Notes under the pieces: generated by a model | Databases searched by the model: none | What the model was told of the DNA's origin: nothing | The model's input: the letters and a program-made list of their open reading frames with translations, nothing else | Made by a program: the position numbers and the translations under genes | In this document: positions 1 to 64,000 of the stretch, piece by piece | How positions within the stretch are numbered: position 1 is the stretch's first letter | Layout of the letters: the number at the start of each line of letters is the position of its first letter | Assembly (NCBI RefSeq): GCF_028561275.1 | Contig: NZ_JAQQTF010000002.1 | Span: 900,812 to 964,811 of the forward strand | Length of the DNA: 64,000 nt | From: Aureisphaera galaxeae | Lineage (GTDB): Bacteria > Bacteroidota > Bacteroidia > Flavobacteriales > Flavobacteriaceae | Direction: 5' to 3'

Positions 1-922
1 AGATGCCTTGAAGCAGTTAGGAGCAGATATAACATACACTAAGAATGAGGGGTTTCCGCCCTTATTGATTAAAGGAAAACAACTTGCCCAAAACGAAGTT
101 TCCATTCAGGCCAATGTAAGTAGTCAGTACATTTCTGCCTTAATGTTAATCGCACCTTCCTTGCCTGACGGGTTGAATATCCTATTGGAGGGAAAGGTGA
201 CTTCTGTTCCCTATATTGAAATGACCCTTTCCTTATTGCATGAATTGGGTGTGGAAGGTCATTTTTCTGAAAATACCATCTCCATTGCTCCTATGTCAGC
301 TGGAAAAAGTACGACCATTACCGTAGAAAGCGATTGGAGTTCTGCCTCGTACTTTTATAGTATCGTGGCCCTTTCCCATAATCTTTCGGTGACCTTGCAC
401 AGCTATAAACGAAATAGTTTACAAGGGGATGCTGCCTTATCTAAATTGTACGAATCCTTTGGAGTTGGGACTGCGTTTAACGAAGAAAACGCCACCATGA
501 CCCTTTCAAAATCAGACGGCGAACTGCCCAAGTCGGTCAATTTCAATCTTGTGAAAACCCCAGATATAGCGCAAACTATTGCCGTTACCTGCTTTGGTTT
601 GGGTATGGGTTGTACACTTACGGGTTTGCATACGCTCAAAATAAAAGAGACAGATCGCTTGGTTGCCTTGAAGAATGAACTGGAAAAGCTCGGAGCAACA
701 ATAAGCATAACGGATGAATCCTTAGAACTTTACCCTAGAACTTCTATCCAAGAAAATGTTTCCATAGCCACATATCACGATCATCGTATGGCCATGGCTT
801 TTGCTCCATTGGCGCTACGTGTGCCCATCTCCATTTTAGATAGTGGAGTGGTAAGCAAATCCTTTCCCACTTTTTGGGAAGACCTTTCAAAATTGGGGTT
901 TGTAATAAATTTCGAAGAATAA
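1..922 (+). CDS. aroA: 3-phosphoshikimate 1-carboxyvinyltransferase (EPSP synthase), 5' end outside window
   Basis: Catalyses transfer of enolpyruvate from PEP to shikimate-3-phosphate, step six of the cytoplasmic shikimate pathway. The reading frame is open from base 2, so the N-terminus lies upstream. About 307 residues are present, roughly the last three quarters of a protein that is usually 400-430 aa. Visible family signatures are SSQYISAL (substrate-binding loop), the DWSSASYF segment, KETDRL near two thirds of the visible part, and YHDHRMAMAF near the C-terminus, where the Asp-His-Arg belongs to the PEP-binding site. The gene ends 73 bp before queA, which has its own promoter-like boxes. 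Nothing is unusual apart from the truncation by the window edge. Confidence 0.95.
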   Translation, partial: DALKQLGADITYTKNEGFPPLLIKGKQLAQNEVSIQANVSSQYISALMLIAPSLPDGLNILLEGKVTSVPYIEMTLSLLHELGVEGHFSENTISIAPMSAGKSTTITVESDWSSASYFYSIVALSHNLSVTLHSYKRNSLQGDAALSKLYESFGVGTAFNEENATMTLSKSDGELPKSVNFNLVKTPDIAQTIAVTCFGLGMGCTLTGLHTLKIKETDRLVALKNELEKLGATISITDESLELYPRTSIQENVSIATYHDHRMAMAFAPLALRVPISILDSGVVSKSFPTFWEDLSKLGFVINFEE

Positions 923-933
923 ACGTCCATTTA

Positions 934-966
934 CTTGACAACCCCTATTTCGAGATCGTATATTTG
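934..966 (+). promoter_or_regulatory. Bacteroidota-type promoter of queA
   Basis: A TTGACA sequence at 934-939 and TATATTTG at 959-966 match the Bacteroidota -33 (TTG) and -7 (TAnnTTTG) elements. The -7 box ends 29 bases before the queA start codon. Inferred from pattern only. Confidence 0.5.
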
Positions 967-995
967 CGCTCTTTTAAAATAAAACGATACGAACT

Positions 996-2051
996 ATGGG
1001 AATGAAATTATCCAACTTCAACTTTGAGCTACCTCAGGAGCTATTAGCAGAATATCCTGCTCCAAATAGAGACGAAGCTCGATTAATGGTACTGAACCGT
1101 AAAGACCAGACCATTGAACACAAAATGTTCAAGGATTTGATCGATTATTTTGAAGAGGATGATGTGTTGGTTCTTAACAATACAAAGGTATTTCCGGCAC
1201 GTTTGTTCGGTAACAAGGAAAAAACAGGAGCCAGAATCGAAGTTTTCCTTTTACGTGAATTGAACAGCGAAACCCGTCTTTGGGATGTGTTGGTAGACCC
1301 AGCCCGAAAGATTCGAATTGGAAATAAACTATACTTCGGTGAGGATGAATCATTAGTAGCTGAGGTAATCGATAATACGACTTCACGAGGGAGAACCCTG
1401 CGATTCTTGTTCGATGGGTCCTACGAAGAATTCCGTAATAAACTAACGGAATTGGGTGAAACTCCACTGCCTAAATACATCAAAAGAGATGTAGAGCCAG
1501 AAGATGCGGATAGATATCAAACCATCTTTGCCAAAAACGAAGGTGCCGTAGCAGCGCCAACCGCTGGTTTGCACTTTTCCAAGCACTTGCTGAAGCGTTT
1601 GGAAATAAAAGGAGTGAATTTTGCCGAGGTAACACTTCACGTGGGCTTGGGAACCTTTAGCCCTGTAGAAGTGGAAGACCTTTCCAAGCATAAGATGGAC
1701 AGTGAAGAAATCATCATCGATGAAAGGGCTGTGGACATCATTAACCATGGAATCGACAGTAAACGTAAGGTATGTGCTGTAGGTACAACTGTAATGCGAT
1801 CTTTGGAAAGTTCGGTTTCTTCCAACAATACACTAAATTCCTATGCGGGATGGACCAATAAGTTCATTTTCCCTCCTTATGATTTCAGTATTGCAAATTG
1901 TATGGTGACCAACTTCCATACACCAAAATCTACCCTGCTCATGATGGTTTCTGCCTTTGCAGGACATGAATTTGTAAAAGAGGCCTATGCAGAAGCAATC
2001 AAGGAAAAATACCGTTTCTATACCTATGGAGATGCTATGCTCATCCTATAA
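996..2051 (+). CDS. queA: tRNA preQ1(34) S-adenosylmethionine ribosyltransferase-isomerase
   Basis: Transfers and isomerises the ribosyl part of S-adenosylmethionine onto preQ1 at the tRNA wobble position, giving epoxyqueuosine. It acts in the cytosol on tRNAs for Asp, Asn, His and Tyr. The 351-aa length is normal for the family. Signatures are the N-terminal [21 protein letters not shown], the [13 protein letters not shown] block around residues 60-70, [10 protein letters not shown] near residue 190, and [10 protein letters not shown]. The start is ATG at 996; a second in-frame ATG two codons later is equally possible. The gene stands alone between a promoter and a strong terminator. Confidence 0.97.
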
Positions 2052-2073
2052 AAAAGAAGCGCGAACCCATATA

Positions 2074-2107
2074 AGGCCCCATTCCACTAGGAAATGGGGC
2101 TTTTTTT
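2074..2107 (+). terminator. Rho-independent terminator after queA
   Basis: Stem GCCCCAT / ATGGGGC (2075-2081 with 2094-2100), further extended through a T/C-rich loop side, followed by seven T. Confidence 0.85.
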
Positions 2108-2184
2108 ATGCGGTATTTTATTTTTCTATCTAAGAATAATCCTGTATTTTAGTATGTTATAACAGCTGAATCAATAGAGTATAG

Positions 2185-3849
2185 GTGAAAACACTACGCC
2201 TTTTTATCATAGTATTGATGGTTCCCCTGCTTTCTGTCTTGGCACAGGAAAGGACGGAGGATAAGCCTGTTAGTTGGGAATTGAACCTTCAAGAGGTAGA
2301 ACCTATCGAACTTCCTACCATAGACTTAGAGGCCGTTTACGAAGAGGATAGTGTCAACGATTTAGACAAAAGTCTTCCGTGGCGTTATGGTATTGAACGC
2401 CCTATCATCGTAAATCTTCAGACCGATGGGGAATGGACCGATTTAAGCAATGGGGACAGAATCTGGAGAGCGGCAATTAAATCGCCTGAGGCCATCAATA
2501 TGAGCGTTAATTTCAACGACTTCCTTTTGCCAAATGGCGGACGTTTGGTATTCTATAATTTCGATAGAACCGATATTTCCAAAACCTATTCACACAGACA
2601 TAATAGGGATTCAAAAAAATTAGGATCCTGGTATATCGATGGAGATACTATTTACATAGAATATAATCAGCTAGCGGGTACGCCAGATATAGTAGAGCTA
2701 GAAATTGGAAGTATCATTCATGGATATAGATTAGGACAGGTAGACGACCTGATTGAAGGAATGGGAAATAGAGGTCTTAACGATTCGGGGGCCTGTAATT
2801 ATGATGTGAATTGCCCAGTAGGTGATGATTTCGATGATAAGAAGGAATTATTAAAAAAGACCGTGGCCTTGTTAAATCTGGGTAACGGTTATTTATGTTC
2901 CGCTTCTTTAATGAACAATACAAGAGTGGACAAAACCCCATATTTATTAACAGGAAATCACTGTTTGGAGAATTCGGACCCTAATTTTTGGTCTGTACGC
3001 TTTAATTGGGTAAGCCCCATTCCGGTGTGTGCAGAAGATACAGGTAGCGTGGATGTACAAACTAATTTTACCATGAGTGGAGCGGAACTACGAGCCAACA
3101 ATGCCGAAAGTGATTTCGCCTTGGTAGAATTGGTGAGTGAAATCCCAGCCTCTTGGGATGTCGCCTTTGCCGGTTGGGATAGAAGTGATAACATTCCCGA
3201 ATTTCAAGTAGGAATCCACCACCCCAATGGGGATATCATGAAAATTTGTCGCGATGATGATCCTGCCATGAAGGAAAATGCCAATGGTACCGAAGTATGG
3301 CTCATTAAAGGAGTTTCTGCCGGTAATGGAAATGGATGGGAACTTGGAACTACGGAAAGTGGTTCTTCTGGATCCCCACTCTTCGACCAAGAAGGACGGG
3401 TTATCGGACAGTTATATGCCGGTCAGTCGTTTTGTGACGGTACCGAAAACAATGGCGATTACGATATTTACGGAAGATTTGCAGTTTCTTGGGATAATGG
3501 AACAACCCCAGAAACACGATTAATGGATTGGCTGGATCCTATAGGCACAGGACAGTTTACGTTAGAATCTCACTCTAATGCCCTGAGTACTCCAGATTTT
3601 GAAGCGACGGGAATTTTACGAGTGTATCCAAATCCTGCCACTACCTATGTTTCTATCATGAATACTCGCTATCCAAATCTAAGCTATCGCTTATACAATC
3701 TAGTGGGGCAGCAGATATTTTCGGGAAATGCCTCTAGTTCAGAAAATAGAATTGACGTTTCAGCCCTGCAGGAAGGGATTTATTTCCTGCACTTGGTAGA
3801 TGAAAACAGTCAGAACGATATTACAAAGAAAATCATTGTCGAAAACTAA
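2185..3849 (+). CDS. secreted trypsin-fold serine endopeptidase (lysyl endopeptidase-like) with T9SS C-terminal sorting domain
   Basis: A predicted extracellular protease of 554 aa. Residues 1-20 form a Sec signal peptide ending near VLA/Q. Residues about 20-200 look like a propeptide or beta-sandwich. The catalytic domain follows with LLTGNHC (His259), ESDFALVEL (Asp310) and GSSGSPLF (Ser395), a complete chymotrypsin-type triad. The TEsGSSGSP context resembles Achromobacter lysyl endopeptidase rather than trypsin. Residues about 478-554 (VYPNPATTY...IYFLHLVD...KKIIVEN) are a type A T9SS sorting domain, which is removed on export through the outer membrane. The start is GTG at 2185, the only one giving the signal peptide. 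The gene is monocistronic with its own terminator. Cleavage preference for lysine is inference. Confidence 0.88.
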   Translation: MKTLRLFIIVLMVPLLSVLAQERTEDKPVSWELNLQEVEPIELPTIDLEAVYEEDSVNDLDKSLPWRYGIERPIIVNLQTDGEWTDLSNGDRIWRAAIKSPEAINMSVNFNDFLLPNGGRLVFYNFDRTDISKTYSHRHNRDSKKLGSWYIDGDTIYIEYNQLAGTPDIVELEIGSIIHGYRLGQVDDLIEGMGNRGLNDSGACNYDVNCPVGDDFDDKKELLKKTVALLNLGNGYLCSASLMNNTRVDKTPYLLTGNHCLENSDPNFWSVRFNWVSPIPVCAEDTGSVDVQTNFTMSGAELRANNAESDFALVELVSEIPASWDVAFAGWDRSDNIPEFQVGIHHPNGDIMKICRDDDPAMKENANGTEVWLIKGVSAGNGNGWELGTTESGSSGSPLFDQEGRVIGQLYAGQSFCDGTENNGDYDIYGRFAVSWDNGTTPETRLMDWLDPIGTGQFTLESHSNALSTPDFEATGILRVYPNPATTYVSIMNTRYPNLSYRLYNLVGQQIFSGNASSSENRIDVSALQEGIYFLHLVDENSQNDITKKIIVEN

Positions 3850-3878
3850 CCGAACCAGCCAACATCGGCAATGATGGA

Positions 3879-3908
3879 AACCTCTTTCGTACGAAAGAGG
3901 TTTTTTTG
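3879..3908 (+). terminator. Rho-independent terminator after the protease gene
   Basis: Perfect inverted repeat AACCTCTTTCGT / ACGAAAGAGGTT (3879-3902), then a T run. It excludes an rlmN start upstream of it. Confidence 0.85.
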
Positions 3909-3931
3909 TGCACCACTACATAAATATGTGG

Positions 3932-3939
3932 TAATTTTG
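3932..3939 (+). promoter_or_regulatory. -7 box of rlmN
   Basis: TAATTTTG fits the Bacteroidota TAnnTTTG element. It lies 6 bases before the chosen ATG, so the leader would be very short. A TTTG at 3905-3908 is a possible -33 element. Confidence 0.45.
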
Positions 3940-3945
3940 TGGCCC

Positions 3946-4986
3946 ATGCAGCAAGAGAAAAAAGACATAAGGGCGCTTTCTAAAGAAGAACTAAGGGACT
4001 TCTTTGTTTCTATTGGGGACAAAGCCTTTCGGGGTAACCAGGTCTATGAATGGCTTTGGAACAAAGGAGCACACTCTTTTGAGGAAATGACCAATATTTC
4101 TAAAGATACCCGGGCCCATTTAGAGGAGCACTTCACTATAAATCACATTAAGGTAGATCATTTGCAAAGAAGTACCGACGGAACCATTAAGAACGCGGTG
4201 AAGTTATATGATGGCTTGATAGTGGAATCGGTCCTCATCCCTACCGAAACCAGGACTACCGCCTGTGTGTCCTCTCAGGTAGGATGTAGTTTGGATTGTA
4301 AATTCTGCGCTACAGCTCGATTGAAGCGTATGCGGAATCTAAATCCCGACGAGATTTATGATCAAGTGGTTGCTATTCACCGGGAAAGTATGTTATATCA
4401 CAACAGGCCCCTTTCCAATATTGTGTTTATGGGGATGGGAGAACCCCTTATGAATTATAAGAATGTACTGTTGTCTATCGATAAAATTACAAGCGACGAA
4501 GGTTTGGGGATGTCTCCAAAACGGATTACCCTTTCTACCTCCGGTGTTCCCAAGATGATCAAGAAATTGGCAGATGATGAGGTTCGATTTAATTTGGCGG
4601 TGTCATTGCATTCGGCCATTCAAGAGACCCGAGAAAAGATCATGCCTTTTGCCAAGAGTTTTACGTTAGACGACTTGAAAGAGTCCTTAGAATATTGGTA
4701 CGCCAAAACCAAACGTATTGTTACTTATGAATATGTGGTTTGGAAGAATGTAAATGATAAGCCGGAGGATATTAAGGCCTTGGTAAAGTTCTGCAAGTAC
4801 ATTCCATCCAAAGTAAATCTTATCGAATACAATCCTATAGACGATGGCGAGTTTCAACAAGCATCGGATAGGGCCATCGATCAATACATCGAAGCACTGG
4901 AGAAGAATAGGATCCCGGTCACCGTGCGAAGAAGCCGCGGAAAAGATATTGATGCCGCCTGTGGGCAATTGGCCAACAAGCAATAA
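3946..4986 (+). CDS. rlmN: dual-specificity 23S rRNA/tRNA adenine-C2 methyltransferase
   Basis: A radical-SAM enzyme that methylates C2 of A2503 in 23S rRNA and A37 in tRNAs. The protein has 346 aa. The [4Fe-4S] cluster motif C114-x3-C118-x2-C121 (GCSLDCKFC) is intact. Also seen are MGMGEPLMNY, the SAM-binding glycine region, and the C-terminal DIDAACGQL, whose Cys matches the methyl-carrying cysteine of E. coli RlmN. A frame-consistent ATG exists at 3871, but it lies before the upstream gene's terminator hairpin. ATG 3946, directly behind a TAnnTTTG box, is therefore preferred. Single gene with a terminator on each side. Confidence 0.96.
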   Translation: MQQEKKDIRALSKEELRDFFVSIGDKAFRGNQVYEWLWNKGAHSFEEMTNISKDTRAHLEEHFTINHIKVDHLQRSTDGTIKNAVKLYDGLIVESVLIPTETRTTACVSSQVGCSLDCKFCATARLKRMRNLNPDEIYDQVVAIHRESMLYHNRPLSNIVFMGMGEPLMNYKNVLLSIDKITSDEGLGMSPKRITLSTSGVPKMIKKLADDEVRFNLAVSLHSAIQETREKIMPFAKSFTLDDLKESLEYWYAKTKRIVTYEYVVWKNVNDKPEDIKALVKFCKYIPSKVNLIEYNPIDDGEFQQASDRAIDQYIEALEKNRIPVTVRRSRGKDIDAACGQLANKQ

Positions 4987-5019
4987 AAAAACGGCTCTTG
5001 ATTTCCCAAGAGCCGTTTT
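4987..5019. terminator. bidirectional terminator between rlmN and a convergent gene
   Basis: AAAACGGCTCTTG pairs with CAAGAGCCGTTTT. A and T runs on the two sides allow it to end rlmN (+) and the minus-strand gene at 5041. Confidence 0.85.
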
Positions 5020-5040
5020 CAGTTTATCTAGTGTCTAAAC

Positions 5041-5892
5041 TTATCTTTTTACGATTTTGAAAGAGCTAGTTTGTCCTTCTACAGATGCCTTAACAATGTA
5101 CATTCCTGCATTCAAGGAAGCAATGTTAATTGTTTCGTCGTTGCTGGAAAGTTTCTGAGAAAGTACATTTTGTCCCAATACGTTGAAAATCTCAACATTT
5201 TGAAGTGGGAATGCAGCTCTTAACGCCATTTCGTTGTTAGAAACATAGTGAGAAAGCGTAGAGATAGCGCTGTCATTCAAACCTAAAGTACCGTCTACTA
5301 CAACGTTATCGATAAGAACAGAGTTGTGGTCGAACGTGTCGAAGTGTCTGAAAGCGATGTACACCTGCATTCCAGCGTACGAAGAAAGGTCAAGAGTAAT
5401 ATCAACTGCTGAGTTCTCTCCACCGTTATCCGCTGGTGTCTGGTTTCCAATCTGATCGTCGAATACGGGAGTTTCAGTAATAAGCGTAGCAGGATCGTTA
5501 GAAGTAGATACATACACAGCTAGACGATCTTCCAAGAAAGTACCGTTAATTTGGTAGGTACCAAATGTAAAGGTTAGCATTCCGTCACTTACACCTGTTA
5601 AATCAACAGGGTTAGTAAGGATTAGGAAGTTGTCTGGAGTCATTGGGCTGTTCGGGTTACCATCTTCCCAAGAATCAGAGTCAGCTACCATACCATCAAG
5701 TGGGGAAGCAGAAGCATCTGAAGTAGAAATATCGGAAACTTCAAAGAACTCACCATCATTGTCAAAGTCTACGGAAGTCCAATTTGCGAAGGTTGTCGCA
5801 TCTGGAGTTTCTCCGTTAAAGTCATCAGAAAAAATCTGAGCATTCATAGTAAAGGCAGCGAAAACTGCTACCAATAAAGTAATCTTTTTCAT
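5041..5892 (-). CDS. secreted protein with choice-of-anchor-J-like (cleaved adhesin) domain and T9SS sorting domain
   Basis: A 283-aa exported protein of unknown role. Residues 1-18 are a signal peptide (MKKITLLVAVFAAFTMNAQ). The middle, about residues 20-195, begins IFSDDFNGETPDATTFANW and contains FLILTNPVDLTG, VYVSTSNDPAT and VYIAFRHFDTFDH...LIDNVVV. This is the pattern of the beta-sandwich 'choice-of-anchor J' / cleaved-adhesin domain found in secreted Bacteroidota proteins. The C-terminal 70 residues (NVEIFNVLGQ..., SLNAGMYIVKASV, FKIVKR) form a T9SS sorting domain. It lies alone, convergent with rlmN and divergent from the prenyl synthase gene. Adhesion or substrate binding is inference. 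Confidence 0.8.
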   Translation of the reverse strand: MKKITLLVAVFAAFTMNAQIFSDDFNGETPDATTFANWTSVDFDNDGEFFEVSDISTSDASASPLDGMVADSDSWEDGNPNSPMTPDNFLILTNPVDLTGVSDGMLTFTFGTYQINGTFLEDRLAVYVSTSNDPATLITETPVFDDQIGNQTPADNGGENSAVDITLDLSSYAGMQVYIAFRHFDTFDHNSVLIDNVVVDGTLGLNDSAISTLSHYVSNNEMALRAAFPLQNVEIFNVLGQNVLSQKLSSNDETINIASLNAGMYIVKASVEGQTSSFKIVKR

Positions 5893-6158
5893 AGGGGATT
5901 AAATTTAAATTAAAAATTAGTTTTCTAGTAGAGCAAGTATAGCTATAAATGCAGTAATCTGGATACGCCCCGATAAGGTTTAACACCGTTTTATCCTTTT
6001 TGTGAGAAAAAAGGTAGATTTTCATAATACTATGAGAAATGAAGTGAGAACGTTCTTTGTTGAAATCCATATTATTATAGAGTTTTCGCTTTTTCGCTAC
6101 CCTTTGCACCTCCCGTATAGAAAAAGCCATTTTACACTATTTATTCGTCGTTTTCTCC

Positions 6159-6166
6159 TATTTTTG
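6159..6166 (+). promoter_or_regulatory. -7 box of the prenyl diphosphate synthase gene
   Basis: TATTTTTG fits TAnnTTTG and lies 9 bases before the ATG. The rest of the 283-bp intergenic stretch 5893-6175 is AT-rich; I see no gene in it. Confidence 0.4.
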
Positions 6167-6175
6167 AAGGGTTAA

Positions 6176-7153
6176 ATGAAAATTGTTTCTCAAATAAAGG
6201 AACCCATCGAGATCGAAATGGAACACTTCGAAAAGAAGTTTTCCAATTCCATGTCTTCTCAAGTATCCCTTCTTAATCGTATTACCCATTATGTAGTAAA
6301 TCGCAAGGGGAAACAAATGCGTCCTATGTTCGTATTCCTCATTGCCAAAATGTGCAATGATGGAACCATTAACGAACGCACCTATCGGGGAGCTTCGGTC
6401 ATTGAGTTGATCCATACCGCAACCTTGGTCCATGACGATGTGGTAGACGATAGCAATCGAAGAAGGGGGTTCTTTTCCATCAACGCCCTCTGGAAAAACA
6501 AAATTGCTGTTTTGGTAGGGGATTATTTGCTTTCCAAAGGATTGCTACTTTCCATAGATAATGATGATTTCGATTTGTTAAAAATCATCTCTGTGGCTGT
6601 ACGTGAAATGAGCGAAGGCGAATTACTTCAGATTGAGAAAGCGCGTAGGTTGGACATTACGGAAGAAGTATATTTCGAAATCATACGACAGAAAACCGCC
6701 ACCCTTATCGCGGCTTGTTGTGCTATGGGAGCGAAATCTGTAAATGCTCCCGATGATGAAGTAGAAAACCTAAGGCGCTTCGGGGAACTCATTGGTATCG
6801 CCTTTCAAATAAAGGATGATCTATTCGACTATGGTGAAGAAAAGATTGGAAAACCCACAGGGATCGATATCAAGGAAAAGAAAATGACGCTGCCTTTAAT
6901 CTATGCCCTAAATCATGCTTCCTCTAAAGACAGAGCTTGGTTAATCAATTCGGTAAAAAATCACAATAAGGATAAAAAAAGGGTGAAAGAGGTTATTGCT
7001 TATGTGAAAAGCAACGGTGGATTGGAATATGCCATTGCCCAGATGAAGGATTACCAACAGCGTGCCCTAGAAATTCTGAAAGCCTATCCAGACTCTCCCT
7101 ACAAAGCGGCACTAGAATTGATGGTAAATTATGTGATCGACAGAAAAAAATAA
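6176..7153 (+). CDS. all-trans polyprenyl diphosphate synthase
   Basis: Adds isopentenyl units to an allylic diphosphate to build the long side chain of menaquinone; in flavobacteria this is usually the octaprenyl/hexaprenyl enzyme (ispB-like). The 325-aa length is normal. Both aspartate-rich motifs are present: VHDDVVDDS near residue 85 and IKDDLFDYGEE near residue 215, with KGKQMRPMFVF upstream and GKPTGIDIKEKKMTLPL behind. These coordinate Mg2+ and the substrate diphosphates. It probably acts at the inner face of the cytoplasmic membrane. Downstream lies the ECF sigma operon, 75 bp away and not clearly co-transcribed. Chain length cannot be read from the sequence. Confidence 0.92.
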   Translation: MKIVSQIKEPIEIEMEHFEKKFSNSMSSQVSLLNRITHYVVNRKGKQMRPMFVFLIAKMCNDGTINERTYRGASVIELIHTATLVHDDVVDDSNRRRGFFSINALWKNKIAVLVGDYLLSKGLLLSIDNDDFDLLKIISVAVREMSEGELLQIEKARRLDITEEVYFEIIRQKTATLIAACCAMGAKSVNAPDDEVENLRRFGELIGIAFQIKDDLFDYGEEKIGKPTGIDIKEKKMTLPLIYALNHASSKDRAWLINSVKNHNKDKKRVKEVIAYVKSNGGLEYAIAQMKDYQQRALEILKAYPDSPYKAALELMVNYVIDRKK

Positions 7154-7228
7154 TTTTTTTCACGCCCCAGACAACCTTTTTTTAAAATATGCTGTCTATG
7201 TAAATAGAAAGCGTTGCAAAACAAATCT

Positions 7229-7798
7229 ATGCGAGTCATATCCTTACATAAGAACTATGTGAGACTTATTGGTAAAGCCAAGAAGGGAAATAGGAAAGCA
7301 CAGCACGAATTGTTCGAGTTGTTTGCTCCTAAGATGATGAGCGTCTGTAGACAGTACCTTAAAAAAGAGGAATTGGCAGAAGAGGTCATGCTCAATGGAT
7401 TTTTCAAAGTATTTACGCGCTTGGACTCCTTTAAAAACGAAGGGAGTTTTGAAGGATGGATACGCCGTATCATGGTAAATGAATCGATATCCCAGCTGCG
7501 TAGGGAGAAGAAGCTGGATTTTAACCAAGATGCTACCATCGAAAATTCGATGGACCATGTGGCGTATATAGAAACAGAATTGGAAGTGGAGGACATTCAG
7601 AAAATGATCGACGCACTGCCCGACGGATACAAAACGGTTTTCGTTTTATATGCAGTAGAAGGGTATAAGCACAGCGAGATTGCCGAATTGCTTCACATTT
7701 CAGAAAGTACATCGAAAACACAGCTTTTTAAGGCCAGAAAGATGCTTCAGAAAGCAGTGGCACAACAAAACAATAGATTGAGTTATGGCACCCATTAA
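7229..7798 (+). CDS. ECF-family RNA polymerase sigma factor
   Basis: A sigma-70 of the extracytoplasmic-function group, 189 aa from ATG 7229. A TTG five codons upstream (7214) is an alternative start. The MRVISLHKN opening resembles related flavobacterial proteins, so the ATG is favoured. Region 2 runs over about residues 25-95 (AQHELFELFAPKMMSVCRQYL, FEGWIRRIMVNESISQLRR). Region 4 runs over about 125-180 (MIDALPDGYKTVFVLYAVEGYKHSEIAELL...STSKTQLFKARKML) and contains the -35-reading helix-turn-helix. The next gene overlaps by 14 bases and encodes a one-pass membrane protein of the kind that often acts as anti-sigma. An outer-membrane protein gene follows. The regulon is unknown. Confidence 0.9.
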   Translation: MRVISLHKNYVRLIGKAKKGNRKAQHELFELFAPKMMSVCRQYLKKEELAEEVMLNGFFKVFTRLDSFKNEGSFEGWIRRIMVNESISQLRREKKLDFNQDATIENSMDHVAYIETELEVEDIQKMIDALPDGYKTVFVLYAVEGYKHSEIAELLHISESTSKTQLFKARKMLQKAVAQQNNRLSYGTH

Positions 7799-8648
7799 AT
7801 TTGAAGAAAACATACGGGAAAAATTGCAGGAGCGGGAACTGCAGCCTAGTGAAGGTGCGTGGGGAAAGTTAGAATCACGATTAGGAACTACCACCCAAGA
7901 AAAAAAGAAATCGGGCTATTTTTGGATGGCCGTGGCAGCGAGTTTCGTTGGGGTTTTATTGATAGGAAGCTGGTTATTCTTTGGAAATGACGCTAAAGAG
8001 AATCAAGTTGCGAATGAGGATCCGATTGAGAAAACCATAGAGGCGAATAAATCCCCAGAGGAAAGAAACCAGGAAATCATCACTCCCAATAATAATGACG
8101 AGCAACAGCTTTCCGTTTCCGAAGAAGTAGAGGAGGTGCCTGTCAACAAAGAGACAACACTACCCATCCGCACTCAAGAAAAGAAAATTGTTGAGGAGTC
8201 AGGGAATACTACCGAAAGGATTGCACTACAAGAGCAAAAGGTATTGGAAAGTAAAAATGACGAAAGAGGTAAGGAAGAATTGGAGATGCAGGATGCAATC
8301 ATTCCTCAAGACATAACAAATGAGGAAACCACAGCGGTGACACAAGTAGAGCAGTTGGAAGAAACCTTTATCCAGCAAAAAGTAGATGAGGTAATTCAAC
8401 AAGTAAAGGAAATACAAGAAAAAAACAGCACGGTAAGTGCGGTAGAAATCGATGCGTTATTGGCCAAGGCGCAGCGGGATATTGCCACGAATCGAATCTT
8501 AAACTCAACCCATCAGAAAGTGGATGCGCAGGCTTTGTTGATGGACGTCGAGATCGAACTGGAACGTAGTTTCCGGGATCGGGTTTTCGAAGCCTTGGGC
8601 GACGGATTCAACAAAGTTAGGACTGCAGTAGCAGAACGAAACAATTAA
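7785..8648 (+). CDS. single-pass membrane protein, putative anti-sigma factor partner
   Basis: A 287-aa protein of unknown family. The cytoplasmic N-terminus (about 42 residues) contains REKLQERELQPSEGAWGKL, a motif often seen in proteins encoded directly after flavobacterial ECF sigma factors. One membrane segment follows at about residues 46-66. A long acidic, Glu/Gln-rich periplasmic region (about 70-215) looks disordered or coiled-coil, and the C-terminus is amphipathic. Its start overlaps the sigma gene by 14 bases, which points to translational coupling. The membrane-anchored N-terminus could hold the sigma factor, but this is inferred from position. The protein at 63132-63698 has the same layout. 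Confidence 0.7.
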   Translation: MAPIKFEENIREKLQERELQPSEGAWGKLESRLGTTTQEKKKSGYFWMAVAASFVGVLLIGSWLFFGNDAKENQVANEDPIEKTIEANKSPEERNQEIITPNNNDEQQLSVSEEVEEVPVNKETTLPIRTQEKKIVEESGNTTERIALQEQKVLESKNDERGKEELEMQDAIIPQDITNEETTAVTQVEQLEETFIQQKVDEVIQQVKEIQEKNSTVSAVEIDALLAKAQRDIATNRILNSTHQKVDAQALLMDVEIELERSFRDRVFEALGDGFNKVRTAVAERNN

Positions 8649-8692
8649 TTCATCAATCACGCTTTGTAAACAAAGCAATAAATCGAACACAC

Positions 8693-9742
8693 ATGAGAAT
8701 CATTACCTATTGCATCGCATTAGTGATGTGGGTGCTGGCTGCGTTCCAATGCCATGCCCAAGAAATTTACTCTTTAACCAAGATAGAGGTACTCGAATTG
8801 AGCAAGGAGGAAATCATTAATGAGGAAAAAGATGCGCTTAAAGGAGAAGTAGAGGCCATTAATAAACGCGTAGAAGATGGCGAAATCACCGAAGAAGAAG
8901 GAGGGCGCTTAAAAAATGAAGCCGCTGAGAAAAGAGCGCTCAACATTGAGAATCGCTTGGCCATTGTAGACAATAAAATTGCCTTGCTGAAGCGCAATGG
9001 GGAAGGCGATGAGATTCTAGAAAACGACAAAATTGAAATTAAATTTTTTGGAGAAGGAAGGGTCTTTGGGATCGATTATACTCCTAAAAAGAGGAAGTAC
9101 GATCGCAGAACTACCAGTGATTTTGTATTTGCCTTCGGGTTTAACAATGTGATAACCGAAGGGGAATCTTTGGAAGACAGTGATTTTAAAGTGGCAGGAA
9201 GCCGTTTTGCCGAATTGGGATGGGCTTGGAAGACCCGTGTTTTTAAGGAAACGAATTGGTTGCGGATAAAATATGGGTTCTCTTTTCAGTTTAATGGGCT
9301 AAAACCTACCGATAACCGCTATTTCGTAGATACAGGAACCCAAACCGAATTACAGACCTTCGATCGTGATTTGGATAAGTCCAAGTTCAGAATCGATAAC
9401 TTGGTAGTTCCCGTGCATTTTGAGGTAGGACCTTCCCGAAAAGTGGAAGGTAAGGACTACTTCCGCTACTATACCCACAGAAAGGTAAAGTTTGGATTTG
9501 GAGGTTATGCCGGATTGCGTTTGGCAACGCGTCAAAAACTGAAATTCAATGATGGTGCGGAGGATATAAAACAAAAACAAAAAGGGAATTTCAATGCCAG
9601 TAACTTCATTTATGGGGTAAGTGCCTATATAGGCTGGCGTGGAAGCGCATTATATGCCAAATACGATCTCAATCCCATTTTTAAAGATAATCCCGTAGAG
9701 CAGCGAAACCTTTCGTTGGGGCTTCGTTTCGATATGGACTGA
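8693..9742 (+). CDS. putative outer-membrane beta-barrel protein with N-terminal coiled coil
   Basis: A 349-aa exported protein of no recognised family. A signal peptide covers residues 1-22 (ending CHAQ). A charged helical segment follows to about residue 110, rich in Glu/Lys with heptad-like spacing. From about residue 135 to the end there are alternating aromatic/polar stretches (FVFAFGFNNV, FAELGWAWKTRVF, IKYGFSFQFNG, FGFGGYAGLRLATRQKL, FIYGVSAYIGWRG, LGLRFDMD). These look like beta-strands of an outer-membrane barrel, ending in the conserved-style terminal strand. It is third in the sigma/membrane-protein operon and so may be its target or sensor. Confidence 0.65.
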   Translation: MRIITYCIALVMWVLAAFQCHAQEIYSLTKIEVLELSKEEIINEEKDALKGEVEAINKRVEDGEITEEEGGRLKNEAAEKRALNIENRLAIVDNKIALLKRNGEGDEILENDKIEIKFFGEGRVFGIDYTPKKRKYDRRTTSDFVFAFGFNNVITEGESLEDSDFKVAGSRFAELGWAWKTRVFKETNWLRIKYGFSFQFNGLKPTDNRYFVDTGTQTELQTFDRDLDKSKFRIDNLVVPVHFEVGPSRKVEGKDYFRYYTHRKVKFGFGGYAGLRLATRQKLKFNDGAEDIKQKQKGNFNASNFIYGVSAYIGWRGSALYAKYDLNPIFKDNPVEQRNLSLGLRFDMD

Positions 9743-9783
9743 TTTTGCTTTAGGTTAATTTCTTGAATTAGCTGATTGTGTAG

Positions 9784-9809
9784 CGGCCTCCTTTGGGAGG
9801 CCTTTTTTG
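9784..9809 (+). terminator. Rho-independent terminator of the ECF sigma operon
   Basis: GGCCTCC TTTG GGAGGCC followed by six T. The hairpin also argues against a dnaG start inside it. Confidence 0.9.
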
Positions 9810-9845
9810 TGCTTGGATTTTGTATTTTGATGGGCAAGAAAAAAG

Positions 9846-9853
9846 TATATTTG
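9846..9853 (+). promoter_or_regulatory. -7 box of dnaG
   Basis: TATATTTG, 20 bases before the TTG start at 9874, with several TTG trinucleotides 16-24 bases upstream as possible -33 elements. Confidence 0.45.
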
Positions 9854-9873
9854 TTGTTCAATCACTTCCAAAT

Positions 9874-11838
9874 TTGATCTCGCGAATTACCATAGACCAA
9901 GTTTTCGACACAGCCCGGGTAGAGGAGGTGATCGGTGATTTTGTACAACTGAAGAAATCAGGTAGCAATTTCAAGGGGCTCAGCCCTTTTACCGATGAAC
10001 GCACGCCTAGTTTCATGGTTTCACCCGTGAAGCAGATATGGAAAGACTTTTCCAGTGGAAAGGGAGGGAACGTAGTGGCTTTCTTAATGGAGCACGAACA
10101 TTTCTCCTATCCCGAAGCCATTCGGTATCTGGCCAAAAAATATGGGATAGAAATCGAAGAGACGGAGCAATCCGACGAAGAAAAGGAAAAGGCCAGCGAA
10201 CGGGAAAGTCTGTATTTGGTAAGCGAATTCGCCAAAGATTACTTTTATGATACTTTGCTGAATAGTGAGCTAGGGAAGGCCATAGGGAAAACCTATTTCA
10301 AGGAACGTGGCTTTACCGATGAGACCATTCAAAAATTCGCATTGGGTTATTCCCCAGATGAATGGGATGCATTTACGGGGCATGCACTTAAGAATGGATA
10401 TCAACTGAGTTATCTGGAAAAAACCGGATTAACCATCGTAAAGGGCGAGAAGCAATTCGATCGCTTTAAAGGAAGGGTAATGTTTCCCATTTTAAGTATG
10501 AGCGGTCGTGTATTGGGCTTTGGAGGACGTATCCTTACCAACGACAAGAAAGCAGCCAAATATCTCAATTCCCCAGAGAGTGATATCTATCATAAGAGTA
10601 AAGTCCTGTATGGTATTTATCATGCCAAACAGACCATTGCCAAGGAGGATAACTGCTATTTGGTAGAAGGATATACCGATGTTATCCAAATGTATCAACG
10701 AGGCATTAAGAACGTGGTTTCTTCCTCGGGAACCGCCCTAACGCCCGAGCAAATTCGACTCATTAACCGTCTTACCAAGAACATTACCTTGCTGTTCGAT
10801 GGGGATGCGGCCGGATTACGAGCTTCCTTGCGCGGGGTTGATCTTATCCTAGAGCAAGGGATGAACGTGAAGATTTGCACCTTTCCCGAAGGGGATGATC
10901 CAGATTCTTTTGCCAAAAAGAATAGCTTGGAGGAAGTAACCTTGTATTTAGAGGAGAATGCACAGGACTTCATCAATTTCAAAGCTTCATTGTTAGCTAG
11001 GGAGGCCGAGAACGATCCTATAAAGAAAGCCGAGACCATACGGGATATGGTGACCAGTATTTCTAAGATACCCGATGTGATAAAGCAGGAGGTATATATT
11101 AAAGAATGCGGTCGCATCATGGACATTAGCGAGGAAGTACTCTTTAGTACCCTGGCCCAAATGCTCGAAAAAGAGAAGCGTGATGCTTCCAAAAGGGCCA
11201 AGCAGGATGCACCAAAGCCTATGGAAGTGGTTACGGAGCAAAAAGCCCCGATAGAGAAGGTGGACGTTCAATACGAATTGGAGCGCAAGATCATAGAATT
11301 ATTACTGCTCTACGGCCATGTGGAAGAGGATTTCGAAGATTTAATCTTAGAAGCTTCCGAGGACGGCAGTATCAACTTTAAGCCCGAAAAAGTAAAGTCT
11401 AAAGTATTCGAAAAGGTGTATTTGGATTTACAGGAAGATGAGATTGAGTTTGCTAATGAAAGTTTTAAGGAACTGTATTTCGATATTATCAATACGCTCA
11501 ATCAACAGCAGGAGATAAAGATGGAAGCCTTTGTGAATCAATTACCGCCTAAATCGGCAGAAGCAGTGACCCATATATTGATGGATGATGAAAAATATCA
11601 GTTGGCTTCTTGGGATCGGAAGGAGATCTATGTGAAATTGAAAGAGTATTCCATTCCGCAGATGGTCATGGAAACCATATTAAACTTACGGCGCCATTTC
11701 GTAAATATGAAGATTGCCGAATTGGCCGGAACTATTACCGAAAAGGAAGAATTAGAAAAACAAGATATACTTCAAGATGTTCAGGATTACAACACCTTGC
11801 GCATGGTACTTTCCGAAAAGTTAAGACGGGTGGTTTAA
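9874..11838 (+). CDS. dnaG: DNA primase, zinc-ligand-less N-terminal domain
   Basis: Makes RNA primers for replication in complex with the replicative helicase. The protein has 654 aa from TTG 9874, giving MISRITIDQVFDTARVEEVIGDF; an upstream in-frame start would fall in the preceding terminator. Domains are an N-terminal CHC2-fold region (about 1-100), the TOPRIM core (about 255-345: EGYTDVI, SSGTALTPEQ, LFDGDAAGLRA, with acidic metal ligands intact) and a C-terminal helicase-binding region. The zinc-binding C/H/C/C positions are replaced by Ser37, Thr40, Asp58 and Ser61 (SPFTDERTPSF ... DFSSGKGG), while the surrounding residues are conserved. The gene ends 4 bp from the convergent response regulator. 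Confidence 0.96.
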   Translation: MISRITIDQVFDTARVEEVIGDFVQLKKSGSNFKGLSPFTDERTPSFMVSPVKQIWKDFSSGKGGNVVAFLMEHEHFSYPEAIRYLAKKYGIEIEETEQSDEEKEKASERESLYLVSEFAKDYFYDTLLNSELGKAIGKTYFKERGFTDETIQKFALGYSPDEWDAFTGHALKNGYQLSYLEKTGLTIVKGEKQFDRFKGRVMFPILSMSGRVLGFGGRILTNDKKAAKYLNSPESDIYHKSKVLYGIYHAKQTIAKEDNCYLVEGYTDVIQMYQRGIKNVVSSSGTALTPEQIRLINRLTKNITLLFDGDAAGLRASLRGVDLILEQGMNVKICTFPEGDDPDSFAKKNSLEEVTLYLEENAQDFINFKASLLAREAENDPIKKAETIRDMVTSISKIPDVIKQEVYIKECGRIMDISEEVLFSTLAQMLEKEKRDASKRAKQDAPKPMEVVTEQKAPIEKVDVQYELERKIIELLLLYGHVEEDFEDLILEASEDGSINFKPEKVKSKVFEKVYLDLQEDEIEFANESFKELYFDIINTLNQQQEIKMEAFVNQLPPKSAEAVTHILMDDEKYQLASWDRKEIYVKLKEYSIPQMVMETILNLRRHFVNMKIAELAGTITEKEELEKQDILQDVQDYNTLRMVLSEKLRRVV

Positions 11839-11842
11839 TTAC

Positions 11843-12475
11843 CTACCCAAACTGAAACATTCTTGATTGGTGGATAAGGTCTGCGAGGTTATCCACTTTC
11901 AATTTCTTCAGTAATCTTGTCTTGTACGTACTTACGGTTTTCTCATTAATGTTAAGGGCATTAGCAATGTCCTTATTCCTTTTTCCGCTAGAAAGTAGGT
12001 TGAGTACTTCTATTTCGCGGGAAGAAAGCTTTTTGTAACGGCTTATGGCACTGGCTTCTCCAACATTGCGGCTTGTAAAGGTCGAGGTAAGTTCCTCATT
12101 AAGGAAGATACCACCTTTGGCAATCTGCTTCAATGCTTTTAAGAATACTTTGGTGGAAGCTGTCTTAGGCACATATCCTGCCGCTCCCGATTTAATGGAA
12201 CGAAGGGCGTAAATTTCTTCAGGGTGGGTTGAGTAAATGAGTACGCGGGTTTCCGGGAATTCGGTCTTGATGTTTCTTAGCGCATTAATGCCGTTTATTT
12301 GCGGCATATCGATCTCCATGATCAAGATGTCGGGCTGTAGCTCTTTTAAGTTCTTGAACAACTCGTCTCCATTGTTGGCTTTACCTACAATAGTATAGTT
12401 TTCATTTTTCTTAATCATACAAGCTATTCCCTTTCGGGTTACCGGATGATGATCTGCAATAACGATTCTTTTCAT
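11843..12475 (-). CDS. NarL/LuxR-family response regulator with Glu at the phosphoacceptor position
   Basis: A 210-aa cytoplasmic regulator. The receiver domain (1-120) begins KRIVIADHHPVTRKG. The position of the usual phosphorylated Asp is Glu54 (LIMEIDMPQING). The second acidic-pocket Asp is His9, while Asp8, Ser82 and Lys104 (YVPKTAS) are kept. The C-terminal HTH (about 145-205) has KLSSREIEVLNLLSSGKRNKDIA and NINEKTVSTYKTRLLKKL, typical of LuxR-type DNA binding. No sensor kinase is adjacent. Glu can mimic phospho-Asp, so the protein may be active without phosphorylation; this is inference. The leader carries an inverted repeat at 12484-12510. Convergent with dnaG. Confidence 0.9.
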   Translation of the reverse strand: MKRIVIADHHPVTRKGIACMIKKNENYTIVGKANNGDELFKNLKELQPDILIMEIDMPQINGINALRNIKTEFPETRVLIYSTHPEEIYALRSIKSGAAGYVPKTASTKVFLKALKQIAKGGIFLNEELTSTFTSRNVGEASAISRYKKLSSREIEVLNLLSSGKRNKDIANALNINEKTVSTYKTRLLKKLKVDNLADLIHQSRMFQFG

Positions 12476-12483
12476 TTTCTAGT

Positions 12484-12510
12484 CCGTTTTTCTCGTTTAA
12501 CTAAAAACGG
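12484..12510. repeat. inverted repeat in the leader of the response regulator gene
   Basis: CCGTTTTT and AAAAACGG, 8-base perfect arms with an 11-base loop, 9 bases before the start codon on the minus strand. It could be an operator or a leader hairpin. Confidence 0.4.
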
Positions 12511-12562
12511 GGATATAGTTTTTTATGTGTGAGGTTTTTTTGTAATACTTCTACTACAAATT

Positions 12563-12570
12563 CAAAACTA
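12563..12570 (-). promoter_or_regulatory. -7 box of the response regulator gene
   Basis: CAAAACTA, which reads TAGTTTTG on the minus strand and fits TAnnTTTG. It would give a leader of about 80 bases containing the inverted repeat. Confidence 0.35.
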
Positions 12571-12635
12571 TAAAAAGAAACTAGGGAACGAGGGATTTTT
12601 CGTTCAAATTCAAGAAAATTCGTTAAAAGCAAATA

Positions 12636-13421
12636 TTATTTGAATTCTGGGGGGATTTCACACACTGGAATCGGAGTTACTTTGTGTTGGTTTATGCGGT
12701 TCAATCGTAGGTAAATTTCGTACACTTCTCGCTCCCGACCCTCAAAATCCTCCGGCTTTTTACCTTGGTCCTGCATGCTCATGGCCCATTCCAGTTCGTC
12801 ATAGCTGGCTCCAATCTGGTCTTCATCACTTCGGCTATCGCCAAAAAGGCCATCGGTAGGAACTGCCTTTTGTATAGAGGCAGGAACCTTAACAAATAAC
12901 CCAATTTCGTATACCTCACTCTTTAAAAGATCAGCTATAGGGCTTAGATCGACCCCACCATCTCCATATTTTGTGAAGAACCCTACACCGAAATCTTCTA
13001 CTTTATTACCTGTGCCGGCCACCAAGTAGCGATGTAGTCCCGCAAAATAATATAAGGTAGTCATGCGCAGGCGTGCGCGCGTATTGGCCAAACTAAGATC
13101 CAAGGTTTCTAAGGAGGTTTCGGGAACCTCCGTTTTAAATTCCTCGAAAACCGGGGTGAGGTCTACCCGTGCATCGCTCACATTTGGAAAACGCTCCTTT
13201 AATTGGGCAATGTGTTCTTGGGCACGGTTAACCTGCGACTGTGCCTGGTGAATGGGCATTTCTACGCATAAGGTATTCATCCCCGTCATGGCACAAAGGG
13301 TTGAGGTAACTCCAGAATCGATACCGCCACTTACACCGACTACAAATCCGTTCATATTCGCATTTTGGGCGTAGTCCTTTAACCAGTCGACAATATATTG
13401 GGTCACTTTTTCCGTTTGCAT
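12636..13421 (-). CDS. nadE: ammonia-dependent NAD synthetase
   Basis: Amidates nicotinic acid adenine dinucleotide to NAD+ with ATP, the last step of NAD synthesis. The protein has 261 aa from the ATG giving MQTEKVTQYIVDWL. A start 13 codons earlier is possible, but those residues (MQRYYYSSLNPYK) do not look like the family. The PP-loop SGGIDS (31-36) binds ATP. Further motifs are GTGNKVEDFGVGFFTKYGDGG (deamido-NAD and metal region) and DLLKSEVYEIG. There is no nitrilase domain, so ammonia rather than glutamine is the direct nitrogen source. It is divergent from gldB-gldC, an arrangement familiar from flavobacteria. Confidence 0.95.
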   Translation of the reverse strand: MQTEKVTQYIVDWLKDYAQNANMNGFVVGVSGGIDSGVTSTLCAMTGMNTLCVEMPIHQAQSQVNRAQEHIAQLKERFPNVSDARVDLTPVFEEFKTEVPETSLETLDLSLANTRARLRMTTLYYFAGLHRYLVAGTGNKVEDFGVGFFTKYGDGGVDLSPIADLLKSEVYEIGLFVKVPASIQKAVPTDGLFGDSRSDEDQIGASYDELEWAMSMQDQGKKPEDFEGREREVYEIYLRLNRINQHKVTPIPVCEIPPEFK

Positions 13422-13462
13422 TTTGTAAGGGTTTAACGATGAATAATAATACCTTTGCATCG

Positions 13463-13470
13463 CAAAAGTA
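13463..13470 (-). promoter_or_regulatory. -7 box of nadE
   Basis: CAAAAGTA reads TACTTTTG on the minus strand, 41 bases upstream of the chosen nadE start. Confidence 0.4.
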
Positions 13471-13527
13471 CGGCAAAAGCAAAATTAATAAAAGGCGTTA
13501 TCGTTACTCTTTTGTAAAAAGACACTC

Positions 13528-14487
13528 ATGAAGAAATATCTGTTTGGCATACTACTCGCGATTTTGGTTTTGGGATGTAACTCCAAATCAAAGACAGAAC
13601 AGGAAATTGCAAAGGTTCCGGTGGATTTCGAATTGATCCGCTTCGATAAAATCTTCGGAAAGGCATCCATTGCCGATTTACCGAATCTAAAGGTCCAATA
13701 CCCTTTGTTTTTCCCAAAGCAATATCATGATAGTATTTGGATTGGGCGCATGAACGATACCCTGCAGCAACAATTGAATGAAGCTGTAACGAACGTATTT
13801 CCTAATGAAGACAACCTTATAGAAGGGCTCACGGACTTGTTCCAGCACATTCGATATTATCATTCAGATTTCACGGTTCCCAAGGTGTATACGGCAACTT
13901 CGGATGTAGATTATAAAACCAAAGTCATTGCTCAGGACACGCTATTGGTGATCGAATTGGATACCTACTTGGGAAGCGAGCATCCCTTTTATGAAGGCAT
14001 CTCCAAATACATTACGAAGAATATGCAACCAGATGCTATTCTTTCGGATGTGGCTATGGCCTACTCCAAAAAATATGTAGCAGTTCCCAAACAGCGATCC
14101 TTGTTGGCGCAAATGGTCTATTTCGGAAAGGGATTATACCTAAAGGACCTTTGGCTACCCGAATTGACCAATGCCCAGAAAATAGGGTATACCGAAGGAG
14201 AAATGCTTTGGGCGGATGAAAATGAGGTGGATATTTGGCGTTATTTTGTGGAAAATGAATTGCTGTATAGTACAGATGCCAAACTGCCTTCCCGATTCAT
14301 AAATCCCGCTCCCTTTTCTAAATTCAACTTAGAATTGGATAACGAGTCTCCAGGTATGATAGGCCGTTATGTAGGATGGCAAATTGTAAAGTCTTTTGCC
14401 GAAAATAATGAGGTTTCCCTGCAAGAGTTAATGCGTATGGAACCCGACGAACTATTCAAGAATTCTAAATACAAACCCAAGAAATGA
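13528..14487 (+). CDS. gldB: gliding motility lipoprotein GldB
   Basis: A lipoprotein required for gliding in Flavobacterium johnsoniae; its biochemical role is still unclear. It has 319 aa. The lipoprotein signal peptide ends in LVLGC with Cys17 as the lipidated residue. The body matches GldB features: VDFELIRFDKIF near the start, the central LQMHIRYYH-like block (FQHIRYYHSDF), VIELDTYLG, and the C-terminal PGMIGRYVGWQIV with SFAENNEVSLQELM. Its stop overlaps the gldC start by 4 bases (ATGA), so the two genes are translationally coupled. Presence of gldB suggests, but does not prove, that the organism glides, since many non-gliding relatives keep it for T9SS function. Confidence 0.93.
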   Translation: MKKYLFGILLAILVLGCNSKSKTEQEIAKVPVDFELIRFDKIFGKASIADLPNLKVQYPLFFPKQYHDSIWIGRMNDTLQQQLNEAVTNVFPNEDNLIEGLTDLFQHIRYYHSDFTVPKVYTATSDVDYKTKVIAQDTLLVIELDTYLGSEHPFYEGISKYITKNMQPDAILSDVAMAYSKKYVAVPKQRSLLAQMVYFGKGLYLKDLWLPELTNAQKIGYTEGEMLWADENEVDIWRYFVENELLYSTDAKLPSRFINPAPFSKFNLELDNESPGMIGRYVGWQIVKSFAENNEVSLQELMRMEPDELFKNSKYKPKK

Positions 14488-14819
14488 GTGTACATACCTC
14501 CGAAATAAGTATTAAGGTAGCTCTAGACGAGAATAAAATTCCCGAAAAACTACAATGGTCTGCTCCCGATGGAGGCGTGCATTCCGAAGAATCCAAGGCG
14601 GTACTGCTGTCGGTATGGGACCATAAGGCCCAAGAAGCCCTTCGCATCGACCTTTGGACCAAGGACATGCCTTTGGACGAAATGAAGGTGTTTTTTCACC
14701 AAACCCTCACGGCCATGGCGGATACTTTTCAGCGAGCAACTAGCGATGAGAAAATGAGCGACACTATGCGTGATTTTTGTGATTATTTTGCTGAAAAACT
14801 GGAACTTACCAAGAAATAA
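14484..14819 (+). CDS. gldC: gliding motility protein GldC
   Basis: A small cytoplasmic protein of 111 aa without signal peptide or membrane segment. Features matching GldC are TSEISIKVALDENKIPEKLQW, DGGVHSEESKAVLLSVWD and the C-terminal RDFCDYFAEKL. In F. johnsoniae loss of gldC slows gliding and it is thought to assist GldB; the molecular function is unknown. It overlaps gldB by 4 bases and ends the operon. No clear hairpin follows. Confidence 0.93.
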   Translation: MSVHTSEISIKVALDENKIPEKLQWSAPDGGVHSEESKAVLLSVWDHKAQEALRIDLWTKDMPLDEMKVFFHQTLTAMADTFQRATSDEKMSDTMRDFCDYFAEKLELTKK

Positions 14820-14848
14820 TCTGTTAAAAAATTCTAAACATACTTCTA

Positions 14849-14866
14849 ATGTAAGCTAGCTTACAT
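14849..14866. promoter_or_regulatory. perfect 18-bp palindromic operator of the ten-repeat surface protein gene
   Basis: ATGTAAGCTAGCTTACAT is its own reverse complement. It ends 20 bases before a TAnnTTTG box (14887) and 52 bases before the ATG, so it covers the -33 region. A near copy sits at the same place before the paralogous gene (19661-19678). The half-site TGTAA-N6-TTACA resembles Crp/Fnr-type sites. Confidence 0.7.
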
Positions 14867-14886
14867 TTTCTGTTTTTGTCGGTTTA

Positions 14887-14894
14887 TAAGTTTG
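14887..14894 (+). promoter_or_regulatory. -7 box of the ten-repeat surface protein gene
   Basis: TAAGTTTG fits TAnnTTTG. There is no good TTG -33 element at the usual spacing; the palindrome occupies that place, which suggests an activator-dependent promoter. Confidence 0.55.
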
Positions 14895-14918
14895 TGGTAT
14901 CAACAAAAAATAAACACG

Positions 14919-17900
14919 ATGAAAGAAAAATTATTTCAAATCAAAACCATAGAAAGAGGATTAGGAGCCTTCCTATTCCTATTTTTTTGGAGTGTTGCCG
15001 TGAACGCCCAATGTTTGGCAGATGCCGCGGCGATTGAAATTACTGGAACCGGGGCTACGGCTGCGGAAATCTGCGCAGGCGATGGCGTAGGGGATCCCAT
15101 AGATGTAACCGTTGTAGGAACCGGAGTGGGTACCAATAGTGGTTGGGTCATTACCGATAACGCTACCGGAACCATCCTTGCTTTACCACCTGCACCTCCT
15201 TTTGACTTAGACGGAGCTGGAGATGGTATTTGCGACATCTGGTACATTCGTTACGAAGATGGATTGACTGGATTGATGACCGGGCAAAATGTTTCTGGTC
15301 TTGCAGGATGCTTCGATCTTTCGAATGCGATTTCAGTAACAAGAAATGATCCCGATGCTGCTGCTATTGAAATTACTGGAACCGGGGCTACGGCTGCGGA
15401 AATCTGTGCTGGGGACGGAATGGGAGACCCTATCGATGTATCCGTAGTAGGAATCGGAGTGGGAGCCAACAGCGGTTGGGTCATTACCGACAACGCTACA
15501 GGAACCATCCTGGCATTACCACCTGCACCGCCTTTTGACTTAGACGGAGCCGGAGATGGCGTTTGTGATATTTGGTACATCCGTTACGAAGATGGTCTCA
15601 CTGGATTAATGACAGGACAGAATGTTTCTGGCCTTATGGGATGCTTCGATCTTTCCAATCCAATTTCGGTAACAAGAAATGATCCCGATGCTGCTGCTAT
15701 TGAAATCACAGGCACAGGAGCAACGGCTATTGATATTTGTGCGGGAGATGGTATAGGAGACCCTATCGATGTAACCGTGGTAGGAACTGGAGTAGGAGCG
15801 AACAGCGGTTGGGTCATTACCGACAACGCCACTGGAACCATTTTGGCTTTACCTCCTTCACCACCTTTTGACTTAGACGGAGCTGGCGATGGAGTTTGTG
15901 ATATTTGGTACATCCGTTACGAAGATGGTCTTACCGGATTAATGACAGGACAGAACGTATCTGGATTGAATGGTTGTTATGACCTTTCTAATCCAATTTC
16001 AGTAACCAGAAACGATCCCGATGCTGCTGCTATTGAAATCACTGGAACGGGAGCCACGGAAATTGAAATCTGTGCTGGTGATGGAGTAGGTGATCCCATC
16101 GACGTGACCGTAGTGGGAACGGGAGTAGGAGCGAACAGTGGTTGGGTAATTACCGACAACGCTACTGGAACCATCCTTGCCTTACCACCTGCGCCACCCT
16201 TCGATTTGGATGGTGCTGGAGATGGTATTTGCGACATCTGGTACATTCGTTATGAGGACGGGTTGACTGGGTTGATGACAGGAGAGAACGTATCTGGATT
16301 GAATGGTTGTTTCGACCTTTCGAATCCAATTTCAGTAACCAGAAATGATCCCGACGCCGCTGCTATTGAAATTACAGGTACAGGAGCTACCGCCATAGAT
16401 ATCTGTGCTGGTGATGGTATAGGTGATCCTATCGACGTAACTGTAGTGGGAACCGGAGTCGGAGCCAACAGTGGTTGGGTCATTACCGATAATGCTACAG
16501 GAACCATCCTTGCTTTACCGCCTGCACCTCCTTTTGATTTAGATGGAGCTGGCGATGGCGTTTGTGACATCTGGTACATCCGTTACGAGGATGGTCTTAC
16601 CGGATTAATGACAGGACAGAACGTTTCTGGATTGAACGGATGCTTCGACCTTTCCAACCCAATTTCGGTAACCAGAAATGATCCTGACGCAGCTGCTATT
16701 GAAATCACTGGAACAGGAGCCACCGAAATTGAGATTTGTGCAGGAGACGGTATTGGCGATCCCATAGACGTAACCGTAGTAGGAGCTGGTGTTGGAGATA
16801 ATAGCGGTTGGGTCATTACCGACAACGCTACTGGAACCATCCTTGCCTTACCACCTGCGCCACCCTTCGATTTAGACGGTGCCGGAGACGGAGTTTGTGA
16901 CATCTGGTATATTCGTTACGCAGATGGACTAACTGGGCTTAGTACAGGTCAGAATGTAGCCGATCTTATGGGATGCTTTGACCTTTCCAACCCAATATCT
17001 GTAACCAGAAACGACCCTGATGCTGCTGCCATAGAAATCACAGGATCTGGTGCCACTTCTATTGATATTTGTGCTGGAGACGGTATAGGAGACCCCATAG
17101 ATGTAACCGTGGTAGGAACTGGAGTAGGAGCCAACAGTGGTTGGGTCATCACCGACAATGCTACGGGAACTATCCTTGCCCTGCCTGCTGCACCACCTTT
17201 CGATTTAGAAGGCGCTGGAGACGGAGTTTGCGACATTTGGTACATTCGCTATGAGGACGGATTAACAGGCTTAAGCACAGGTCAAAATGTGGCCGATCTT
17301 GCAGGTTGTTACGATCTTTCGAATCCGATTAGCGTGAACCGTGAAGGTGTAAGCTCTGCCCCTATTTTCATTACAGGTTCACCTGGAAATACTGAAATTA
17401 CTATCTGTGCCGGTGACGGTATTGATAACCCGATTAATATTACAGTAGATGGTACCGGTATCGGAACCTTTAGCGGTTGGGTGATTACCGACAATGCTAC
17501 GGGTGAAATCCTTGCTTTGCCACCTGCACCACCTTTCAATTTAGACGGTGCGGGACCTGGCGTGTGCGATATCTGGTACATTCGCTACGGAAATGGTCTT
17601 AGTGGACTTGACGTAGGAGCAAACGTCGGGGATTTGGATGGATGTTTCGATCTTTCCAACCCGGTAACCGTAAATAGACTGGGAGTTGATGCCTCAGAAA
17701 TTGAAATCACAGGAACCGGTGCTACAGAAATAGATATCTGTGCTGGTGATGGAATAGATGACCCTATCGATGTAACTGTAATCGGTCCAACTGCAGGGTC
17801 CTTTAACGGTTGGGTGATTACCGACAATGCTACGGGTGAGATACTTGCGTTGCCACCTGCACCACCCTTCAACCTAGAAGGAGCTGGAGATGGAGTGTGC

Positions 17901-18641
17901 GATATTTGGTACATCCGCTACGAATCGGGATTGATAGGACTAAATACAGGAGAAAATGTGGCCGACTTAGTGGGTTGTTTCGATCTTTCCAATCCTATTA
18001 GAGTGAACCGTGAAGGTGTAGATGGAGCTGCGATTCAAATAGCAGGTACTACCGATACTGAAATTAACATCTGTGCTGGCGATGGTGAAGCCGATCCTAT
18101 CGATGTAGAAATTGTCGGCACCAGTGTAGGAGCCAATGGTGGATGGGTAATTACCGATAATGCTACTGGAGAAATCCTTGCATTGCCGGCGGCGCCTCCT
18201 TTCGATTTAGACGGAGCAGGACCTGGTGTATGCGATATCTGGTACATTCGTTATGCAGATGGACTTTCTGGTCTGGAAACAGGAATGAATGTAGCGGATT
18301 TAGATGGTTGTTTCGATTTCTCCAATCCAATTACAGTGAATCGACTTACTGGAGACGATTGTGAAATTCTATCCATTGGTGAGTTCCAAAATACATTCGA
18401 ATTTGCCTTGTTCCCAAATCCAGCTAATAACAGTGTAAGTATTTCCTTCCTTGGAGGACAAAGTGTAAACGCAGAGGTTGGTATTTATGATATTACCGGG
18501 CGCTTGGTTGCACAAAGCGTATTTAACGCACAGGCCGAAGTAAGCTTGGATGTTTCCTCCTTGAACAGTGGAACCTATCTGGTACAGATACAGGATAGCG
18601 AAACAGGAAGTAACACTACCAAACAATTAATAAAGAGATAA
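14919..18641 (+). CDS. large secreted surface protein with ten 111-residue repeats and T9SS sorting domain
   Basis: A 1240-aa exported protein, start ATG 14919. An upstream TTG would precede the leader and spoil the signal peptide. The signal peptide runs to about residue 31 (AVNAQ). Residues 35-1144 are ten tandem repeats of 111 aa each. Every repeat holds ICAGDG, a GWVITDNATG motif, LALPxAPPF, (D/N)L(D/E)GAG, VCDIWYIRY and GCFDLSN-like segments, hence three Cys per repeat. The first seven are nearly identical; repeats 8-10 are diverged. Residues about 1165-1240 (FALFPNPANNSVSISF ... SGTYLVQI ... KQLIKR) form the type A T9SS sorting domain. No enzyme motif is visible. A structural or adhesive surface role is inference. 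Ends in a hairpin like that of its paralogue at 19732. Confidence 0.85.
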   Translation: MKEKLFQIKTIERGLGAFLFLFFWSVAVNAQCLADAAAIEITGTGATAAEICAGDGVGDPIDVTVVGTGVGTNSGWVITDNATGTILALPPAPPFDLDGAGDGICDIWYIRYEDGLTGLMTGQNVSGLAGCFDLSNAISVTRNDPDAAAIEITGTGATAAEICAGDGMGDPIDVSVVGIGVGANSGWVITDNATGTILALPPAPPFDLDGAGDGVCDIWYIRYEDGLTGLMTGQNVSGLMGCFDLSNPISVTRNDPDAAAIEITGTGATAIDICAGDGIGDPIDVTVVGTGVGANSGWVITDNATGTILALPPSPPFDLDGAGDGVCDIWYIRYEDGLTGLMTGQNVSGLNGCYDLSNPISVTRNDPDAAAIEITGTGATEIEICAGDGVGDPIDVTVVGTGVGANSGWVITDNATGTILALPPAPPFDLDGAGDGICDIWYIRYEDGLTGLMTGENVSGLNGCFDLSNPISVTRNDPDAAAIEITGTGATAIDICAGDGIGDPIDVTVVGTGVGANSGWVITDNATGTILALPPAPPFDLDGAGDGVCDIWYIRYEDGLTGLMTGQNVSGLNGCFDLSNPISVTRNDPDAAAIEITGTGATEIEICAGDGIGDPIDVTVVGAGVGDNSGWVITDNATGTILALPPAPPFDLDGAGDGVCDIWYIRYADGLTGLSTGQNVADLMGCFDLSNPISVTRNDPDAAAIEITGSGATSIDICAGDGIGDPIDVTVVGTGVGANSGWVITDNATGTILALPAAPPFDLEGAGDGVCDIWYIRYEDGLTGLSTGQNVADLAGCYDLSNPISVNREGVSSAPIFITGSPGNTEITICAGDGIDNPINITVDGTGIGTFSGWVITDNATGEILALPPAPPFNLDGAGPGVCDIWYIRYGNGLSGLDVGANVGDLDGCFDLSNPVTVNRLGVDASEIEITGTGATEIDICAGDGIDDPIDVTVIGPTAGSFNGWVITDNATGEILALPPAPPFNLEGAGDGVCDIWYIRYESGLIGLNTGENVADLVGCFDLSNPIRVNREGVDGAAIQIAGTTDTEINICAGDGEADPIDVEIVGTSVGANGGWVITDNATGEILALPAAPPFDLDGAGPGVCDIWYIRYADGLSGLETGMNVADLDGCFDFSNPITVNRLTGDDCEILSIGEFQNTFEFALFPNPANNSVSISFLGGQSVNAEVGIYDITGRLVAQSVFNAQAEVSLDVSSLNSGTYLVQIQDSETGSNTTKQLIKR
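15021..18350 (+). repeat. ten direct tandem repeats of 333 bp within a surface-protein gene
   Basis: Copies begin at 15021, 15354, 15687 and so on every 333 bp without length change. Copies 1-7 differ by scattered, mostly silent changes; copies 8-10 differ at many codons. Long antisense open frames here are a by-product of the repeat. Confidence 0.95.
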
Positions 18642-18678
18642 TAGATAAATAAGGACTTTTTGTTAGTTACGTTGTCCG

Positions 18679-18712
18679 AAAGGGGTAAAGCCTTAGTGCT
18701 TTGCCCCTTTTA
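18679..18712 (+). terminator. Rho-independent terminator of the ten-repeat protein gene
   Basis: AAAGGGGTAAAGC pairs (one G-T) with GCTTTGCCCCTTT, then T. The preceding sequence (GTTACGTTGTCCGAAA) is also found before the terminator of the paralogue at 21608. Confidence 0.8.
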
Positions 18713-18729
18713 CATAGTATGAATTGCGT

Positions 18730-19587
18730 ATGAAGTTTCCTGATTATTTTAGCAAAAATCCCAAGTTCAACGTTTTGGAAGGAAGGGCTGGAAAGGTGAT
18801 CGAGTATTTTCACCAACTGGATTCGGTAAAGGATATTCTTCTGAATATAGAACAGTTATTCTTTTTATATGTCATAGAAGGCGTGGTGAAGCTGCAGTCC
18901 CCAGAAGGCATTTTTTATGTTACTGAAGGGCATTCTGCTATTGTTAATAAAGGTCCTTATGTGATGTCCGAAAGCCTATCGGGTTTAAATAGTCAGTTTA
19001 AGGCCTATATAGTTTTTCTTTCGGAAGATGTGCTCGAGGAGTTCTACATGAACCACACTCCTAAAGATTTAGAAGGGGATATTGAAGCCAAGAAGGTTCT
19101 TTTATTAGAGCACGCCTCTTTCTTGAAACCTTTTGTGAACAGCATTTCGCTTATTTTCAATGAATATTCGAAAAGTCAGAATTATAAAGACCTTATCGAT
19201 ATAAAATCTAAGGAATTATTGCATTATCTATCCCTCAATGACTTTCAGGGAAAGGTGTACCATATGCTTAAGCCAGTGGTTTCTGACGAGACTTATCAAA
19301 TACGACAAGTAGTTTCCAAGAACTATCTCAACAATTTGAGCATGGAGGAATGGGCATTTTTATGCCATATGAGCATTTCTACCTTTAAAAGAAAATTCAA
19401 GCATATTTATGGGGAAACCCCTGCTCGCTGGATTAAGGATAAGCGTTTGGAATATGCAGAAAAACTGCTGAAGAACGGAAAATACAAAATACATCAAGTG
19501 GCCAATAAAAGTGGTTTCGAGAATCCAGCGACCTTCAGAAATCAATTCTTCAAAAAGTATGGCGTACTCCCCAATGAATATCGCTAA
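18730..19587 (+). CDS. AraC-family transcriptional regulator
   Basis: A 285-aa cytoplasmic regulator. The N-terminal part (about 1-180) is a cupin-like sensing domain (FLYVIEGVVKLQSPEGIFYVTEGHSAIVNKG). The C-terminal 100 residues are the double helix-turn-helix: NNLSMEEWAFLCHMSISTFKRKFKHIYG, then the linker ARWIKDKRLEYAEKLL and VANKSGFENPATFRNQFFKKYG. The start is ATG 18730; a TTG two codons earlier is possible. It lies alone between two paralogous T9SS surface-protein genes that share an upstream palindrome. A regulatory link to them is plausible but unproven, since AraC sites are more often direct repeats. Its ligand is unknown. Confidence 0.9.
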   Translation: MKFPDYFSKNPKFNVLEGRAGKVIEYFHQLDSVKDILLNIEQLFFLYVIEGVVKLQSPEGIFYVTEGHSAIVNKGPYVMSESLSGLNSQFKAYIVFLSEDVLEEFYMNHTPKDLEGDIEAKKVLLLEHASFLKPFVNSISLIFNEYSKSQNYKDLIDIKSKELLHYLSLNDFQGKVYHMLKPVVSDETYQIRQVVSKNYLNNLSMEEWAFLCHMSISTFKRKFKHIYGETPARWIKDKRLEYAEKLLKNGKYKIHQVANKSGFENPATFRNQFFKKYGVLPNEYR

Positions 19588-19660
19588 CATCACCCTTTGA
19601 ACTTTTTTGAACCTTCGTTGAACCTTATCTGTTCTTACTTAACAAGCTGTTAACTAGCTA

Positions 19661-19678
19661 ATGTAAAGCAGCTTACAT
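19661..19678. promoter_or_regulatory. palindromic operator of the second surface-protein gene
   Basis: ATGTAAAGCAGCTTACAT, 16 of 18 positions symmetric. It lies 20 bases before a TAnnTTTG box (19699) and 53 bases before the ATG, matching the site at 14849-14866. The flanking CATTT(T)CTGTTTTT is also shared. Confidence 0.7.
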
Positions 19679-19698
19679 TTCTGTTTTTCAGCCACCAA

Positions 19699-19706
19699 TA
19701 CTTTTG
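19699..19706 (+). promoter_or_regulatory. -7 box of the second surface-protein gene
   Basis: TACTTTTG fits TAnnTTTG, with the operator in the -33 position. Confidence 0.55.
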
Positions 19707-19731
19707 GGGTATTAATTAAAAAATAGAAAAA

Positions 19732-21576
19732 ATGAAAAAGAAATTATTTGTTCAAAATGTAAACCGTCATTGGTTTGTATCATTTACCTTGCTTTTTATG
19801 GCAATGGGGGCTTTTGCCCAAACGGGGGCTAGGATTACCGAGGTGATTCCCAATACCGATCAGGTGACCCTAACAAATTTTAATGCCAGTCCACTAGATG
19901 TGTCTCCCTATTGGCTTTGTCTAGGACCTGGAGCCTATGCCAATGTAGGTGCCCTTAATGGCGGAAGTGCTACTATTCCTGCGGGAGGTACGTTGCAACT
20001 TACCTTTAATGTAGATCCTGTTGCCGATGGTCTTAGCTTATTCTCAACCAATAACTTTAGTTCCTCAGATCCCGATATTTTATTGGATTTTGTACAATGG
20101 GGAGGACCCAATCAGCCAAGATCTGGACAAGCCGTTACGGCAGGTAGATGGGACGATGCAAGCGACTTCATTAATTGTCCAGCTCCTTATGCTACTTCCA
20201 CCGGAGGATCGGTAGAAGCATGGATTTCCTCGATTGTCTATGCGCCCAATATATCGTTCGATGGAGGTGAAACTTCGGTGAGTATTTGTGTAGATGGCAA
20301 TGCGGATCCGTTGAATGTAAATCGCGATCCTGGTGCCGTGGGAACCAATGCGGGTTGGATCATTACCGATCAGACCACTGGCCAAATCTTAGGCTTGCCG
20401 GCAGCGCCTCCTTTCAATTTGGATGGAGCAGGTGTTGGAGTTTGTGATATCTGGTACATTCGTTATGAAGATGGTCTTAGCGGTAATATGGTAGGGCAGA
20501 ACATTGCCGATTTAGAAGGATGTTTCGATTTGTCCAATGCCATTGAAGTAATTCGCGAAGAAGCCGATGGAGGAAGCGTGGAAATCGACATTGCAGCTAC
20601 TGGGAACCCTAATGGAACCACTTCCATCTCTGCCGATGGATTGGAAGCCGTGATCTGTGTAGACGGGCGTATGGATCCACTCGTTGTATCCCACGTGACT
20701 ACAGCAGAGAACTTAACGTTCCGTTATGTGGTAACCGATGACAGTGATGACAACATCATCCTTGCGATCATGAACACCAGTTCCATCGATCTAGATGGTG
20801 CCGGTATCGGTACCTGTCGCATCTGGGGTTGGTCGTATAGAGGCCTAAACCAAGATGATTTTATAGGATTGCCATTGGCCGATTTACAGGCTGAGGACTG
20901 TTCGGATATTTCGGATATTGCCATAGATGTGATCCGTGAAGAACCCGATGGAGGTTCGGTAAGTCTGGCAAACGGTGATACCTCCGTGTCTATTTGTGCT
21001 GGAGATGGTTCGCCCGATCCACTTTCGGTAACCCATACCACAAATGCCGCAAATCTTACCTTTAGATATGTAATTACCGATAGTGATGCCAACAATACCA
21101 TTCTTGCCTTTTCCGGCAGTTCCGAAATAGATTTGGATGGTGCAGGTCCAGGAACATGTCGTATTTGGGGATGGAGTTATAGAGGATTGAATCAGGATGA
21201 TTTTGTTGGCTTGCCCCTTGCAGATCTTCAAGCAGAAGATTGTAGCGATATTTCCGACGATTTTATTGAAGTGATTCGTCTCACAGGCGACGATTGTGAG
21301 ATTCTTTCTATAGACTCGTTCGAGAATGCTTTCGAATTTGCCTTATTCCCAAATCCAGCCAATAATAACGTAAGCATTTCCTTCTTGGGAGGACAAACAA
21401 TAAATGCTCAGGTAACCGTATATGATATTACAGGTCGATTGGTGAGTCAAGCTGAATTCAGTACGCAAACTGAAGTGAACTTGGATCTTTCCTCCCTGAA
21501 TAGCGGAACCTATATCGTTCAAATTGAAGATAACGAGACAGGTAGTAACACTACGAAGCAACTGATAAAGAGGTAA
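19732..21576 (+). CDS. secreted surface protein, paralogue of the ten-repeat protein, with lamin-tail-like N-terminus and T9SS sorting domain
   Basis: A 614-aa exported protein. The signal peptide covers residues 1-30 (GAFAQ). Residues about 32-160 resemble a lamin-tail domain (ARITEVIPNTDQVTLTNFNA, PAGGTLQL, DFVQWGG). Residues about 180-280 hold one repeat of the same class as the neighbour at 14919 (GWIITDQTTG, VCDIWYIRYEDG, GCFDLSN). Residues about 280-515 hold two variant repeats in which the end reads TCRIWGWSYRGLNQDDF. The last 80 residues are a T9SS sorting domain almost identical to that of the 14919 protein. The same operator, promoter spacing and terminator point to duplication of a whole transcription unit. 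Function unknown. Confidence 0.83.
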   Translation: MKKKLFVQNVNRHWFVSFTLLFMAMGAFAQTGARITEVIPNTDQVTLTNFNASPLDVSPYWLCLGPGAYANVGALNGGSATIPAGGTLQLTFNVDPVADGLSLFSTNNFSSSDPDILLDFVQWGGPNQPRSGQAVTAGRWDDASDFINCPAPYATSTGGSVEAWISSIVYAPNISFDGGETSVSICVDGNADPLNVNRDPGAVGTNAGWIITDQTTGQILGLPAAPPFNLDGAGVGVCDIWYIRYEDGLSGNMVGQNIADLEGCFDLSNAIEVIREEADGGSVEIDIAATGNPNGTTSISADGLEAVICVDGRMDPLVVSHVTTAENLTFRYVVTDDSDDNIILAIMNTSSIDLDGAGIGTCRIWGWSYRGLNQDDFIGLPLADLQAEDCSDISDIAIDVIREEPDGGSVSLANGDTSVSICAGDGSPDPLSVTHTTNAANLTFRYVITDSDANNTILAFSGSSEIDLDGAGPGTCRIWGWSYRGLNQDDFVGLPLADLQAEDCSDISDDFIEVIRLTGDDCEILSIDSFENAFEFALFPNPANNNVSISFLGGQTINAQVTVYDITGRLVSQAEFSTQTEVNLDLSSLNSGTYIVQIEDNETGSNTTKQLIKR

Positions 21577-21607
21577 TAGATAAGAGGTTTATTAGTCACG
21601 TTGTCGG

Positions 21608-21643
21608 AAAAGGGATGAGGCCTTGTGCCTTGTCCCTTTTTAT
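21608..21643 (+). terminator. Rho-independent terminator of the second surface-protein gene
   Basis: AAAGGGATGAGGC pairs (with G-T pairs) with GCCTTGTCCCTTT, then T. Similar in place and flank to the terminator at 18679. Confidence 0.75.
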
Positions 21644-21667
21644 ATTTTGGAGTACTTTTACTAATGA

Positions 21668-22024
21668 ATGAAACTCATATTCGTATATAATGCCGATTCG
21701 GGGTTTGTGGATAAGCTTTTGGATAATGTTCACAAGATTGTAAGTCCTTCTACTTATGATTGTAATCTCTGCACTATTACCTTTGGGAAATTTACTGAAG
21801 ACGATTTATGGAAGTCCTACAGGCAATCGTCCGATCATGAAATGAAGTTTCTCCATAAGGATGAATTTCTAAACACCTATCGGTCCAAATGGTTGCCAAA
21901 ATATGATTTCCCGGTAGTGCTTTCAGAAAATAAAGAATTGGAAGTATTTATCGATGCAACTACCCTAAATGAAATGAATTCTTCGGAAGAATTGATCGAA
22001 GAAATTTCTAAAAGAACCCGTTAA
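21668..22024 (+). CDS. conserved small cytoplasmic protein of unknown function
   Basis: 118 aa, no signal peptide or membrane segment. It begins [35 protein letters not shown] and continues with [18 protein letters not shown] and MKFLHKDEF. The Cys-x2-Cys (DCNLC) near residue 33 could bind a metal or be redox-active. It is rich in acidic residues. I recall similar small proteins in other flavobacteria but no assigned function. It converges with ysxC, their 3' ends overlapping by 4 bases. Codon use looks like that of neighbours. Confidence 0.75.
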
Positions 22025-22626
22025 CCCTGGCGTAGCTGATCATTAATGGTGTCTATGTAGGTTAACAGCTCATCGCGTCCTATACTCTTACTGGATGAGG
22101 TAACGAAGTACTGTGGCATTTCTTCCCAGGTTTCCAGCATTTTTTCAACATACACCTCAATATTTCTGGAAAGCGCATTGGGCTTCAGTTTATCCGCTTT
22201 AGTGAAGATGATATTGAAAGGGATCTGGTTTTCGCCCATCCATTGCATAAAATCCAAATCAATCTTTTGGGGCTCGTGACGACAATCCACCAAAACAAAG
22301 GCCAGTACTAATTGTTGTCGCTTTTCGAAGTATTGGGTGATGAATTTCTGGAATACTTTTTTGGTCGATTTAGACACACGGGCGTAACCATATCCAGGTA
22401 AATCTACCAAGTACCAATTTTTATTGATAATGAAGTGATTAATGAGCTGTGTCTTCCCCGGTTTTCCAGATGTCTTCGCCAAGTTCTTCCGTTGCATCAA
22501 CATATTAATGAGCGACGATTTCCCAACATTACTTCGGCCTATAAACGCATACTCCGGCAGGGAATTCTTCGGGCATTTGGCAACATCACTGTTGCTCATC
22601 ACAAATTCTGCCGATGCTATTTTCAT
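22021..22626 (-). CDS. ysxC: ribosome biogenesis GTP-binding protein YsxC/YihA/EngB
   Basis: A TrmE-Era-like GTPase of 201 aa needed for 50S subunit assembly. The G motifs are complete: G1 GRSNVGKSS at 30-38, G3 DLPGYGYA near residue 76, G4 TKADKL near residue 144, and the SSSK G5 region near 175. It begins [11 protein letters not shown], typical of the family. It lies 10 bp downstream of the alpha/beta hydrolase gene and is probably in one operon with it. Confidence 0.95.
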
Positions 22627-22636
22627 GGCTTTCGTA

Positions 22637-23401
22637 TTAGTACCCTCGTTTCTGCAACCAGGCGTAGAGAAGGTCGTTGAAAGTATCAGGATGCTCCATC
22701 ATGGCAGCGTGTCCGCACTTGTCAATCCAATACAGGTCGGAATCGGGCAGTAGCTCATGGAATTCTTCTGCTACTTCGGGTGGAGTCACGGTATCGTTCT
22801 TCCCCCAAATAATGCAGGTAGGATTAGGCATATGCGGTAAGTCCTTTGCCATATTGTGGCGAATGGCACTCTTGGCAATGGAAAGGGTTCGGATCAGCTT
22901 GTTGCGATCGTTAACAGAGTCGTATACTTCATCTACGATTTCCTTGGTCGCAATGGCAGGATCGTAAAAAACATTTTCCGCCTTCTGTTTTATGTAATCA
23001 TAGTCACCTCGCTTCGGGTAGGTTTCTCCCATAGCACTTTCGTATAAACCAGAGCTTCCGGTAATGACCAAAGCCTTTACTTTTTCAGGAAATAACTTGG
23101 TTACCATAAGACCAATATGACCACCAAGCGAGTTACCCAATAACATCACTTTGTCATATCCTTTATGCTCGATAAAATCGGAAACATAGACCGCGATATT
23201 CTTCACGTTCGTTTTCAAAATAGGCATGTTGTATATGGGCAATTCTGGGATCACCACCTTGTAGCCTTTATCGGGAAAGAAATTGACGACACCATCAAAA
23301 TTGCTTAGTCCTCCCATGAGTCCATGCATGATAATAATGGGAGTTCCCTCACCTATTTCTAAATATGAAAACTTGCCTTCTTTCTTAAGAGGATGCGTCA
23401 T
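22637..23401 (-). CDS. alpha/beta-fold hydrolase
   Basis: A cytosolic hydrolase of 254 aa without signal peptide. The oxyanion-hole motif MHGLMGG lies near residue 25. The nucleophile elbow GNSLGG has Ser91. The acid is in WGKNDTVTP near residue 200, and the catalytic His is in [13 protein letters not shown] near residue 230. This layout fits the MhpC/BioH-like group of ester or C-C bond hydrolases; the substrate cannot be told. It is the first gene of the pair with ysxC, with its own TAnnTTTG-type box upstream, and is divergent from the dcw cluster. Confidence 0.88.
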
Positions 23402-23423
23402 TTTGGGTTAGCGAATTACAAAA

Positions 23424-23431
23424 CAAAAGTA
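23424..23431 (-). promoter_or_regulatory. -7 box of the hydrolase-ysxC operon
   Basis: CAAAAGTA reads TACTTTTG on the minus strand, 22 bases before the start codon. Confidence 0.4.
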
Positions 23432-23551
23432 CATAAATTTTAATGAAAGCATGAGTCGTAAAGCATTGTTGAAAACTTACATTTTAAAATTTTCTTAAAT
23501 GATTGATTTTCAGAATAAATAATAATCCGAAAACGTTTTTAAAGGAAAGGG

Positions 23552-23615
23552 GTGGTAAAACTTATCAACAAAGTGGTAAAATGTGGTAAAATGTGGTAAA
23601 ACTTAATTATATTTG
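23552..23615 (+). promoter_or_regulatory. MraZ boxes and promoter of the dcw cluster
   Basis: GTGGTAAAA occurs at 23552 and then three times at exact 10-bp steps starting at 23573, 23583 and 23593. TATATTTG at 23608-23615 is the -7 box, so the repeats cover the -33 region. MraZ is known to bind short tandem repeats with 10-bp spacing before mraZ and to repress the cluster. The match to this architecture is good; the exact motif differs from the E. coli TGGGN box. Confidence 0.75.
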
Positions 23616-23644
23616 GTTCAACGAATTCGAAAAATCAGTACTGA

Positions 23645-24115
23645 GTGCTCAATCTCATTGGGACATACGAATGCAAGGCGGACGTCAAGGGTCGGGTCAT
23701 GGTACCCGCCGATTTGAAGAAGCAATTAGCTCCTGTATCAGGGGCTGGTTTTGTTATTAAGCGCGCCGTTTTTCAGCCTTGTTTGGAGCTGTACCCAATG
23801 GAGGAATGGCAGAAGTTGATGGAGAAGATGAGTGGTCTCAATCGCTTCAACAGAAAGAACAATGATTTCATTCGGCGTTTTACGGCTGGGGTGCGCACCC
23901 TAGAGCTGGATGCGACCGGAAGGATCAACATTCCGAAGGACCTCATGTCCTTTGCGGGAATAGAAAAAGAGCTTGTTGTTTCCTCGGCAATCAACATTGT
24001 GGAGATATGGGACAAGCAGAAGTATGAACAGGCCATAGACGATGCGGCCAATGATTTTGCCGATCTGGCCGAAGAAGTAATGGGGGATGCAAATGATGCT
24101 AATGGAATATCATAA
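23645..24115 (+). CDS. mraZ: transcriptional regulator MraZ
   Basis: A DNA-binding regulator with two AbrB-like SpoVT folds, acting as a ring-shaped oligomer that represses the dcw promoter. 156 aa. The first domain has LIGTYECKADVKGRVMVPADL. The second has LELDATGRINIPKDLMSFAGI, each with the conserved D-x-x-G-R loop. The start is GTG at 23645, giving the family N-terminus LNLIGTYE. It opens the dcw cluster and its 3' end overlaps rsmH by 14 bases. Tandem boxes upstream (23552-23602) are the likely autoregulatory site. Confidence 0.95.
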   Translation: MLNLIGTYECKADVKGRVMVPADLKKQLAPVSGAGFVIKRAVFQPCLELYPMEEWQKLMEKMSGLNRFNRKNNDFIRRFTAGVRTLELDATGRINIPKDLMSFAGIEKELVVSSAINIVEIWDKQKYEQAIDDAANDFADLAEEVMGDANDANGIS

Positions 24116-24998
24116 TCCAGTTTTACTGCAAGAGACCGTAGCTGGGTTGAATATTAAACCCAATGGGGTTTACGTGGATGTCACCTTCGGTGGGGGTGGG
24201 CATTCCAAGGAAATTTTAAAACACCTCGGGGCCGATGGTAAACTCATCGCCTTCGATCAAGATAAAGACGCTCTGGAAAATGCTATCGATGATCCGCGTT
24301 TTATGCTCATCAATGAAAATTTTAGATACCTCAAACGGTTCCTCCGCTTTTACGGCCATAAGGAAGTGGATGGAATCCTTGGGGATTTTGGGGTTTCTTC
24401 CCATCAATTCGATGCGCCGGAACGCGGATTTTCAACAAGGTTCGAGGCCGAGTTGGATATGCGCATGGACCAGGAAAGTGAATTATCTGCCTTTCAAGTA
24501 ATCAATGAATATAGCGAGGCCGATCTTAGAAGGATCCTGTCTCAATATGGAGAATTACGGGCTGCTGCTGGCATGGCCAGGGTTATTGTAGAAGCTAGGG
24601 GTTTGGCGACTATTAAGACTAGCAATCAATTAAAAGCAGCCTTGGGTAGATTTCTTCCGAAACATCGGGAAAATAAAATTCTAGCTCAAGTATATCAAGC
24701 CATTCGGATTGAGGTGAACCAAGAACTGGAAGCCTTGAAGGAATTCTTGGTGCAAACTCAGGATGTATTGAAGTCTGGGGGACGCCTAAGCCTTATTTCC
24801 TATCACTCCTTAGAAGATCGTTTGGTAAAACGCTTTATGCGCAATGGTATGTTCGAAGGTGAACCCGAAAAGGATGTATTTGGTAGGGTAGAAGTGCCCT
24901 TTAAGCCGGTAGGTAAGTTTGTGCTTCCTACTGAGGATGAAATAAAAGAAAACAGTCGAGCCCGTAGTGCGAAGCTACGCGTGGCCGAAAAACTATAA
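24102..24998 (+). CDS. rsmH: 16S rRNA (cytosine1402-N4)-methyltransferase
   Basis: Methylates N4 of C1402 in the decoding centre of 16S rRNA with SAM. 298 aa from ATG 24102 (MEYHNPVLLQETV, the family start); in-frame ATGs at 24087-24096 are less likely. Motif I is VDVTFGGGGHSKEIL near residue 25. Further motifs are DQDKDAL, GILGDFGVSSHQFD, GFSTRFEAELDMRMD, and SYHSLEDRLVKRFM near residue 235. It overlaps mraZ, and the ftsL-like gene starts at the base after its stop. Confidence 0.96.
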   Translation: MEYHNPVLLQETVAGLNIKPNGVYVDVTFGGGGHSKEILKHLGADGKLIAFDQDKDALENAIDDPRFMLINENFRYLKRFLRFYGHKEVDGILGDFGVSSHQFDAPERGFSTRFEAELDMRMDQESELSAFQVINEYSEADLRRILSQYGELRAAAGMARVIVEARGLATIKTSNQLKAALGRFLPKHRENKILAQVYQAIRIEVNQELEALKEFLVQTQDVLKSGGRLSLISYHSLEDRLVKRFMRNGMFEGEPEKDVFGRVEVPFKPVGKFVLPTEDEIKENSRARSAKLRVAEKL

Positions 24999-25316
24999 AT
25001 GAAAAAGAGCTTTTACAATATCGTCAAGGGAAGGTTCTTGGTAAGTGATGATGCTTTCAAGAACTGGAGGTTCATCATTTTCCTTTCCTTTTTGGCCTTG
25101 GTGATGATTGGAAGTTCACACAGTGCCGATAGAAAGGTGCATGAAATTGCACGCCTCAACAATGAGGTAAAAGAGTTGAAGAGTGAGTATGTGGATGTGA
25201 GGATGCAGCTCATGCAGGCCAAAATGGAAAGCAAAATTATTAGGGCGATGGAGCGCCGAGGTTTGTTTCCTTCAGAAACCCCGCCCAAAAAGATAGTTAT
25301 AAAGACAGAAAGGTAA
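24999..25316 (+). CDS. ftsL: FtsL-like division protein
   Basis: A bitopic membrane protein of 105 aa: a cytoplasmic N-terminus, one membrane segment at about residues 26-42 (IIFLSFLALVMIGSS), then a periplasmic coiled coil (VHEIARLNNEVKELKSEYVDVRMQLMQ written in part here as LNNEVKELKSEYVDV). FtsL proteins form the FtsQLB complex that activates septal synthesis. Primary-sequence similarity is weak in this family, so the call rests on size, topology and its fixed place between rsmH and ftsI. Last base of rsmH is adjacent, and ftsI begins 4 bp later. Confidence 0.8.
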   Translation: MKKSFYNIVKGRFLVSDDAFKNWRFIIFLSFLALVMIGSSHSADRKVHEIARLNNEVKELKSEYVDVRMQLMQAKMESKIIRAMERRGLFPSETPPKKIVIKTER

Positions 25317-25320
25317 AGAA

Positions 25321-27321
25321 GTGTCGGTAGAAGAAAAGAGCATATTAAACCGTTTCTACTTTATCGCCGGAGGTATGTTCATCTTCGCGGCGTTAATCAC
25401 TTTTAAATTGGTGAGCATTCAGTTCGTCAATGGCGATAAGTATCGCGAGCTTGCCCAAAAGAACACCACAAAGAATTTTACCATTCCCGCGAATCGAGGT
25501 AATGTCTATGCCGATGATGGTAGTTTGTTGGCTACTTCTGTGCCCAAATACGACATCCGATTCGATGCGGTGACTGTTTCTTCCGAAGACTTTAAAGAAT
25601 ATCTAGCGCCGCTTTCAAAAGCATTGTCTGAACGTTTCGGTAGATCGGCTTCTTATTACGAAAACTTATTCCGAAAGGCCCGAGCCAACAAGAATCGTTA
25701 CCTGTCGGTAGTAAAAGGACTAGGGTATTCCGATTATGTGGCTGTAAAGAACATGCCGCTCTTCCGAAAAGGACCTTATAAAGGAGGGATTATTGTGGAG
25801 CAGCGAACCGTGCGGGAGCATCCCTTGGGTAAAATCGGGGAACGCCTTATTGGGAACGAGATGCGAAATCAGCCCGGTGTATATGAAGTTGGATTCGAAG
25901 GTGCTTTCGATCAATATCTGAAAGGAAAAAGTGGACAACGCCTTAAGCAGAAAATAGCCAAGGGCCAATGGAAGCCTGTGTACGACGACAATGAAATTGA
26001 ACCTGAAGATGGTTACGATATCATTTCTACTATTAATGTAAACATTCAGGACATTGCCCACCATGCGCTATTGAAGCAAATGGAATACTATGAAGCGGAA
26101 CATGGAAGTGTTATTGTAATGGAAGTAAAATCGGGAGAGGTGAAGGCAGTTTCCAATTTGGGAAGAACTTCCGAAGGAAAGTATTACGAGAAATTGAATT
26201 ATGCTGTAGGGGAAAGCCATGAGCCCGGTTCTACCTTTAAGGTGATGGCTTTGATGGCCGCCTTGGAAGCTGGGGTAGTGGATACCTCGACGGTGGTAGA
26301 TACCAAACAAGGAGCAAAACGTTTCTATGGGCGAACCATTAACGATTCACGTCGCGGCGGATATGGGGAGATTTCAGCTGCAAGGGCTTTAGAGGTTTCC
26401 TCCAATATTGGTCTGGCTACGATTATCGATGAGGGATACAAGAAAGACCCACAGAAATTTGTAGATCAGTTAAAGGAGTGGAAGCTCCATGAGCGATTGG
26501 GAATTCCCATAATCGGGGAAGGAAAACCTGTCATTCCCCAACCAGGAGATGCCATTTGGAGTAGAAACGCCCTGCCTTCTATGGCGTATGGATACAATCT
26601 TCAGTTAACCCCGCTTCAAACATTAACCTTTTACAATGCCATTGCCAATAATGGAGTCATGGTGAAGCCTAGGTTCATCAAGGAAATACGTAGGATGAAC
26701 ATCGTCGTAGATGAATTCGGAACCGACATTGTCGATTTCAAAATCTGTTCTGATAAGACCTTGGGGCAGATGAAGGACATCCTGAAGAATGTGGTGAAAC
26801 GGGGAACGGGAGAATCTTTGTATTCCGAATACTTCTCCATGGCAGGAAAGACGGGAACAGCCCGTACCGAATATGCCGCAGCCGATTGGGCAGAGAACAA
26901 ACGCTACATCTCATCGTTTGCGGGTTACTTCCCAGCAGATGAGCCTAAATACTCTTGTATTGTGGTCATTCACAAACCGAGTATTAAAAAAGGATACTAT
27001 GGGGCCGATGTTACCGGACCGGTATTTAAGAGAATCGCCCAAAAAATATTTACCGATAGTCCCCTAATCGATTATGTGATCGATCCCGATGAAAGTGATC
27101 CCGATCTGGGCAAGGATTATGACCAGTTCTACGATCAGGTGCAAAACCAATATGAGCGTGTTCCCAATGTAATGGGAATGGCGGGCATGGATGCCATTTC
27201 CTTGTTGGAGAATTCAGGATTGAGGGTACGCGTGGTTGGTAATGGTTCGGTGATTTCCCAATCATTGAAAAAAGGAGAAACATTTAAAAACGGTCAACAA
27301 ATAACATTGCAGCTTAAGTGA
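25321..27321 (+). CDS. ftsI: division-specific penicillin-binding protein 3 (peptidoglycan transpeptidase) with C-terminal PASTA domain
   Basis: Cross-links septal peptidoglycan in the periplasm. 666 aa, start GTG 25321. A membrane anchor lies at about 13-32, the pedestal domain at about 50-250, and the transpeptidase at about 260-595 with SxxK (Ser304-Thr-Phe-Lys307), SSN in EVSSNIG near 360, and KTG (Lys510-Thr-Gly512). A PASTA domain closes the protein (about 612-666, VPNVMGMAGMDAISLLENSGL). PASTA domains are common in Bacteroidota FtsI but absent from the E. coli protein. Its stop overlaps the murE GTG start by 4 bases. Confidence 0.95.
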   Translation: MSVEEKSILNRFYFIAGGMFIFAALITFKLVSIQFVNGDKYRELAQKNTTKNFTIPANRGNVYADDGSLLATSVPKYDIRFDAVTVSSEDFKEYLAPLSKALSERFGRSASYYENLFRKARANKNRYLSVVKGLGYSDYVAVKNMPLFRKGPYKGGIIVEQRTVREHPLGKIGERLIGNEMRNQPGVYEVGFEGAFDQYLKGKSGQRLKQKIAKGQWKPVYDDNEIEPEDGYDIISTINVNIQDIAHHALLKQMEYYEAEHGSVIVMEVKSGEVKAVSNLGRTSEGKYYEKLNYAVGESHEPGSTFKVMALMAALEAGVVDTSTVVDTKQGAKRFYGRTINDSRRGGYGEISAARALEVSSNIGLATIIDEGYKKDPQKFVDQLKEWKLHERLGIPIIGEGKPVIPQPGDAIWSRNALPSMAYGYNLQLTPLQTLTFYNAIANNGVMVKPRFIKEIRRMNIVVDEFGTDIVDFKICSDKTLGQMKDILKNVVKRGTGESLYSEYFSMAGKTGTARTEYAAADWAENKRYISSFAGYFPADEPKYSCIVVIHKPSIKKGYYGADVTGPVFKRIAQKIFTDSPLIDYVIDPDESDPDLGKDYDQFYDQVQNQYERVPNVMGMAGMDAISLLENSGLRVRVVGNGSVISQSLKKGETFKNGQQITLQLK

Positions 27322-28781
27322 TATTGCTTCGAGATATATTGTACAAGGTAACTCTTGAGAAAGTGGTGGGGAATACAGCAGTACCCATCACCGAAATTCA
27401 GTTCGACTCCCGAAAAGTGGAACTGAACGATGTGTTTGTGGCCATTCGAGGAACTCTTTCCGATGGGCATGATTACATACAGATGGCCTGCGAAAAAGGA
27501 GCCATTGCGATTATCTGCGAAGAACTGCCCAGTCAAATCATTAACGGAATTACCTATGTTCAGGTACAGGACAGTCAGCAGGCCTTGGCATTGATGGCTT
27601 CTAATTTTTACGAAAACCCTTCCGAAAATCTAAAATTGGTAGGAGTTACCGGGACCAATGGTAAGACTACGATTTCCACACTGCTTTATAATCTATTTAC
27701 ACAAGCAGGTTATGAAGTAGGGCTACTGTCTACAGTGAAAATTTTGGTGGGGGCTAAGCAATATCCTGCTACCCATACAACGCCAGATAGCTTAACGATC
27801 AATAAGCATCTGAAGGAAATGGTTGATGCTGGAGTAGAATTCTGCTTTATGGAAGTGAGTTCGCACGGGATTCATCAAAAAAGAACTGAAGGACTTCATT
27901 TTACCGGCGGAATTTTCACCAATCTATCGCACGATCATTTAGATTACCACAAAAGCTTCAAAGAATATCGGGATGTAAAAAAGGCCTTTTTCGATCAATT
28001 GCCGAAAAAAGCTTTTGCCCTGACCAATAGTGACGATAAGAATGGTGCATTTATGCTTCAAAATACCGGGGCCAAAAAATACACCTACGCGCTTAAAACC
28101 TTAGCCGATTACAAAGCCCAGATCTTGGAGAACCAATTTTCTGGTTTGTTATTGAAGATAAATAACAATGAATTATGGGTAAAGTTGATCGGTTATTTCA
28201 ATGCTTATAACCTGTTGGCCATTTATGGAACAGCCGAATTGTTAGGTCTGGAAACTATGGAGGTGCTGCAGTTGATAAGTACGTTAGAAAGTGTCGATGG
28301 TCGTTTTCAGTATTCCGTTTCAGAAAATAAAGTGACCTCTATTGTGGATTATGCCCACACGCCAGATGCATTGAAGAATGTACTGGAAACCATAAATGCC
28401 ATTCGAACAGGAAATGAAACTCTCATCACTGTAGTGGGCTGTGGGGGCGATAGGGATGCTGCAAAGCGCCCAAAAATGGCCAATATAGCTACACAATTGA
28501 GCAACAAGGTCATTTTTACCAGTGATAATCCGCGCACGGAAGACCCACAGCAAATTATTGACGAAATGGAGGCTGGTGTTTCGCCAGAACATTTCAAAAA
28601 AACACTATCCATTGTCGATCGCAAGCAGGCTATTAAAACGGCTTGCCAGATGGCAGAGGAAGGAGATATCATCCTAGTAGCAGGAAAAGGACATGAAACG
28701 TATCAGGAGATTAATGGAGTACGGAAGGATTTCGATGATTTCAAGATTGTAAACGAACTATTAACCGCCCTCAACAAATAA
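27318..28781 (+). CDS. murE: UDP-N-acetylmuramoyl-L-alanyl-D-glutamate:2,6-diaminopimelate ligase
   Basis: Adds the third amino acid of the peptidoglycan stem peptide. 487 aa, GTG start overlapping ftsI. The ATP-binding motif [10 protein letters not shown] lies near residue 108, substrate motifs THTTPDS and FMEVSSHGI follow, and [13 protein letters not shown] lies in the C-terminal third. SDNPRTEDP is the DNPR signature that selects meso-diaminopimelate rather than lysine. The cell wall is therefore predicted to be of the DAP type, as usual in Gram-negatives. Confidence 0.96.
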
Positions 28782-28783
28782 CT

Positions 28784-30016
28784 ATGCTTTACTATCTGTT
28801 CGATTATCTAGACAAAACATACGATCTCCCCGGGGCCGGGTTGTTTCAATTTATCACATTCCGAGCGGCCATGGCCGTGATCCTATCGCTCATTATCGCT
28901 ACTGTGTACGGAAAAAAAATCATCCGGATTCTGCAGCGAAAGCAGATGGGGGAAACCATTCGTGATTTAGGACTGGAAGGTCAAAAGGAAAAGGCTGGAA
29001 CGCCTACCATGGGAGGAATCATCATCATTTTGGCGACCATCATTCCTGTATTGCTTTTTGCGAAGTTGGAAAATGTATACGTCGTGATGCTTTTGGTCAC
29101 CACCCTTTGGATGGGTGCCATTGGTTTTACCGATGATTATTTGAAGAAATTTAAAAATGACAAGGCCGGGCTTCCCGGGAAATTTAAAGTCGTGGGTCAG
29201 GTAGGATTGGGGATTATTGTAGGGGCAACTATGTTCTTTCACCCAAATATTACCGTAAAGACGGAAAAACTGAATCCGGTGACTAATCAGGAAATCGTGG
29301 AAGCTGGAACCGCAACCGAGTTTAATGAAGCCGAAAAGACACTGCTTACGACTATGCCGTTCGTAAGCAGAAATGAGATCAACTATGAAAAACTGGTCAC
29401 TTGGGCTGGAGAGGATTACAAGAAATATGCGTGGCTCATCTTCATTCCTATTGTGATTTTCATCATAACGGCAGTTTCTAACGGTGCCAACCTTACCGAT
29501 GGAATCGATGGACTTGCCGCGGGAACCTCCGCCATTATTGGAGTAACCCTTGCCATTTTCGCATGGGTTTCGGGGAATGTGATTTTCTCAGATTATTTGA
29601 ATGTAATGTACATCCCTAACATTGGGGAGCTTACCATATTCATTATGGCCTTCGTAGGAGCGCTTATTGGATTTTTATGGTACAATGCCTATCCAGCCCA
29701 GGTTTTTATGGGAGACACAGGAAGTTTGACCATTGGTGGCATCATAGCGGTTATCGCCATTGCCATTCGAAAGGAGTGGTTAATCCCAATCCTTTGCGGA
29801 ATTTTCTTAATGGAAAACCTATCGGTGGTGATGCAGGTAAGCTGGTTTAAGTATACCCGAAAGAAATATGGAGAAGGAAGAAGGATATTCAAGATGTCCC
29901 CTTTGCACCATCATTTTCAGGTGAAGGGATATCATGAAAGTAAGATCGTTACCCGGTTTTGGATCGTAGGCATTGTGCTCGCGGTGCTGACCATAGTAAC
30001 CCTTAAAGTACGATAA
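28784..30016 (+). CDS. mraY: phospho-N-acetylmuramoyl-pentapeptide transferase, with extra loop
   Basis: Integral membrane enzyme that moves phospho-MurNAc-pentapeptide to undecaprenyl phosphate, forming lipid I. 410 aa against about 360 in E. coli. About ten membrane segments are visible. Catalytic motifs are FTDDYLKK near residue 123, [10 protein letters not shown] near 240, and MGDTGSL near 310, plus the HHHFQ loop near the C-terminus. The added length lies at about residues 151-215, a hydrophilic acidic stretch between two membrane helices (from [11 protein letters not shown] to [10 protein letters not shown]). Extra loops here occur in Bacteroidota. Between murE and murD with 2-bp gaps. 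Confidence 0.95.
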
Positions 30017-30018
30017 AC

Positions 30019-31353
30019 ATGAAGCGGCTGGTGGTGCTGGGAGCGGGTGAAAGTGGAGTAGGAACCGCTTTGTTAGGAAAAAAAGAAGGATACGAAGTTT
30101 TTGTTTCCGACTTCGGAAAAATAAAGGAACAGTATAAACAAGTTCTGGTACATCATGAAATAGTTTGGGAAGAAGAAGGCCACTCTTTGGAGCAGATGCA
30201 AAACGCAGACCTAGTGATGAAAAGCCCTGGGATACCCGATACGGCTCCTGTGGTACAAAGCCTTAAAGATGTAGGTGTTCCAGTGGTTTCTGAAATCGAA
30301 TTTGCAGGTCAGTTTACCACTGCGAATTTGGTGGGAATTACTGGGAGCAATGGGAAAACCACTACAGCAAGTTTGACTTATCGACTGCTAGCTGATGGAG
30401 GATTGAACGTTGCACTGGGAGGAAATATTGGTGACAGTTTTGCGCAGCAAGTGGCCGAAGGGAATTTCGAACACTTTGTGTTGGAATTGAGCAGTTTCCA
30501 GTTGGATGGCATTGATTTGTTTCGACCGCACATAGCCGTGCTAACCAATTTAAGTCCAGATCATTTAGATCGGTACGACGGGAAATACGAAAATTATATC
30601 GCTTCCAAGTTCCGAATAACGATGAATCAAACAGAAGAAGACTATTTCATATACGACGGGGATGATGCAGAGATCATAAGCTGGTTAGAAAAGCATCCCA
30701 TCCGTGCCCAGAAGTTGCCCTTTTCGCTCACGAAAGATATTGAAGAAGGGGCTTGCTTAAAAAATGAACAAATACAAATAACCATAAAAAACGAAAAAAT
30801 TACTATGCCAATTGCCACATTAGGATTACAAGGAAAGCACAATGTTAAAAACGCCATGGCGGCCTCTACCGTAGCTACGCTATTAAGCATCCGAAAGGAA
30901 ACGATACGGCAGTCCTTGGAGCAGTTTCAGGGAGTAGAGCACCGTCTGGAAAAAGTGCTTAAGATTAACAAGGTCATGTACATAAATGACTCCAAGGCTA
31001 CCAATGTAAATGCGACATTTTTCGCGTTGGACAGCATGGAATCGCCTACGGTTTGGATTGTAGGTGGGGTCGATAAAGGAAACGATTATGACGAATTGTT
31101 GCCTTTGGTAAACGAAAAGGTGAAAGCCATCGTTTGCTTGGGCGTAGACAATGAAAAGATCGTAAAGTCATTCAGCAATGCCGTGGATATGATCGTGGAA
31201 ACCCAAAGCATGAAAGACGCCGTACAAGTTGCCTACCGTTTGGCCGAAAAGGGAGAGAACGTACTCCTTTCGCCCGCTTGTGCAAGTTTCGATCTGTTCC
31301 AGAATTACGAGGATCGAGGAAGACAATTTAAAAATGCAGTAAGAGAATTATAG
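30019..31353 (+). CDS. murD: UDP-N-acetylmuramoylalanine:D-glutamate ligase
   Basis: Adds D-glutamate to UDP-MurNAc-L-Ala in the cytosol. 444 aa. The N-terminal Rossmann-like domain has VVLGAGESGVGTALL. The ATP site is GITGSNGKTT near residue 110. Further motifs are LELSSFQLD near 155, LTNLSPDHLDRY, GKHNVKNAMAA and YINDSKATNVNAT near 320, and LLSPACASFD near 415. Located 2 bp after mraY and 6 bp before ftsW, clearly co-transcribed. Confidence 0.96.
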   Translation: MKRLVVLGAGESGVGTALLGKKEGYEVFVSDFGKIKEQYKQVLVHHEIVWEEEGHSLEQMQNADLVMKSPGIPDTAPVVQSLKDVGVPVVSEIEFAGQFTTANLVGITGSNGKTTTASLTYRLLADGGLNVALGGNIGDSFAQQVAEGNFEHFVLELSSFQLDGIDLFRPHIAVLTNLSPDHLDRYDGKYENYIASKFRITMNQTEEDYFIYDGDDAEIISWLEKHPIRAQKLPFSLTKDIEEGACLKNEQIQITIKNEKITMPIATLGLQGKHNVKNAMAASTVATLLSIRKETIRQSLEQFQGVEHRLEKVLKINKVMYINDSKATNVNATFFALDSMESPTVWIVGGVDKGNDYDELLPLVNEKVKAIVCLGVDNEKIVKSFSNAVDMIVETQSMKDAVQVAYRLAEKGENVLLSPACASFDLFQNYEDRGRQFKNAVREL

Positions 31354-31359
31354 AAGAAC

Positions 31360-32553
31360 GTGCGAACCATTTTCAGTAACATAAAAGGAGATAGAGCGAT
31401 TTGGGCAGTTGTGGCACTGCTCGCACTCTTTTCTTTCCTTCCGGTGTACAGTGCCAGTAGCAATCTGGCCTATTTGTATGCGGATGGCAATACCATTAAG
31501 TTTTTACTGAAACACTTCGCACATTTGCTATTGGGCTTTGCCATTTTATATGGCGTCCATAGAATACCGTATAATTATTTTAAGGGCTTGTCGATTATCG
31601 CCCTTCCCGTAGTGGTCATATTATTGCTAATTACGCTTAGCCAAGGCAATACTATTGCAGGAGCCAATGCCAGTCGTTGGATCCGGGTTCCTTTCGTTGG
31701 TGTCTCTTTTCAGACTTCTACATTGGCAGCGGTTGTATTAATGACCTATGTAGCTCGTTACCTTTCTAAAATAAAGGGGAAAGAAATTACCTTCAAGGAA
31801 ACCCTATTACCGCTGTGGTTACCTGTATTTCTGGTGTTGGCTTTAATCCTGCCTGCGAACTTTTCTACCACAGCCATCCTATTTGCCATGGTGAGCGTGC
31901 TCATGTTCATTGGTGGGTATCCCATTAAGTACTTGGGAATTATTTTCATGGCAGGGATTATTGGATTGGGGGTCTTCTATGGCTTTGCAAAGGTTTCTGG
32001 AATCGATTCGCTTTCAGTGAAGGTGCAGACATGGGAAAACCGGGTAAAGAATTTTTTAGACAATGAAGACACCGAAGCGGACTATCAGATAGAGAAAGCC
32101 AAGATTGCCATTGCTTCTGGTGGGTTAACAGGATTAGGGCCCGGAAAAAGTGTTCAGAAGAACTTTTTGCCTCAGTCGTCATCCGACTTTATTTATGCCA
32201 TTATTGTAGAAGAATTTGGAATGGGCGGTGGCTTGTTCCTATTGCTGCTGTATTTGCTGCTGCTTTTCCGCTTGGTCATTGTCGTTCACAAGAGTGATTC
32301 TCCCTTCGGAAAACTATTGGTAATCGGTGTCGGATTGCCCATCATATTTCAAGCATTGATCAACATGGGTGTGGCGGTGGAGTTATTTCCAGTTACAGGA
32401 CAGACATTGCCACTCATTAGTAGCGGAGGAACTTCCATTTGGATGACTTGTTTGGCGATGGGAATGGTATTGAGTGTAAGTGCCAAGAGAGAAGTGCAAA
32501 TAAAGGAGGCGGAAGAAGAAAATCCACTGGATATTTTAAGTGAAACAATTTGA
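31360..32553 (+). CDS. ftsW: septal peptidoglycan glycosyltransferase FtsW (SEDS family)
   Basis: Polymerises lipid II at the septum together with FtsI. 397 aa, start GTG 31360. Ten hydrophobic segments fit the SEDS fold. The motifs are [18 protein letters not shown] (catalytic-region loop), [28 protein letters not shown] near residue 265, here cited only through its core [12 protein letters not shown], and [11 protein letters not shown] near residue 345. Its end overlaps the murG start by 4 bases. Confidence 0.95.
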
Positions 32554-33650
32554 GTAAAGACCAAACATATCGATTTATCATAAGTGGTGGGGGTACCGGA
32601 GGGCATATTTATCCAGCCATTGCTATTGCCAATGAATTGAAGGCGCGATATCCGAAATCGGAATTTTTGTTTGTTGGAGCCAAGGATCGTATGGAAATGG
32701 AGAAGGTGCCTCAGGCGGGATATGAAATTGTGGGTCTATGGATTTCTGGTATTCAACGAAGTCTGAACCTGAAGAATTTGATGTTCCCTTTCAAATTGCT
32801 TTCCAGCTTGTGGAAATCGAAAGCGATCATCCGAAAGTTTAAGCCCGATGCAGCCATTGGTACTGGCGGTTATGCGAGTGCTCCCTTATTACGAGTCGCC
32901 TCCAAAAAAGGAGTTCCAAGTTTGATTCAGGAGCAAAACAGTCATGCCGGAATCACCAACAAATGGTTAAGCGGAAGGGTGCAAAAGATATGTACCGCCT
33001 ATGATGGCATGGATCGGTTTTTTCCGAGTAACAAAATCGTTCTCACAGGGAATCCCGTACGGCAGGACTTGTTGGATGTTTCGTCCAATAGGGAAGAAGC
33101 ATTACCCTTTTTCGAATTGAATCCTGAGAAGAAAACCCTACTAGTGATTGGGGGGAGTTTAGGTGCTGGAAAGATTAACGAATTAATCCATGGCAAGCTC
33201 TCTTATTTTGAAGCGAACAACGTTCAGGTGATTTGGCAATGCGGAAAGTATTATTTCGAAAGATATAAGCAGTATACCAACGACCATGTAAAAGTACATG
33301 CGTTTTTGAATCGGATGGATCTGGCCTATGCGGCAGCCGATGTCATTATTTCTAGGGCAGGGGCCTTATCGGTCTCTGAATTATGCCTGGTAGGAAAGCC
33401 GGTGTTGTTTATTCCGTCGCCCAATGTTTCGGAAGACCATCAGACTAAAAATGCACAGGCTATTGTGGGAAAAGAAGCCGCATTGATGTTGAAAGAGAAC
33501 GATCTAGAGGCTCAATTTGAAATGACTTTTTCTAAAGTGCTAAATGATGCTGAAAAGCAACGTCTACTTTCAGAAAACATAAAAAAACTGGCCAAACCAG
33601 ACGCTACCAAAGATATCGTAGCAGAAATTGAAAAGCTATTGCAAGCGTGA
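32550..33650 (+). CDS. murG: UDP-GlcNAc:undecaprenyl-diphospho-muramoylpentapeptide GlcNAc transferase
   Basis: Makes lipid II from lipid I at the inner face of the membrane. GT28 family with GT-B fold, 366 aa, TTG start overlapping ftsW by 4 bases. N-terminal [16 protein letters not shown] is the glycine-rich signature. [26 protein letters not shown] and, in the C-terminal domain, [23 protein letters not shown] and [14 protein letters not shown] make up the nucleotide-sugar site. It overlaps murC by 4 bases. Confidence 0.96.
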
Positions 33651-35002
33651 AAGACCTAAAGGACATACAGCACATTTATTTTGTCGGCATAGGCGGCATC
33701 GGGATGAGCGCATTGGCACGCTATGCACTTCGATTAGGTAAAACCGTTTGGGGCTATGACAAGACAGCTACCAAACTTACAGATGAGCTTATTGCCGAAG
33801 GGATGCAGATAACATTTACCGATGCAACTTCGGAGATTGATGCAGAACAACTGCAACTTGATGATACCTTGGTCGTGTTTACGCCTGCCATTCCGAAGAG
33901 CAATCAGATTTTAAGATACTTTCAGGAACAGGATTATGCGATTATGAAGCGGGCAAAATTCTTGGGTGAAGTCACAAAGGATACCTTATGTCTGGCAGTG
34001 GCAGGAACGCATGGTAAGACCACTACTTCTGCCATTCTAGGACATTTACTGGCCGAGTGTGATATGCCTGTCACGGCTTTCCTCGGAGGGATTGCGGAGA
34101 ACTATCATTCCAATTTCATTAGTAAAGGAACAGAAATCACGGTGGTAGAAGCCGATGAGTTCGATCGTTCCTTCCTTCAGTTAAGTCCAGATATTGCCTG
34201 TGTCACATCTATGGATGCAGATCACTTGGATATTTATGGGGATAGCAGCTCGATAGAGGCTTCCTTTAAGGAATTTGCTGGTTTGCTTTCAGAAAAACAA
34301 AATCTACTCTTTAAAAAAGGATTGCCGTTAGAGGGAAAATCGGTTGCGATCAATGAAACGGCCGACTTTGAGGCTCAAAATGTACGGATTGAGAACGGTT
34401 CCTATGTTTTCGATCTTAAGACCCCTAATGAAGTCATTGAAAACCTAACGTTTTTACTCCCTGGACATCATAACCTACACAATGCGATTACAGCTTTGGG
34501 TATGGCAATCTTCGCGGGAACCCCAACTTCCTGTCTGCCCAAAGCTTTGTTTAGTTTTAAAGGCGTTGAAAGGCGCTTTACGTATAAAATTCGGTCGGAA
34601 GAAATGGTGCTTATCGATGATTATGCGCATCACCCAACCGAAATCGATGCATTACATCAAGCGGTCTCCGAAATGTATCCCGGAGAGCGAACCCTAATTG
34701 CGTTTCAGCCGCATTTATTCAGTAGAACCCAAGATTTTGCCGATGGTTTTGCCGAAAGTTTAGGCCGTTTTGATGAGGTGTTTTTGTTGGAAATCTACCC
34801 TGCTCGCGAGGAACCCATTCTAGGAGTTACTTCAGAATGGTTATGCGATAAAATGGAGGGGAAAAATGCTCAGGTCATATCCAAGGAAGCGCTTCCGGGA
34901 TATGTGAAGAATTCCGCTTGCAAAGTGCGATTATTGGTAGGTGCAGGCGATATAGGTGCCGAAGTGGAAAAAGTAACCAAATATATACAAGATGAAGGGT
35001 AG
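33647..35002 (+). CDS. murC: UDP-N-acetylmuramate:L-alanine ligase
   Basis: First amino-acid ligase of the stem peptide. 451 aa, GTG start. N-terminal [14 protein letters not shown] binds UDP. The ATP site [11 protein letters not shown] lies near residue 118. [12 protein letters not shown] and [11 protein letters not shown] lie in the middle, [13 protein letters not shown] near 325 and [13 protein letters not shown]-like ([13 protein letters not shown]) near 380. It overlaps murG by 4 and ftsQ by 11 bases, consistent with one long transcript. Confidence 0.96.
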
Positions 35003-35708
35003 ATGGAGCGTTATACGATTAGTGATCGTCCTTGTATTGGTGGGGCTTCTCTACGGTTTTACCTATACGAGGAATCAGGGCAGAAAACTGACCGGATTGG
35101 ACGTGCATTTTACGGATGAAAACAGTCCGTTTATCACCCTTTCTGCGGTTAATAAATTGTTAATACAAAATGAGGACAGTGTTACGAGCATCACTAAAGA
35201 AACTTTAGTTTTGAAAGAGATGGAATCTAGGCTGTTGCAAAATCCTATGGTGCGTGATGCTCAGGTCTTTGTAACGGCAGATGGGAGATTAGGGGCAAAA
35301 ATAGAGCAACGCAATCCCATCGCTCGGGTGGCCGATAACCCCAGTTACTATGTAGACGAAGATGGAAAAAGGATGCCGCTTTCCAAAGTATATGCGGCAC
35401 GGGTTCCTATAATAACGGGATCATCCAACGATAACTTTACAGAACTCACTCCATTATTGCTCAAGATTCGGGAAGACGATTTCATGAACAAGAGCATTGT
35501 AGGAATTCACAAAGGAAGGAGTGGTATCATAGATCTGGAAATGCGGAAAATGGACTTCAATGTTCGCTTGGGTAAAATAGAGGACGTTGAAAGGAAGTTT
35601 CAGAATTTTAAAGCTTTTTATCAAAAAGCAAAACGGGACGATAAGCTTACGAGTTACCGATTGGTAGACCTACAATTTGGGAGCCAAGTGGTAGCGACAA
35701 AAAAATAA
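34992..35708 (+). CDS. ftsQ: cell division protein FtsQ
   Basis: A bitopic divisome protein of 238 aa that links early and late division proteins. Short basic N-terminus, one membrane helix at about residues 7-24, then the periplasmic part. A POTRA-like segment is seen around 35-115 (LDVHFTDENSPFITLSAVNK, LLQNPMVRDAQVFVTADG), followed by the beta domain (IARVADNPSYYVDEDGKRMP, RVPIITGSS). Similarity to proteobacterial FtsQ is low, but topology and the place between murC and ftsA make the call firm. Confidence 0.9.
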   Translation: MKGRWSVIRLVIVLVLVGLLYGFTYTRNQGRKLTGLDVHFTDENSPFITLSAVNKLLIQNEDSVTSITKETLVLKEMESRLLQNPMVRDAQVFVTADGRLGAKIEQRNPIARVADNPSYYVDEDGKRMPLSKVYAARVPIITGSSNDNFTELTPLLLKIREDDFMNKSIVGIHKGRSGIIDLEMRKMDFNVRLGKIEDVERKFQNFKAFYQKAKRDDKLTSYRLVDLQFGSQVVATKK

Positions 35709-35711
35709 GTC

Positions 35712-37055
35712 ATGGAAAACAACAGTATCGCTGTAGGATTGGATATAGGTACCACGAAGATCGTGGCCATGATCGGGCGGAAAAATGAATATGGAAAAAT
35801 GGAGATCCTGGGTATTGGTAAATCCAAGAGCCTTGGGGTACATCGTGGCGTGGTTAATAACATTACCCAGACCATTCAGTCCATTCAGCAGGCCATTCAG
35901 GATGCGGAGACTTCATCAGACATGAAGATAGAGGATGTAGTGGTTGGAATTGCAGGGCAACACATTCGTAGCCTTCAACACAGCGATTACATTACCCGTC
36001 CCGATAGCGAAGTAGTCATTGACGAAGAAGATATAGAGCGCTTGTGCAATCAGGTACACAAACTGGTGATGTTGCCTGGAGAAGAAATCATCCATGTACT
36101 TCCACAAGATTTTAAAGTAGATGGACAGGCAGAAATTAAAGAACCCATTGGGATGTACGGGGGACGATTGGAAGCCAACTTCCATGTAGTGGTAGGACAG
36201 GTTTCTTCCATCAGAAATATTGGGCGCTGTGTAAAAAGCGCCGGAATCAATCTTTCGGGAATCACCTTAGAGCCCTTGGCTTCGGCCAATGCGGTGTTGA
36301 GTCAGGAAGAGAAGGAAGCAGGTGTCGCTCTGATCGATATCGGGGGTGGAACCACCGATTTGGCAATTTTCAAGGATGGTATCATTCGTCATACGGCAGT
36401 GATTCCTTTCGGAGGAAATGTCATTACCGAGGACATTAAAGAAGGTTGTTCTATTATCGAGAAGCAGGCCGAATTATTGAAAATTAAATTCGGTTCCGCA
36501 TGGCCTGGAGAAAACAAAGACAATGAAATTGTTTCTATTCCTGGATTACGTGGTAGGGAGCCTAAAGAAATTACTTTAAAAAACCTTTCCAAAATCATAC
36601 ATGCACGGGTAGTAGAAATCGTTGAGCAGGTGTATTTGGAAATTAAGAATTACGGGCACGAAGAGCAGAAGAAGAAGCTTATTGCGGGGATCGTCCTTAC
36701 GGGAGGAGGTTCGCAATTACGCCATTTAAAGCAGTTGGTAGAATACATTACGGGTATGGATACGCGTGTAGGATACCCCAACGAGCATTTGGCGGGCGAT
36801 AGCGATAGTGAAACGACGAGTCCTATGTATGCTACGGCCGTTGGTTTGGTCATGAACAGTTTGGAGTCCAAGGAGAAAAACATGCAATTGGAGAAAGCGA
36901 AGATGGCGCACGAGACGGTTACATCTACCGAAGAGGTAGAAGAAGAATCCAATAGTGAAGTAAATCAGACTATGGATGAGACCCCTAAAGAGCGGAAACG
37001 CTTTTTCGACAAATGGGCGGAAAAGTTCAAGGAATTTTTGGACAACGCCGAGTAA
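35712..37055 (+). CDS. ftsA: cell division protein FtsA
   Basis: An actin-like ATPase that tethers FtsZ to the membrane. 447 aa. Phosphate 1 motif VGLDIGTTKIVAMIG lies near the N-terminus. The 1C domain follows, then phosphate 2 ALIDIGGGTTDLAIF near 205, and the adenosine motif VLTGGGSQLRHL near 330. The C-terminus carries the expected amphipathic helix after a linker (RKRFFDKWAEKFKEFLDNAE), which would sit on the membrane. 78 bp lie between it and ftsZ. Confidence 0.95.
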   Translation: MENNSIAVGLDIGTTKIVAMIGRKNEYGKMEILGIGKSKSLGVHRGVVNNITQTIQSIQQAIQDAETSSDMKIEDVVVGIAGQHIRSLQHSDYITRPDSEVVIDEEDIERLCNQVHKLVMLPGEEIIHVLPQDFKVDGQAEIKEPIGMYGGRLEANFHVVVGQVSSIRNIGRCVKSAGINLSGITLEPLASANAVLSQEEKEAGVALIDIGGGTTDLAIFKDGIIRHTAVIPFGGNVITEDIKEGCSIIEKQAELLKIKFGSAWPGENKDNEIVSIPGLRGREPKEITLKNLSKIIHARVVEIVEQVYLEIKNYGHEEQKKKLIAGIVLTGGGSQLRHLKQLVEYITGMDTRVGYPNEHLAGDSDSETTSPMYATAVGLVMNSLESKEKNMQLEKAKMAHETVTSTEEVEEESNSEVNQTMDETPKERKRFFDKWAEKFKEFLDNAE

Positions 37056-37092
37056 CAAAGAACAAAAACAATAACTATACAACTAACTAGAT

Positions 37093-37112
37093 AAAATCCC
37101 GAAAAGGATTTT
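37093..37112 (+). other. small hairpin in the ftsA-ftsZ gap
   Basis: AAAATCC and GGATTTT with a 6-base loop, 21 bases before the ftsZ ATG. It lacks a T run, so a leader structure rather than a terminator is more likely. Confidence 0.3.
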
Positions 37113-37132
37113 AACCTCACAAAAAAAAGTAT

Positions 37133-39130
37133 ATGAGCAGTAACGCAGAATTTGATAATATTTCGTTCGATCTGCCCAAGAATCAGTCCAATGTCATCAA
37201 GGTAATTGGTGTAGGAGGTGGTGGTAGCAATGCCATTAACCATATGTTTAGTCAAGGCATAAAAGGGGTGGATTTCGTGATATGCAATACCGATGCTCAA
37301 GCATTGGAGAACAGTCCTGTGCCCATAAAAATCCAATTGGGAGTTTCCCTTACCGAGGGATTAGGAGCTGGAGCCAATCCTTCTATTGGGGAACAGTCTG
37401 CCGTGGAGAGCGTGGAAGACATCAAGAATATGTTGATGACCAATACGAAGATGATCTTCATTACCGCGGGAATGGGCGGTGGAACAGGTACCGGAGCTGC
37501 TCCCATCATTGCCAAAATGGCTAAGGAGCTAAACATCCTTACCGTGGGTATTGTTACTATTCCATTTCAGTTTGAAGGAAAAATAAGAAACGATCAGGCG
37601 CAGATTGGGGTAGAAAAGCTTCGCCAGAATGTCGATTCACTCATTGTTATAAATAACAACAAACTTCGCGAAGTCTACGGAAATCTTGGCTTTAAAGCAG
37701 GTTTCTCTAAGGCAGATGAAGTATTATCGACGGCCGCACGCGGGATTGCAGAAGTAATTACCCATCACTATACGCAGAATATTGACTTGCGTGATGCTAG
37801 AACCGTATTGGCAAACAGTGGAACTGCCATTATGGGAAGTGCTAGTGCAAGTGGAGCCAATAGAGCACAGGAAGGTATCACCAAGGCCTTGGATTCTCCG
37901 TTGTTGAACGATAACAAAATTAAGGGAGCCAAGAACGTATTGTTGTTGATTGTTTCCGGTACTGAGGAAATTACCATCGACGAGATTGGAGAAATCAGTG
38001 ATCACATTCAAACCGAAGCTGGACACAGTGCCAATATCATCATGGGAGTGGGAGAAGATGAGGCGCTGGAAGGTGCGATTTCTATTACCGTGATTGCTAC
38101 TGGATTCAATGCCGAACAGCAAGACGAGATCGTAAATACAGATCCCAAGAAGATCATACATACACTAGAAGACGAGCAAAAGGCGGAGCATGATCTTATG
38201 CCAAAGCCATCAGCAATAGAAGTGCCTGTTCAGGAAAAGAAGGAAGAAGTAATTCGACACACTTTACTTTTTGATGAAGAAGAGGATGAAAAGCCCATGG
38301 CTAAGAAAGTGACTCAGAAGGAACTTCCTTTTGAAGGCTACGTGGAAACTTCAGAATTGATCAAAAACATTGAGGTAGAGTCTACCCTGATCGATATTCA
38401 CTATTTGGCCGAGTTTGAGCAGATTCAGATCAATAAAATTGATGTAAACGATTTTGTGATTGTAACGGCCGATACTGAAGAGCAGGTTACTGAAACGGAA
38501 GCTCCGGTGATTAAAACAGAGGAAAATGAGATTGAAGAGCAGATGCTAATGTTCGACCTCCCCATTAACCCTCAGACTCCATCTGAAAAGCAGCCCATAG
38601 CAGCCGAAGTGCAGTTGGAAGAGGAGGAGCCGGAATTAATGGTAAAACGCATCGAAGATATTGAGGTAAATGACCCTATTGAAGTGGTCCCTGTTACTGA
38701 AGTGACCGAGGAAGGGATTAAACGATACAGTTTGGACGATTATCAAGAAAAAGAAGATGAACTGTTAGGTGCGAAGCCTAATTCCGTCCAAGAGGAGGAA
38801 GTTGTATTCGAAACAAGAACGATAGAAGAGGCTGAAACAGAATCTGATACGGATGAAGCTGCCGATCCATTGAACTCTCCCATTTCGAAATTGCTCAAGG
38901 ATAGAACCGAGGAGCGCAAGCGAAAAATGAAAGAGTTCAACTATAAGTTTAGAAACAGTGCTTCCAAAATAGACGATATAGAAAAACAGCCTGCCTACAA
39001 AAGAGCAGGGATAGAGTTGGAGGATGTGGATTCCAGCGATGCGAATATCTCACGTACGTCTGTAAATACAGATGACGATGATATAGATCTAAGGACCAAT
39101 AACTCCTTCTTGCACGACAATGTAGACTAG
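37133..39130 (+). CDS. ftsZ: cell division GTPase FtsZ with long C-terminal extension
   Basis: Tubulin-like GTPase that forms the Z ring. 665 aa, compared with about 380 in E. coli. The GTPase and T7 domains fill about residues 18-330: VIGVGGGGSNAINHM, NTDAQAL, the signature GGGTGTGAAP near residue 116, and TRNDQAQIGVEKL-like (IRNDQAQIGVEKL). After about residue 335 comes a roughly 320-residue acidic, Glu-rich linker with no obvious fold. The protein then ends in a conserved-looking tail (AYKRAGIELEDVD ... NNSFLHDNVD), which presumably contains the FtsA-binding peptide. Last gene of the dcw cluster; two terminators follow. Confidence 0.96.
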   Translation: MSSNAEFDNISFDLPKNQSNVIKVIGVGGGGSNAINHMFSQGIKGVDFVICNTDAQALENSPVPIKIQLGVSLTEGLGAGANPSIGEQSAVESVEDIKNMLMTNTKMIFITAGMGGGTGTGAAPIIAKMAKELNILTVGIVTIPFQFEGKIRNDQAQIGVEKLRQNVDSLIVINNNKLREVYGNLGFKAGFSKADEVLSTAARGIAEVITHHYTQNIDLRDARTVLANSGTAIMGSASASGANRAQEGITKALDSPLLNDNKIKGAKNVLLLIVSGTEEITIDEIGEISDHIQTEAGHSANIIMGVGEDEALEGAISITVIATGFNAEQQDEIVNTDPKKIIHTLEDEQKAEHDLMPKPSAIEVPVQEKKEEVIRHTLLFDEEEDEKPMAKKVTQKELPFEGYVETSELIKNIEVESTLIDIHYLAEFEQIQINKIDVNDFVIVTADTEEQVTETEAPVIKTEENEIEEQMLMFDLPINPQTPSEKQPIAAEVQLEEEEPELMVKRIEDIEVNDPIEVVPVTEVTEEGIKRYSLDDYQEKEDELLGAKPNSVQEEEVVFETRTIEEAETESDTDEAADPLNSPISKLLKDRTEERKRKMKEFNYKFRNSASKIDDIEKQPAYKRAGIELEDVDSSDANISRTSVNTDDDDIDLRTNNSFLHDNVD

Positions 39131-39163
39131 CGGTTTCACTCCTCAAGACCGCCATGTCTGCGG

Positions 39164-39197
39164 ACCTTTCAGGCGTAACAACTTGGAAGGTTTTTTC
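39164..39197 (+). terminator. first terminator after ftsZ
   Basis: ACCTTTC pairs with GGAAGGT (one G-T) across a 14-base loop, followed by TTTTTT. Confidence 0.6.
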
Positions 39198-39227
39198 TTG
39201 AACATAACCGTTTAGATATAAATTCAC

Positions 39228-39255
39228 AAGCCGAATGCACTCGCATTCGGCTTTT
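39228..39255 (+). terminator. second terminator after ftsZ
   Basis: Perfect 11-base stem AAGCCGAATGC / GCATTCGGCTT with loop ACTC, then T. Confidence 0.75.
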
Positions 39256-39293
39256 AAGTATTAATACGTATGAGAGATGATTTGGTGGCTATT

Positions 39294-39301
39294 TAACTTT
39301 G
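39294..39301 (+). promoter_or_regulatory. -7 box of the metallophosphoesterase gene
   Basis: TAACTTTG fits TAnnTTTG, 28 bases before the ATG. Confidence 0.4.
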
Positions 39302-39329
39302 TAATTGTCTAATAGCTAACTGAATAAAT

Positions 39330-40718
39330 ATGAAAACTCATACCTATATCCTTACCGCTGGTCTGCTCTTGGCCATGGGTCTTATGTATTTTGCTTGCAA
39401 GGAAGAGATAAAATCGGATACTGCCGATGATGAACCTATTTCTGAGGAAGATATAAAAAGGGATACAACCACCAATCCTACCTTCATGACCATTTCAGAC
39501 ATTCATTTGGACGATGCCGTTCCTGAGGTAAGTTATGGTTGTGATACGGGAACCGAATTATGGACTGCAGCTCAGTCTAAGTTCATTTCCTTGGTCAAGA
39601 AGAAGAACCCAGGGTTCATCCTGTATTTAGGAGATTTACCAGTACATCATGGAGATTCTTGTTTAAAAAAGGTAGTGCCTTCCGATTCTATTTCGGACAA
39701 AATTCATGGAGATATAGGCCAGGTATTGGCTGGATTACGCACCATAGCCGATTCTACCAATGTTCCTTTGCTCTATCTACCTGGAAATAATGATGGCTAC
39801 GGCGGGGATTATGCTTCCTTTTCATACATAAAAGCAAACGATACTATTACACCTTTTACCCTAGACACGCTTGGAACCAAGGATTGGCCCATTATTAAAG
39901 GGACAAAGCCGGATTCCTACTTTCAAAGAGAAGGCAATGCTACGTTGGGGTATTATGCTGCCTATCCGTTAGGGAAGGATACGACCCGTACAGCCAATTT
40001 AAAAGTATTGATGTTAAATACGGTCATTCTTTCGGCACGCTATGTGAGTGATGACAACATAAATATTTATACTGCGGCTCAGGATCAGTTTGACTGGATG
40101 GGGAAACAATTGGCCAAGGCAAAAGCCAATAAAGAAAAGGTCATTTTAGGAATGCATATACCTCCTGGGCTTGACGGCTATTCTGGAACGGATATGTTTT
40201 GGCGTAATAGTCCTGCCGACACTCTCAAGAATGGACATACCTATGTGAATGAATTTGTGACTTTGGTAGATGCCCATAAAGATGAGATTACGGGGATATT
40301 GACCAGCCACACCCATATGGATGAGTTGAAACGAGTATTCAACAAGAATAATGAACTGATAGAGTTGTGTATTTCTACCCCAGGGATTACTGTAAATCAC
40401 GGTAACAATCCTGGAATGAAGGTGTTTGAGTACGATACAAACAGCTACGAACTACTCGACTATACCACTTCCTATGCTCAAAGTGATCAAGGGACGTTCA
40501 CATTCGATAATTCGCAGACATATACCTTTAATTCCACCTACGGAGGTTGTAGTGGGGCGAAAACCATGCTGGAATGTATTTCCAGCATTAGCTCGGATCC
40601 TACTACTGCTGGAAGAAAGGCCGTTGTGGATCTTATGGAAGAGAACTATAATGTTCGGCACAATGTACCCGCTACCTATAATTATCCCATAGGGTTGGAT
40701 GTACTTCCCAATATGTAA
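39330..40718 (+). CDS. metallophosphoesterase lipoprotein (acid sphingomyelinase-like)
   Basis: An exported phosphoesterase of 462 aa. Signal peptide with a lipobox-like end FAC (Cys23). The calcineurin-like metal site is complete: TISDIHLD near residue 52, YLGDLPVHH near 95, PGNNDGYGGD near 150, LGMHIPPG near 275 and LTSHTHMDEL near 330. The distance between blocks and the separate C-terminal region resemble secreted acid sphingomyelinase-type phosphodiesterases. The substrate (phospholipid, nucleotide or other) cannot be told from the sequence. Monocistronic between ftsZ and yqeY. Confidence 0.82.
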   Translation: MKTHTYILTAGLLLAMGLMYFACKEEIKSDTADDEPISEEDIKRDTTTNPTFMTISDIHLDDAVPEVSYGCDTGTELWTAAQSKFISLVKKKNPGFILYLGDLPVHHGDSCLKKVVPSDSISDKIHGDIGQVLAGLRTIADSTNVPLLYLPGNNDGYGGDYASFSYIKANDTITPFTLDTLGTKDWPIIKGTKPDSYFQREGNATLGYYAAYPLGKDTTRTANLKVLMLNTVILSARYVSDDNINIYTAAQDQFDWMGKQLAKAKANKEKVILGMHIPPGLDGYSGTDMFWRNSPADTLKNGHTYVNEFVTLVDAHKDEITGILTSHTHMDELKRVFNKNNELIELCISTPGITVNHGNNPGMKVFEYDTNSYELLDYTTSYAQSDQGTFTFDNSQTYTFNSTYGGCSGAKTMLECISSISSDPTTAGRKAVVDLMEENYNVRHNVPATYNYPIGLDVLPNM

Positions 40719-40757
40719 GGATTCTTGTCTTTCGAAACCTTTTAATTGAAAGGTTTA

Positions 40758-40788
40758 TTGATTATCTTCGCGGTCTGTTTTAATTTTG
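40758..40788 (+). promoter_or_regulatory. promoter of yqeY
   Basis: TTG at 40758-40760, 20-base spacer, TAATTTTG at 40781-40788. The -7 box ends 4 bases before the ATG, so the transcript would be nearly leaderless. Confidence 0.5.
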
Positions 40789-40792
40789 CGAT

Positions 40793-41242
40793 ATGAGTTT
40801 ACAGAAGCAGATTATGGAGGCCATGAAAACGGCCATGAAGGAAAAAAATACCACGGCATTGGAAGCATTGCGCGCGGTAAAAAGTGCATTGCTATTGGCT
40901 CAAACTGAAAAAGGAGCCAAGGAAGAACTTTCTGAAGATCAAGAAATTAAACTATTGCAGAAACTGGTGAAGCAACGTAAGGATAGTGCAGCTATTTTTA
41001 CGGAGCAAGGTCGCGATGATTTGGCCGAACCAGAAATTGCACAAGCTGCCATTATCGAGGAATTTTTACCCGAGCAAATGAGCGAGGAGGAAGTTACCAA
41101 GGTTGTTGATGCTATTATAGCTGAAACTGGAGCTTCTTCTATGAAGGATATGGGAAAGGTGATGGGTATGGCCAATGGACAGCTTAAAGGTAGGGCAGAT
41201 GGAAAAACCATCTCCACCATCGTAAAACAAAGACTCGCATAA
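40793..41242 (+). CDS. YqeY-family (GatB C-terminal-like) protein
   Basis: 149-aa cytoplasmic protein made only of the YqeY/GatB C-terminal domain. This is the tRNA-contacting part of the Asp/Glu-tRNA amidotransferase B subunit, here as a free protein of unknown role. Visible: QIMEAMKTAMKEKNTTALEALRAVKSALL (cited only in part as AMKEKNTTALEALR), KLVKQRKDSAAIF, EFLPEQMSEEEV and the glycine-rich end GKVMGMANGQLKGRADG. Full length for the family. It ends 5 bases before tRNA-Arg. Confidence 0.93.
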   Translation: MSLQKQIMEAMKTAMKEKNTTALEALRAVKSALLLAQTEKGAKEELSEDQEIKLLQKLVKQRKDSAAIFTEQGRDDLAEPEIAQAAIIEEFLPEQMSEEEVTKVVDAIIAETGASSMKDMGKVMGMANGQLKGRADGKTISTIVKQRLA

Positions 41243-41247
41243 GCGAA

Positions 41248-41321
41248 GGCCCCGTAGTTCAACTGGATAGAATATCAGATTTCGGCTCTGAGGGTTGGGG
41301 GTTCGAATCCTCCCGGGGTCA
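41248..41321 (+). tRNA. tRNA-Arg (anticodon TCG)
   Basis: A 74-nt cloverleaf folds completely. Acceptor GGCCCCG/CGGGGTC has one G-T pair, the D stem is GTTC/GAAT, and the anticodon stem is TCAGA/TCTGA with loop TTTCGGC (34-36 = TCG). The T arm is GGGGG-TTCGAAT-CCTCC with one G-T, and the discriminator is A. CCA is not encoded. It reads CGA/CGG arginine codons. A terminator follows. Confidence 0.95.
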
Positions 41322-41332
41322 CTACGAGCACT

Positions 41333-41363
41333 AAGTCTTGCAACGAAAGTTGCAGGACTTTTT
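41333..41363 (+). terminator. terminator of tRNA-Arg
   Basis: AAGTCTTGCAAC GAAA GTTGCAGGACTT (one T-G pair), then TTT. Confidence 0.8.
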
Positions 41364-41376
41364 GTTTCCGAAGAAA

Positions 41377-41584
41377 CCGAAGCTTGCTTCAAGGTTTGTG
41401 AGGGAGCAAAAAGTGCAGTGCCATTGGCATTGCAGACTTAGTATTCGCAAAGGCGAGCATTATGAGGATCATGCAATAATCCGAAGCTTGCTTCAAGGTT
41501 TGTGAGGGAGCAAAAAGTGCAATGCAGGGGCATTGCTGACTTGGTATTCGCAAAGGCGAGCCCAATGAGGATCACGACGTAATC
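41377..41584 (+). repeat. two tandem 104-bp repeats with conserved hairpins behind tRNA-Arg
   Basis: Copy 1 starts at 41377 and copy 2 at 41481, each opening CCGAAGCTTGCTTCAAGG. Each unit contains three short hairpins: GAAGC-TT-GCTTC, a second stem (GCAGTGCC/GGCATTGC in copy 1, GCAATGC/GCATTGC in copy 2) and TCGC-AAAG-GCGA. The second stem differs between copies but keeps pairing, which hints at a structured RNA. Together with the terminator before it and that at 41565-41593, this accounts for most of the 372-base gene-free stretch 41322-41693. No open reading frame is supported there. Confidence 0.75.
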
Positions 41585-41593
41585 CTCATTTTT
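41565..41593 (+). terminator. terminator at the end of the 104-bp repeats
   Basis: ATGAGGAT / ATCCTCAT, 8 perfect pairs with a 9-base loop, then TTTTT. In copy 1 the corresponding place has only a 4-base stem. Confidence 0.6.
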
Positions 41594-41693
41594 CAAAATA
41601 AGTATATTTTTTATATTTCGGTTAGAAATAGAAACACTGATACATTTCTTATAAACTGATTGATTAAAAAATTAAAGAAACAGGAATCTATAA

Positions 41694-42059
41694 ATGGTTG
41701 TAGAAAATAAAACGTCCTACAATGACGCATTTTGGAGTTACCTCAATCATCAACTTAAAGTTGAATTCGCTCGTACTAAATATAGCTATCGTTGGATGTA
41801 CCCCATAGAAATTTCAATTGATTCACTCTTCAAAAAAAGAAAAACCAACGAGAAAGTTACTATTAACGCTAGAGTTTTGTTCGAAGAAGATGGAGATGAA
41901 AAGGAATATTTAGGAAAATTAACTTTGGGAAGTTACTCTCGCAAGGCATACACAAATGTAAAAGGCATTGACTTGACTAAATGCTATCCGAAATCGGACT
42001 TTTCGGAATGGGTCAAAATGGATGAATTAAATAATGTAGTCGAAATATATCTGAAATAA
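41694..42059 (+). CDS. orphan hypothetical protein
   Basis: 121 aa, not recognised. No signal peptide or membrane segment. It starts VVENKTSYNDAFWSYLNHQL and has KKRKTNEKVTINARVLFEEDGDE in the middle, part of an alternating beta-like pattern, ending EWVKMDELNNVVEIYLK. It is more AT-rich than its neighbours and lies just behind the repeats following tRNA-Arg, where acquired genes often sit. A gene of similar character follows after 50 bp. No Shine-Dalgarno or TAnnTTTG box is evident. Confidence 0.55.
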   Translation: MVVENKTSYNDAFWSYLNHQLKVEFARTKYSYRWMYPIEISIDSLFKKRKTNEKVTINARVLFEEDGDEKEYLGKLTLGSYSRKAYTNVKGIDLTKCYPKSDFSEWVKMDELNNVVEIYLK

Positions 42060-42109
42060 GCAAATTCAATATTGCGATTATATACATGCGCAGTTAGCCA
42101 AAAAACTCT

Positions 42110-42766
42110 ATGGGATTAGACATAACACATTATAAAGCTACTTTAGAAAAGGCAGAAGATTACACGCTATTCTATATAGGACAAGGTATTTATGGAGAGA
42201 CAGGGGGCGTTATTCGAGAAAAATTTGAAGGCTTTAATGTTGATTTCAATCACTTCAGTAAATACATACAGGAGATTGATTTTCCTACAGAAATAGAAAG
42301 TGTGGTCATTGTAAAAGGGAATGAAAACTTAAAAGAAGTACAAGAACATTTTCGGTCTACAGAACGCATCTTTTTGGTTCGGGAAAATGAAGAACAACTT
42401 CAAAAAACCTTGAGTGATTTTGAAAGAAATAGAGGGTATGAGAACCTAAAGAAGTGTTTCGAGGATATCGATTATATGGATTGGATCATTCTTAGATACT
42501 ACACTGTTGAAAAAAAGGAGGGATTCTACTTTAAAAGTGTGGGGGAACAGCGAAAAGGGATGAATGGGAAATTTTACCAGAAATTCTGCAAAGGAAATCA
42601 GCACATGTTTGCACATAAAAGCGACTTCGATTATGCGCTAACATGCGTAGACCATTATTGGGAAGGGGATAGTAAGGAACGTGTAAGACAGAGGAAAGAA
42701 GAATTCAAAAAATATTTTGTTGACAATTTTGAGTCTGGAGCTAGCTTTATGTTTGTTTCCTATTAA
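42110..42766 (+). CDS. orphan hypothetical protein (MGLDITHYK start)
   Basis: 218 aa, soluble, rich in charged and aromatic residues. The N-terminal MGLDITHYK resembles the opening of several uncharacterised bacterial protein families found in accessory regions. Further segments are LFYIGQGIYGETGG, IVKGNENLKEVQEHF, DYMDWIILRYYTVEKKEGFYFKS (cited as MDWIILRYYTVEKK) and the C-terminal FVDNFESGASFMFVSY. No catalytic motif is visible. It may form a pair with the gene at 41694. Both are candidates for recent acquisition next to tRNA-Arg. Confidence 0.6.
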   Translation: MGLDITHYKATLEKAEDYTLFYIGQGIYGETGGVIREKFEGFNVDFNHFSKYIQEIDFPTEIESVVIVKGNENLKEVQEHFRSTERIFLVRENEEQLQKTLSDFERNRGYENLKKCFEDIDYMDWIILRYYTVEKKEGFYFKSVGEQRKGMNGKFYQKFCKGNQHMFAHKSDFDYALTCVDHYWEGDSKERVRQRKEEFKKYFVDNFESGASFMFVSY

Positions 42767-42816
42767 AGAAATAAAACCGATCTTTAGTATCCAATTCCCG
42801 AGAGCCAAACATCTTA

Positions 42817-43356
42817 ATGAACAATCTAGAATACATATTGAGTCTCGATCCCTATGCCAAAACAAAACAGTTTAAAAAAGGCGAAATTATTCAACGGGAA
42901 GGAGACATCAATGCCTCCACTCACTACGTAAAGAAAGGTCTGCTAAGGAGCTATACTATAGACAGTAAAGGGAAGGAGCACATTTTTATGTTTGCTCCAG
43001 AAGAATGGATCGTGGCCGATATCGAATCCCAGGAATTCAATAAACCTGTGGAGTTGTATATCGATTGTTTGGAAGACTCTGAAGTGATCGTTTTCGACAA
43101 GGATTGTTTTTTCAAAGGAGATTTGTCCAAAGAAGAAATTCATAAAAACACCGTGCTTTTGTATCGAAGAATGGCAGTGCTACAACGTAGGGTCCTCATG
43201 TTGATGAGTTCCCCTGCCATAGACCGATATGAATACTTCTTGAAAACCTATCCTAATTTACCGCATCGCATTCCACAACACATGATCGCTACCTACTTAG
43301 GAATTACTCCCCAGGCCCTGAGTACGATACGAGGAAAAATAGCGAAGCCCAATTAG
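42817..43356 (+). CDS. Crp/Fnr-family transcriptional regulator
   Basis: 179 aa. The N-terminal cyclic-nucleotide-binding-like beta-roll (about 10-110) has FKKGEIIQREGDINASTHYV and GLLRSYTIDSKGKEHIFMF. It lacks the cAMP-binding Arg-Ser pair of CRP as far as can be seen. The dimer helix lies at about 115-140 and the C-terminal HTH is short (RIPQHMIATYLGITPQALSTIRGKI, core MIATYLGITPQALSTIRG). This compact type is common in flavobacteria; ligands are usually unknown. It is followed by pirin and DUF5996 genes in the same direction, 74 bp away. Confidence 0.88.
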   Translation: MNNLEYILSLDPYAKTKQFKKGEIIQREGDINASTHYVKKGLLRSYTIDSKGKEHIFMFAPEEWIVADIESQEFNKPVELYIDCLEDSEVIVFDKDCFFKGDLSKEEIHKNTVLLYRRMAVLQRRVLMLMSSPAIDRYEYFLKTYPNLPHRIPQHMIATYLGITPQALSTIRGKIAKPN

Positions 43357-43430
43357 CTCATTTAATTAATCTAGATGAATGCGTAGTAAAAAATAAGTGC
43401 CGAAATTTGATCTTGTAAAATTTCACACTT

Positions 43431-44444
43431 ATGAAGAAACTATTGAATATAGAACCGTTGGGCTTTCCCTGGAAAACCCAAGATCCGTTTTTGTTTTGTG
43501 CCTATCATCGGGATGAATACCCAGAGGGCAACGAGAACATGGGCGTGGATTTCGACATGTTGAGAGGAAGAAATGTAGGTCAGGATTTTATGCTCAAGGA
43601 TGGATGGCGTATGTATCACGGAACCAATGTTCCCGGTTTTCCGTACCATCCACATCGCGGGTTTGAAACTATTACCATTAATAAAGAAGGAGTAGTAGAT
43701 CATTCCGACTCCATGGGAGCGGCTGGCCGGTTTATGGGAGGCGATGTGCAATGGATGACCGCTGGAAGGGGCGTGCAGCATTCCGAAATGTTTCCGTTAA
43801 TCAATGATGTCGAGGGCAATCCCCTTGAGATTTTTCAGATATGGCTCAATTTGCCCAAAGTTTCCAAAATGGTAGATCCCCATTTCAAAATGTTATGGAG
43901 AGAGGACATTCCTATCCTTCAACAGAAGGACGAAAATGGGAAGGTTACTACCATCGACCTTATCGCTGGAACTTTAGGTAATAACAAAGCTTTGGATCCT
44001 ACCCCAAATTCATGGGCCTCCAACCCAGAGAATGCGGTGGGCGTGTATACTGTGAAGATGGAGGCGGGAGCCACCTGGACCCTGCCTAAAACAAGTGCAG
44101 AAGCCAGTAGAAGCCTATTCTATTACAAAGGAGATACGATCGAGATAGAAGGCCAGAAAATAGGCTCCGGTCATCTTTTGGAGGCTGTTTCCCATGAAGA
44201 CATCATGATTCAAAATGGAAAAGGAGCATCTTACTTCCTGATTCTTGAAGGAAAGCCCATTAATGAGCCCGTGGTAAAGCATGGCCCTTTTGTGATGAAT
44301 ACCGAGGAAGAGATTTACGAAACCATGAAGGAGTATGGCAAAACCCAATTTGGTGGATGGCCTTGGGCCGAAGTCGAAGCGGTACACGCCAAAGACAAAG
44401 GCAGATTTGCCCTGCATAGTAACGGAGTAGAAGAAATTAAATAA
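43431..44444 (+). CDS. pirin-family bicupin protein
   Basis: 337 aa, cytosolic. The N-terminal cupin carries the pirin metal site in PYHPHRGFETITINKEG (two His and Glu) and DVQWMTAGRGVQHSEM (Gln/His, Glu). The second cupin (about 190-300) is degenerate in metal ligands. Pirins include quercetinases and redox regulators, so the reaction is uncertain. An N-terminal addition (about 40 residues, LLNIEPLGFPWKTQDPFLFC) is longer than in the short pirins. Followed after 7 bp by the DUF5996 gene, probably one operon. Confidence 0.9.
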   Translation: MKKLLNIEPLGFPWKTQDPFLFCAYHRDEYPEGNENMGVDFDMLRGRNVGQDFMLKDGWRMYHGTNVPGFPYHPHRGFETITINKEGVVDHSDSMGAAGRFMGGDVQWMTAGRGVQHSEMFPLINDVEGNPLEIFQIWLNLPKVSKMVDPHFKMLWREDIPILQQKDENGKVTTIDLIAGTLGNNKALDPTPNSWASNPENAVGVYTVKMEAGATWTLPKTSAEASRSLFYYKGDTIEIEGQKIGSGHLLEAVSHEDIMIQNGKGASYFLILEGKPINEPVVKHGPFVMNTEEEIYETMKEYGKTQFGGWPWAEVEAVHAKDKGRFALHSNGVEEIK

Positions 44445-44451
44445 ATATAAA

Positions 44452-45369
44452 ATGAGTACAAAAGCTAATGCCAGACCTTGGCCCGTTTTAGATTTTAATA
44501 CAATTCAAGACACCTTGGAAACCTTGCATCAATGGATTCAGATTGTAGGTAAAATTAGATTGCGAACCATGCCGTGGCAAAACCATTCATGGCACACGGC
44601 GCTCTATATTTCCCCGCATGGATTTTCCACACATGGAATTCCCTATGAAGGAAGGGTTTTTCAAATTGATTTCGATTTTGAACAACATAAGCTGTTCATT
44701 CAGTGCTCGGGATCGGATACCGTGGTGATGGAATTGCGTCCCATGACGGTGGCGGATTTTTACAAAGAACTGTTCAAAAAGCTCTCGAACTTGGGAATCG
44801 ATGTTACCATTCATGGAAGTCCCAATGAAATGGAACCGGCCATTCCTTTTGCCAAAAATACCATCAACAAGTCTTATGCTCCCCAAGCAGCCAACGATCT
44901 TTGGCAGGCCATGATGCGGGCCAATGATGTTTTCAATCAGTTTAGAAGTGAGTTTGTAGGTAAATGTAGTCCCGTACACCTTTTTTGGGGTGCTTTCGAT
45001 TTGGCCGTAACGCGATTCTCAGGGAATTCGGCACCATTGCACCAAGGAGGAATGCCCAATATGCCCTTGGAGGTAATGCAAGAGGCTTACTCGCAAGAGG
45101 TTAGTAGTGCGGGATTCTGGCCGGGGTCCAAGGATTTCCCATTCCCAGCTTTTTATGCGTATGCGTATCCGAGTGACCAGCGTTTCGGAGAACAAAAAGT
45201 GGAACCCAAGGAAGCTTTTTATAGTCCCGATATGGGAGAGTTTTTCTTGAAGTACGAAGATGTACAGCGGTCCGAACAACCTGAAAAGATGTTGTACGAT
45301 TTCTTGCAAACTACCTACGAAGCGGCAGCGAATACCTCAAAGTGGGATAGGGTGTCACTGGAAAAGTAA
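44452..45369 (+). CDS. DUF5996 family protein
   Basis: 305 aa, soluble, function unknown. Family features are WPVLDFNTIQDTLETLHQWIQIVGK near the start (core LHQWIQIVGKIRL), MPWQNHSWHTALYISPHG, LGIDVTIHGSPNE, PVHLFWGAFDLAVTRFSG near residue 180, and APLHQGGMP with HPGS-like WPGSKDFPFPAFYAYAYP. Conserved His, Trp and Asp suggest an enzyme or a metal-binding protein, but this is inference. It is 7 bp after the pirin gene, with a terminator behind. Confidence 0.85.
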   Translation: MSTKANARPWPVLDFNTIQDTLETLHQWIQIVGKIRLRTMPWQNHSWHTALYISPHGFSTHGIPYEGRVFQIDFDFEQHKLFIQCSGSDTVVMELRPMTVADFYKELFKKLSNLGIDVTIHGSPNEMEPAIPFAKNTINKSYAPQAANDLWQAMMRANDVFNQFRSEFVGKCSPVHLFWGAFDLAVTRFSGNSAPLHQGGMPNMPLEVMQEAYSQEVSSAGFWPGSKDFPFPAFYAYAYPSDQRFGEQKVEPKEAFYSPDMGEFFLKYEDVQRSEQPEKMLYDFLQTTYEAAANTSKWDRVSLEK

Positions 45370-45389
45370 ATTCTTGTAAAACTAAATAT

Positions 45390-45427
45390 GGGTCGAGCAT
45401 TCGTGAAGAAGGATGTTCGACCCTTTC
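45390..45427 (+). terminator. terminator after the pirin-DUF5996 operon
   Basis: GGGTCGAGCAT / ATGTTCGACCC (one G-T pair) followed by TTTCTTTT. Confidence 0.75.
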
Positions 45428-45491
45428 TTTTGTGTGCGATTTATAGCGCAAAGCGTTATCTTTATTTTAAAATACCTAGCCACAGATATTC

Positions 45492-46403
45492 ATGAAAGGA
45501 ATAGGAAACACCCCTCTTATAAAACTGGAACGCCTTACTACGGATGATATGGCCGATGTGTATGTGAAATTCGAAGGTGCCAATCTTACGGGAAGTATGA
45601 AAGACCGTATGGCCTTATCCATGATAGAAGGTGCCGAACGGACAGGGAAGCTGAAAAAGGGGATGAAGGTCGTGGAATATACGGGCGGAAGTACCGGAAG
45701 TTCTTTGGCTATGGTTTGTGCTAAAAAAGGATATAAAGCCCATTTTGTGTCTTCCAATGGCTTTGCTGAAGAAAAGCTCCAAACAATGCGGGCTTTTGGT
45801 GCTACGGTGGAGATCGTACATGCCGAAAACGACATTCTCACAGCAGATGTCATCAATAGAATGATTGCAAGGGCCAAAGAGCTCATTCAGGATTCCAATA
45901 CCTTTTGGCCGGATCAGATCAATAATATGGATAATAAACGCGGATACCATCCCATGGGACATGAGATCTTAGCCGAATTGGGAACCGAAATCGACGAATT
46001 TGTAGTGGCTGTGGGAGGGGGTGGATGCATTTCAGGAAATTCAGAAATACTGAAAGACAACATACCAAACCTAAGAACCGTAGGAGTTGAGCCTTTCAAT
46101 GTGCGTAATGTCTCTGGAGGTGATACAAGCGGCACCCATAAATTGGAAGGGATTGGTCTTTCCTTTGTGCCTTCCATCCTTAGAAAGGATCTGATCGACG
46201 AGGTCATAGCAGTAAGGGATGAAGATGCCTACGCCACCGCCAATGCAATGGCCCAAAAAGAAGGTGTTTTTGGAGGGGCTACTTCGGGAGCCAATGTTTG
46301 GGCTGCATTAAGAAGAGCAAAGGCGCTTGGACCAGGGAAAAAGATCGTAACCGTTGTGTGCGATACCGGAATTAAATACTTACAGGGCGATCTGTACGAC
46401 TAA
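45492..46403 (+). CDS. PLP-dependent cysteine synthase family protein
   Basis: Fold-type II PLP enzyme of 303 aa, related to O-acetylserine sulfhydrylase and cystathionine beta-synthase. GNTPLIKLERL opens the protein. The PLP lysine is in GSMKDRMAL near residue 37. TGGSTGSSLAMVCAKKGY near 62 is the substrate loop. VVAVGGGGCISGNSEIL near 172 binds the PLP phosphate, and FGGATSGANVWAALR lies near 255. The substrate loop TGGSTGSSLA departs from the TSGNTGIALA of cysteine synthases, so cysteine synthesis itself is not certain. Followed by the VanZ-like gene. Confidence 0.9.
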   Translation: MKGIGNTPLIKLERLTTDDMADVYVKFEGANLTGSMKDRMALSMIEGAERTGKLKKGMKVVEYTGGSTGSSLAMVCAKKGYKAHFVSSNGFAEEKLQTMRAFGATVEIVHAENDILTADVINRMIARAKELIQDSNTFWPDQINNMDNKRGYHPMGHEILAELGTEIDEFVVAVGGGGCISGNSEILKDNIPNLRTVGVEPFNVRNVSGGDTSGTHKLEGIGLSFVPSILRKDLIDEVIAVRDEDAYATANAMAQKEGVFGGATSGANVWAALRRAKALGPGKKIVTVVCDTGIKYLQGDLYD

Positions 46404-46421
46404 GACCATTACCTCAACATT

Positions 46422-46979
46422 ATGTCCTTATTCACATCAAAAAGGGAGAAACGATATTGGTTTTTTGCGCTTTTAGTGCTATTCACCATCATTACCACCT
46501 TATTTGTAGGACAGCCCTTATTGAAGTTATTAGGCAATCAGGATGTACAAGCCTTTCTTTTCTTAGCAGGAATGTTCTTGGTAGGTGTAGCTATCTTAAC
46601 ACATGCCTTAAGTATCCGTCCTGGAAATGTTGAAATGGCCATTCTTTTGGGTATTGCAGCTATTTATGTTATGTTATTCCTTCGACTGGGATTACCGGAA
46701 CGCAGCCACCTTATTGAATACAGCATCTTGACTATTTTCGTGCATAGGGCACTTATGGAACGTAAACTCCATAGAAAAAAACCTACACGACCTGCTTTGT
46801 GGGCGGGGGCTATCGTCTTTGGGATTGGGGTGGTCGACGAATGTATCCAACTGGTATTACCTGACAGGGTATTCGATACCGATGATATATTGTTTAATGG
46901 AATTGCTGTAGTTTTGGCATTAAGCTCCACTGTTTTATTGCAGTGGATTCGGAAAAAGATCACAAGGAAATCGTCATGA
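46422..46979 (+). CDS. VanZ-like membrane protein
   Basis: 185 aa with about five membrane helices. The core ERSHLIEYSILTIFVHRAL and GVVDECIQLVLPDRVFDTDD (RxHhxEY ... DExxQxxxxxRxxxxxD pattern) is that of the VanZ/teicoplanin-resistance-like family; the core is written here in two parts. In most genomes such proteins have no known role and do not confer resistance. It overlaps the next gene by 4 bases. Confidence 0.8.
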   Translation: MSLFTSKREKRYWFFALLVLFTIITTLFVGQPLLKLLGNQDVQAFLFLAGMFLVGVAILTHALSIRPGNVEMAILLGIAAIYVMLFLRLGLPERSHLIEYSILTIFVHRALMERKLHRKKPTRPALWAGAIVFGIGVVDECIQLVLPDRVFDTDDILFNGIAVVLALSSTVLLQWIRKKITRKSS

Positions 46980-47467
46980 CCATTCAATTCAAAAAAGGAC
47001 TTCAAAAACCAAGTATCCTCACTTGTATTCGTAAAGATGGGAGCACCACTTGGACTTCGTTGCGAAAGGAAATTGAAATTCACGATTTCGGACATTACGC
47101 CGTGGAGACCGTATTGGGTTTTTCAAAGGCGTTCTACGGATTACTGGCAGAAGGGTACAACATCGAGGATTTTGAATTACCCCGCGAACAGCGCCCTGAA
47201 GCCTTAATCCCTGCAAATATACCCGCAGAAGCCCTGCAAGCGGAGCATATCGTAAACTTGTTGATGGTTTCATTGCATCAGGATGATGAAAGTCTAGATT
47301 TTATAACAACCCTTACCACCATATTGGAAGAGAATCAAATTGATTTTCCAGCGGTATTAACATCAGAAACCCTTACCCGCATAGAACAAAAGCTGAAGGA
47401 ACTCATGCACCAATGGCACATATTGCAAGAGGGAGAAATCCTTGAGTTGTCATTCAGCATATCGTAA
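46976..47467 (+). CDS. hypothetical cytoplasmic protein
   Basis: 163 aa from ATG 46976, which overlaps the VanZ-like gene stop (ATGA). A longer frame from 46943 would run inside that gene and is less likely. Not recognised. The N-terminus ILTCIRKDGSTTWTSL and EIHDFGHYAVETVLGFSKAFYGLL contains an HDxxHY segment with one conserved-looking His pair. The middle is acidic and the C-terminus helical with LEEGEILELSF-like ending. Coupled to VanZ-like, so perhaps functionally linked. Confidence 0.72.
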   Translation: MTIQFKKGLQKPSILTCIRKDGSTTWTSLRKEIEIHDFGHYAVETVLGFSKAFYGLLAEGYNIEDFELPREQRPEALIPANIPAEALQAEHIVNLLMVSLHQDDESLDFITTLTTILEENQIDFPAVLTSETLTRIEQKLKELMHQWHILQEGEILELSFSIS

Positions 47468-47515
47468 GATTCTTAGGAAATTCCCTATCTTTAAGGAAAC
47501 TCATAGTCTAAGGAC

Positions 47516-47794
47516 ATGGTAGACGGAACGTACGGAAGACTGGGCGCTCACAAACAACGGGTTAAAATGCTTCGCTCCAAAAAAGAGGTGCAACGAAAGA
47601 AAGCGGATTACTCGGGGGTGTATGGTAAGGAAAATGGAATAGCTTTAGAGGAAACCGATCCAGAGGTGATGGAATCCATTAAAGCCGAAATCCAAGAACG
47701 AAAGAAGATTGAACGCACTAAGCGTTGGATTGCCATTTCCGTGGGAGTGGTCGGGGGATTGCTTTTCGGATATTGGTTGTTTACTTCCATATAA
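47516..47794 (+). CDS. small C-tail-anchored membrane protein
   Basis: 92 aa. The first 65 residues are charged and helical (HKQRVKMLRSKKEVQRKK, MESIKAEIQERKKIERTKRW). One membrane segment runs at about 70-90 (IAISVGVVGGLLFGYWLF). Function unknown. It ends 10 bases before the SnoaL-like gene. Confidence 0.7.
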   Translation: MVDGTYGRLGAHKQRVKMLRSKKEVQRKKADYSGVYGKENGIALEETDPEVMESIKAEIQERKKIERTKRWIAISVGVVGGLLFGYWLFTSI

Positions 47795-47804
47795 ATTCAG
47801 GTTT

Positions 47805-48170
47805 TTGAAATCAAAAGAATTAGTACGCGAATGGTTCGAAGTATGGAAACGTGGCGATTTCCATAATATTCCTATTTCCGAAGATTTTAAGCATACCAGT
47901 CCCTATGGCACCATAGATGGTAAAAAGGCCTATATGGATTTGGTCGAATCGAACCGCGACAAGTTTTTGGGATATGAATTTGTCATTCACGAGGGATTAT
48001 ATGAAACGGATAGGGCTTGTGTGCGTTATACAGCGCTGCAAGGGGATTTCCGTTTGGAAGTGAGCGAATGGTATGTGTTCGAAAATGATCGCATTAAAGA
48101 AATTATAGCCTACTACAATATCGAAGGGGAAATTAGCGAGGGGCGTAAACTGAAGAACCTGGATAACTAA
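47805..48170 (+). CDS. NTF2/SnoaL-like domain protein
   Basis: 121 aa from TTG 47805 (MKSKELVREWFEVWKRGDF), a typical SnoaL-like opening. A longer frame from 47709 would overlap the preceding gene and lacks similarity. TSPYGTIDGKKAYMDLV, ACVRYTALQGDFRLEVSEWYV and IKEIIAYYNIEG complete a single alpha+beta cone domain. Such proteins bind or convert small hydrophobic molecules; no activity can be assigned. Confidence 0.78.
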   Translation: MKSKELVREWFEVWKRGDFHNIPISEDFKHTSPYGTIDGKKAYMDLVESNRDKFLGYEFVIHEGLYETDRACVRYTALQGDFRLEVSEWYVFENDRIKEIIAYYNIEGEISEGRKLKNLDN

Positions 48171-48308
48171 CCTTATTAAGAATTCCCTACCGGTTTAATC
48201 GTGCACGAAAACATGTGGATAATTCCTTCAACTTTTTCGGTTCATTTCATTTTTTCATAGCAATAAGAATCCAATTACTTAGTATCTTGCTTAAAATTTT
48301 TAATGCAT

Positions 48309-48842
48309 ATGAATAAGATACTAGGGATAGGCTCCCGCATTAATCACCCAGAATACGGAAAGGGTGTTGTTACCAATGTAGATTCTAAAATGTATTGGGT
48401 GACCTTTATTGATAAAGGGCTGGAAACTATTGAGTTGAATGATGATTTTGAAGTTATTGAGGCTTCAGATGATGATTTGGATACGGTGAGTTTTTATGAA
48501 GTGGAACGAAGTTTACGGTCTATATTGAAAAAGTGGAGCGATGCCAGTGAAATTGTACCTATTGCCGATAAGTATAAGGGAGGTACGCTAATTCTACAAC
48601 CCAAAGACACTGGTTTGGCCAATAAAGAAGTGCCTATAGATACTTTTTTCCATAAGATCGTAATGCTAAGGGATCGTCTTCGCGTGATGGAACAAAAAAT
48701 AAACTCAAGTAAGGTGTTGGAGCCGCAGGATAAGGTAGACTTACAGCAGTACATCACACGATGCTATGGGAGTTTAACGACTTTTAATGTGCTTTTTAAG
48801 AACAACTCCCAGCATTTCAAAGGAGAGTCTTCTAAAAAATAG
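48309..48842 (+). CDS. hypothetical protein with N-terminal SH3-like/CarD-like barrel
   Basis: 177 aa from ATG 48309; an ATG two codons upstream is equivalent. The first 50 residues (LGIGSRINHPEYGKGVVTNVDS, MYWVTFIDKGLETIEL; quoted in pieces) form the pattern of a small beta-barrel like that in CarD-type or translation-factor-related proteins ('G x x V x H P x x G x G x V'). The rest is helical with FHKIVMLRDRLRVMEQKI and LQQYITRCYGSLTTFNVLF. Nucleic-acid or RNA-polymerase contact is a guess from the barrel. A similar protein is, to my memory, widespread in flavobacteria without a name. Confidence 0.7.
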   Translation: MNKILGIGSRINHPEYGKGVVTNVDSKMYWVTFIDKGLETIELNDDFEVIEASDDDLDTVSFYEVERSLRSILKKWSDASEIVPIADKYKGGTLILQPKDTGLANKEVPIDTFFHKIVMLRDRLRVMEQKINSSKVLEPQDKVDLQQYITRCYGSLTTFNVLFKNNSQHFKGESSKK

Positions 48843-48884
48843 TTGTAGTTTTAATAAAGGATTAACCGATAAAAATTTTTGAAT

Positions 48885-49589
48885 ATGGACGAAATACAAA
48901 CCCCAGAAGTACCTAAGATTGCAGGGTTGAGTGCTGAAGCGAAAGCAGCTTTTTATAGAAAAACCTATACGCATCTGGCCTTGGCCGTATTACTGTTTAT
49001 TGTCATAGAGGGGATCTTCTTTAAGATTCCTGCACTGGTAAATTTTGCCCTATCACTTACTCAAGGGTCCCTATGGTTAATCATGTTGGGTGGATTTATG
49101 TTGGTGACCAGCTATGCCGAGAGAATGGCGGTGAAGACACACGATAAAAACAAACAATATATCGGTCTGTTACTATATGTAGTTGCCGAAGCTTTCATAT
49201 TTATTCCCCTTATTCTGTATGCGATGGCTGTTGCAGATGGTGGTTTTAGTATCCTGAATCAAGCTGCAGTCATTACACTTTCCCTTTTCATGGGACTGTC
49301 GGCCATTGTATTTATAACTAAAAAAGATTTTTCTTTTCTGAAATCCGCCTTAACGATAGGTTTCTTTATCGCTATGGGTCTTATCGTTGCAGGGATTCTT
49401 TTTGGATTCGACTTAGGGTTGGCATTTAGCGCAGGTATGGTAGTACTCGCTGGAGGGTCTATTTTGTACCAAACTTCTAATATGATCCATAAGTATGAAG
49501 AAGATCAATATGTGGCAGCATCATTAGGGTTATTTGCCTCCTTAATGCTACTGTTTTGGTATGTTTTAAGCATATTGAGCAGTGACTAA
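48885..49589 (+). CDS. Bax inhibitor-1/YccA family membrane protein
   Basis: 234 aa from ATG 48885 (a TTG two codons earlier is possible). Seven membrane helices. The family signatures are FYRKTYTHLALAVLLF, the central YVVAEAFIFIPLIL region and the C-terminal GFDLGLAFSAG and ILYQTSNMIHKY with acidic residues that form the pH-sensing calcium-leak pore in the Bacillus homologue YetJ. Physiological role in Bacteroidota unknown. Own transcription unit likely. Confidence 0.9.
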   Translation: MDEIQTPEVPKIAGLSAEAKAAFYRKTYTHLALAVLLFIVIEGIFFKIPALVNFALSLTQGSLWLIMLGGFMLVTSYAERMAVKTHDKNKQYIGLLLYVVAEAFIFIPLILYAMAVADGGFSILNQAAVITLSLFMGLSAIVFITKKDFSFLKSALTIGFFIAMGLIVAGILFGFDLGLAFSAGMVVLAGGSILYQTSNMIHKYEEDQYVAASLGLFASLMLLFWYVLSILSSD

Positions 49590-49688
49590 ATAAGGCGTAT
49601 ACTTTAATAGATCTTCGTCCGTTATAGTATACTAAATCGCTGGGGTTTAGTAAAATAATCGCTATCTTGCCCCTTCCAAATCGAAACA

Positions 49689-50522
49689 ATGTTACTATTA
49701 CAAGCCGAAGAAAATGCACCCTGGCTGGCACCGTATGCCTATGCTATTGTATTGCTTGGGTTTGTCTTCTTTTTGTTTCGGGTTTTCGAAAATTGGTATG
49801 CCAATGCCTATGATCGACCCTTGTACCGAAATTACTTTGTCTTCAGAAAACTTAAACCTGATTTGGAGGCCATCTTAGAAAGCGAATTTTCATTCTATAA
49901 TCTGCTTTCGAAAAAAGAGAAACGTCAATTTCAGCATAGAGTAGCCGTATTCATGCGCGAAAAGAATTTCATTGGAAGGGACAATGTTGTGGTGACCGAT
50001 AGAATGAAAGTCCTTATTGCTGCTGTAGGATGCATGCTTAGTTTCGGACGCAAGAACTTCGATTATGGTCTTATAGAGCACATCCTTGTCTACCCGGGCG
50101 AATTTTATAGCACCATGAACGATGCCATGCACAAAGGGGAATTCAACCCCAAAGGAAAGGCATTGGTACTATCATGGGAAGATTTCGAAAAAGGCTATAA
50201 GATACCCAATGATAACCGCAATTTGGGGATACATGAATTTATGCACGCCATGCAATTAGAAGCCCGCAAGAGTCGTGATTTGGACTCTACCCGCTTCGCA
50301 AAACAGTTTCAGAACATTTTAAGAAGGCTTACGCAAAAGGAGGTAAAGGATAAGCTGGACGAGACCCAGTATTTTAGGTCCTACGCTTTTACCAATCAAT
50401 ACGAGTTCATGGCGGTACTATCGGAATATTTTATTGAATCACCTCAGGAATTCAAAACCCACTTTCCGCAGTTGTATAAGTATACCCAGAAGCTTCTTAA
50501 TTTTAGGTTTGCGGGATATTGA
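49689..50522 (+). CDS. MtfA-like (M90) zinc peptidase with N-terminal membrane anchor
   Basis: 277 aa. Membrane segment at about 16-32, then the soluble domain. The zinc motif is GIHEFMH (His172-Glu173-x2-His176), and a downstream Glu in FMAVLSEYF serves as third ligand candidate. This matches the MtfA/anthrax-lethal-factor-like group. E. coli MtfA is a peptidase tied to control of the Mlc repressor; that partner cannot be assumed here. LVLSWEDFEKGY is also family-typical. Its end overlaps the convergent reductase gene by 20 bases. Confidence 0.88.
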   Translation: MLLLQAEENAPWLAPYAYAIVLLGFVFFLFRVFENWYANAYDRPLYRNYFVFRKLKPDLEAILESEFSFYNLLSKKEKRQFQHRVAVFMREKNFIGRDNVVVTDRMKVLIAAVGCMLSFGRKNFDYGLIEHILVYPGEFYSTMNDAMHKGEFNPKGKALVLSWEDFEKGYKIPNDNRNLGIHEFMHAMQLEARKSRDLDSTRFAKQFQNILRRLTQKEVKDKLDETQYFRSYAFTNQYEFMAVLSEYFIESPQEFKTHFPQLYKYTQKLLNFRFAGY

Positions 50523-51483
50523 TGCTATTCACAATGGCATCTGTTATGATTTGGGCATGCACCCTGGAATTTTCGATGAACCATTTATGGGTTTCTGTTC
50601 CACCACAGACCACTCCCGCTAAGTAGAGCCCTTTTACATTGCTTTCCATGGTCTCCTCATTATAGCTAGGCACCTTTTTGTCGCCATTTAGAGTAATTCC
50701 TAAGGATTCCAAGAACTTGAAGTTAGGCAAATAGCCAGTGAGGGCTACCACGAAGTCATTTTCAAGGGTAATGGGACCATCGAGGGTGTTGATTGTTACG
50801 GAATCGGGTTCGATGGAACTAATTTCCGAATTGAAAATCGCCTTTATACTACCTTCCTTTATTCTATTATCAATGTCTGGGCGTACCCAGTATTTTACAC
50901 GTTCGCCAATCTGTGGGCCGCGTACTACCATAGTGACATCACCGCCCTTTCGCCAGATTTCCAAAGCCGCATCTACGGCACTGTTACTCGCACCTACAAT
51001 AATGATTTTGCGCATCACAAAGGGATGTGCTTCTTTGAAGTAATGGGAGACTTTGGGGAGATCTTCACCGGGTACATTCAGGAGTTTCGGAATGTCATAG
51101 AAACCTGTACAAATAATGGTATTCTTTGCGATATACATCTGCTTTTCCGATTGAATATGGAATAGGTGATCCTTCTTTTCTACCTTCAGTACTTTTTCAA
51201 ATAAATGAATCGCAAGATCATTGGAGGTGGCTACCCTGCGGTAGTATTCCAACGCCTCATTTCTATTCGGCTTTGGGTTGTTACTTATAAAGGGGATATT
51301 GTCTATTTCCAACTTTTCCGAAGTGGAAAAGAAAGTCATATTTAAAGGGTAATTGTACAGCGAATTGCACAAGGCCCCCTTTTCCAATACCACATAATTG
51401 AGGTTCTTCTTTTTACATTCCAAAGCACAGGCAATTCCAATGGGACCACCGCCTATGATAACTACATCCAAATCTTTTTGCAT
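50503..51483 (-). CDS. YpdA-family FAD/NAD(P)-dependent oxidoreductase (putative bacillithiol disulfide reductase)
   Basis: 326 aa from the ATG at 51483 (MQKDLDVVIIGGGPIG). A -7 box sits 4 bases ahead, so longer starts are rejected. FAD Rossmann motif VVIIGGGPIGIACALE at the N-terminus, NAD(P)H motif IIVGASNSAVDAALE near residue 165, and GLYLAGVVCGG near the end with TETHKWFIEN. YpdA enzymes reduce bacillithiol disulfide, and Bacteroidota make bacillithiol, so this role is plausible. There is no CxxC, as in YpdA and unlike thioredoxin reductase. Confidence 0.87.
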   Translation of the reverse strand: MQKDLDVVIIGGGPIGIACALECKKKNLNYVVLEKGALCNSLYNYPLNMTFFSTSEKLEIDNIPFISNNPKPNRNEALEYYRRVATSNDLAIHLFEKVLKVEKKDHLFHIQSEKQMYIAKNTIICTGFYDIPKLLNVPGEDLPKVSHYFKEAHPFVMRKIIIVGASNSAVDAALEIWRKGGDVTMVVRGPQIGERVKYWVRPDIDNRIKEGSIKAIFNSEISSIEPDSVTINTLDGPITLENDFVVALTGYLPNFKFLESLGITLNGDKKVPSYNEETMESNVKGLYLAGVVCGGTETHKWFIENSRVHAQIITDAIVNSINIPQT

Positions 51484-51486
51484 ACC

Positions 51487-51516
51487 CAAAATTACTACTT
51501 TGCTGTGAAACAAATA
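51487..51516 (-). promoter_or_regulatory. promoter of the YpdA-like gene
   Basis: CAAAATTA at 51487-51494 (TAATTTTG on the minus strand) and CAA at 51514-51516 as -33 TTG, spacing 19 bases. The leader would be only a few bases. Confidence 0.5.
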
Positions 51517-51592
51517 GGACGTAAAAATTATGAACCCATTACTACGAAGCAGTAATGGGCTCACAAAAAACAAAAACTCAGTAATCTGAAAC

Positions 51593-52702
51593 TCAGTTTA
51601 CCAACAGTTTTTGGGTCAAGGAGGTACCGTTGGTGCCGGTGGTTCGTATGAAATACAAACCAGAAGCAAGATGGGAAGCATCCCAGAGGAGGGTTTGCGC
51701 GAGATCTATTTCTTCCACCAATGCACCCGATATAGAATATACCAATAGGCTTTCAAAATTCGCAGCAAGACGGGAGGAGATCTCAAAAACGGTTCCCATG
51801 GTAGGGACCATTATTTGAGCTTGCCTTTCATTTTCGGCAATAGACAAACTAGGCACACGTACCCGAACAAAGTTGGGGGTATTTAGTGTTCCGCCGTTAT
51901 CCCATTGCCCCAATGGGGTTCCACCTGAAGTGAATTCTGAAATTTTATTTCCGCCCCTTTCAGCAATTAAAAGATTACCGTTCGGTAAGTAATCATAGCC
52001 TTCGGGGTTAGCAATTCCTGTAATGATATGGTCTATAAAAGTACCCGATGCATCGAATCGGGATACGCGATTGGCACTGTAATCCAGTGCCCATAATTCA
52101 TTTTCATCGGTGAACCAGATATTTGTTGGACCTACTAAAATAGCAGTGTCACCAAAAATACTTATAGGATCTCCATTGGTGTCGAACATCGTTACACTAC
52201 CGTTGGTACCATTGGCCCATGTAGAGATGTACAGATTATTGGACGTGTCCCAATCGATACCAATGGACTGAAATATTCCAATACTCGTAAACTCATCTAC
52301 AAAATTACCATTGAGGTCGAAACGAACGGTTTTAAAATTGCTGTTCCATTGTAGTACATAGATGAGCCCTTCATCTTCGCGATATTCCATACGGGTGGCC
52401 CCTTGTATGGAATAGCCAGATGAAAATTCACCCATATAGTCCCCGGTTTCCCCATCGTACTGTAAAATAGCATTGTTTAGGAATCCGGAAATAAGAACAC
52501 TTCCATCGGGATGGAATACAATATCCTGTGGGTTGGAAAGACCTCCTGAATTGGCATCAATGAACACCTCCAGGAAGTTTCCATCCACATCGTACTTGTT
52601 AACAGCGTTATTGCCCCTATCGCTGGCGAATACCGCGATATCCTGAGCGCATACCATTAAAGGTATACACCACAGCCATAGGAGCATGATTGGTTTTTTC
52701 AT
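51593..52702 (-). CDS. secreted NHL-repeat-like beta-propeller protein, probable T9SS cargo
   Basis: 369 aa. The signal peptide spans about residues 1-19 (PLMVCAQ). Residues about 20-285 contain six-bladed propeller repeats of NHL type with recurring 'NKYDVDGNFLEVFID', 'ISGFLNNAILQYDGETGDYMG', 'VRFDLNGNFVDEF', 'SIGIDWDTSNNLYISTW'. The C-terminal 80 residues (MVPTMGTVFEISS ... LVYSISGALVEEID ... ASHLASGLYFIRTTG ... QKLLVN) resemble a T9SS sorting domain. No catalytic residues are evident. It is a tandem paralogue of the next gene and reads the same way. Confidence 0.78.
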   Translation of the reverse strand: MKKPIMLLWLWCIPLMVCAQDIAVFASDRGNNAVNKYDVDGNFLEVFIDANSGGLSNPQDIVFHPDGSVLISGFLNNAILQYDGETGDYMGEFSSGYSIQGATRMEYREDEGLIYVLQWNSNFKTVRFDLNGNFVDEFTSIGIFQSIGIDWDTSNNLYISTWANGTNGSVTMFDTNGDPISIFGDTAILVGPTNIWFTDENELWALDYSANRVSRFDASGTFIDHIITGIANPEGYDYLPNGNLLIAERGGNKISEFTSGGTPLGQWDNGGTLNTPNFVRVRVPSLSIAENERQAQIMVPTMGTVFEISSRLAANFESLLVYSISGALVEEIDLAQTLLWDASHLASGLYFIRTTGTNGTSLTQKLLVN

Positions 52703-52813
52703 AGCTTATGTTTTTTATTTCAATATAGAAAATATGGGTTAAGCCAAAGGTAAGCCCGACAAAGTCTTACATACCCAATCTACCGTTAACATACGTCCGT
52801 AGCCTCGTTCTAA

Positions 52814-53947
52814 TTATCGTTTTACAACGATTTTTCGCGTTCCTTTTTTATCATTGTCCAAAGTAATCACTAAGAAGTAGATCCCCTCGGCATGGGAAGA
52901 AGCATTCCATACAATGGTTTCAGAAATGGGAAGGTCCGCTATTTTCTTTCCATCCATCCCGATCACTTCTATTTGCTTCACCGGAGCGGCATCAGTTCTT
53001 ATCTGGAATTCGTTTCCCATGGTTGGTGCTACTTTTACCTTGTTAAGTTCTACGTCTTCTACGCTGGCCACTACATTTTCCCTTACAATGACAGCATTGG
53101 GTTGTAAAAGACCACCAGAGCCGCTAGGAACCAAGCTTCCTAAGGAAGTTCCATCGGGTTCAAATTGATCGATACTGGCGTTACCACCATTACCTACCAA
53201 GATATTTCCGTTAGGTAGAAAGTCCACCCCTTCTACTTGTGGAAGACCTGCGGCAAACGTACCGACATAGGTTGGGTTGGCGTCAAATTCTTCAATGTTG
53301 CTGCCGTTCCAGTCCAGTACAAAGAGATGGTCGTTGTCATCGAAAAAGATATTGGTGGGGCCTACAAGTTCTGTGTTTACATACTCTCCCACATAATTTC
53401 CGCTTGGATTGAATTGGTGCACATTATCCCCCACAAAGGAAGAAACGTACAAATTTCCGGCACTGTCCCAATCGATACCGATGCTTTGGGCTATCCCGAC
53501 ATCCGTATATTCACCCATGGGGGTTCCGTCCAATTCGAAGCGTAGCACTTTATTGTCTGTATTGCTCCATTGCACAACATATAGGTAGCCGTCGTCACCA
53601 ATTTTCATACGGGTAGGGCCTCCCGCTACGGTAGCAAAGTCCTCGATAAAGGCACCTGTTGATGCGTTATGCTTCGTAATCTTACCGCCAACCAAACTTG
53701 AGATGAGCATGGCGTTTTCGCTCTCTAGGAAAACGATATCCTGAGGCCAGCCAATGCCATTGCTTACAAAAAAGTCATTATCCACCAAAGTAACGGGATT
53801 ACTTCCGTCGATATCGTAACGCAGTATTTGCCATGGTGGAATACTAAAGCCACCTGCATCACTTACGTAGATAAAGTCCTGTTGTGCAAAGAAGGGGCTG
53901 GCAATGCACAGTACTGCCAGTGTTAAAAATAGTTTTAGATTTTTCAT
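52814..53947 (-). CDS. secreted NHL-repeat-like beta-propeller protein, paralogue, probable T9SS cargo
   Basis: 377 aa, signal peptide to about residue 21 (SPFFAQ). Propeller blades carry DIVFLESENAMLISSLVGGKI, VLRFELDGTPMGEYTDVGIAQS (cited in pieces: LDGTPMGEYTDVG), SIGIDWDSAGNLYVSSF and FLPNGNILVGNGGNA, closely parallel to the 51593 protein. The end (VAPTMGNEFQIRT ... IEVIGMDGKKIADLPI ... SHAEGIYFLVITLDN ... RKIVVKR) is a T9SS sorting domain. Upstream gene of the tandem pair, separated from the second by 111 bp. Ligand unknown; carbohydrate or protein binding is inference. Confidence 0.8.
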   Translation of the reverse strand: MKNLKLFLTLAVLCIASPFFAQQDFIYVSDAGGFSIPPWQILRYDIDGSNPVTLVDNDFFVSNGIGWPQDIVFLESENAMLISSLVGGKITKHNASTGAFIEDFATVAGGPTRMKIGDDGYLYVVQWSNTDNKVLRFELDGTPMGEYTDVGIAQSIGIDWDSAGNLYVSSFVGDNVHQFNPSGNYVGEYVNTELVGPTNIFFDDNDHLFVLDWNGSNIEEFDANPTYVGTFAAGLPQVEGVDFLPNGNILVGNGGNASIDQFEPDGTSLGSLVPSGSGGLLQPNAVIVRENVVASVEDVELNKVKVAPTMGNEFQIRTDAAPVKQIEVIGMDGKKIADLPISETIVWNASSHAEGIYFLVITLDNDKKGTRKIVVKR

Positions 53948-54034
53948 AGAAATTGGAATTTTAAAGTTATCTACTTCGAAGTACCATATTCCTATAGAAT
54001 AACCCGTTCAATTTTATAATTGTAGACTCTTTAT

Positions 54035-55135
54035 TTAAGTTTTAAGACCTTCGGTTTGGGCATTTCGGTACTGAGTAGGTGTACAGTTGAATTTTTTCTT
54101 GAAGGCGTTGTAGAAGGTGGCCTTGTTATTAAAGCCTACATCGAAATAGATACTTTTAATGCTAGAAGCATCCCCTTCACTTAAAAGACGCTGTGCTTCC
54201 AACAATCTGTACTCGTTTACGAATTGATTGAAGTTCTTGCCCGCTTTTTTATTGATGACTTTAGAAAGTAGATGGGTAGAGAATCCCAATTGATCGGCCA
54301 AATGAACCAATCTAAGTTCATTGTCTATAAAAGGTTTTTCTTGCTCCATATGCTGGGTAAGCTTTTCGAAAAGCTCACTCATTAGGGACGCTTCGAAAGA
54401 TTCATTCTTGTTTTTAATGGGAAGGAAAAGCTGTGAGTACAATTCGCCATTAAAAATCTGGGGTTGCATGAAGATGAAATATCCAATAGTATAAATCCCC
54501 AAGCTCATCGTTACCGAAATCATATAATCCCATTCGCTACTAAAGAAAGGGAACCTTACCAGTACGTAATACGATATGTACGCCAAGACAAATACGAAAT
54601 AAAGACTTGCCAGAATTCGGGTCCAACGGTTTCGTACTTTAGACAATTCGGAGGATTTGTCGGTGTTCTTATACACCAATCGGAAGAATAGGAAAGTGTA
54701 GATAAGCATATGGGCTGCGATGAACCAATGCTGTTGAATCAATTTTAAAAAGACGATTCGGCTTTCGGTGAGTCCCAAGTATTTCATCCATAGTACCACA
54801 TTGGGGATAAGAGCAATGGCTGCAGGTAAAAAGTGGAGGGCGTAATTAAAAGAAACTTCCTTTTTATATAACCTTAATAAGTAAAGATAGAGTAGAGGAC
54901 CCGTCACGTAATAGCAGAGCGGAGGTAGTAATACAAGGTATGGAAAGGTTTCCTCATACCGTGTCCAAAACAATACATATTGAAACAATATGACCGAGAA
55001 CGCCAGAATTAAAAAAGCAATGGGCAGGTTCTTTTTATTTCTACTGGAAATTAGTAATGTAAAAAGAAAAATACCTAGGGCTACGGCCAATAAAAATCCA
55101 GAGGTCCAAGTATCTAATGAAGGTGCGGTTTCCAT
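54035..55135 (-). CDS. membrane-anchored AraC-family regulator (seven-helix N-terminus)
   Basis: 366 aa. Residues about 10-235 hold seven to eight hydrophobic helices (GFLLAVALGIFLFTLLISS, PIAFLILAFSVILFQYVLF, YVTGPLLYLYLLRLY and so on). The C-terminal 105 residues are an AraC double HTH: LRLVHLADQLGFSTHLLSKVIN, FVNEYRLLEAQRLL and SIYFDVGFNNKATFYNAFKKKF (core DVGFNNKATFYNAFKKKF), ending CTPTQYRNAQTEG. This combination is frequent in Bacteroidota, where the membrane part is thought to sense an extracellular or lipid signal. The NHL-type T9SS genes lie directly downstream on the same strand, so they are possible targets. Confidence 0.88.
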   Translation of the reverse strand: METAPSLDTWTSGFLLAVALGIFLFTLLISSRNKKNLPIAFLILAFSVILFQYVLFWTRYEETFPYLVLLPPLCYYVTGPLLYLYLLRLYKKEVSFNYALHFLPAAIALIPNVVLWMKYLGLTESRIVFLKLIQQHWFIAAHMLIYTFLFFRLVYKNTDKSSELSKVRNRWTRILASLYFVFVLAYISYYVLVRFPFFSSEWDYMISVTMSLGIYTIGYFIFMQPQIFNGELYSQLFLPIKNKNESFEASLMSELFEKLTQHMEQEKPFIDNELRLVHLADQLGFSTHLLSKVINKKAGKNFNQFVNEYRLLEAQRLLSEGDASSIKSIYFDVGFNNKATFYNAFKKKFNCTPTQYRNAQTEGLKT

Positions 55136-55257
55136 CCATTCAATTTTAATTTCAAGATACGATATTTACATTTTGGGAGGTAAAAAGTTATAAGATTAAA
55201 CCTTTTGAGGATGTTTTGGGCTTAGCGCCCTTTTCAATTTCACCCAAGGGAATCCCG

Positions 55258-55265
55258 TATATTTG
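55258..55265 (+). promoter_or_regulatory. -7 box of the second Crp/Fnr gene
   Basis: TATATTTG fits TAnnTTTG, 26 bases before the ATG. Confidence 0.4.
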
Positions 55266-55291
55266 TTTCATGGATTGATGCAAAATCTGTT

Positions 55292-55825
55292 ATGTCTGTT
55301 AAACCAACCATAAACGAATCGTTACATAGCCTTCAAAATTTGAAGAAAGGAGAATTATTTCTTCAATTTGGCAAACCCTGTACGACTATAGGAATGCTGA
55401 AAAAGGGTGTCATGCGCGGTTTTGTATATGACAATGAAGGAGAAGAAATCACGACGCATTTTTATCAGGAAGGAGATATGGTCATAGGAAGTTTTATTCC
55501 AAAGACAAATGCGGCCATGTCCGTGGAAGCTTTAGAGGATTGTGAATTGACCACGGCAGATTATGCAGAGGTGGTGTCTTGGGTAAATAGGGATAGGGAA
55601 ATAACGGAGGTTATTACTGCGCAGTTTCAGAAGCTGAACAATCAATTGCAATCCCGTTTAGTGACATTGCTCAATCTCAATTCTTTGGAAAAATATGAAT
55701 TGTTCTTAGATGAGTTTCCGAGTTTAATCAACCGAATTCCGCATTATTATATTGCCAATTACTTGGGCATAACCCCAACACAATTAAGTAGAGCACGAAA
55801 GCAATTTATCGACAAATGTAAATGA
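55292..55825 (+). CDS. Crp/Fnr-family transcriptional regulator
   Basis: 177 aa. Beta-roll sensor at about 10-110 (LKKGELFLQFGKPCTTIGML, KKGVMRGFVYDNEGEEITTHF) and compact C-terminal HTH (RIPHYYIANYLGITPTQLSRARKQF; core IANYLGITPTQLSRA). It is related to the regulator at 42817 but clearly diverged. No Fe-S cysteines and no cAMP-binding Arg-Ser are evident, so the signal is unknown. Followed after 53 bp by a small unknown gene in the same direction. Confidence 0.87.
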   Translation: MSVKPTINESLHSLQNLKKGELFLQFGKPCTTIGMLKKGVMRGFVYDNEGEEITTHFYQEGDMVIGSFIPKTNAAMSVEALEDCELTTADYAEVVSWVNRDREITEVITAQFQKLNNQLQSRLVTLLNLNSLEKYELFLDEFPSLINRIPHYYIANYLGITPTQLSRARKQFIDKCK

Positions 55826-55878
55826 GAAAGTTTCCGGTACGCTGTTCCTTTGCCTTATGAAAACAATAGGAACCGATT

Positions 55879-56292
55879 ATGGAAAAGCATTTCGATCTAA
55901 ACAATAGTGTTTTTGAAGAACAATTTGCTAGCGCAACCTTGGATCCCAAATTATTTAGCCATGAGGCACATTTACGACTCGCTTGGATACACATAAACAA
56001 ATATGGTGTTAAGCAAGCAGAAGAGAATGTTGCTACACAATTGCTGAATTTCGTGGAACGGTTAGGAGAAAGGGATAAATACAATGAAACCCTTACGGTG
56101 GCGGCTGTTAAGATGATGGGGCACTTTATGCAAAGGTCAAAATCTGAAAGCTTTCAAGATTTTATCACAGCATGGCCGCAGTTAAAGAGTGGGTTTAAAG
56201 GGTTGATACAGAGTCATTATAGTATCGACATCTTTACGGATGAGGAAGCGAAAAAGGAATATCTGGCACCCGATCTATTGCCTTTTGATTGA
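55879..56292 (+). CDS. hypothetical protein
   Basis: 137 aa, soluble and mostly helical. It starts EKHFDLNNSVFEEQFASATLDPKLFSHEAHLRLAW (in pieces LDPKLFSHEAHLRLAW) and has VATQLLNFVERLGERDKY and TLTVAAVKMMGHFM. The H-E-A-H near residue 33 is notable as a possible metal pair. I recall such short proteins in diverse bacteria without a function. Downstream of a Crp/Fnr gene and upstream of a methyltransferase, perhaps in one operon (gaps 53 and 43 bp). Confidence 0.7.
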   Translation: MEKHFDLNNSVFEEQFASATLDPKLFSHEAHLRLAWIHINKYGVKQAEENVATQLLNFVERLGERDKYNETLTVAAVKMMGHFMQRSKSESFQDFITAWPQLKSGFKGLIQSHYSIDIFTDEEAKKEYLAPDLLPFD

Positions 56293-56335
56293 CGAGGGTC
56301 GTTTTCCTATCTTTAAGCCAAAGTATCCATAGTCA

Positions 56336-57091
56336 GTGATCCCTATCGATTCCCTTACCATTAAAAACGATGTAGCCTACCTAACTGAAGAGATAGGCCT
56401 ATTTGGTGATTCCTATGTCGCTGTTCGGGAAAAAGAAGGAAGAATCTTAACGGATGAGGAGGTTTCTCAACTACCTTATGTAGCTAAAGAAAATAGGAAT
56501 GCTGGAGAATGGCAGATGCGAAATAAATCGGCCGCTCGATTTATCAGTTATCTGAGAAATAAATCGAAAAGTACCATTTTAGAAGTGGGTTGTGGTAATG
56601 GTTGGTTCAGTCATGCCATGGCTTTCGGGAGTCACAGTGTAGTGGGGCTGGACATTAATGTTCCGGAATTGGAACAGGCAGCACGCGTGTTTAAAAAAGA
56701 AAACTTGCAGTTCGTTTATGGCGATTTGTTTGCCATTGGCGATGTCTTTAAGCATCGATTCGATATCATTGTGCTCAATGCCAGTGTTCAGTATTTCGAA
56801 GATTTCGATCGATTATTCGGAAAACTGAAAGCATTTCTCACACCAAAGGGAGAAATTCACATCATTGACAGTCCATTTTATCCCGCCACGGAAGTAGCCG
56901 ACGCCAAAAAGAGAACTGAAGAATACTATAAGGGATTGGGCTTTCCTGAAATGGCACAGTATTACTTTCACCACTCTTTAGAGGCGATAAAAGACTTCAC
57001 CTTTTTATACCGTCCCAAGAATAGCCTATGGAATCGGGCGTTGGGGAAAAAGGATTCTCCCTTCCCTTGGGTGTGCTTTAGAAAAAGTTGA
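56336..57091 (+). CDS. class I SAM-dependent methyltransferase
   Basis: 251 aa, GTG start at 56336. The Rossmann methyltransferase core begins near residue 78: motif I ILEVGCGNGWFSHAMA, motif II VVGLDINVPELEQA, VYGDLFAIG and FDIIVLNASVQYFEDF, then GEIHIIDSPFYPATEV. The N-terminal 75 residues (TIKNDVAYLTEEIGLFGDSY) are not part of the core. The substrate is unknown; the layout is that of methyltransferase domain 11/25 proteins. Confidence 0.86.
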   Translation: MIPIDSLTIKNDVAYLTEEIGLFGDSYVAVREKEGRILTDEEVSQLPYVAKENRNAGEWQMRNKSAARFISYLRNKSKSTILEVGCGNGWFSHAMAFGSHSVVGLDINVPELEQAARVFKKENLQFVYGDLFAIGDVFKHRFDIIVLNASVQYFEDFDRLFGKLKAFLTPKGEIHIIDSPFYPATEVADAKKRTEEYYKGLGFPEMAQYYFHHSLEAIKDFTFLYRPKNSLWNRALGKKDSPFPWVCFRKS

Positions 57092-57098
57092 TTTTAAA

Positions 57099-57758
57099 CT
57101 ACCCTACCAATTTTTTCAAATCGGCAACGGTGGCGATGGGGTCGTCGGACTTAAAGACATAGCTTCCGGCTACCAATACGTCGGCCCCAGCTTCTTTCAA
57201 TTGAAGTGCATTCTTGTTGGTTACCCCGCCATCGATTTCAATTTTGGTATTTGCTCCTTTTTTATCGATGATTTTGCGAAGTGCCTTTACCTTGTTATAG
57301 GTGTTTTCAATAAAACTTTGACCGCCAAATCCAGGGTTTACACTCATTAGGCAAACCAAATCTATATCTTGAATAATATCTTCGAGTAGATGAACATTGG
57401 TGTGCGGGTTCAAGGCCACTCCAGCCTTCATGCCTTCCGCTTTTATAGCTTGTAGGGTACGGTGAAGATGCGTGCAAGCTTCGTAATGTACAGTAAGGAT
57501 GTCGGCACCTAACTGAGCAAAGGTTTTAATGTAGCGATCGGGTTCAACGATCATCAGGTGCACGTCTATGGTCTTTTGTGCATGCTTTACGATATCCCGT
57601 AAAACTGGCATTCCGAAAGAAATATTGGGGACAAAAACACCGTCCATGATATCTATATGAAACCAGTCGGCTTCACTTTCATTAATCATTTCTACATCGC
57701 GTTGTAAGTTGGCAAAATCGGCCGCCAGCACCGAAGGTGCAATGAGTGTCTCGCTCAT
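57099..57758 (-). CDS. rpe: ribulose-phosphate 3-epimerase
   Basis: Interconverts ribulose-5-phosphate and xylulose-5-phosphate in the pentose phosphate pathway. TIM barrel of 219 aa. APSVLAADFANLQRDVEMI starts the protein. WFHIDIMDGVFVPNISFG carries the metal His and the catalytic Asp. VHLMIVEPDRYI, LMSVNPGFGGQSFI and EIDGGVTNKNA with the second catalytic Asp complete the site. Convergent with the methyltransferase, with only 7 bp between. A promoter lies upstream. Confidence 0.96.
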   Translation of the reverse strand: MSETLIAPSVLAADFANLQRDVEMINESEADWFHIDIMDGVFVPNISFGMPVLRDIVKHAQKTIDVHLMIVEPDRYIKTFAQLGADILTVHYEACTHLHRTLQAIKAEGMKAGVALNPHTNVHLLEDIIQDIDLVCLMSVNPGFGGQSFIENTYNKVKALRKIIDKKGANTKIEIDGGVTNKNALQLKEAGADVLVAGSYVFKSDDPIATVADLKKLVG

Positions 57759-57775
57759 AGGATTGTTGGTTTGGG

Positions 57776-57808
57776 CAAAAGTACGGATTATGGAACTATA
57801 AAACCAAA
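57776..57808 (-). promoter_or_regulatory. promoter of rpe
   Basis: CAAAAGTA at 57776-57783 (TACTTTTG on the minus strand) and CAAA at 57805-57808 as the -33 element, spacing 21 bases. Confidence 0.5.
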
Positions 57809-57814
57809 GGCCTT

Positions 57815-58228
57815 TTAAATCAAAGCCAAAAACTTTTGGGTAAGATAAGCCACTTCCGAATAACCTTCTGGGTTGTACTCCTTTTCCATTTTAAGGTAGT
57901 TGTACACCCCTTTTATCTCGGAAGGATTCAATAGCACGGTAAAGCTGGATTTATAGGTTTCGAACAATCGAGATCTGTTATGCCGCTCAACAACTTTAAT
58001 AACATTATAATGCCTTGGGTCGTTCTTTATTTTTTCGAAAAGAGCGATGAGTTCTTCTTTTTGGGAAGTGGGACATTCTAATATTTGAAAAAAATTACCC
58101 TCCTTGAATACCAAAATGCCACTGACGCGTCTTGCGTTATTATCGGTTTCCGTTTGTTGTAATAGCTTTTCGATATCGGCTTCTTCCAAATAAGGTTGGG
58201 CCGTACTGTAATATATGATTGAGTACAC
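57815..58228 (-). CDS. BLUF-domain blue-light photoreceptor
   Basis: 137-aa stand-alone BLUF protein that would bind FAD. The photocycle residues are all present at canonical spacing: Tyr6 (SIIYYST), Asn30 (TDNNARRVSGIL) and Gln48 (EGNFFQILEC). The conserved PRHYNVIKVVERHN and FETYKSSF follow. After the roughly 95-residue domain there is only a short helical tail and no output domain, so signalling must go through a partner protein. It is the second of two adjacent BLUF genes on the minus strand. Confidence 0.9.
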   Translation of the reverse strand: MYSIIYYSTAQPYLEEADIEKLLQQTETDNNARRVSGILVFKEGNFFQILECPTSQKEELIALFEKIKNDPRHYNVIKVVERHNRSRLFETYKSSFTVLLNPSEIKGVYNYLKMEKEYNPEGYSEVAYLTQKFLALI

Positions 58229-58286
58229 GGTTGGTGTTTTTTAAAAAAACTATTAAATAAAACAGAAAAGGATTTTGTTTAACTTT

Positions 58287-58694
58287 TTAGGCGATGAAGT
58301 AATTGAGTTTTTCGGCAACTTCTTTGTGCTCTTTTTTGTCCAATGCCTGCTGAATTAATAATTTTAGGTTTGTCATATCATCTTTGTCTGTGATGATGCT
58401 GAATCCAGTTTTGTACTTTTCAAATATCCTATTTCCCTTTTCTGTGTCCACGAGTTTAATGATATTGTAATGGCGTTCATCTTCGGCTATAGTCTCGTAA
58501 AGACTACTAATAATGGGGTATTCGCCTTCCAACACCTGAAGGAACGTTTTGTCACTGTACAAAAGGATACCGGTAATTTCCAGATCCTGGTTGTTCAATT
58601 CGGTGCTTTCGAACAAAGAATTTAAGTCGCTTTCCGAGATATCCTTTACGGCGCGACTTACGTACACAATGGTACCAATTCCTTCTTCTTTCAT
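58287..58694 (-). CDS. BLUF-domain blue-light photoreceptor, paralogue
   Basis: 135 aa, stand-alone. Tyr11 (TIVYVSRA), Asn35 (ELNNQDLEITGILLY) and Gln53 (KTFLQVLEGE) keep the 24 and 18 residue spacing of known BLUF proteins. RHYNIIKLVDTEKGN and FEKYKTGFSII match the second half, and a C-terminal helix pair ends the protein. It shares its layout with the downstream BLUF protein, 58 bp away, so tandem duplication followed by divergence is likely. Upstream lies the primary sigma factor, separated by a terminator. Confidence 0.9.
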   Translation of the reverse strand: MKEEGIGTIVYVSRAVKDISESDLNSLFESTELNNQDLEITGILLYSDKTFLQVLEGEYPIISSLYETIAEDERHYNIIKLVDTEKGNRIFEKYKTGFSIITDKDDMTNLKLLIQQALDKKEHKEVAEKLNYFIA

Positions 58695-58774
58695 GACACA
58701 GGGTTAAAAAGTTAATTGAAATTTTGGAGTGTAAAAGTTAAACAAAATATTCAATTTATTTTCGCCCTTTAACA

Positions 58775-58803
58775 AAAAAACCTCCGGGAATCACTCCGGA
58801 GGC
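58775..58803 (-). terminator. terminator of the primary sigma factor gene
   Basis: CCTCCGG / CCGGAGG with loop GAATCACT. Read on the minus strand it is followed by seven T. Confidence 0.85.
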
Positions 58804-58863
58804 CATTCATCAATCAAAAAACGAACAGTTATGCTTTGTAACTGTTGTTGCTGTCATTGGGGA

Positions 58864-59727
58864 TTATCCCAAATATGTCTTTAAGATCTTACTTCTAGAA
58901 GTATGCTTCAATCTACGGATTGCTTTTTCCTTGATCTGGCGAACACGCTCTCGTGTGAGATCGAAAGTTTCACCAATTTCTTCAAGGGTCATTGGGTGCT
59001 GGTTCCCCAGTCCAAAGTACAATCTAATTACATCGGCTTCACGAGGGGTAAGCGTTTCTAAAGCACGCTCAATTTCCGTACGCAAAGATTCGTGTAACAA
59101 AGATCGGTCTGGATTTGGAGATTCCCCACTACGCAATACGTCGTATAGATTAGAATCTTCTCCTTCTACTAGAGGAGCATCCATGGATACGTGACGTCCA
59201 GAGTTTTTCATAGACTCCTTTACGTCGTTAATAGTCATGTCCAACTCCTTAGCAATTTCTTCTGCAGAAGGGGGACGTTCATGGGCTTGCTCTAGGAAAG
59301 CAAAGGTCTTATTAATTTTGTTAATACTACCAATCTTGTTCAATGGCAAACGAACAATACGCGATTGTTCTGCCAATGCTTGTAGGATGGATTGACGAAT
59401 CCACCAAACAGCATAAGAAATGAATTTAAATCCACGGGTTTCGTCAAAACGTTGTGCGGCTTTTATAAGCCCTAGGTTCCCTTCGTTGATAAGATCGGGA
59501 AGGGTTAATCCCTGATTTTGGTACTGTTTTGCTACCGAAACCACGAAACGAAGGTTTGCCTTGGTCAATTTCTCCAATGCACGCTGGTCACCCGCTTTAA
59601 TGCGCTGTGCCAATTCTACCTCTTCGTCTGCGGTAATTAAGTCAACTTTTCCAATTTCCTGTAGGTACTTGTCCAAAGATGCAGTTTCCCTATTGGTAAC
59701 CTGCTTCGTAATTTTAAGTTGTCTCAT
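58864..59727 (-). CDS. rpoD: primary (housekeeping) RNA polymerase sigma factor
   Basis: 287-aa sigma-70 of the short Bacteroidota type, lacking region 1.1. Region 1.2 has [20 protein letters not shown]. Region 2 has [37 protein letters not shown] and [17 protein letters not shown] for core binding and -10 melting. Region 3 has [11 protein letters not shown]. Region 4 has [16 protein letters not shown] and [20 protein letters not shown]. It reads the unusual Bacteroidota promoters (-33 TTG, -7 TAnnTTTG) found before many genes here. The 291-bp stretch upstream (59728-60018) shows no gene. Confidence 0.96.
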
Positions 59728-59931
59728 GTAAGGTAATGTCGCTTTAAGTTATTTTCCTTTCGTACCGAGTTATACGTAAAAGATTACTAAAAAGTTACAT
59801 AATTGTAAATGTTTTTCGGTTTAATAACAAAAAAATACGGTAAAGTGCTAATTTTGAGACCCTTGTAATTCCCTGAAAATTTCCTCGGTATCTGCTCTTT
59901 GTGTAGGGAATTAACATTCACATTATCAATA

Positions 59932-59955
59932 TAATAGTCTAAGAAAGGACTATTA
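59932..59955. repeat. inverted repeat upstream of the primary sigma factor gene
   Basis: TAATAGTC and GACTATTA, 8 perfect pairs with an 8-base loop, in the otherwise featureless gap 59728-60018. It may be an operator or the end of the neighbouring transcript; no T run follows on the minus strand. Confidence 0.35.
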
Positions 59956-60018
59956 CGTTACATTTTTTCATCCAAGGACTTCCCATGATTTTCAAATATT
60001 CGATCATTGCATTGGGCA

Positions 60019-60987
60019 TTATTCAAAATCTAGGACTTGGTAAGCGGAGAGCAGTTGTTTAAGGGCCTCAATTTTTGAATACATCTTATTGAAGAAGGTA
60101 TTTTGTTCCTTTTCACCGGCAGTATTCAATAATTTAGAATGTTCCAGCTGTTTTTGAAAGTAGTCATTGGCTTGCTCACACATACTCGAGTCACTCGTTA
60201 AATAATAGGACAACATTGAAAAGGGGACATAAAGTGATTGTTGTGATTTTGTTTGAACCAAAACCTGATTGTTCATCAGTAATAGCTCATTATAATATAA
60301 TTGAAACCCATGGCGGCTTTTCGATACTTTTTGGGATAAGTTCGTTATGAGTTCCTCAATTTGGGAACAGAGTACTAAGGCATCTTCAATTTCCAATAAC
60401 CCGGCTTCGAAATAGAAATGAATTTGCTTTAAAGTACTGTTTACCGTGGTAACATCCCATATTTCGCTAATGGTAAGATCACCGTATATACCTCCTAGTT
60501 CCTTTGCTGCTGTAAGTAGTGGCAGGCTTGGATGGTAATGCGAAAATTTCTTGTTAGAAAATGTCGGATCCAATAGTTTTAGCCATACATAGCATTTAAA
60601 TCGAGTGAGTAAATTGCCCTCTAATAAATAAAATAGAGGGATATCCTTGGCCGAATATAAAAGGTGGCTCTCTTCACTAGCTTTCAAAGAAGACAAGGAA
60701 ATATAAGACCTCTCGAAGTATTTCTGCAGGTCCTCTTCGCTTCGTATAGAGGCTGTTTTCTGCACAGCAACAATATCTTGAGAGGAGACATCATGCAACC
60801 CGTCTAGGGATATGTGGAATCTCCTGGCTAGCTGCATGCTTTCTTCCAAGGATAATTTACTCTTTAAGCTGGTTCTTCTGTGTGCAGCGTCATAACTGAT
60901 GTCCAAGGCTTCGGCAATCTCTTCGATTAAAGAAGTATTGGCGGGTAGCCGTTTTCTTATTCGATTCAAAAACTCTTGTTGAAACAT
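60019..60987 (-). CDS. helix-turn-helix protein of unknown function, probable regulator
   Basis: 322 aa, soluble. The N-terminal 70 residues form a helical DNA-binding-like domain (ANTSLIEEIAEALDISYDAAHRR, LSLEESMQLARRFHISLDGL; core EIAEALDISYDAAHRR). The remaining 250 residues are helical with no known domain (LFYLLEGNLLTRFKCYVWLKLL, TISEIWDVTTVNSTLKQIHFYF in part). Similar HTH plus helical-sensor proteins occur in flavobacteria. A perfect 25-bp palindrome lies 13 bases before the start codon, so autoregulation and control of the divergent gene at 61104 are likely. Confidence 0.72.
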   Translation of the reverse strand: MFQQEFLNRIRKRLPANTSLIEEIAEALDISYDAAHRRTSLKSKLSLEESMQLARRFHISLDGLHDVSSQDIVAVQKTASIRSEEDLQKYFERSYISLSSLKASEESHLLYSAKDIPLFYLLEGNLLTRFKCYVWLKLLDPTFSNKKFSHYHPSLPLLTAAKELGGIYGDLTISEIWDVTTVNSTLKQIHFYFEAGLLEIEDALVLCSQIEELITNLSQKVSKSRHGFQLYYNELLLMNNQVLVQTKSQQSLYVPFSMLSYYLTSDSSMCEQANDYFQKQLEHSKLLNTAGEKEQNTFFNKMYSKIEALKQLLSAYQVLDFE

Positions 60988-61000
60988 AGTGTAAAAATAT

Positions 61001-61025
61001 AATTTTTGTGATAATCACAAAAATT
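61001..61025. promoter_or_regulatory. 25-bp palindrome between divergent genes
   Basis: Arms AATTTTTGTGAT and ATCACAAAAATT around a central A are perfectly complementary. A third half-site, TTGTGATAAT, recurs at 61037-61046, exactly 31 bases (three helical turns) from the copy at 61006-61015. It lies 13 bases before the HTH gene and 78 bases before the surface-repeat gene. Confidence 0.7.
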
Positions 61026-61072
61026 TAATATTTGTGTTGTGATAATGTAAACTAAAAATGTGAATATAACAA

Positions 61073-61080
61073 TAATTTTG
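61073..61080 (+). promoter_or_regulatory. -7 box of the surface-repeat gene
   Basis: TAATTTTG fits TAnnTTTG, 23 bases before the ATG. The -33 region lacks a TTG, consistent with regulated expression. Confidence 0.45.
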
Positions 61081-61103
61081 ATTCGTAATCAAATTCAGAA
61101 ATT

Positions 61104-61883
61104 ATGAAAATCAAAATATTGTTAACTGCAATTTTACTCACAGGTTTTTTGGCAAATGCCCAAAAGAAGCAACGAAAGCTTAGAGCGCCCATATGGATTA
61201 CGCATAGCAAGAATACGGATGTTGTTGGTGTGTCTTTTGGGATATTGCCTAAAAGTCTTTTTAACGATAGCACATTAACGAGAACATTTGGAATGCGGGT
61301 TGAGCCCTCTATATTGGGAGCTTTTTCTTGGATGATAGATAAATCTCCAGTAGCAACTAATGAAGATTCTTTTAAGATGATCATGAGTGAGGCTCCAACG
61401 GAAATCATTTACGGAGGTAATCTTTCTACAGGAATCTTTGGTGAAGCGCATGTACACGGTTTTTCAGCTGGGATATTTATGCAACAGTTATATCGCATGA
61501 ACGGAATTGCGGTTACAGGAATGATGAATCTTGTGCAATCTGGAAATGGTGTGTTCATTGGTGGATTTGGAAACGAACTCTATAAAGGAAATGGAATTGC
61601 TGCAGGTTTTGGCAATTTAGGATATCGATATAATGGGATACAGGTAGGAATACTGAACACGATAAAAGAAACCGGGCATGGACTCCAATTGGGTTTGGAA
61701 AATGATAGCCAAAAGTTTAATGGAGTTCAATTTGGGTTCATGAATATTGTCGATGAAAGCATGATTGGCTTGCAAATTGGCTTGTGGAATAACGCAAATA
61801 GTCTTAGAGGAATACAATTAGGGCTTTGGAATAAGAATGGGAAGCGATCATTACCCTTCATAAACTGGCAGTTCAAGGGATAG
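61104..61883 (+). CDS. exported protein with GLQxGLWN-type surface repeats
   Basis: 259 aa. The signal peptide spans about residues 1-20 (GFLANAQ). From about residue 125 to the end, short repeats of about 18-22 residues recur: GIAAGFGNLGYRYN, GIQVGILNTIKETGH, GLQLGLENDSQKFN, GVQFGFMNIVDESMI, GLQIGLWNNANSLR, GIQLGLWNKNG. The regular G-x-x-x-G-x-x-N pattern suggests a beta-solenoid or barrel and resembles the 'LA_2272 family surface repeat' type. No catalytic site. Divergent from an HTH regulator with a shared palindrome between them. Confidence 0.72.
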   Translation: MKIKILLTAILLTGFLANAQKKQRKLRAPIWITHSKNTDVVGVSFGILPKSLFNDSTLTRTFGMRVEPSILGAFSWMIDKSPVATNEDSFKMIMSEAPTEIIYGGNLSTGIFGEAHVHGFSAGIFMQQLYRMNGIAVTGMMNLVQSGNGVFIGGFGNELYKGNGIAAGFGNLGYRYNGIQVGILNTIKETGHGLQLGLENDSQKFNGVQFGFMNIVDESMIGLQIGLWNNANSLRGIQLGLWNKNGKRSLPFINWQFKG

Positions 61884-61921
61884 CACGGAGGAATAAATAA
61901 CTAAGAATAGACCAAACAAAG

Positions 61922-61956
61922 AAGACCCCGCAATGAAGAGTTGCAGGGCCTTTTCT
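61922..61956. terminator. terminator between convergent genes
   Basis: CCCCGCAA / TTGCAGGG with one mismatch, followed by TTTTCTTTTT on the plus strand. Confidence 0.6.
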
Positions 61957-61967
61957 TTTTCATAATA

Positions 61968-63032
61968 TTATTGCGTACTCCCGGCCGATAAAGGATCACA
62001 GGGAATAACCTCAATGTCATAACTTCCAATCCCTAGTAGTTCTATATCCTCTACCGTCTCGATTCTGAAGTAGATGGTTTGGGGACTGGATAGCGTAGTG
62101 TATTCTGTTGGATCTATTTCATTCGTTTCGTCTATGGCATCCTGCTCTGTTTCGAAATAAGTAAGTTTCAACGAATCCGATCTGTCGTGTGCTTCCGGAA
62201 TTTCGGTGCATAAACTATAATCCTGTAGATTCAATTGGGCAACTCCTGGATTGTCCTCCAATTCACAAACCTGATACACCTGGGTCTGGCATTGCCATTC
62301 ACAGTTTTGGATAATCCTAAGACGTTGATTATTGTATTCCAATTCAATTAAAGTGCTTGTCAGCGTAATTACCTTCCAGTCGTTATTCCAGAACTCACCT
62401 CGAGGGGTCTCCTCTTCCTTAATAAAACTGATATTCATGTGTAGTTCATCACCTATGTGGAAGGTAACCCATGATCCGAAGTAAATCCCTTGACCGGAAT
62501 GCAGCTGCAGGATGTCATGATCGTTTACGGCAATATATTCGCCTTCATAATCATTAGGATACCCTTCCCATTCGTCAATTTCCCAATAGCAGGTTCTAAA
62601 AGAGCCATTGCAGTTTCGGATTTCTTCGTCTTTTTCACAGGCTTCCAAAGCTTCCTTTAATTCTTCGTTGTTGTTTATCTCCAATAACTCTCCATTGGTT
62701 TGTGTCCCTTTAATGGGATAGCTAATGCTTATGGAGTAATTGTCGGGCATGGCATTCAACAGCCCGATGAATTGTTCGTTTTCGTGAATCGCCGAAGGCT
62801 GAACATATTCCATGTTTTCATCAAAAATGAAAATAACAAAGGGATAGTTGAAATCAATACATTCTAATGGGTTTTCGGCGGCTTCCCCTGGAGTACGTTC
62901 CAGTAGGGCATACAGATCCGATGCTACCTCGAAAGTTTCGTAATTAACGCGGTCTTCACCCGCAGGCTCATTTTCACAGCTGGTTAGGGCTAGGCATAGC
63001 AAGCTTAGGATAGTTAGTGCTAACTTTTTCAT
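61968..63032 (-). CDS. hypothetical lipoprotein
   Basis: 354 aa. Lipoprotein signal peptide ending LALTSC with Cys19. The body is acidic, with eight or more Cys (ECIDFNYPFVIFIFDENMEYV, EACEKDEEIRNCNGSFRTCYWEIDEW, NCEWQCQTQVYQVCEL; quoted in part as NCNGSFRTCYWE and CEWQCQTQVYQVC) that may pair in the periplasm or on the surface. No family is recognised. It lies 99 bp downstream of the ECF sigma/membrane protein pair and is read the same way, the place held by an outer-membrane protein in the first sigma operon. Confidence 0.72.
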   Translation of the reverse strand: MKKLALTILSLLCLALTSCENEPAGEDRVNYETFEVASDLYALLERTPGEAAENPLECIDFNYPFVIFIFDENMEYVQPSAIHENEQFIGLLNAMPDNYSISISYPIKGTQTNGELLEINNNEELKEALEACEKDEEIRNCNGSFRTCYWEIDEWEGYPNDYEGEYIAVNDHDILQLHSGQGIYFGSWVTFHIGDELHMNISFIKEEETPRGEFWNNDWKVITLTSTLIELEYNNQRLRIIQNCEWQCQTQVYQVCELEDNPGVAQLNLQDYSLCTEIPEAHDRSDSLKLTYFETEQDAIDETNEIDPTEYTTLSSPQTIYFRIETVEDIELLGIGSYDIEVIPCDPLSAGSTQ

Positions 63033-63131
63033 GTAAGGTTATTTTTTTATTATGTTAAATCTAAAGATTGTTCCTTTCAACAGAAAGAAAAAGGAGTCGT
63101 TATACTTGAATCACGGCTAATTTCTCATGGG

Positions 63132-63698
63132 TTATTCATGTAACGAGTCCTTTATGATCTTATTTTCCTTTTTCTCCGGATGCAAAAGACTATCGATGAC
63201 CTCTTTTTTATCCGTATTTATTTCTTCACCCGTACTCATATTGTAATAATGATAGGTAGTCTTCACCACTGTAGTGGTGTCTGGTAGCTTCGGTTTTTTA
63301 TAAGCAGTTTTTGTTTTTTTCTTAAACGATGTTTTTTCTTCGGCTACTTTTACATCAGGTTCAGATTCTTGAATGGCTTCCAGGTTTTCTTTTTCTGCTT
63401 CCTTTTCTTCTGAAATGGAAGTAACCTTATTATCTTCGGAAACCGGATTATTCTTTGCAGCTTCTGTTTCAGAAGAGATAGGTTCTACAACTATTTCTTT
63501 TTCCGATGGATCCGAAAGGAATAGGAACCCAGCGCCTCCCAGCAGTAGAAAAAGTAAGCCCAAAAGGAACCATCTCCTTTTTTTCTTTTTCTCATTCAAT
63601 CGGGTTTCGATGAGATCCCATTGTCTTTCGTCTGCAATAACCGTTTCCTCCCCCAAACGTTCTGCGATTAATTTCCCTATGTCTTTTTTGGTGTTCAT
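63132..63698 (-). CDS. single-pass membrane protein next to an ECF sigma factor, putative anti-sigma
   Basis: 188 aa. The N-terminal 40 residues are cytoplasmic (IGKLIAERLGEETVIADERQW, DLIETRLNEKKKKRR). One membrane helix runs at about 42-61. A Glu/Lys-rich periplasmic tail follows (EEKTSFKKKTKTAYKKPKLP, TTYHYYNMSTGEEINTDK). The 'W-x-x-I/L-E-x-R-L' pattern near residue 28 also occurs in the 7785 protein (W-GKLESRL), supporting a shared sigma-binding segment. It overlaps the sigma gene by 4 bases. Confidence 0.7.
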   Translation of the reverse strand: MNTKKDIGKLIAERLGEETVIADERQWDLIETRLNEKKKKRRWFLLGLLFLLLGGAGFLFLSDPSEKEIVVEPISSETEAAKNNPVSEDNKVTSISEEKEAEKENLEAIQESEPDVKVAEEKTSFKKKTKTAYKKPKLPDTTTVVKTTYHYYNMSTGEEINTDKKEVIDSLLHPEKKENKIIKDSLHE

Positions 63699-64000
63699 GG
63701 TTTAGTGATTGAAAGATTTTTGGTTTTTGGGGCTAATCTTTCCCTTAATATCAACTTGGCCCTATGATAATTCGATTTTGATGTGCTTTCTGAAATGGAC
63801 AAAAGATTGGCAATCTCCTTGTGCGAATGGTTGTCCATTTGATATAGGTTGAAAACCATTCTGTATTGATCGGGCAATTCCTGTATGTGTTGTAACAGTA
63901 TGCCTAACGGAATCGCTTCAATGCTATCTTCTATCTCTGTACTTCCTCCTTCGGAAACCCGTACTTCTGGCACGGGAACTTCCTTCTGGTTCTTGTAGCG
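63695..64000 (-). CDS. ECF-family RNA polymerase sigma factor, 5' end outside window
   Basis: The frame stays open to the window edge, so about 102 C-terminal residues are visible. Region 4 is complete: LLQHIQELPDQYRMVFNLYQ, SHKEIANLLSISESTSKSNYHRAKL (HTH, core HKEIANLLSISESTSKSN), ending KTKNLSITKP. It resembles the sigma factor at 7229 (SESTSKTQLFKARKML). The downstream membrane protein overlaps by 4 bases. Region 2 lies outside the window. Confidence 0.88.
   Translation of the reverse strand, partial: RYKNQKEVPVPEVRVSEGGSTEIEDSIEAIPLGILLQHIQELPDQYRMVFNLYQMDNHSHKEIANLLSISESTSKSNYHRAKLILRERLAPKTKNLSITKP

Follow-up and report, generated by a model that had tools for sequence, protein, structure and literature searches.

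Two surface-protein genes and their promoters

We analysed a stretch of 64,000 nucleotides from Aureisphaera galaxeae (the window), which contains two paralogous genes for repeat-rich surface proteins. Surface protein gene 1 (14919..18641, + strand) encodes P2, a protein of 1240 amino acids with ten repeats of 111-112 amino acids and a type IX secretion system (T9SS) type A sorting domain. Surface protein gene 2 (19732..21576, + strand) encodes P1 (614 amino acids), which has related repeats and also a T9SS sorting domain. The best alignment of the two proteins covers 436 residues of P1, at 50.6% identity. Both are T9SS type A cargo with a C-terminal Por_Secre_tail (PF18962, 55.4 and 59.1 bits, with a cut-off of 27; TIGR04183, 52 and 57.1 bits, with a cut-off of 23). 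Between the two genes lies a gene for an AraC-type regulator (18730..19587, + strand), as the first-pass annotation had stated; its ExsA_N and HTH_18 domains bear this out.

A palindrome precedes each surface-protein gene. Operator 1 (ATGTAAGCTAGCTTACAT; 14849..14866, + strand) is a perfect palindrome. Operator 2 (ATGTAAAGCAGCTTACAT; 19661..19678, + strand) keeps the symmetry only in the outer six bases, and 3 of its 18 positions do not match operator 1. When we scanned the window allowing up to 3 mismatches, these were the only two matches (0.03 expected), so there is no third site of this kind within it. Each operator is followed by a -7 box of the form TAnnTTTG, TAAGTTTG for gene 1 (14887..14894, + strand) and TACTTTTG for gene 2 (19699..19706, + strand). 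The gap from palindrome to box is exactly 20 bases at both promoters, and the distance to the start codon is 52 bases for gene 1 (ATG at 14919) and 53 bases for gene 2 (ATG at 19732). This is the matching arrangement that had been claimed for the two promoters.

According to PMC9723704, the TAnnTTTG box of F. psychrophilum lies at -12 to -5. By this rule, transcription would start near 14899 and 19711, and given the gap of 20, the palindromes would be centered at -41.5. No TTG is present at the assumed -38 to -27 of either promoter. The palindrome lies where a normal -33 element would be, in agreement with the first-pass annotation.

Distribution of the site in the genome and the family

The palindrome by itself is not enriched in the genome. 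With up to one mismatch, ATGTAAN6TTACAT occurs at 20 places in the A. galaxeae genome, versus 32 for a reversed control. We examined 15 of the bare-palindrome places as loci: 12 are inside open reading frames of at least 100 amino acids, and none except the pair in the window is followed by a box at a distance of 17-23 bp. We rejected the bare palindrome as the mark of a genome-wide regulon. The composite of palindrome, 20 bp, and box is another matter: the exact form has 2 matches and a relaxed form has 3, with no control matches for either. The three composites precede the two surface-protein genes and a lipoprotein gene that lies directly after a full-length Crp/Fnr gene, which we call crpX. 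(crpX encodes 222 amino acids and is outside the window, on another contig; G000:C11:342597-343262.)

The relaxed composite has 12 matches in six genomes of the genus. Two orthologous promoters were reached by searching for the AraC gene, not the motif, and both have the site at a gap of 20 (G003:C41 and G006:C250). The motif search brought up three more orthologous promoters (G003:C71, G006:C136, and G008:C51). The site is conserved before orthologues, as a shared operator had been expected to be. Another composite (G001:C3) precedes a gene for a 243-amino-acid protein with no Pfam match, which we could not relate to the other targets. Also, genome G003 (88% complete) has two sites, yet we found no CrpX in it.

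Across the family, the site has the consensus RTGTTAGCTAGCTAACAT, and it adjoins crpX at 76 of the 88 crpX loci examined. The 12 loci that lack it by our criteria are one at a contig end (L084), one with a degenerate site (L091), and ten others (L114, L157, L159, L166, L167, L168, L172, L175, L176, and L180); three of those ten genomes carry the composite elsewhere (G265, G017, and G010). A perfect box was found 0-44 bp after the site in 72 cases, and all 72 have a gap of 20, which is class II spacing (centered at -41.5) if the box is positioned as in PMC9723704. A TTG is absent from -38 to -27 in 72 of the 76 promoters with the site. Positions 5 and 14 of the operator covary, with T-A, A-T, and C-G forms, and they are complementary in 68 of 76 sites, versus 58.7 in shuffles (0 of 10000 shuffles reached this).

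Among 299 genomes from the family, the composite is present in 67 of the 84 with CrpX and in none of the 215 without it (Fisher p about 4e-51, which ignores the relatedness of the genomes). There were 73 composites, as compared to 1 control match, and they were found in 57 of the 236 sampled genera. Nine of the 73 are not beside crpX, and all nine are in genomes with CrpX (8 genomes). Besides the window's two, these precede surface-repeat genes (G306, G241, and G017), a relocated lipoprotein gene (G010), a small lipoprotein gene (G265), or a DUF547 gene (G188 and G143). In four Tenacibaculum records and in G004, crpX, the site, and the gene for a repeat surface protein lie side by side; Tenacibaculum skagerrakense DSM 14836 has this arrangement. 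(A search that may have passed over records close to the A. galaxeae genome gave 18 stretches. Six match contigs of G003, G006, G008 twice, G143, and G152 in length; L222, L227, and L233 are unrelated or intragenic contexts; and L230 and L235 belong to another Crp.)

CrpX and other candidate regulators

CrpX is a member of the Crp/Fnr superfamily. It has an N-terminal cNMP-binding-like domain (PF00027, 57 bits, with a cut-off of 27.5; 61.1 bits for the orthologue from G152) and a C-terminal winged helix (HTH_Crp_2, PF13545, 41.4 bits, with a cut-off of 27), and the whole chain has the Crp fold. Its best matches in PDB are NtcA and CRP. An AlphaFold2 model based on 86 sequences places a helix at residues 193-205, with an uncertain arrangement of the domains (pTM 0.58); it supersedes a poor first model based on 10 sequences (pLDDT 49.6). 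In our alignment of 86 of the 88 CrpX proteins, Gly81, Glu82, and Arg91 are invariant (86 of 86), so a cyclic nucleotide may be the ligand.

We also considered whether residue 198 sets the specificity. This residue is Asn in the A. galaxeae protein, while most relatives have Ile, Val, Ser, or Ala. In a plain post hoc ranking against the operator base, it came first of 222 residues, with Ile or Val in 59 of 62 proteins with T-A operators versus 2 of 13 with other operators. But on a tree of these loci (the 76 sites less L165, which has an internal stop), the association is not significant and comes down to about one clade, as the tree shows just 4 changes and a single independent pair with support. 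We discarded it.

CrpX does not score as a member of the characterized families that we compared it to. It scores 74.9 bits against the NtcA equivalog (TIGR03697), far below the cut-off of 244.95, and NtcA, the cyanobacterial nitrogen regulator, has other targets and has a recognition-helix Arg where CrpX of A. galaxeae has Asn198. The model for cAMP-CRP (NF008732) gives 55.9 bits, versus a cut-off of 266. At class II promoters, CRP of E. coli binds TGTnA-N6-TnACA with its center at -41.5, so that the site overlaps the upstream promoter element. The CrpX site shares this geometry and, by the box position in PMC9723704, this center; however, n is G in E. coli and T, A, or C in CrpX operators, and the CrpX promoters use the TAnnTTTG box. 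Other flavobacterial Crp regulators have sites of the form ATGTAAC-N4-GTTACAT, with the same geometry and, in 8 of 11 cases, the 20-bp gap (two of these sites, L055 and L064, are flanked by a gene for a Crp protein and one for TauE). Their inner core is AAC...GTT instead of AGC...GCT, and both the Crp protein and the targets are different.

Could another protein bind the site? The AraC-type regulator between the surface-protein genes could be the activator, with the palindrome as its site, and its gene is kept between them in G003 (83% identity) and in G006 (about 60%). However, the fetched stretches from G008:C51, G241:C9, G306:C7, G017:C21, and four Tenacibaculum loci have the site and no AraC match, so the regulator is not required for the site, which adjoins crpX at 76 of 88 loci instead. 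A close form of the AraC protein is present in just 3 of 99 genomes searched (including A. galaxeae itself), and the matches in 23 other genomes are only 25-31% identical. Also, the symmetric TGTnA-N6-TnACA is a Crp form, while AraC sites are usually direct repeats. As the site does not travel with the AraC gene in these stretches, we rejected this regulator as the site's owner and consider the proposal very unlikely. Alternatively, the site might be bound by another Crp paralogue or by one of the window's pair of short Crp-like proteins, encoded at 42817 (179 amino acids) and 55292 (177 amino acids), as the first-pass annotation had suggested for that pair. Both short proteins have the cNMP_binding domain, and cross-talk is possible because in Mesonia algae and in a Cytophagales MAG a related site, TGTAAAATAGCTTACA, lies next to the gene for a different Crp that shares about 30% identity with CrpX. 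But neither short protein has a helix-turn-helix above the Pfam cut-off (55292 has a sub-threshold match of 15.6 bits), the window has no third site, and across the 299 genomes the site tracks CrpX; the Crp gene that accompanies it is neither of these two. We find it highly improbable that any of these proteins owns the site.

Two further readings concern what the site does. CrpX might repress these promoters, or the site might belong to a repressor of another kind, since a protein bound over the -33 region would block the polymerase too. The absence of the TTG in 72 of 76 promoters runs against this, and so does the single spacing value (72 of 72), because contact with the polymerase demands a fixed spacing and blocking does not. 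We judge repression to be rather improbable. Or the likeness of the two window promoters could merely be left over from the duplication of the genes and serve no regulation: the genes are paralogous, and the alignment of their promoters extends past the palindrome. But the same site and spacing precede unrelated genes (the RskA_C lipoprotein and DUF547 genes) and recur in 57 genera, so we give a mere relic almost no credence.

A proposed CrpX regulon

Because the site accompanies crpX at one fixed promoter distance in many relatives, the palindrome is most likely the binding site of CrpX. The composite, its conservation, and its co-occurrence with CrpX support the idea, already in the first-pass annotation, of a shared Crp/Fnr-type activator. 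We are confident, from sequence comparisons, that the palindromes are CrpX operators and that CrpX probably activates the three promoters by a class II mechanism. A CrpX dimer would bind TGTnA-N6-TnACA at -41.5, in the place of the -33 element, and would recruit RNA polymerase to the TAnnTTTG box. The predicted regulon in A. galaxeae has three promoters: those of the lipoprotein gene downstream of crpX and of both repeat surface-protein genes. (Physical binding by CrpX, and its role as an activator and not a repressor, are our inferences.)

The proposed regulon would be a new one, with a regulator of a known kind. In the literature on flavobacterial and Bacteroidetes Crp proteins, carotenoids, and Tenacibaculum that our searches covered, we found no account of it. 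Twelve bases of the motif appear once each in three papers, which deal with malaria, with Staphylococcus reporters, and with wheat; we took this to be chance. Spelled-out Crp-type forms occur in a paper on Rex of Thermoanaerobacterium.

As for the signal, in A. galaxeae crpX adjoins a gene for a B12-binding MerR regulator (similar to LitR/CarH) as well as carotenoid genes. This resembles LdrP/LitR of Thermus thermophilus, where, judging from titles in the reference lists of PMC7064467 and PMC6739363, a Crp/Fnr gene is also near such genes. However, none of the three A. galaxeae composites precedes a crt gene, and the LdrP model (NF052518) gives 20.8 bits for the G152 orthologue, versus a cut-off of 300 (CrpX of A. 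galaxeae was not listed at E = 0.01). PMC7064467 describes a light-induced lipocalin-type lipoprotein beside the crt cluster in the light transcriptome of Chryseobacterium lacus; we have no grounds for identifying that protein with the lipoprotein linked to CrpX. It is a speculative and fairly unlikely idea that a module sensing light or redox state acts through CrpX as its output and that light or oxidative stress switches the T9SS-displayed repeat coat of flavobacteria via a class II operator that replaces the -33 element.

To our knowledge, few activator operators have been defined in the Flavobacteriaceae. For this one, a probable regulator, a promoter geometry, and targets can be given to the base pair, and it recurs in 57 of the 236 genera sampled. 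It offers a model, open to direct testing, of how class II activation could work at the unusual TAnnTTTG promoter, and it would tie a regulator to large repeat proteins that are displayed via the type IX secretion system.

Two putative operators and their composite form

The first-pass annotation described two palindromes ahead of paralogous surface genes, and their positions and spacing are as it gave them. Operator 1, ATGTAAGCTAGCTTACAT (14849-14866), ends exactly 20 bases before the box TAAGTTTG and 52 before the ATG; operator 2, ATGTAAAGCAGCTTACAT (19661-19678), ends exactly 20 bases before TACTTTTG and 53 before the ATG. These are the only matches in the window with up to 3 mismatches (0.03 expected from shuffles). 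The two downstream genes (14919-18641 and 19732-21576, both + strand) are indeed paralogues: over the 436 best-aligned residues of the shorter protein the two are 50.6% identical, their repeats are related, and each carries a T9SS type A sorting domain. Their promoters can be aligned past the palindrome, so duplication probably accounts for part of their likeness. An ExsA_N-type AraC regulator is encoded between them (18730-19587, + strand), and gldB and gldC stand ahead of surface gene 1. That gene contains ten repeats, with neighbours 65-85% identical in DNA, and most of the repeats have an opposite-strand ORF of about 90-109 amino acids in the same register.

The annotation also proposed a genome-wide scan for hits ahead of TAnnTTTG boxes, and the outcome differs between the bare palindrome and the composite that includes the box. 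With up to one mismatch, ATGTAAN6TTACAT is not enriched in the genome (20 places, vs. 32 for the reversed pattern). Among 15 of these places examined as loci, 12 lie within ORFs of at least 100 amino acids; the two in the window are the only ones with a box 17-23 bp away. ATGTAAN6TTACAT-N17-23-TAnnTTTG has 2 matches in the genome, and the relaxed TGTNAN6TNACA-N19-23-TAnnTTTG has 3, with 0 for the control in both cases. Across six genomes of the genus, the relaxed composite has 12 matches (vs. 4 for the control), and 11 of them either precede a surface-repeat gene or immediately follow crpX, a gene for a Crp/Fnr-type regulator. (The twelfth, in G001:C3, is ahead of a gene for 243 amino acids with no Pfam match.) The strict composite has 24 matches, in 21 of 397 family genomes, vs. 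2 for the control; some of the 24 belong to another class of site.

Co-occurrence with CrpX

In three relatives (G008, G190, and G152), the site is flanked on one side by a full-length Crp/Fnr gene and on the other by a gene for a lipoprotein with an RskA_C domain. The A. galaxeae gene, crpX (G000:C11:342597-343262), is 83% identical to the G152 copy, and both of its Crp domains score above the Pfam cut-offs. The genome's third composite site, ATGTCAACTAGCTGACAT, starts at the last base of the crpX stop codon, 20 bp before TAATTTTG; it is outside the window and so was invisible from the window alone.

CrpX (E <= 1e-40) is present in 84 of 299 family genomes. We examined 88 crpX genes: 85 from these genomes (one has two) and 3 from additional genomes of the genus. 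Of the 88, 76 have an adjacent site with its box 20 bp away (consensus RTGTTAGCTAGCTAACATTTTA), and at ten loci the adjacent site was not found. When gaps of 0-44 were counted, all 72 perfect TAnnTTTG boxes were at gap 20. The n of TGTnA covaries between the two arms of the palindrome: it is complementary in 68 of 76 sites, vs. 58.7 in shuffles that ignore relatedness, and none of 10,000 shuffles was as high. In the 299 genomes, a stringent composite has 73 matches in 67 genomes (vs. 1 for the control). All 67 encode CrpX, and the 215 genomes that lack it gave no match. The p-value for this co-occurrence (Fisher, about 4e-51) takes no account of relatedness; counted by genus, 71 of 236 have CrpX and 57 of 236 have the composite. 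In G003 (88% complete) we found two sites and no CrpX.

Downstream of crpX in A. galaxeae are the lipoprotein gene and a thioredoxin-like gene. Beyond these, facing the opposite way, are genes for lycopene cyclase, a CrtZ-like protein (assigned by eye; it matched no Pfam family), phytoene synthase, a CrtI-like oxidoreductase, and a MerR regulator that carries a B12-binding domain. This neighborhood recalls the LitR/LdrP arrangement of Thermus. None of the genome's three composite sites has a crt gene downstream, and a link between CrpX and light is a lead. At three loci (L106, L127, and L172), a CrpX-type palindrome is also upstream of crpX, which could reflect autoregulation. At another (L165, G338:C25), the crpX frame has one internal stop codon and the adjacent site is intact.

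Promoter geometry and the regulator

In Flavobacterium psychrophilum, the sigma-A box TAnnTTTG is at -12 to -5 (PMC9723704). If that placement holds here, then the 20-bp gap puts the palindrome at -50 to -33, centered at -41.5. Crp occupies -41.5 at class II promoters. The annotation was also right that the window promoters lack a normal -33 TTG: TTG is absent from -38 to -27 in both, as it is in 72 of 76 CrpX-linked promoters. Together, the constant spacing and the lack of a -33 element suggest that activation occurs through contact with the polymerase. As the candidate regulator, CrpX would bind at the palindrome and, from -41.5, would contact the polymerase and activate transcription.

CrpX falls below the NCBIfam equivalog cut-offs for NtcA and CRP, and by these cut-offs it is not an LdrP equivalog either. 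Profile and structure comparisons place it nearest to NtcA and mycobacterial CRP. The predicted model has pLDDT 81.6 and pTM 0.58, and the rmsd of about 7 A in the structure comparison leaves the arrangement of the two domains uncertain. The recognition helices align as TSRPTLNS (CrpX), STRVTVTR (NtcA), and ASRETVNK (mycobacterial CRP). In Crp-DNA contacts, the arginine recognizes the G in TGT, and the glutamate recognizes the next base pair. All 86 aligned CrpX proteins keep the arginine (R193) and the nucleotide-pocket residues G81, E82, and R91. CRP's glutamate is replaced by proline (81 of 88), and given its contact, this loss would suit a TGTnA operator rather than TGTGA. An association between an operator base and residue 198 of the recognition helix was lost once the tree was considered.

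Probable targets and other Crp-type sites

Of the 73 stringent matches, 9 are away from crpX, including the window's two. The targets of the others are surface-repeat genes in G306, G241, and G017 (the one in G241 is also directly after gldB- and gldC-like genes), the lipoprotein gene, 10.8 kb from crpX, in G010, where the site has moved together with its target, and a small lipoprotein gene in G265. In two genera (G188:C1:517387 and G143:C10:284038), the target is a DUF547-type gene (Pfam match run on the G143 copy), with two more same-strand genes following. A search for the window-type variant across 84,980 species genomes yielded 18 stretches (12 new contigs and six repeats of loci already found). 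By target, 7 have surface-repeat proteins (for L229, the target was taken from L078, which covers the same contig), 5 have members of the lipoprotein family, 1 has DUF547, 2 have a YHS-domain gene next to another Crp (YHS and Crp domains tested on L230), and 3 have unrelated genes. The order crpX, site, and gene for a repeat surface lipoprotein is contiguous in Tenacibaculum skagerrakense, T. agarivorans, and two uncultured Tenacibaculum records; crpX, the site, and a repeat surface gene are likewise adjacent in G004.

Sites of a second class, ATGTAAC-N4-GTTACAT, make up 11 of the 24 strict-composite matches (L055, L056, L058, L060, L061, L062, L064, L065, L067, L070, and L075), and 8 of the 11 are at gap 20. 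Two (L055 and L064) lie between a Crp gene other than crpX and a TauE gene, and the one in L067 is ahead of a sulfur-transport gene. These sites probably belong to a separate Crp/Fnr regulon that shares this geometry. In Mesonia algae (L230) and a Cytophagales MAG (L235), a gene for a Crp with about 30% identity to CrpX precedes TGTAAAATAGCTTACA; the box comes 20 bp later, ahead of a gene for 154 amino acids (with a YHS domain in L230). This is the CrpX-type layout with another regulator. With 8 of the 11 second-class sites at gap 20 and two of the 11 beside a different Crp, more than one Crp regulator in the family seems to use this promoter geometry.
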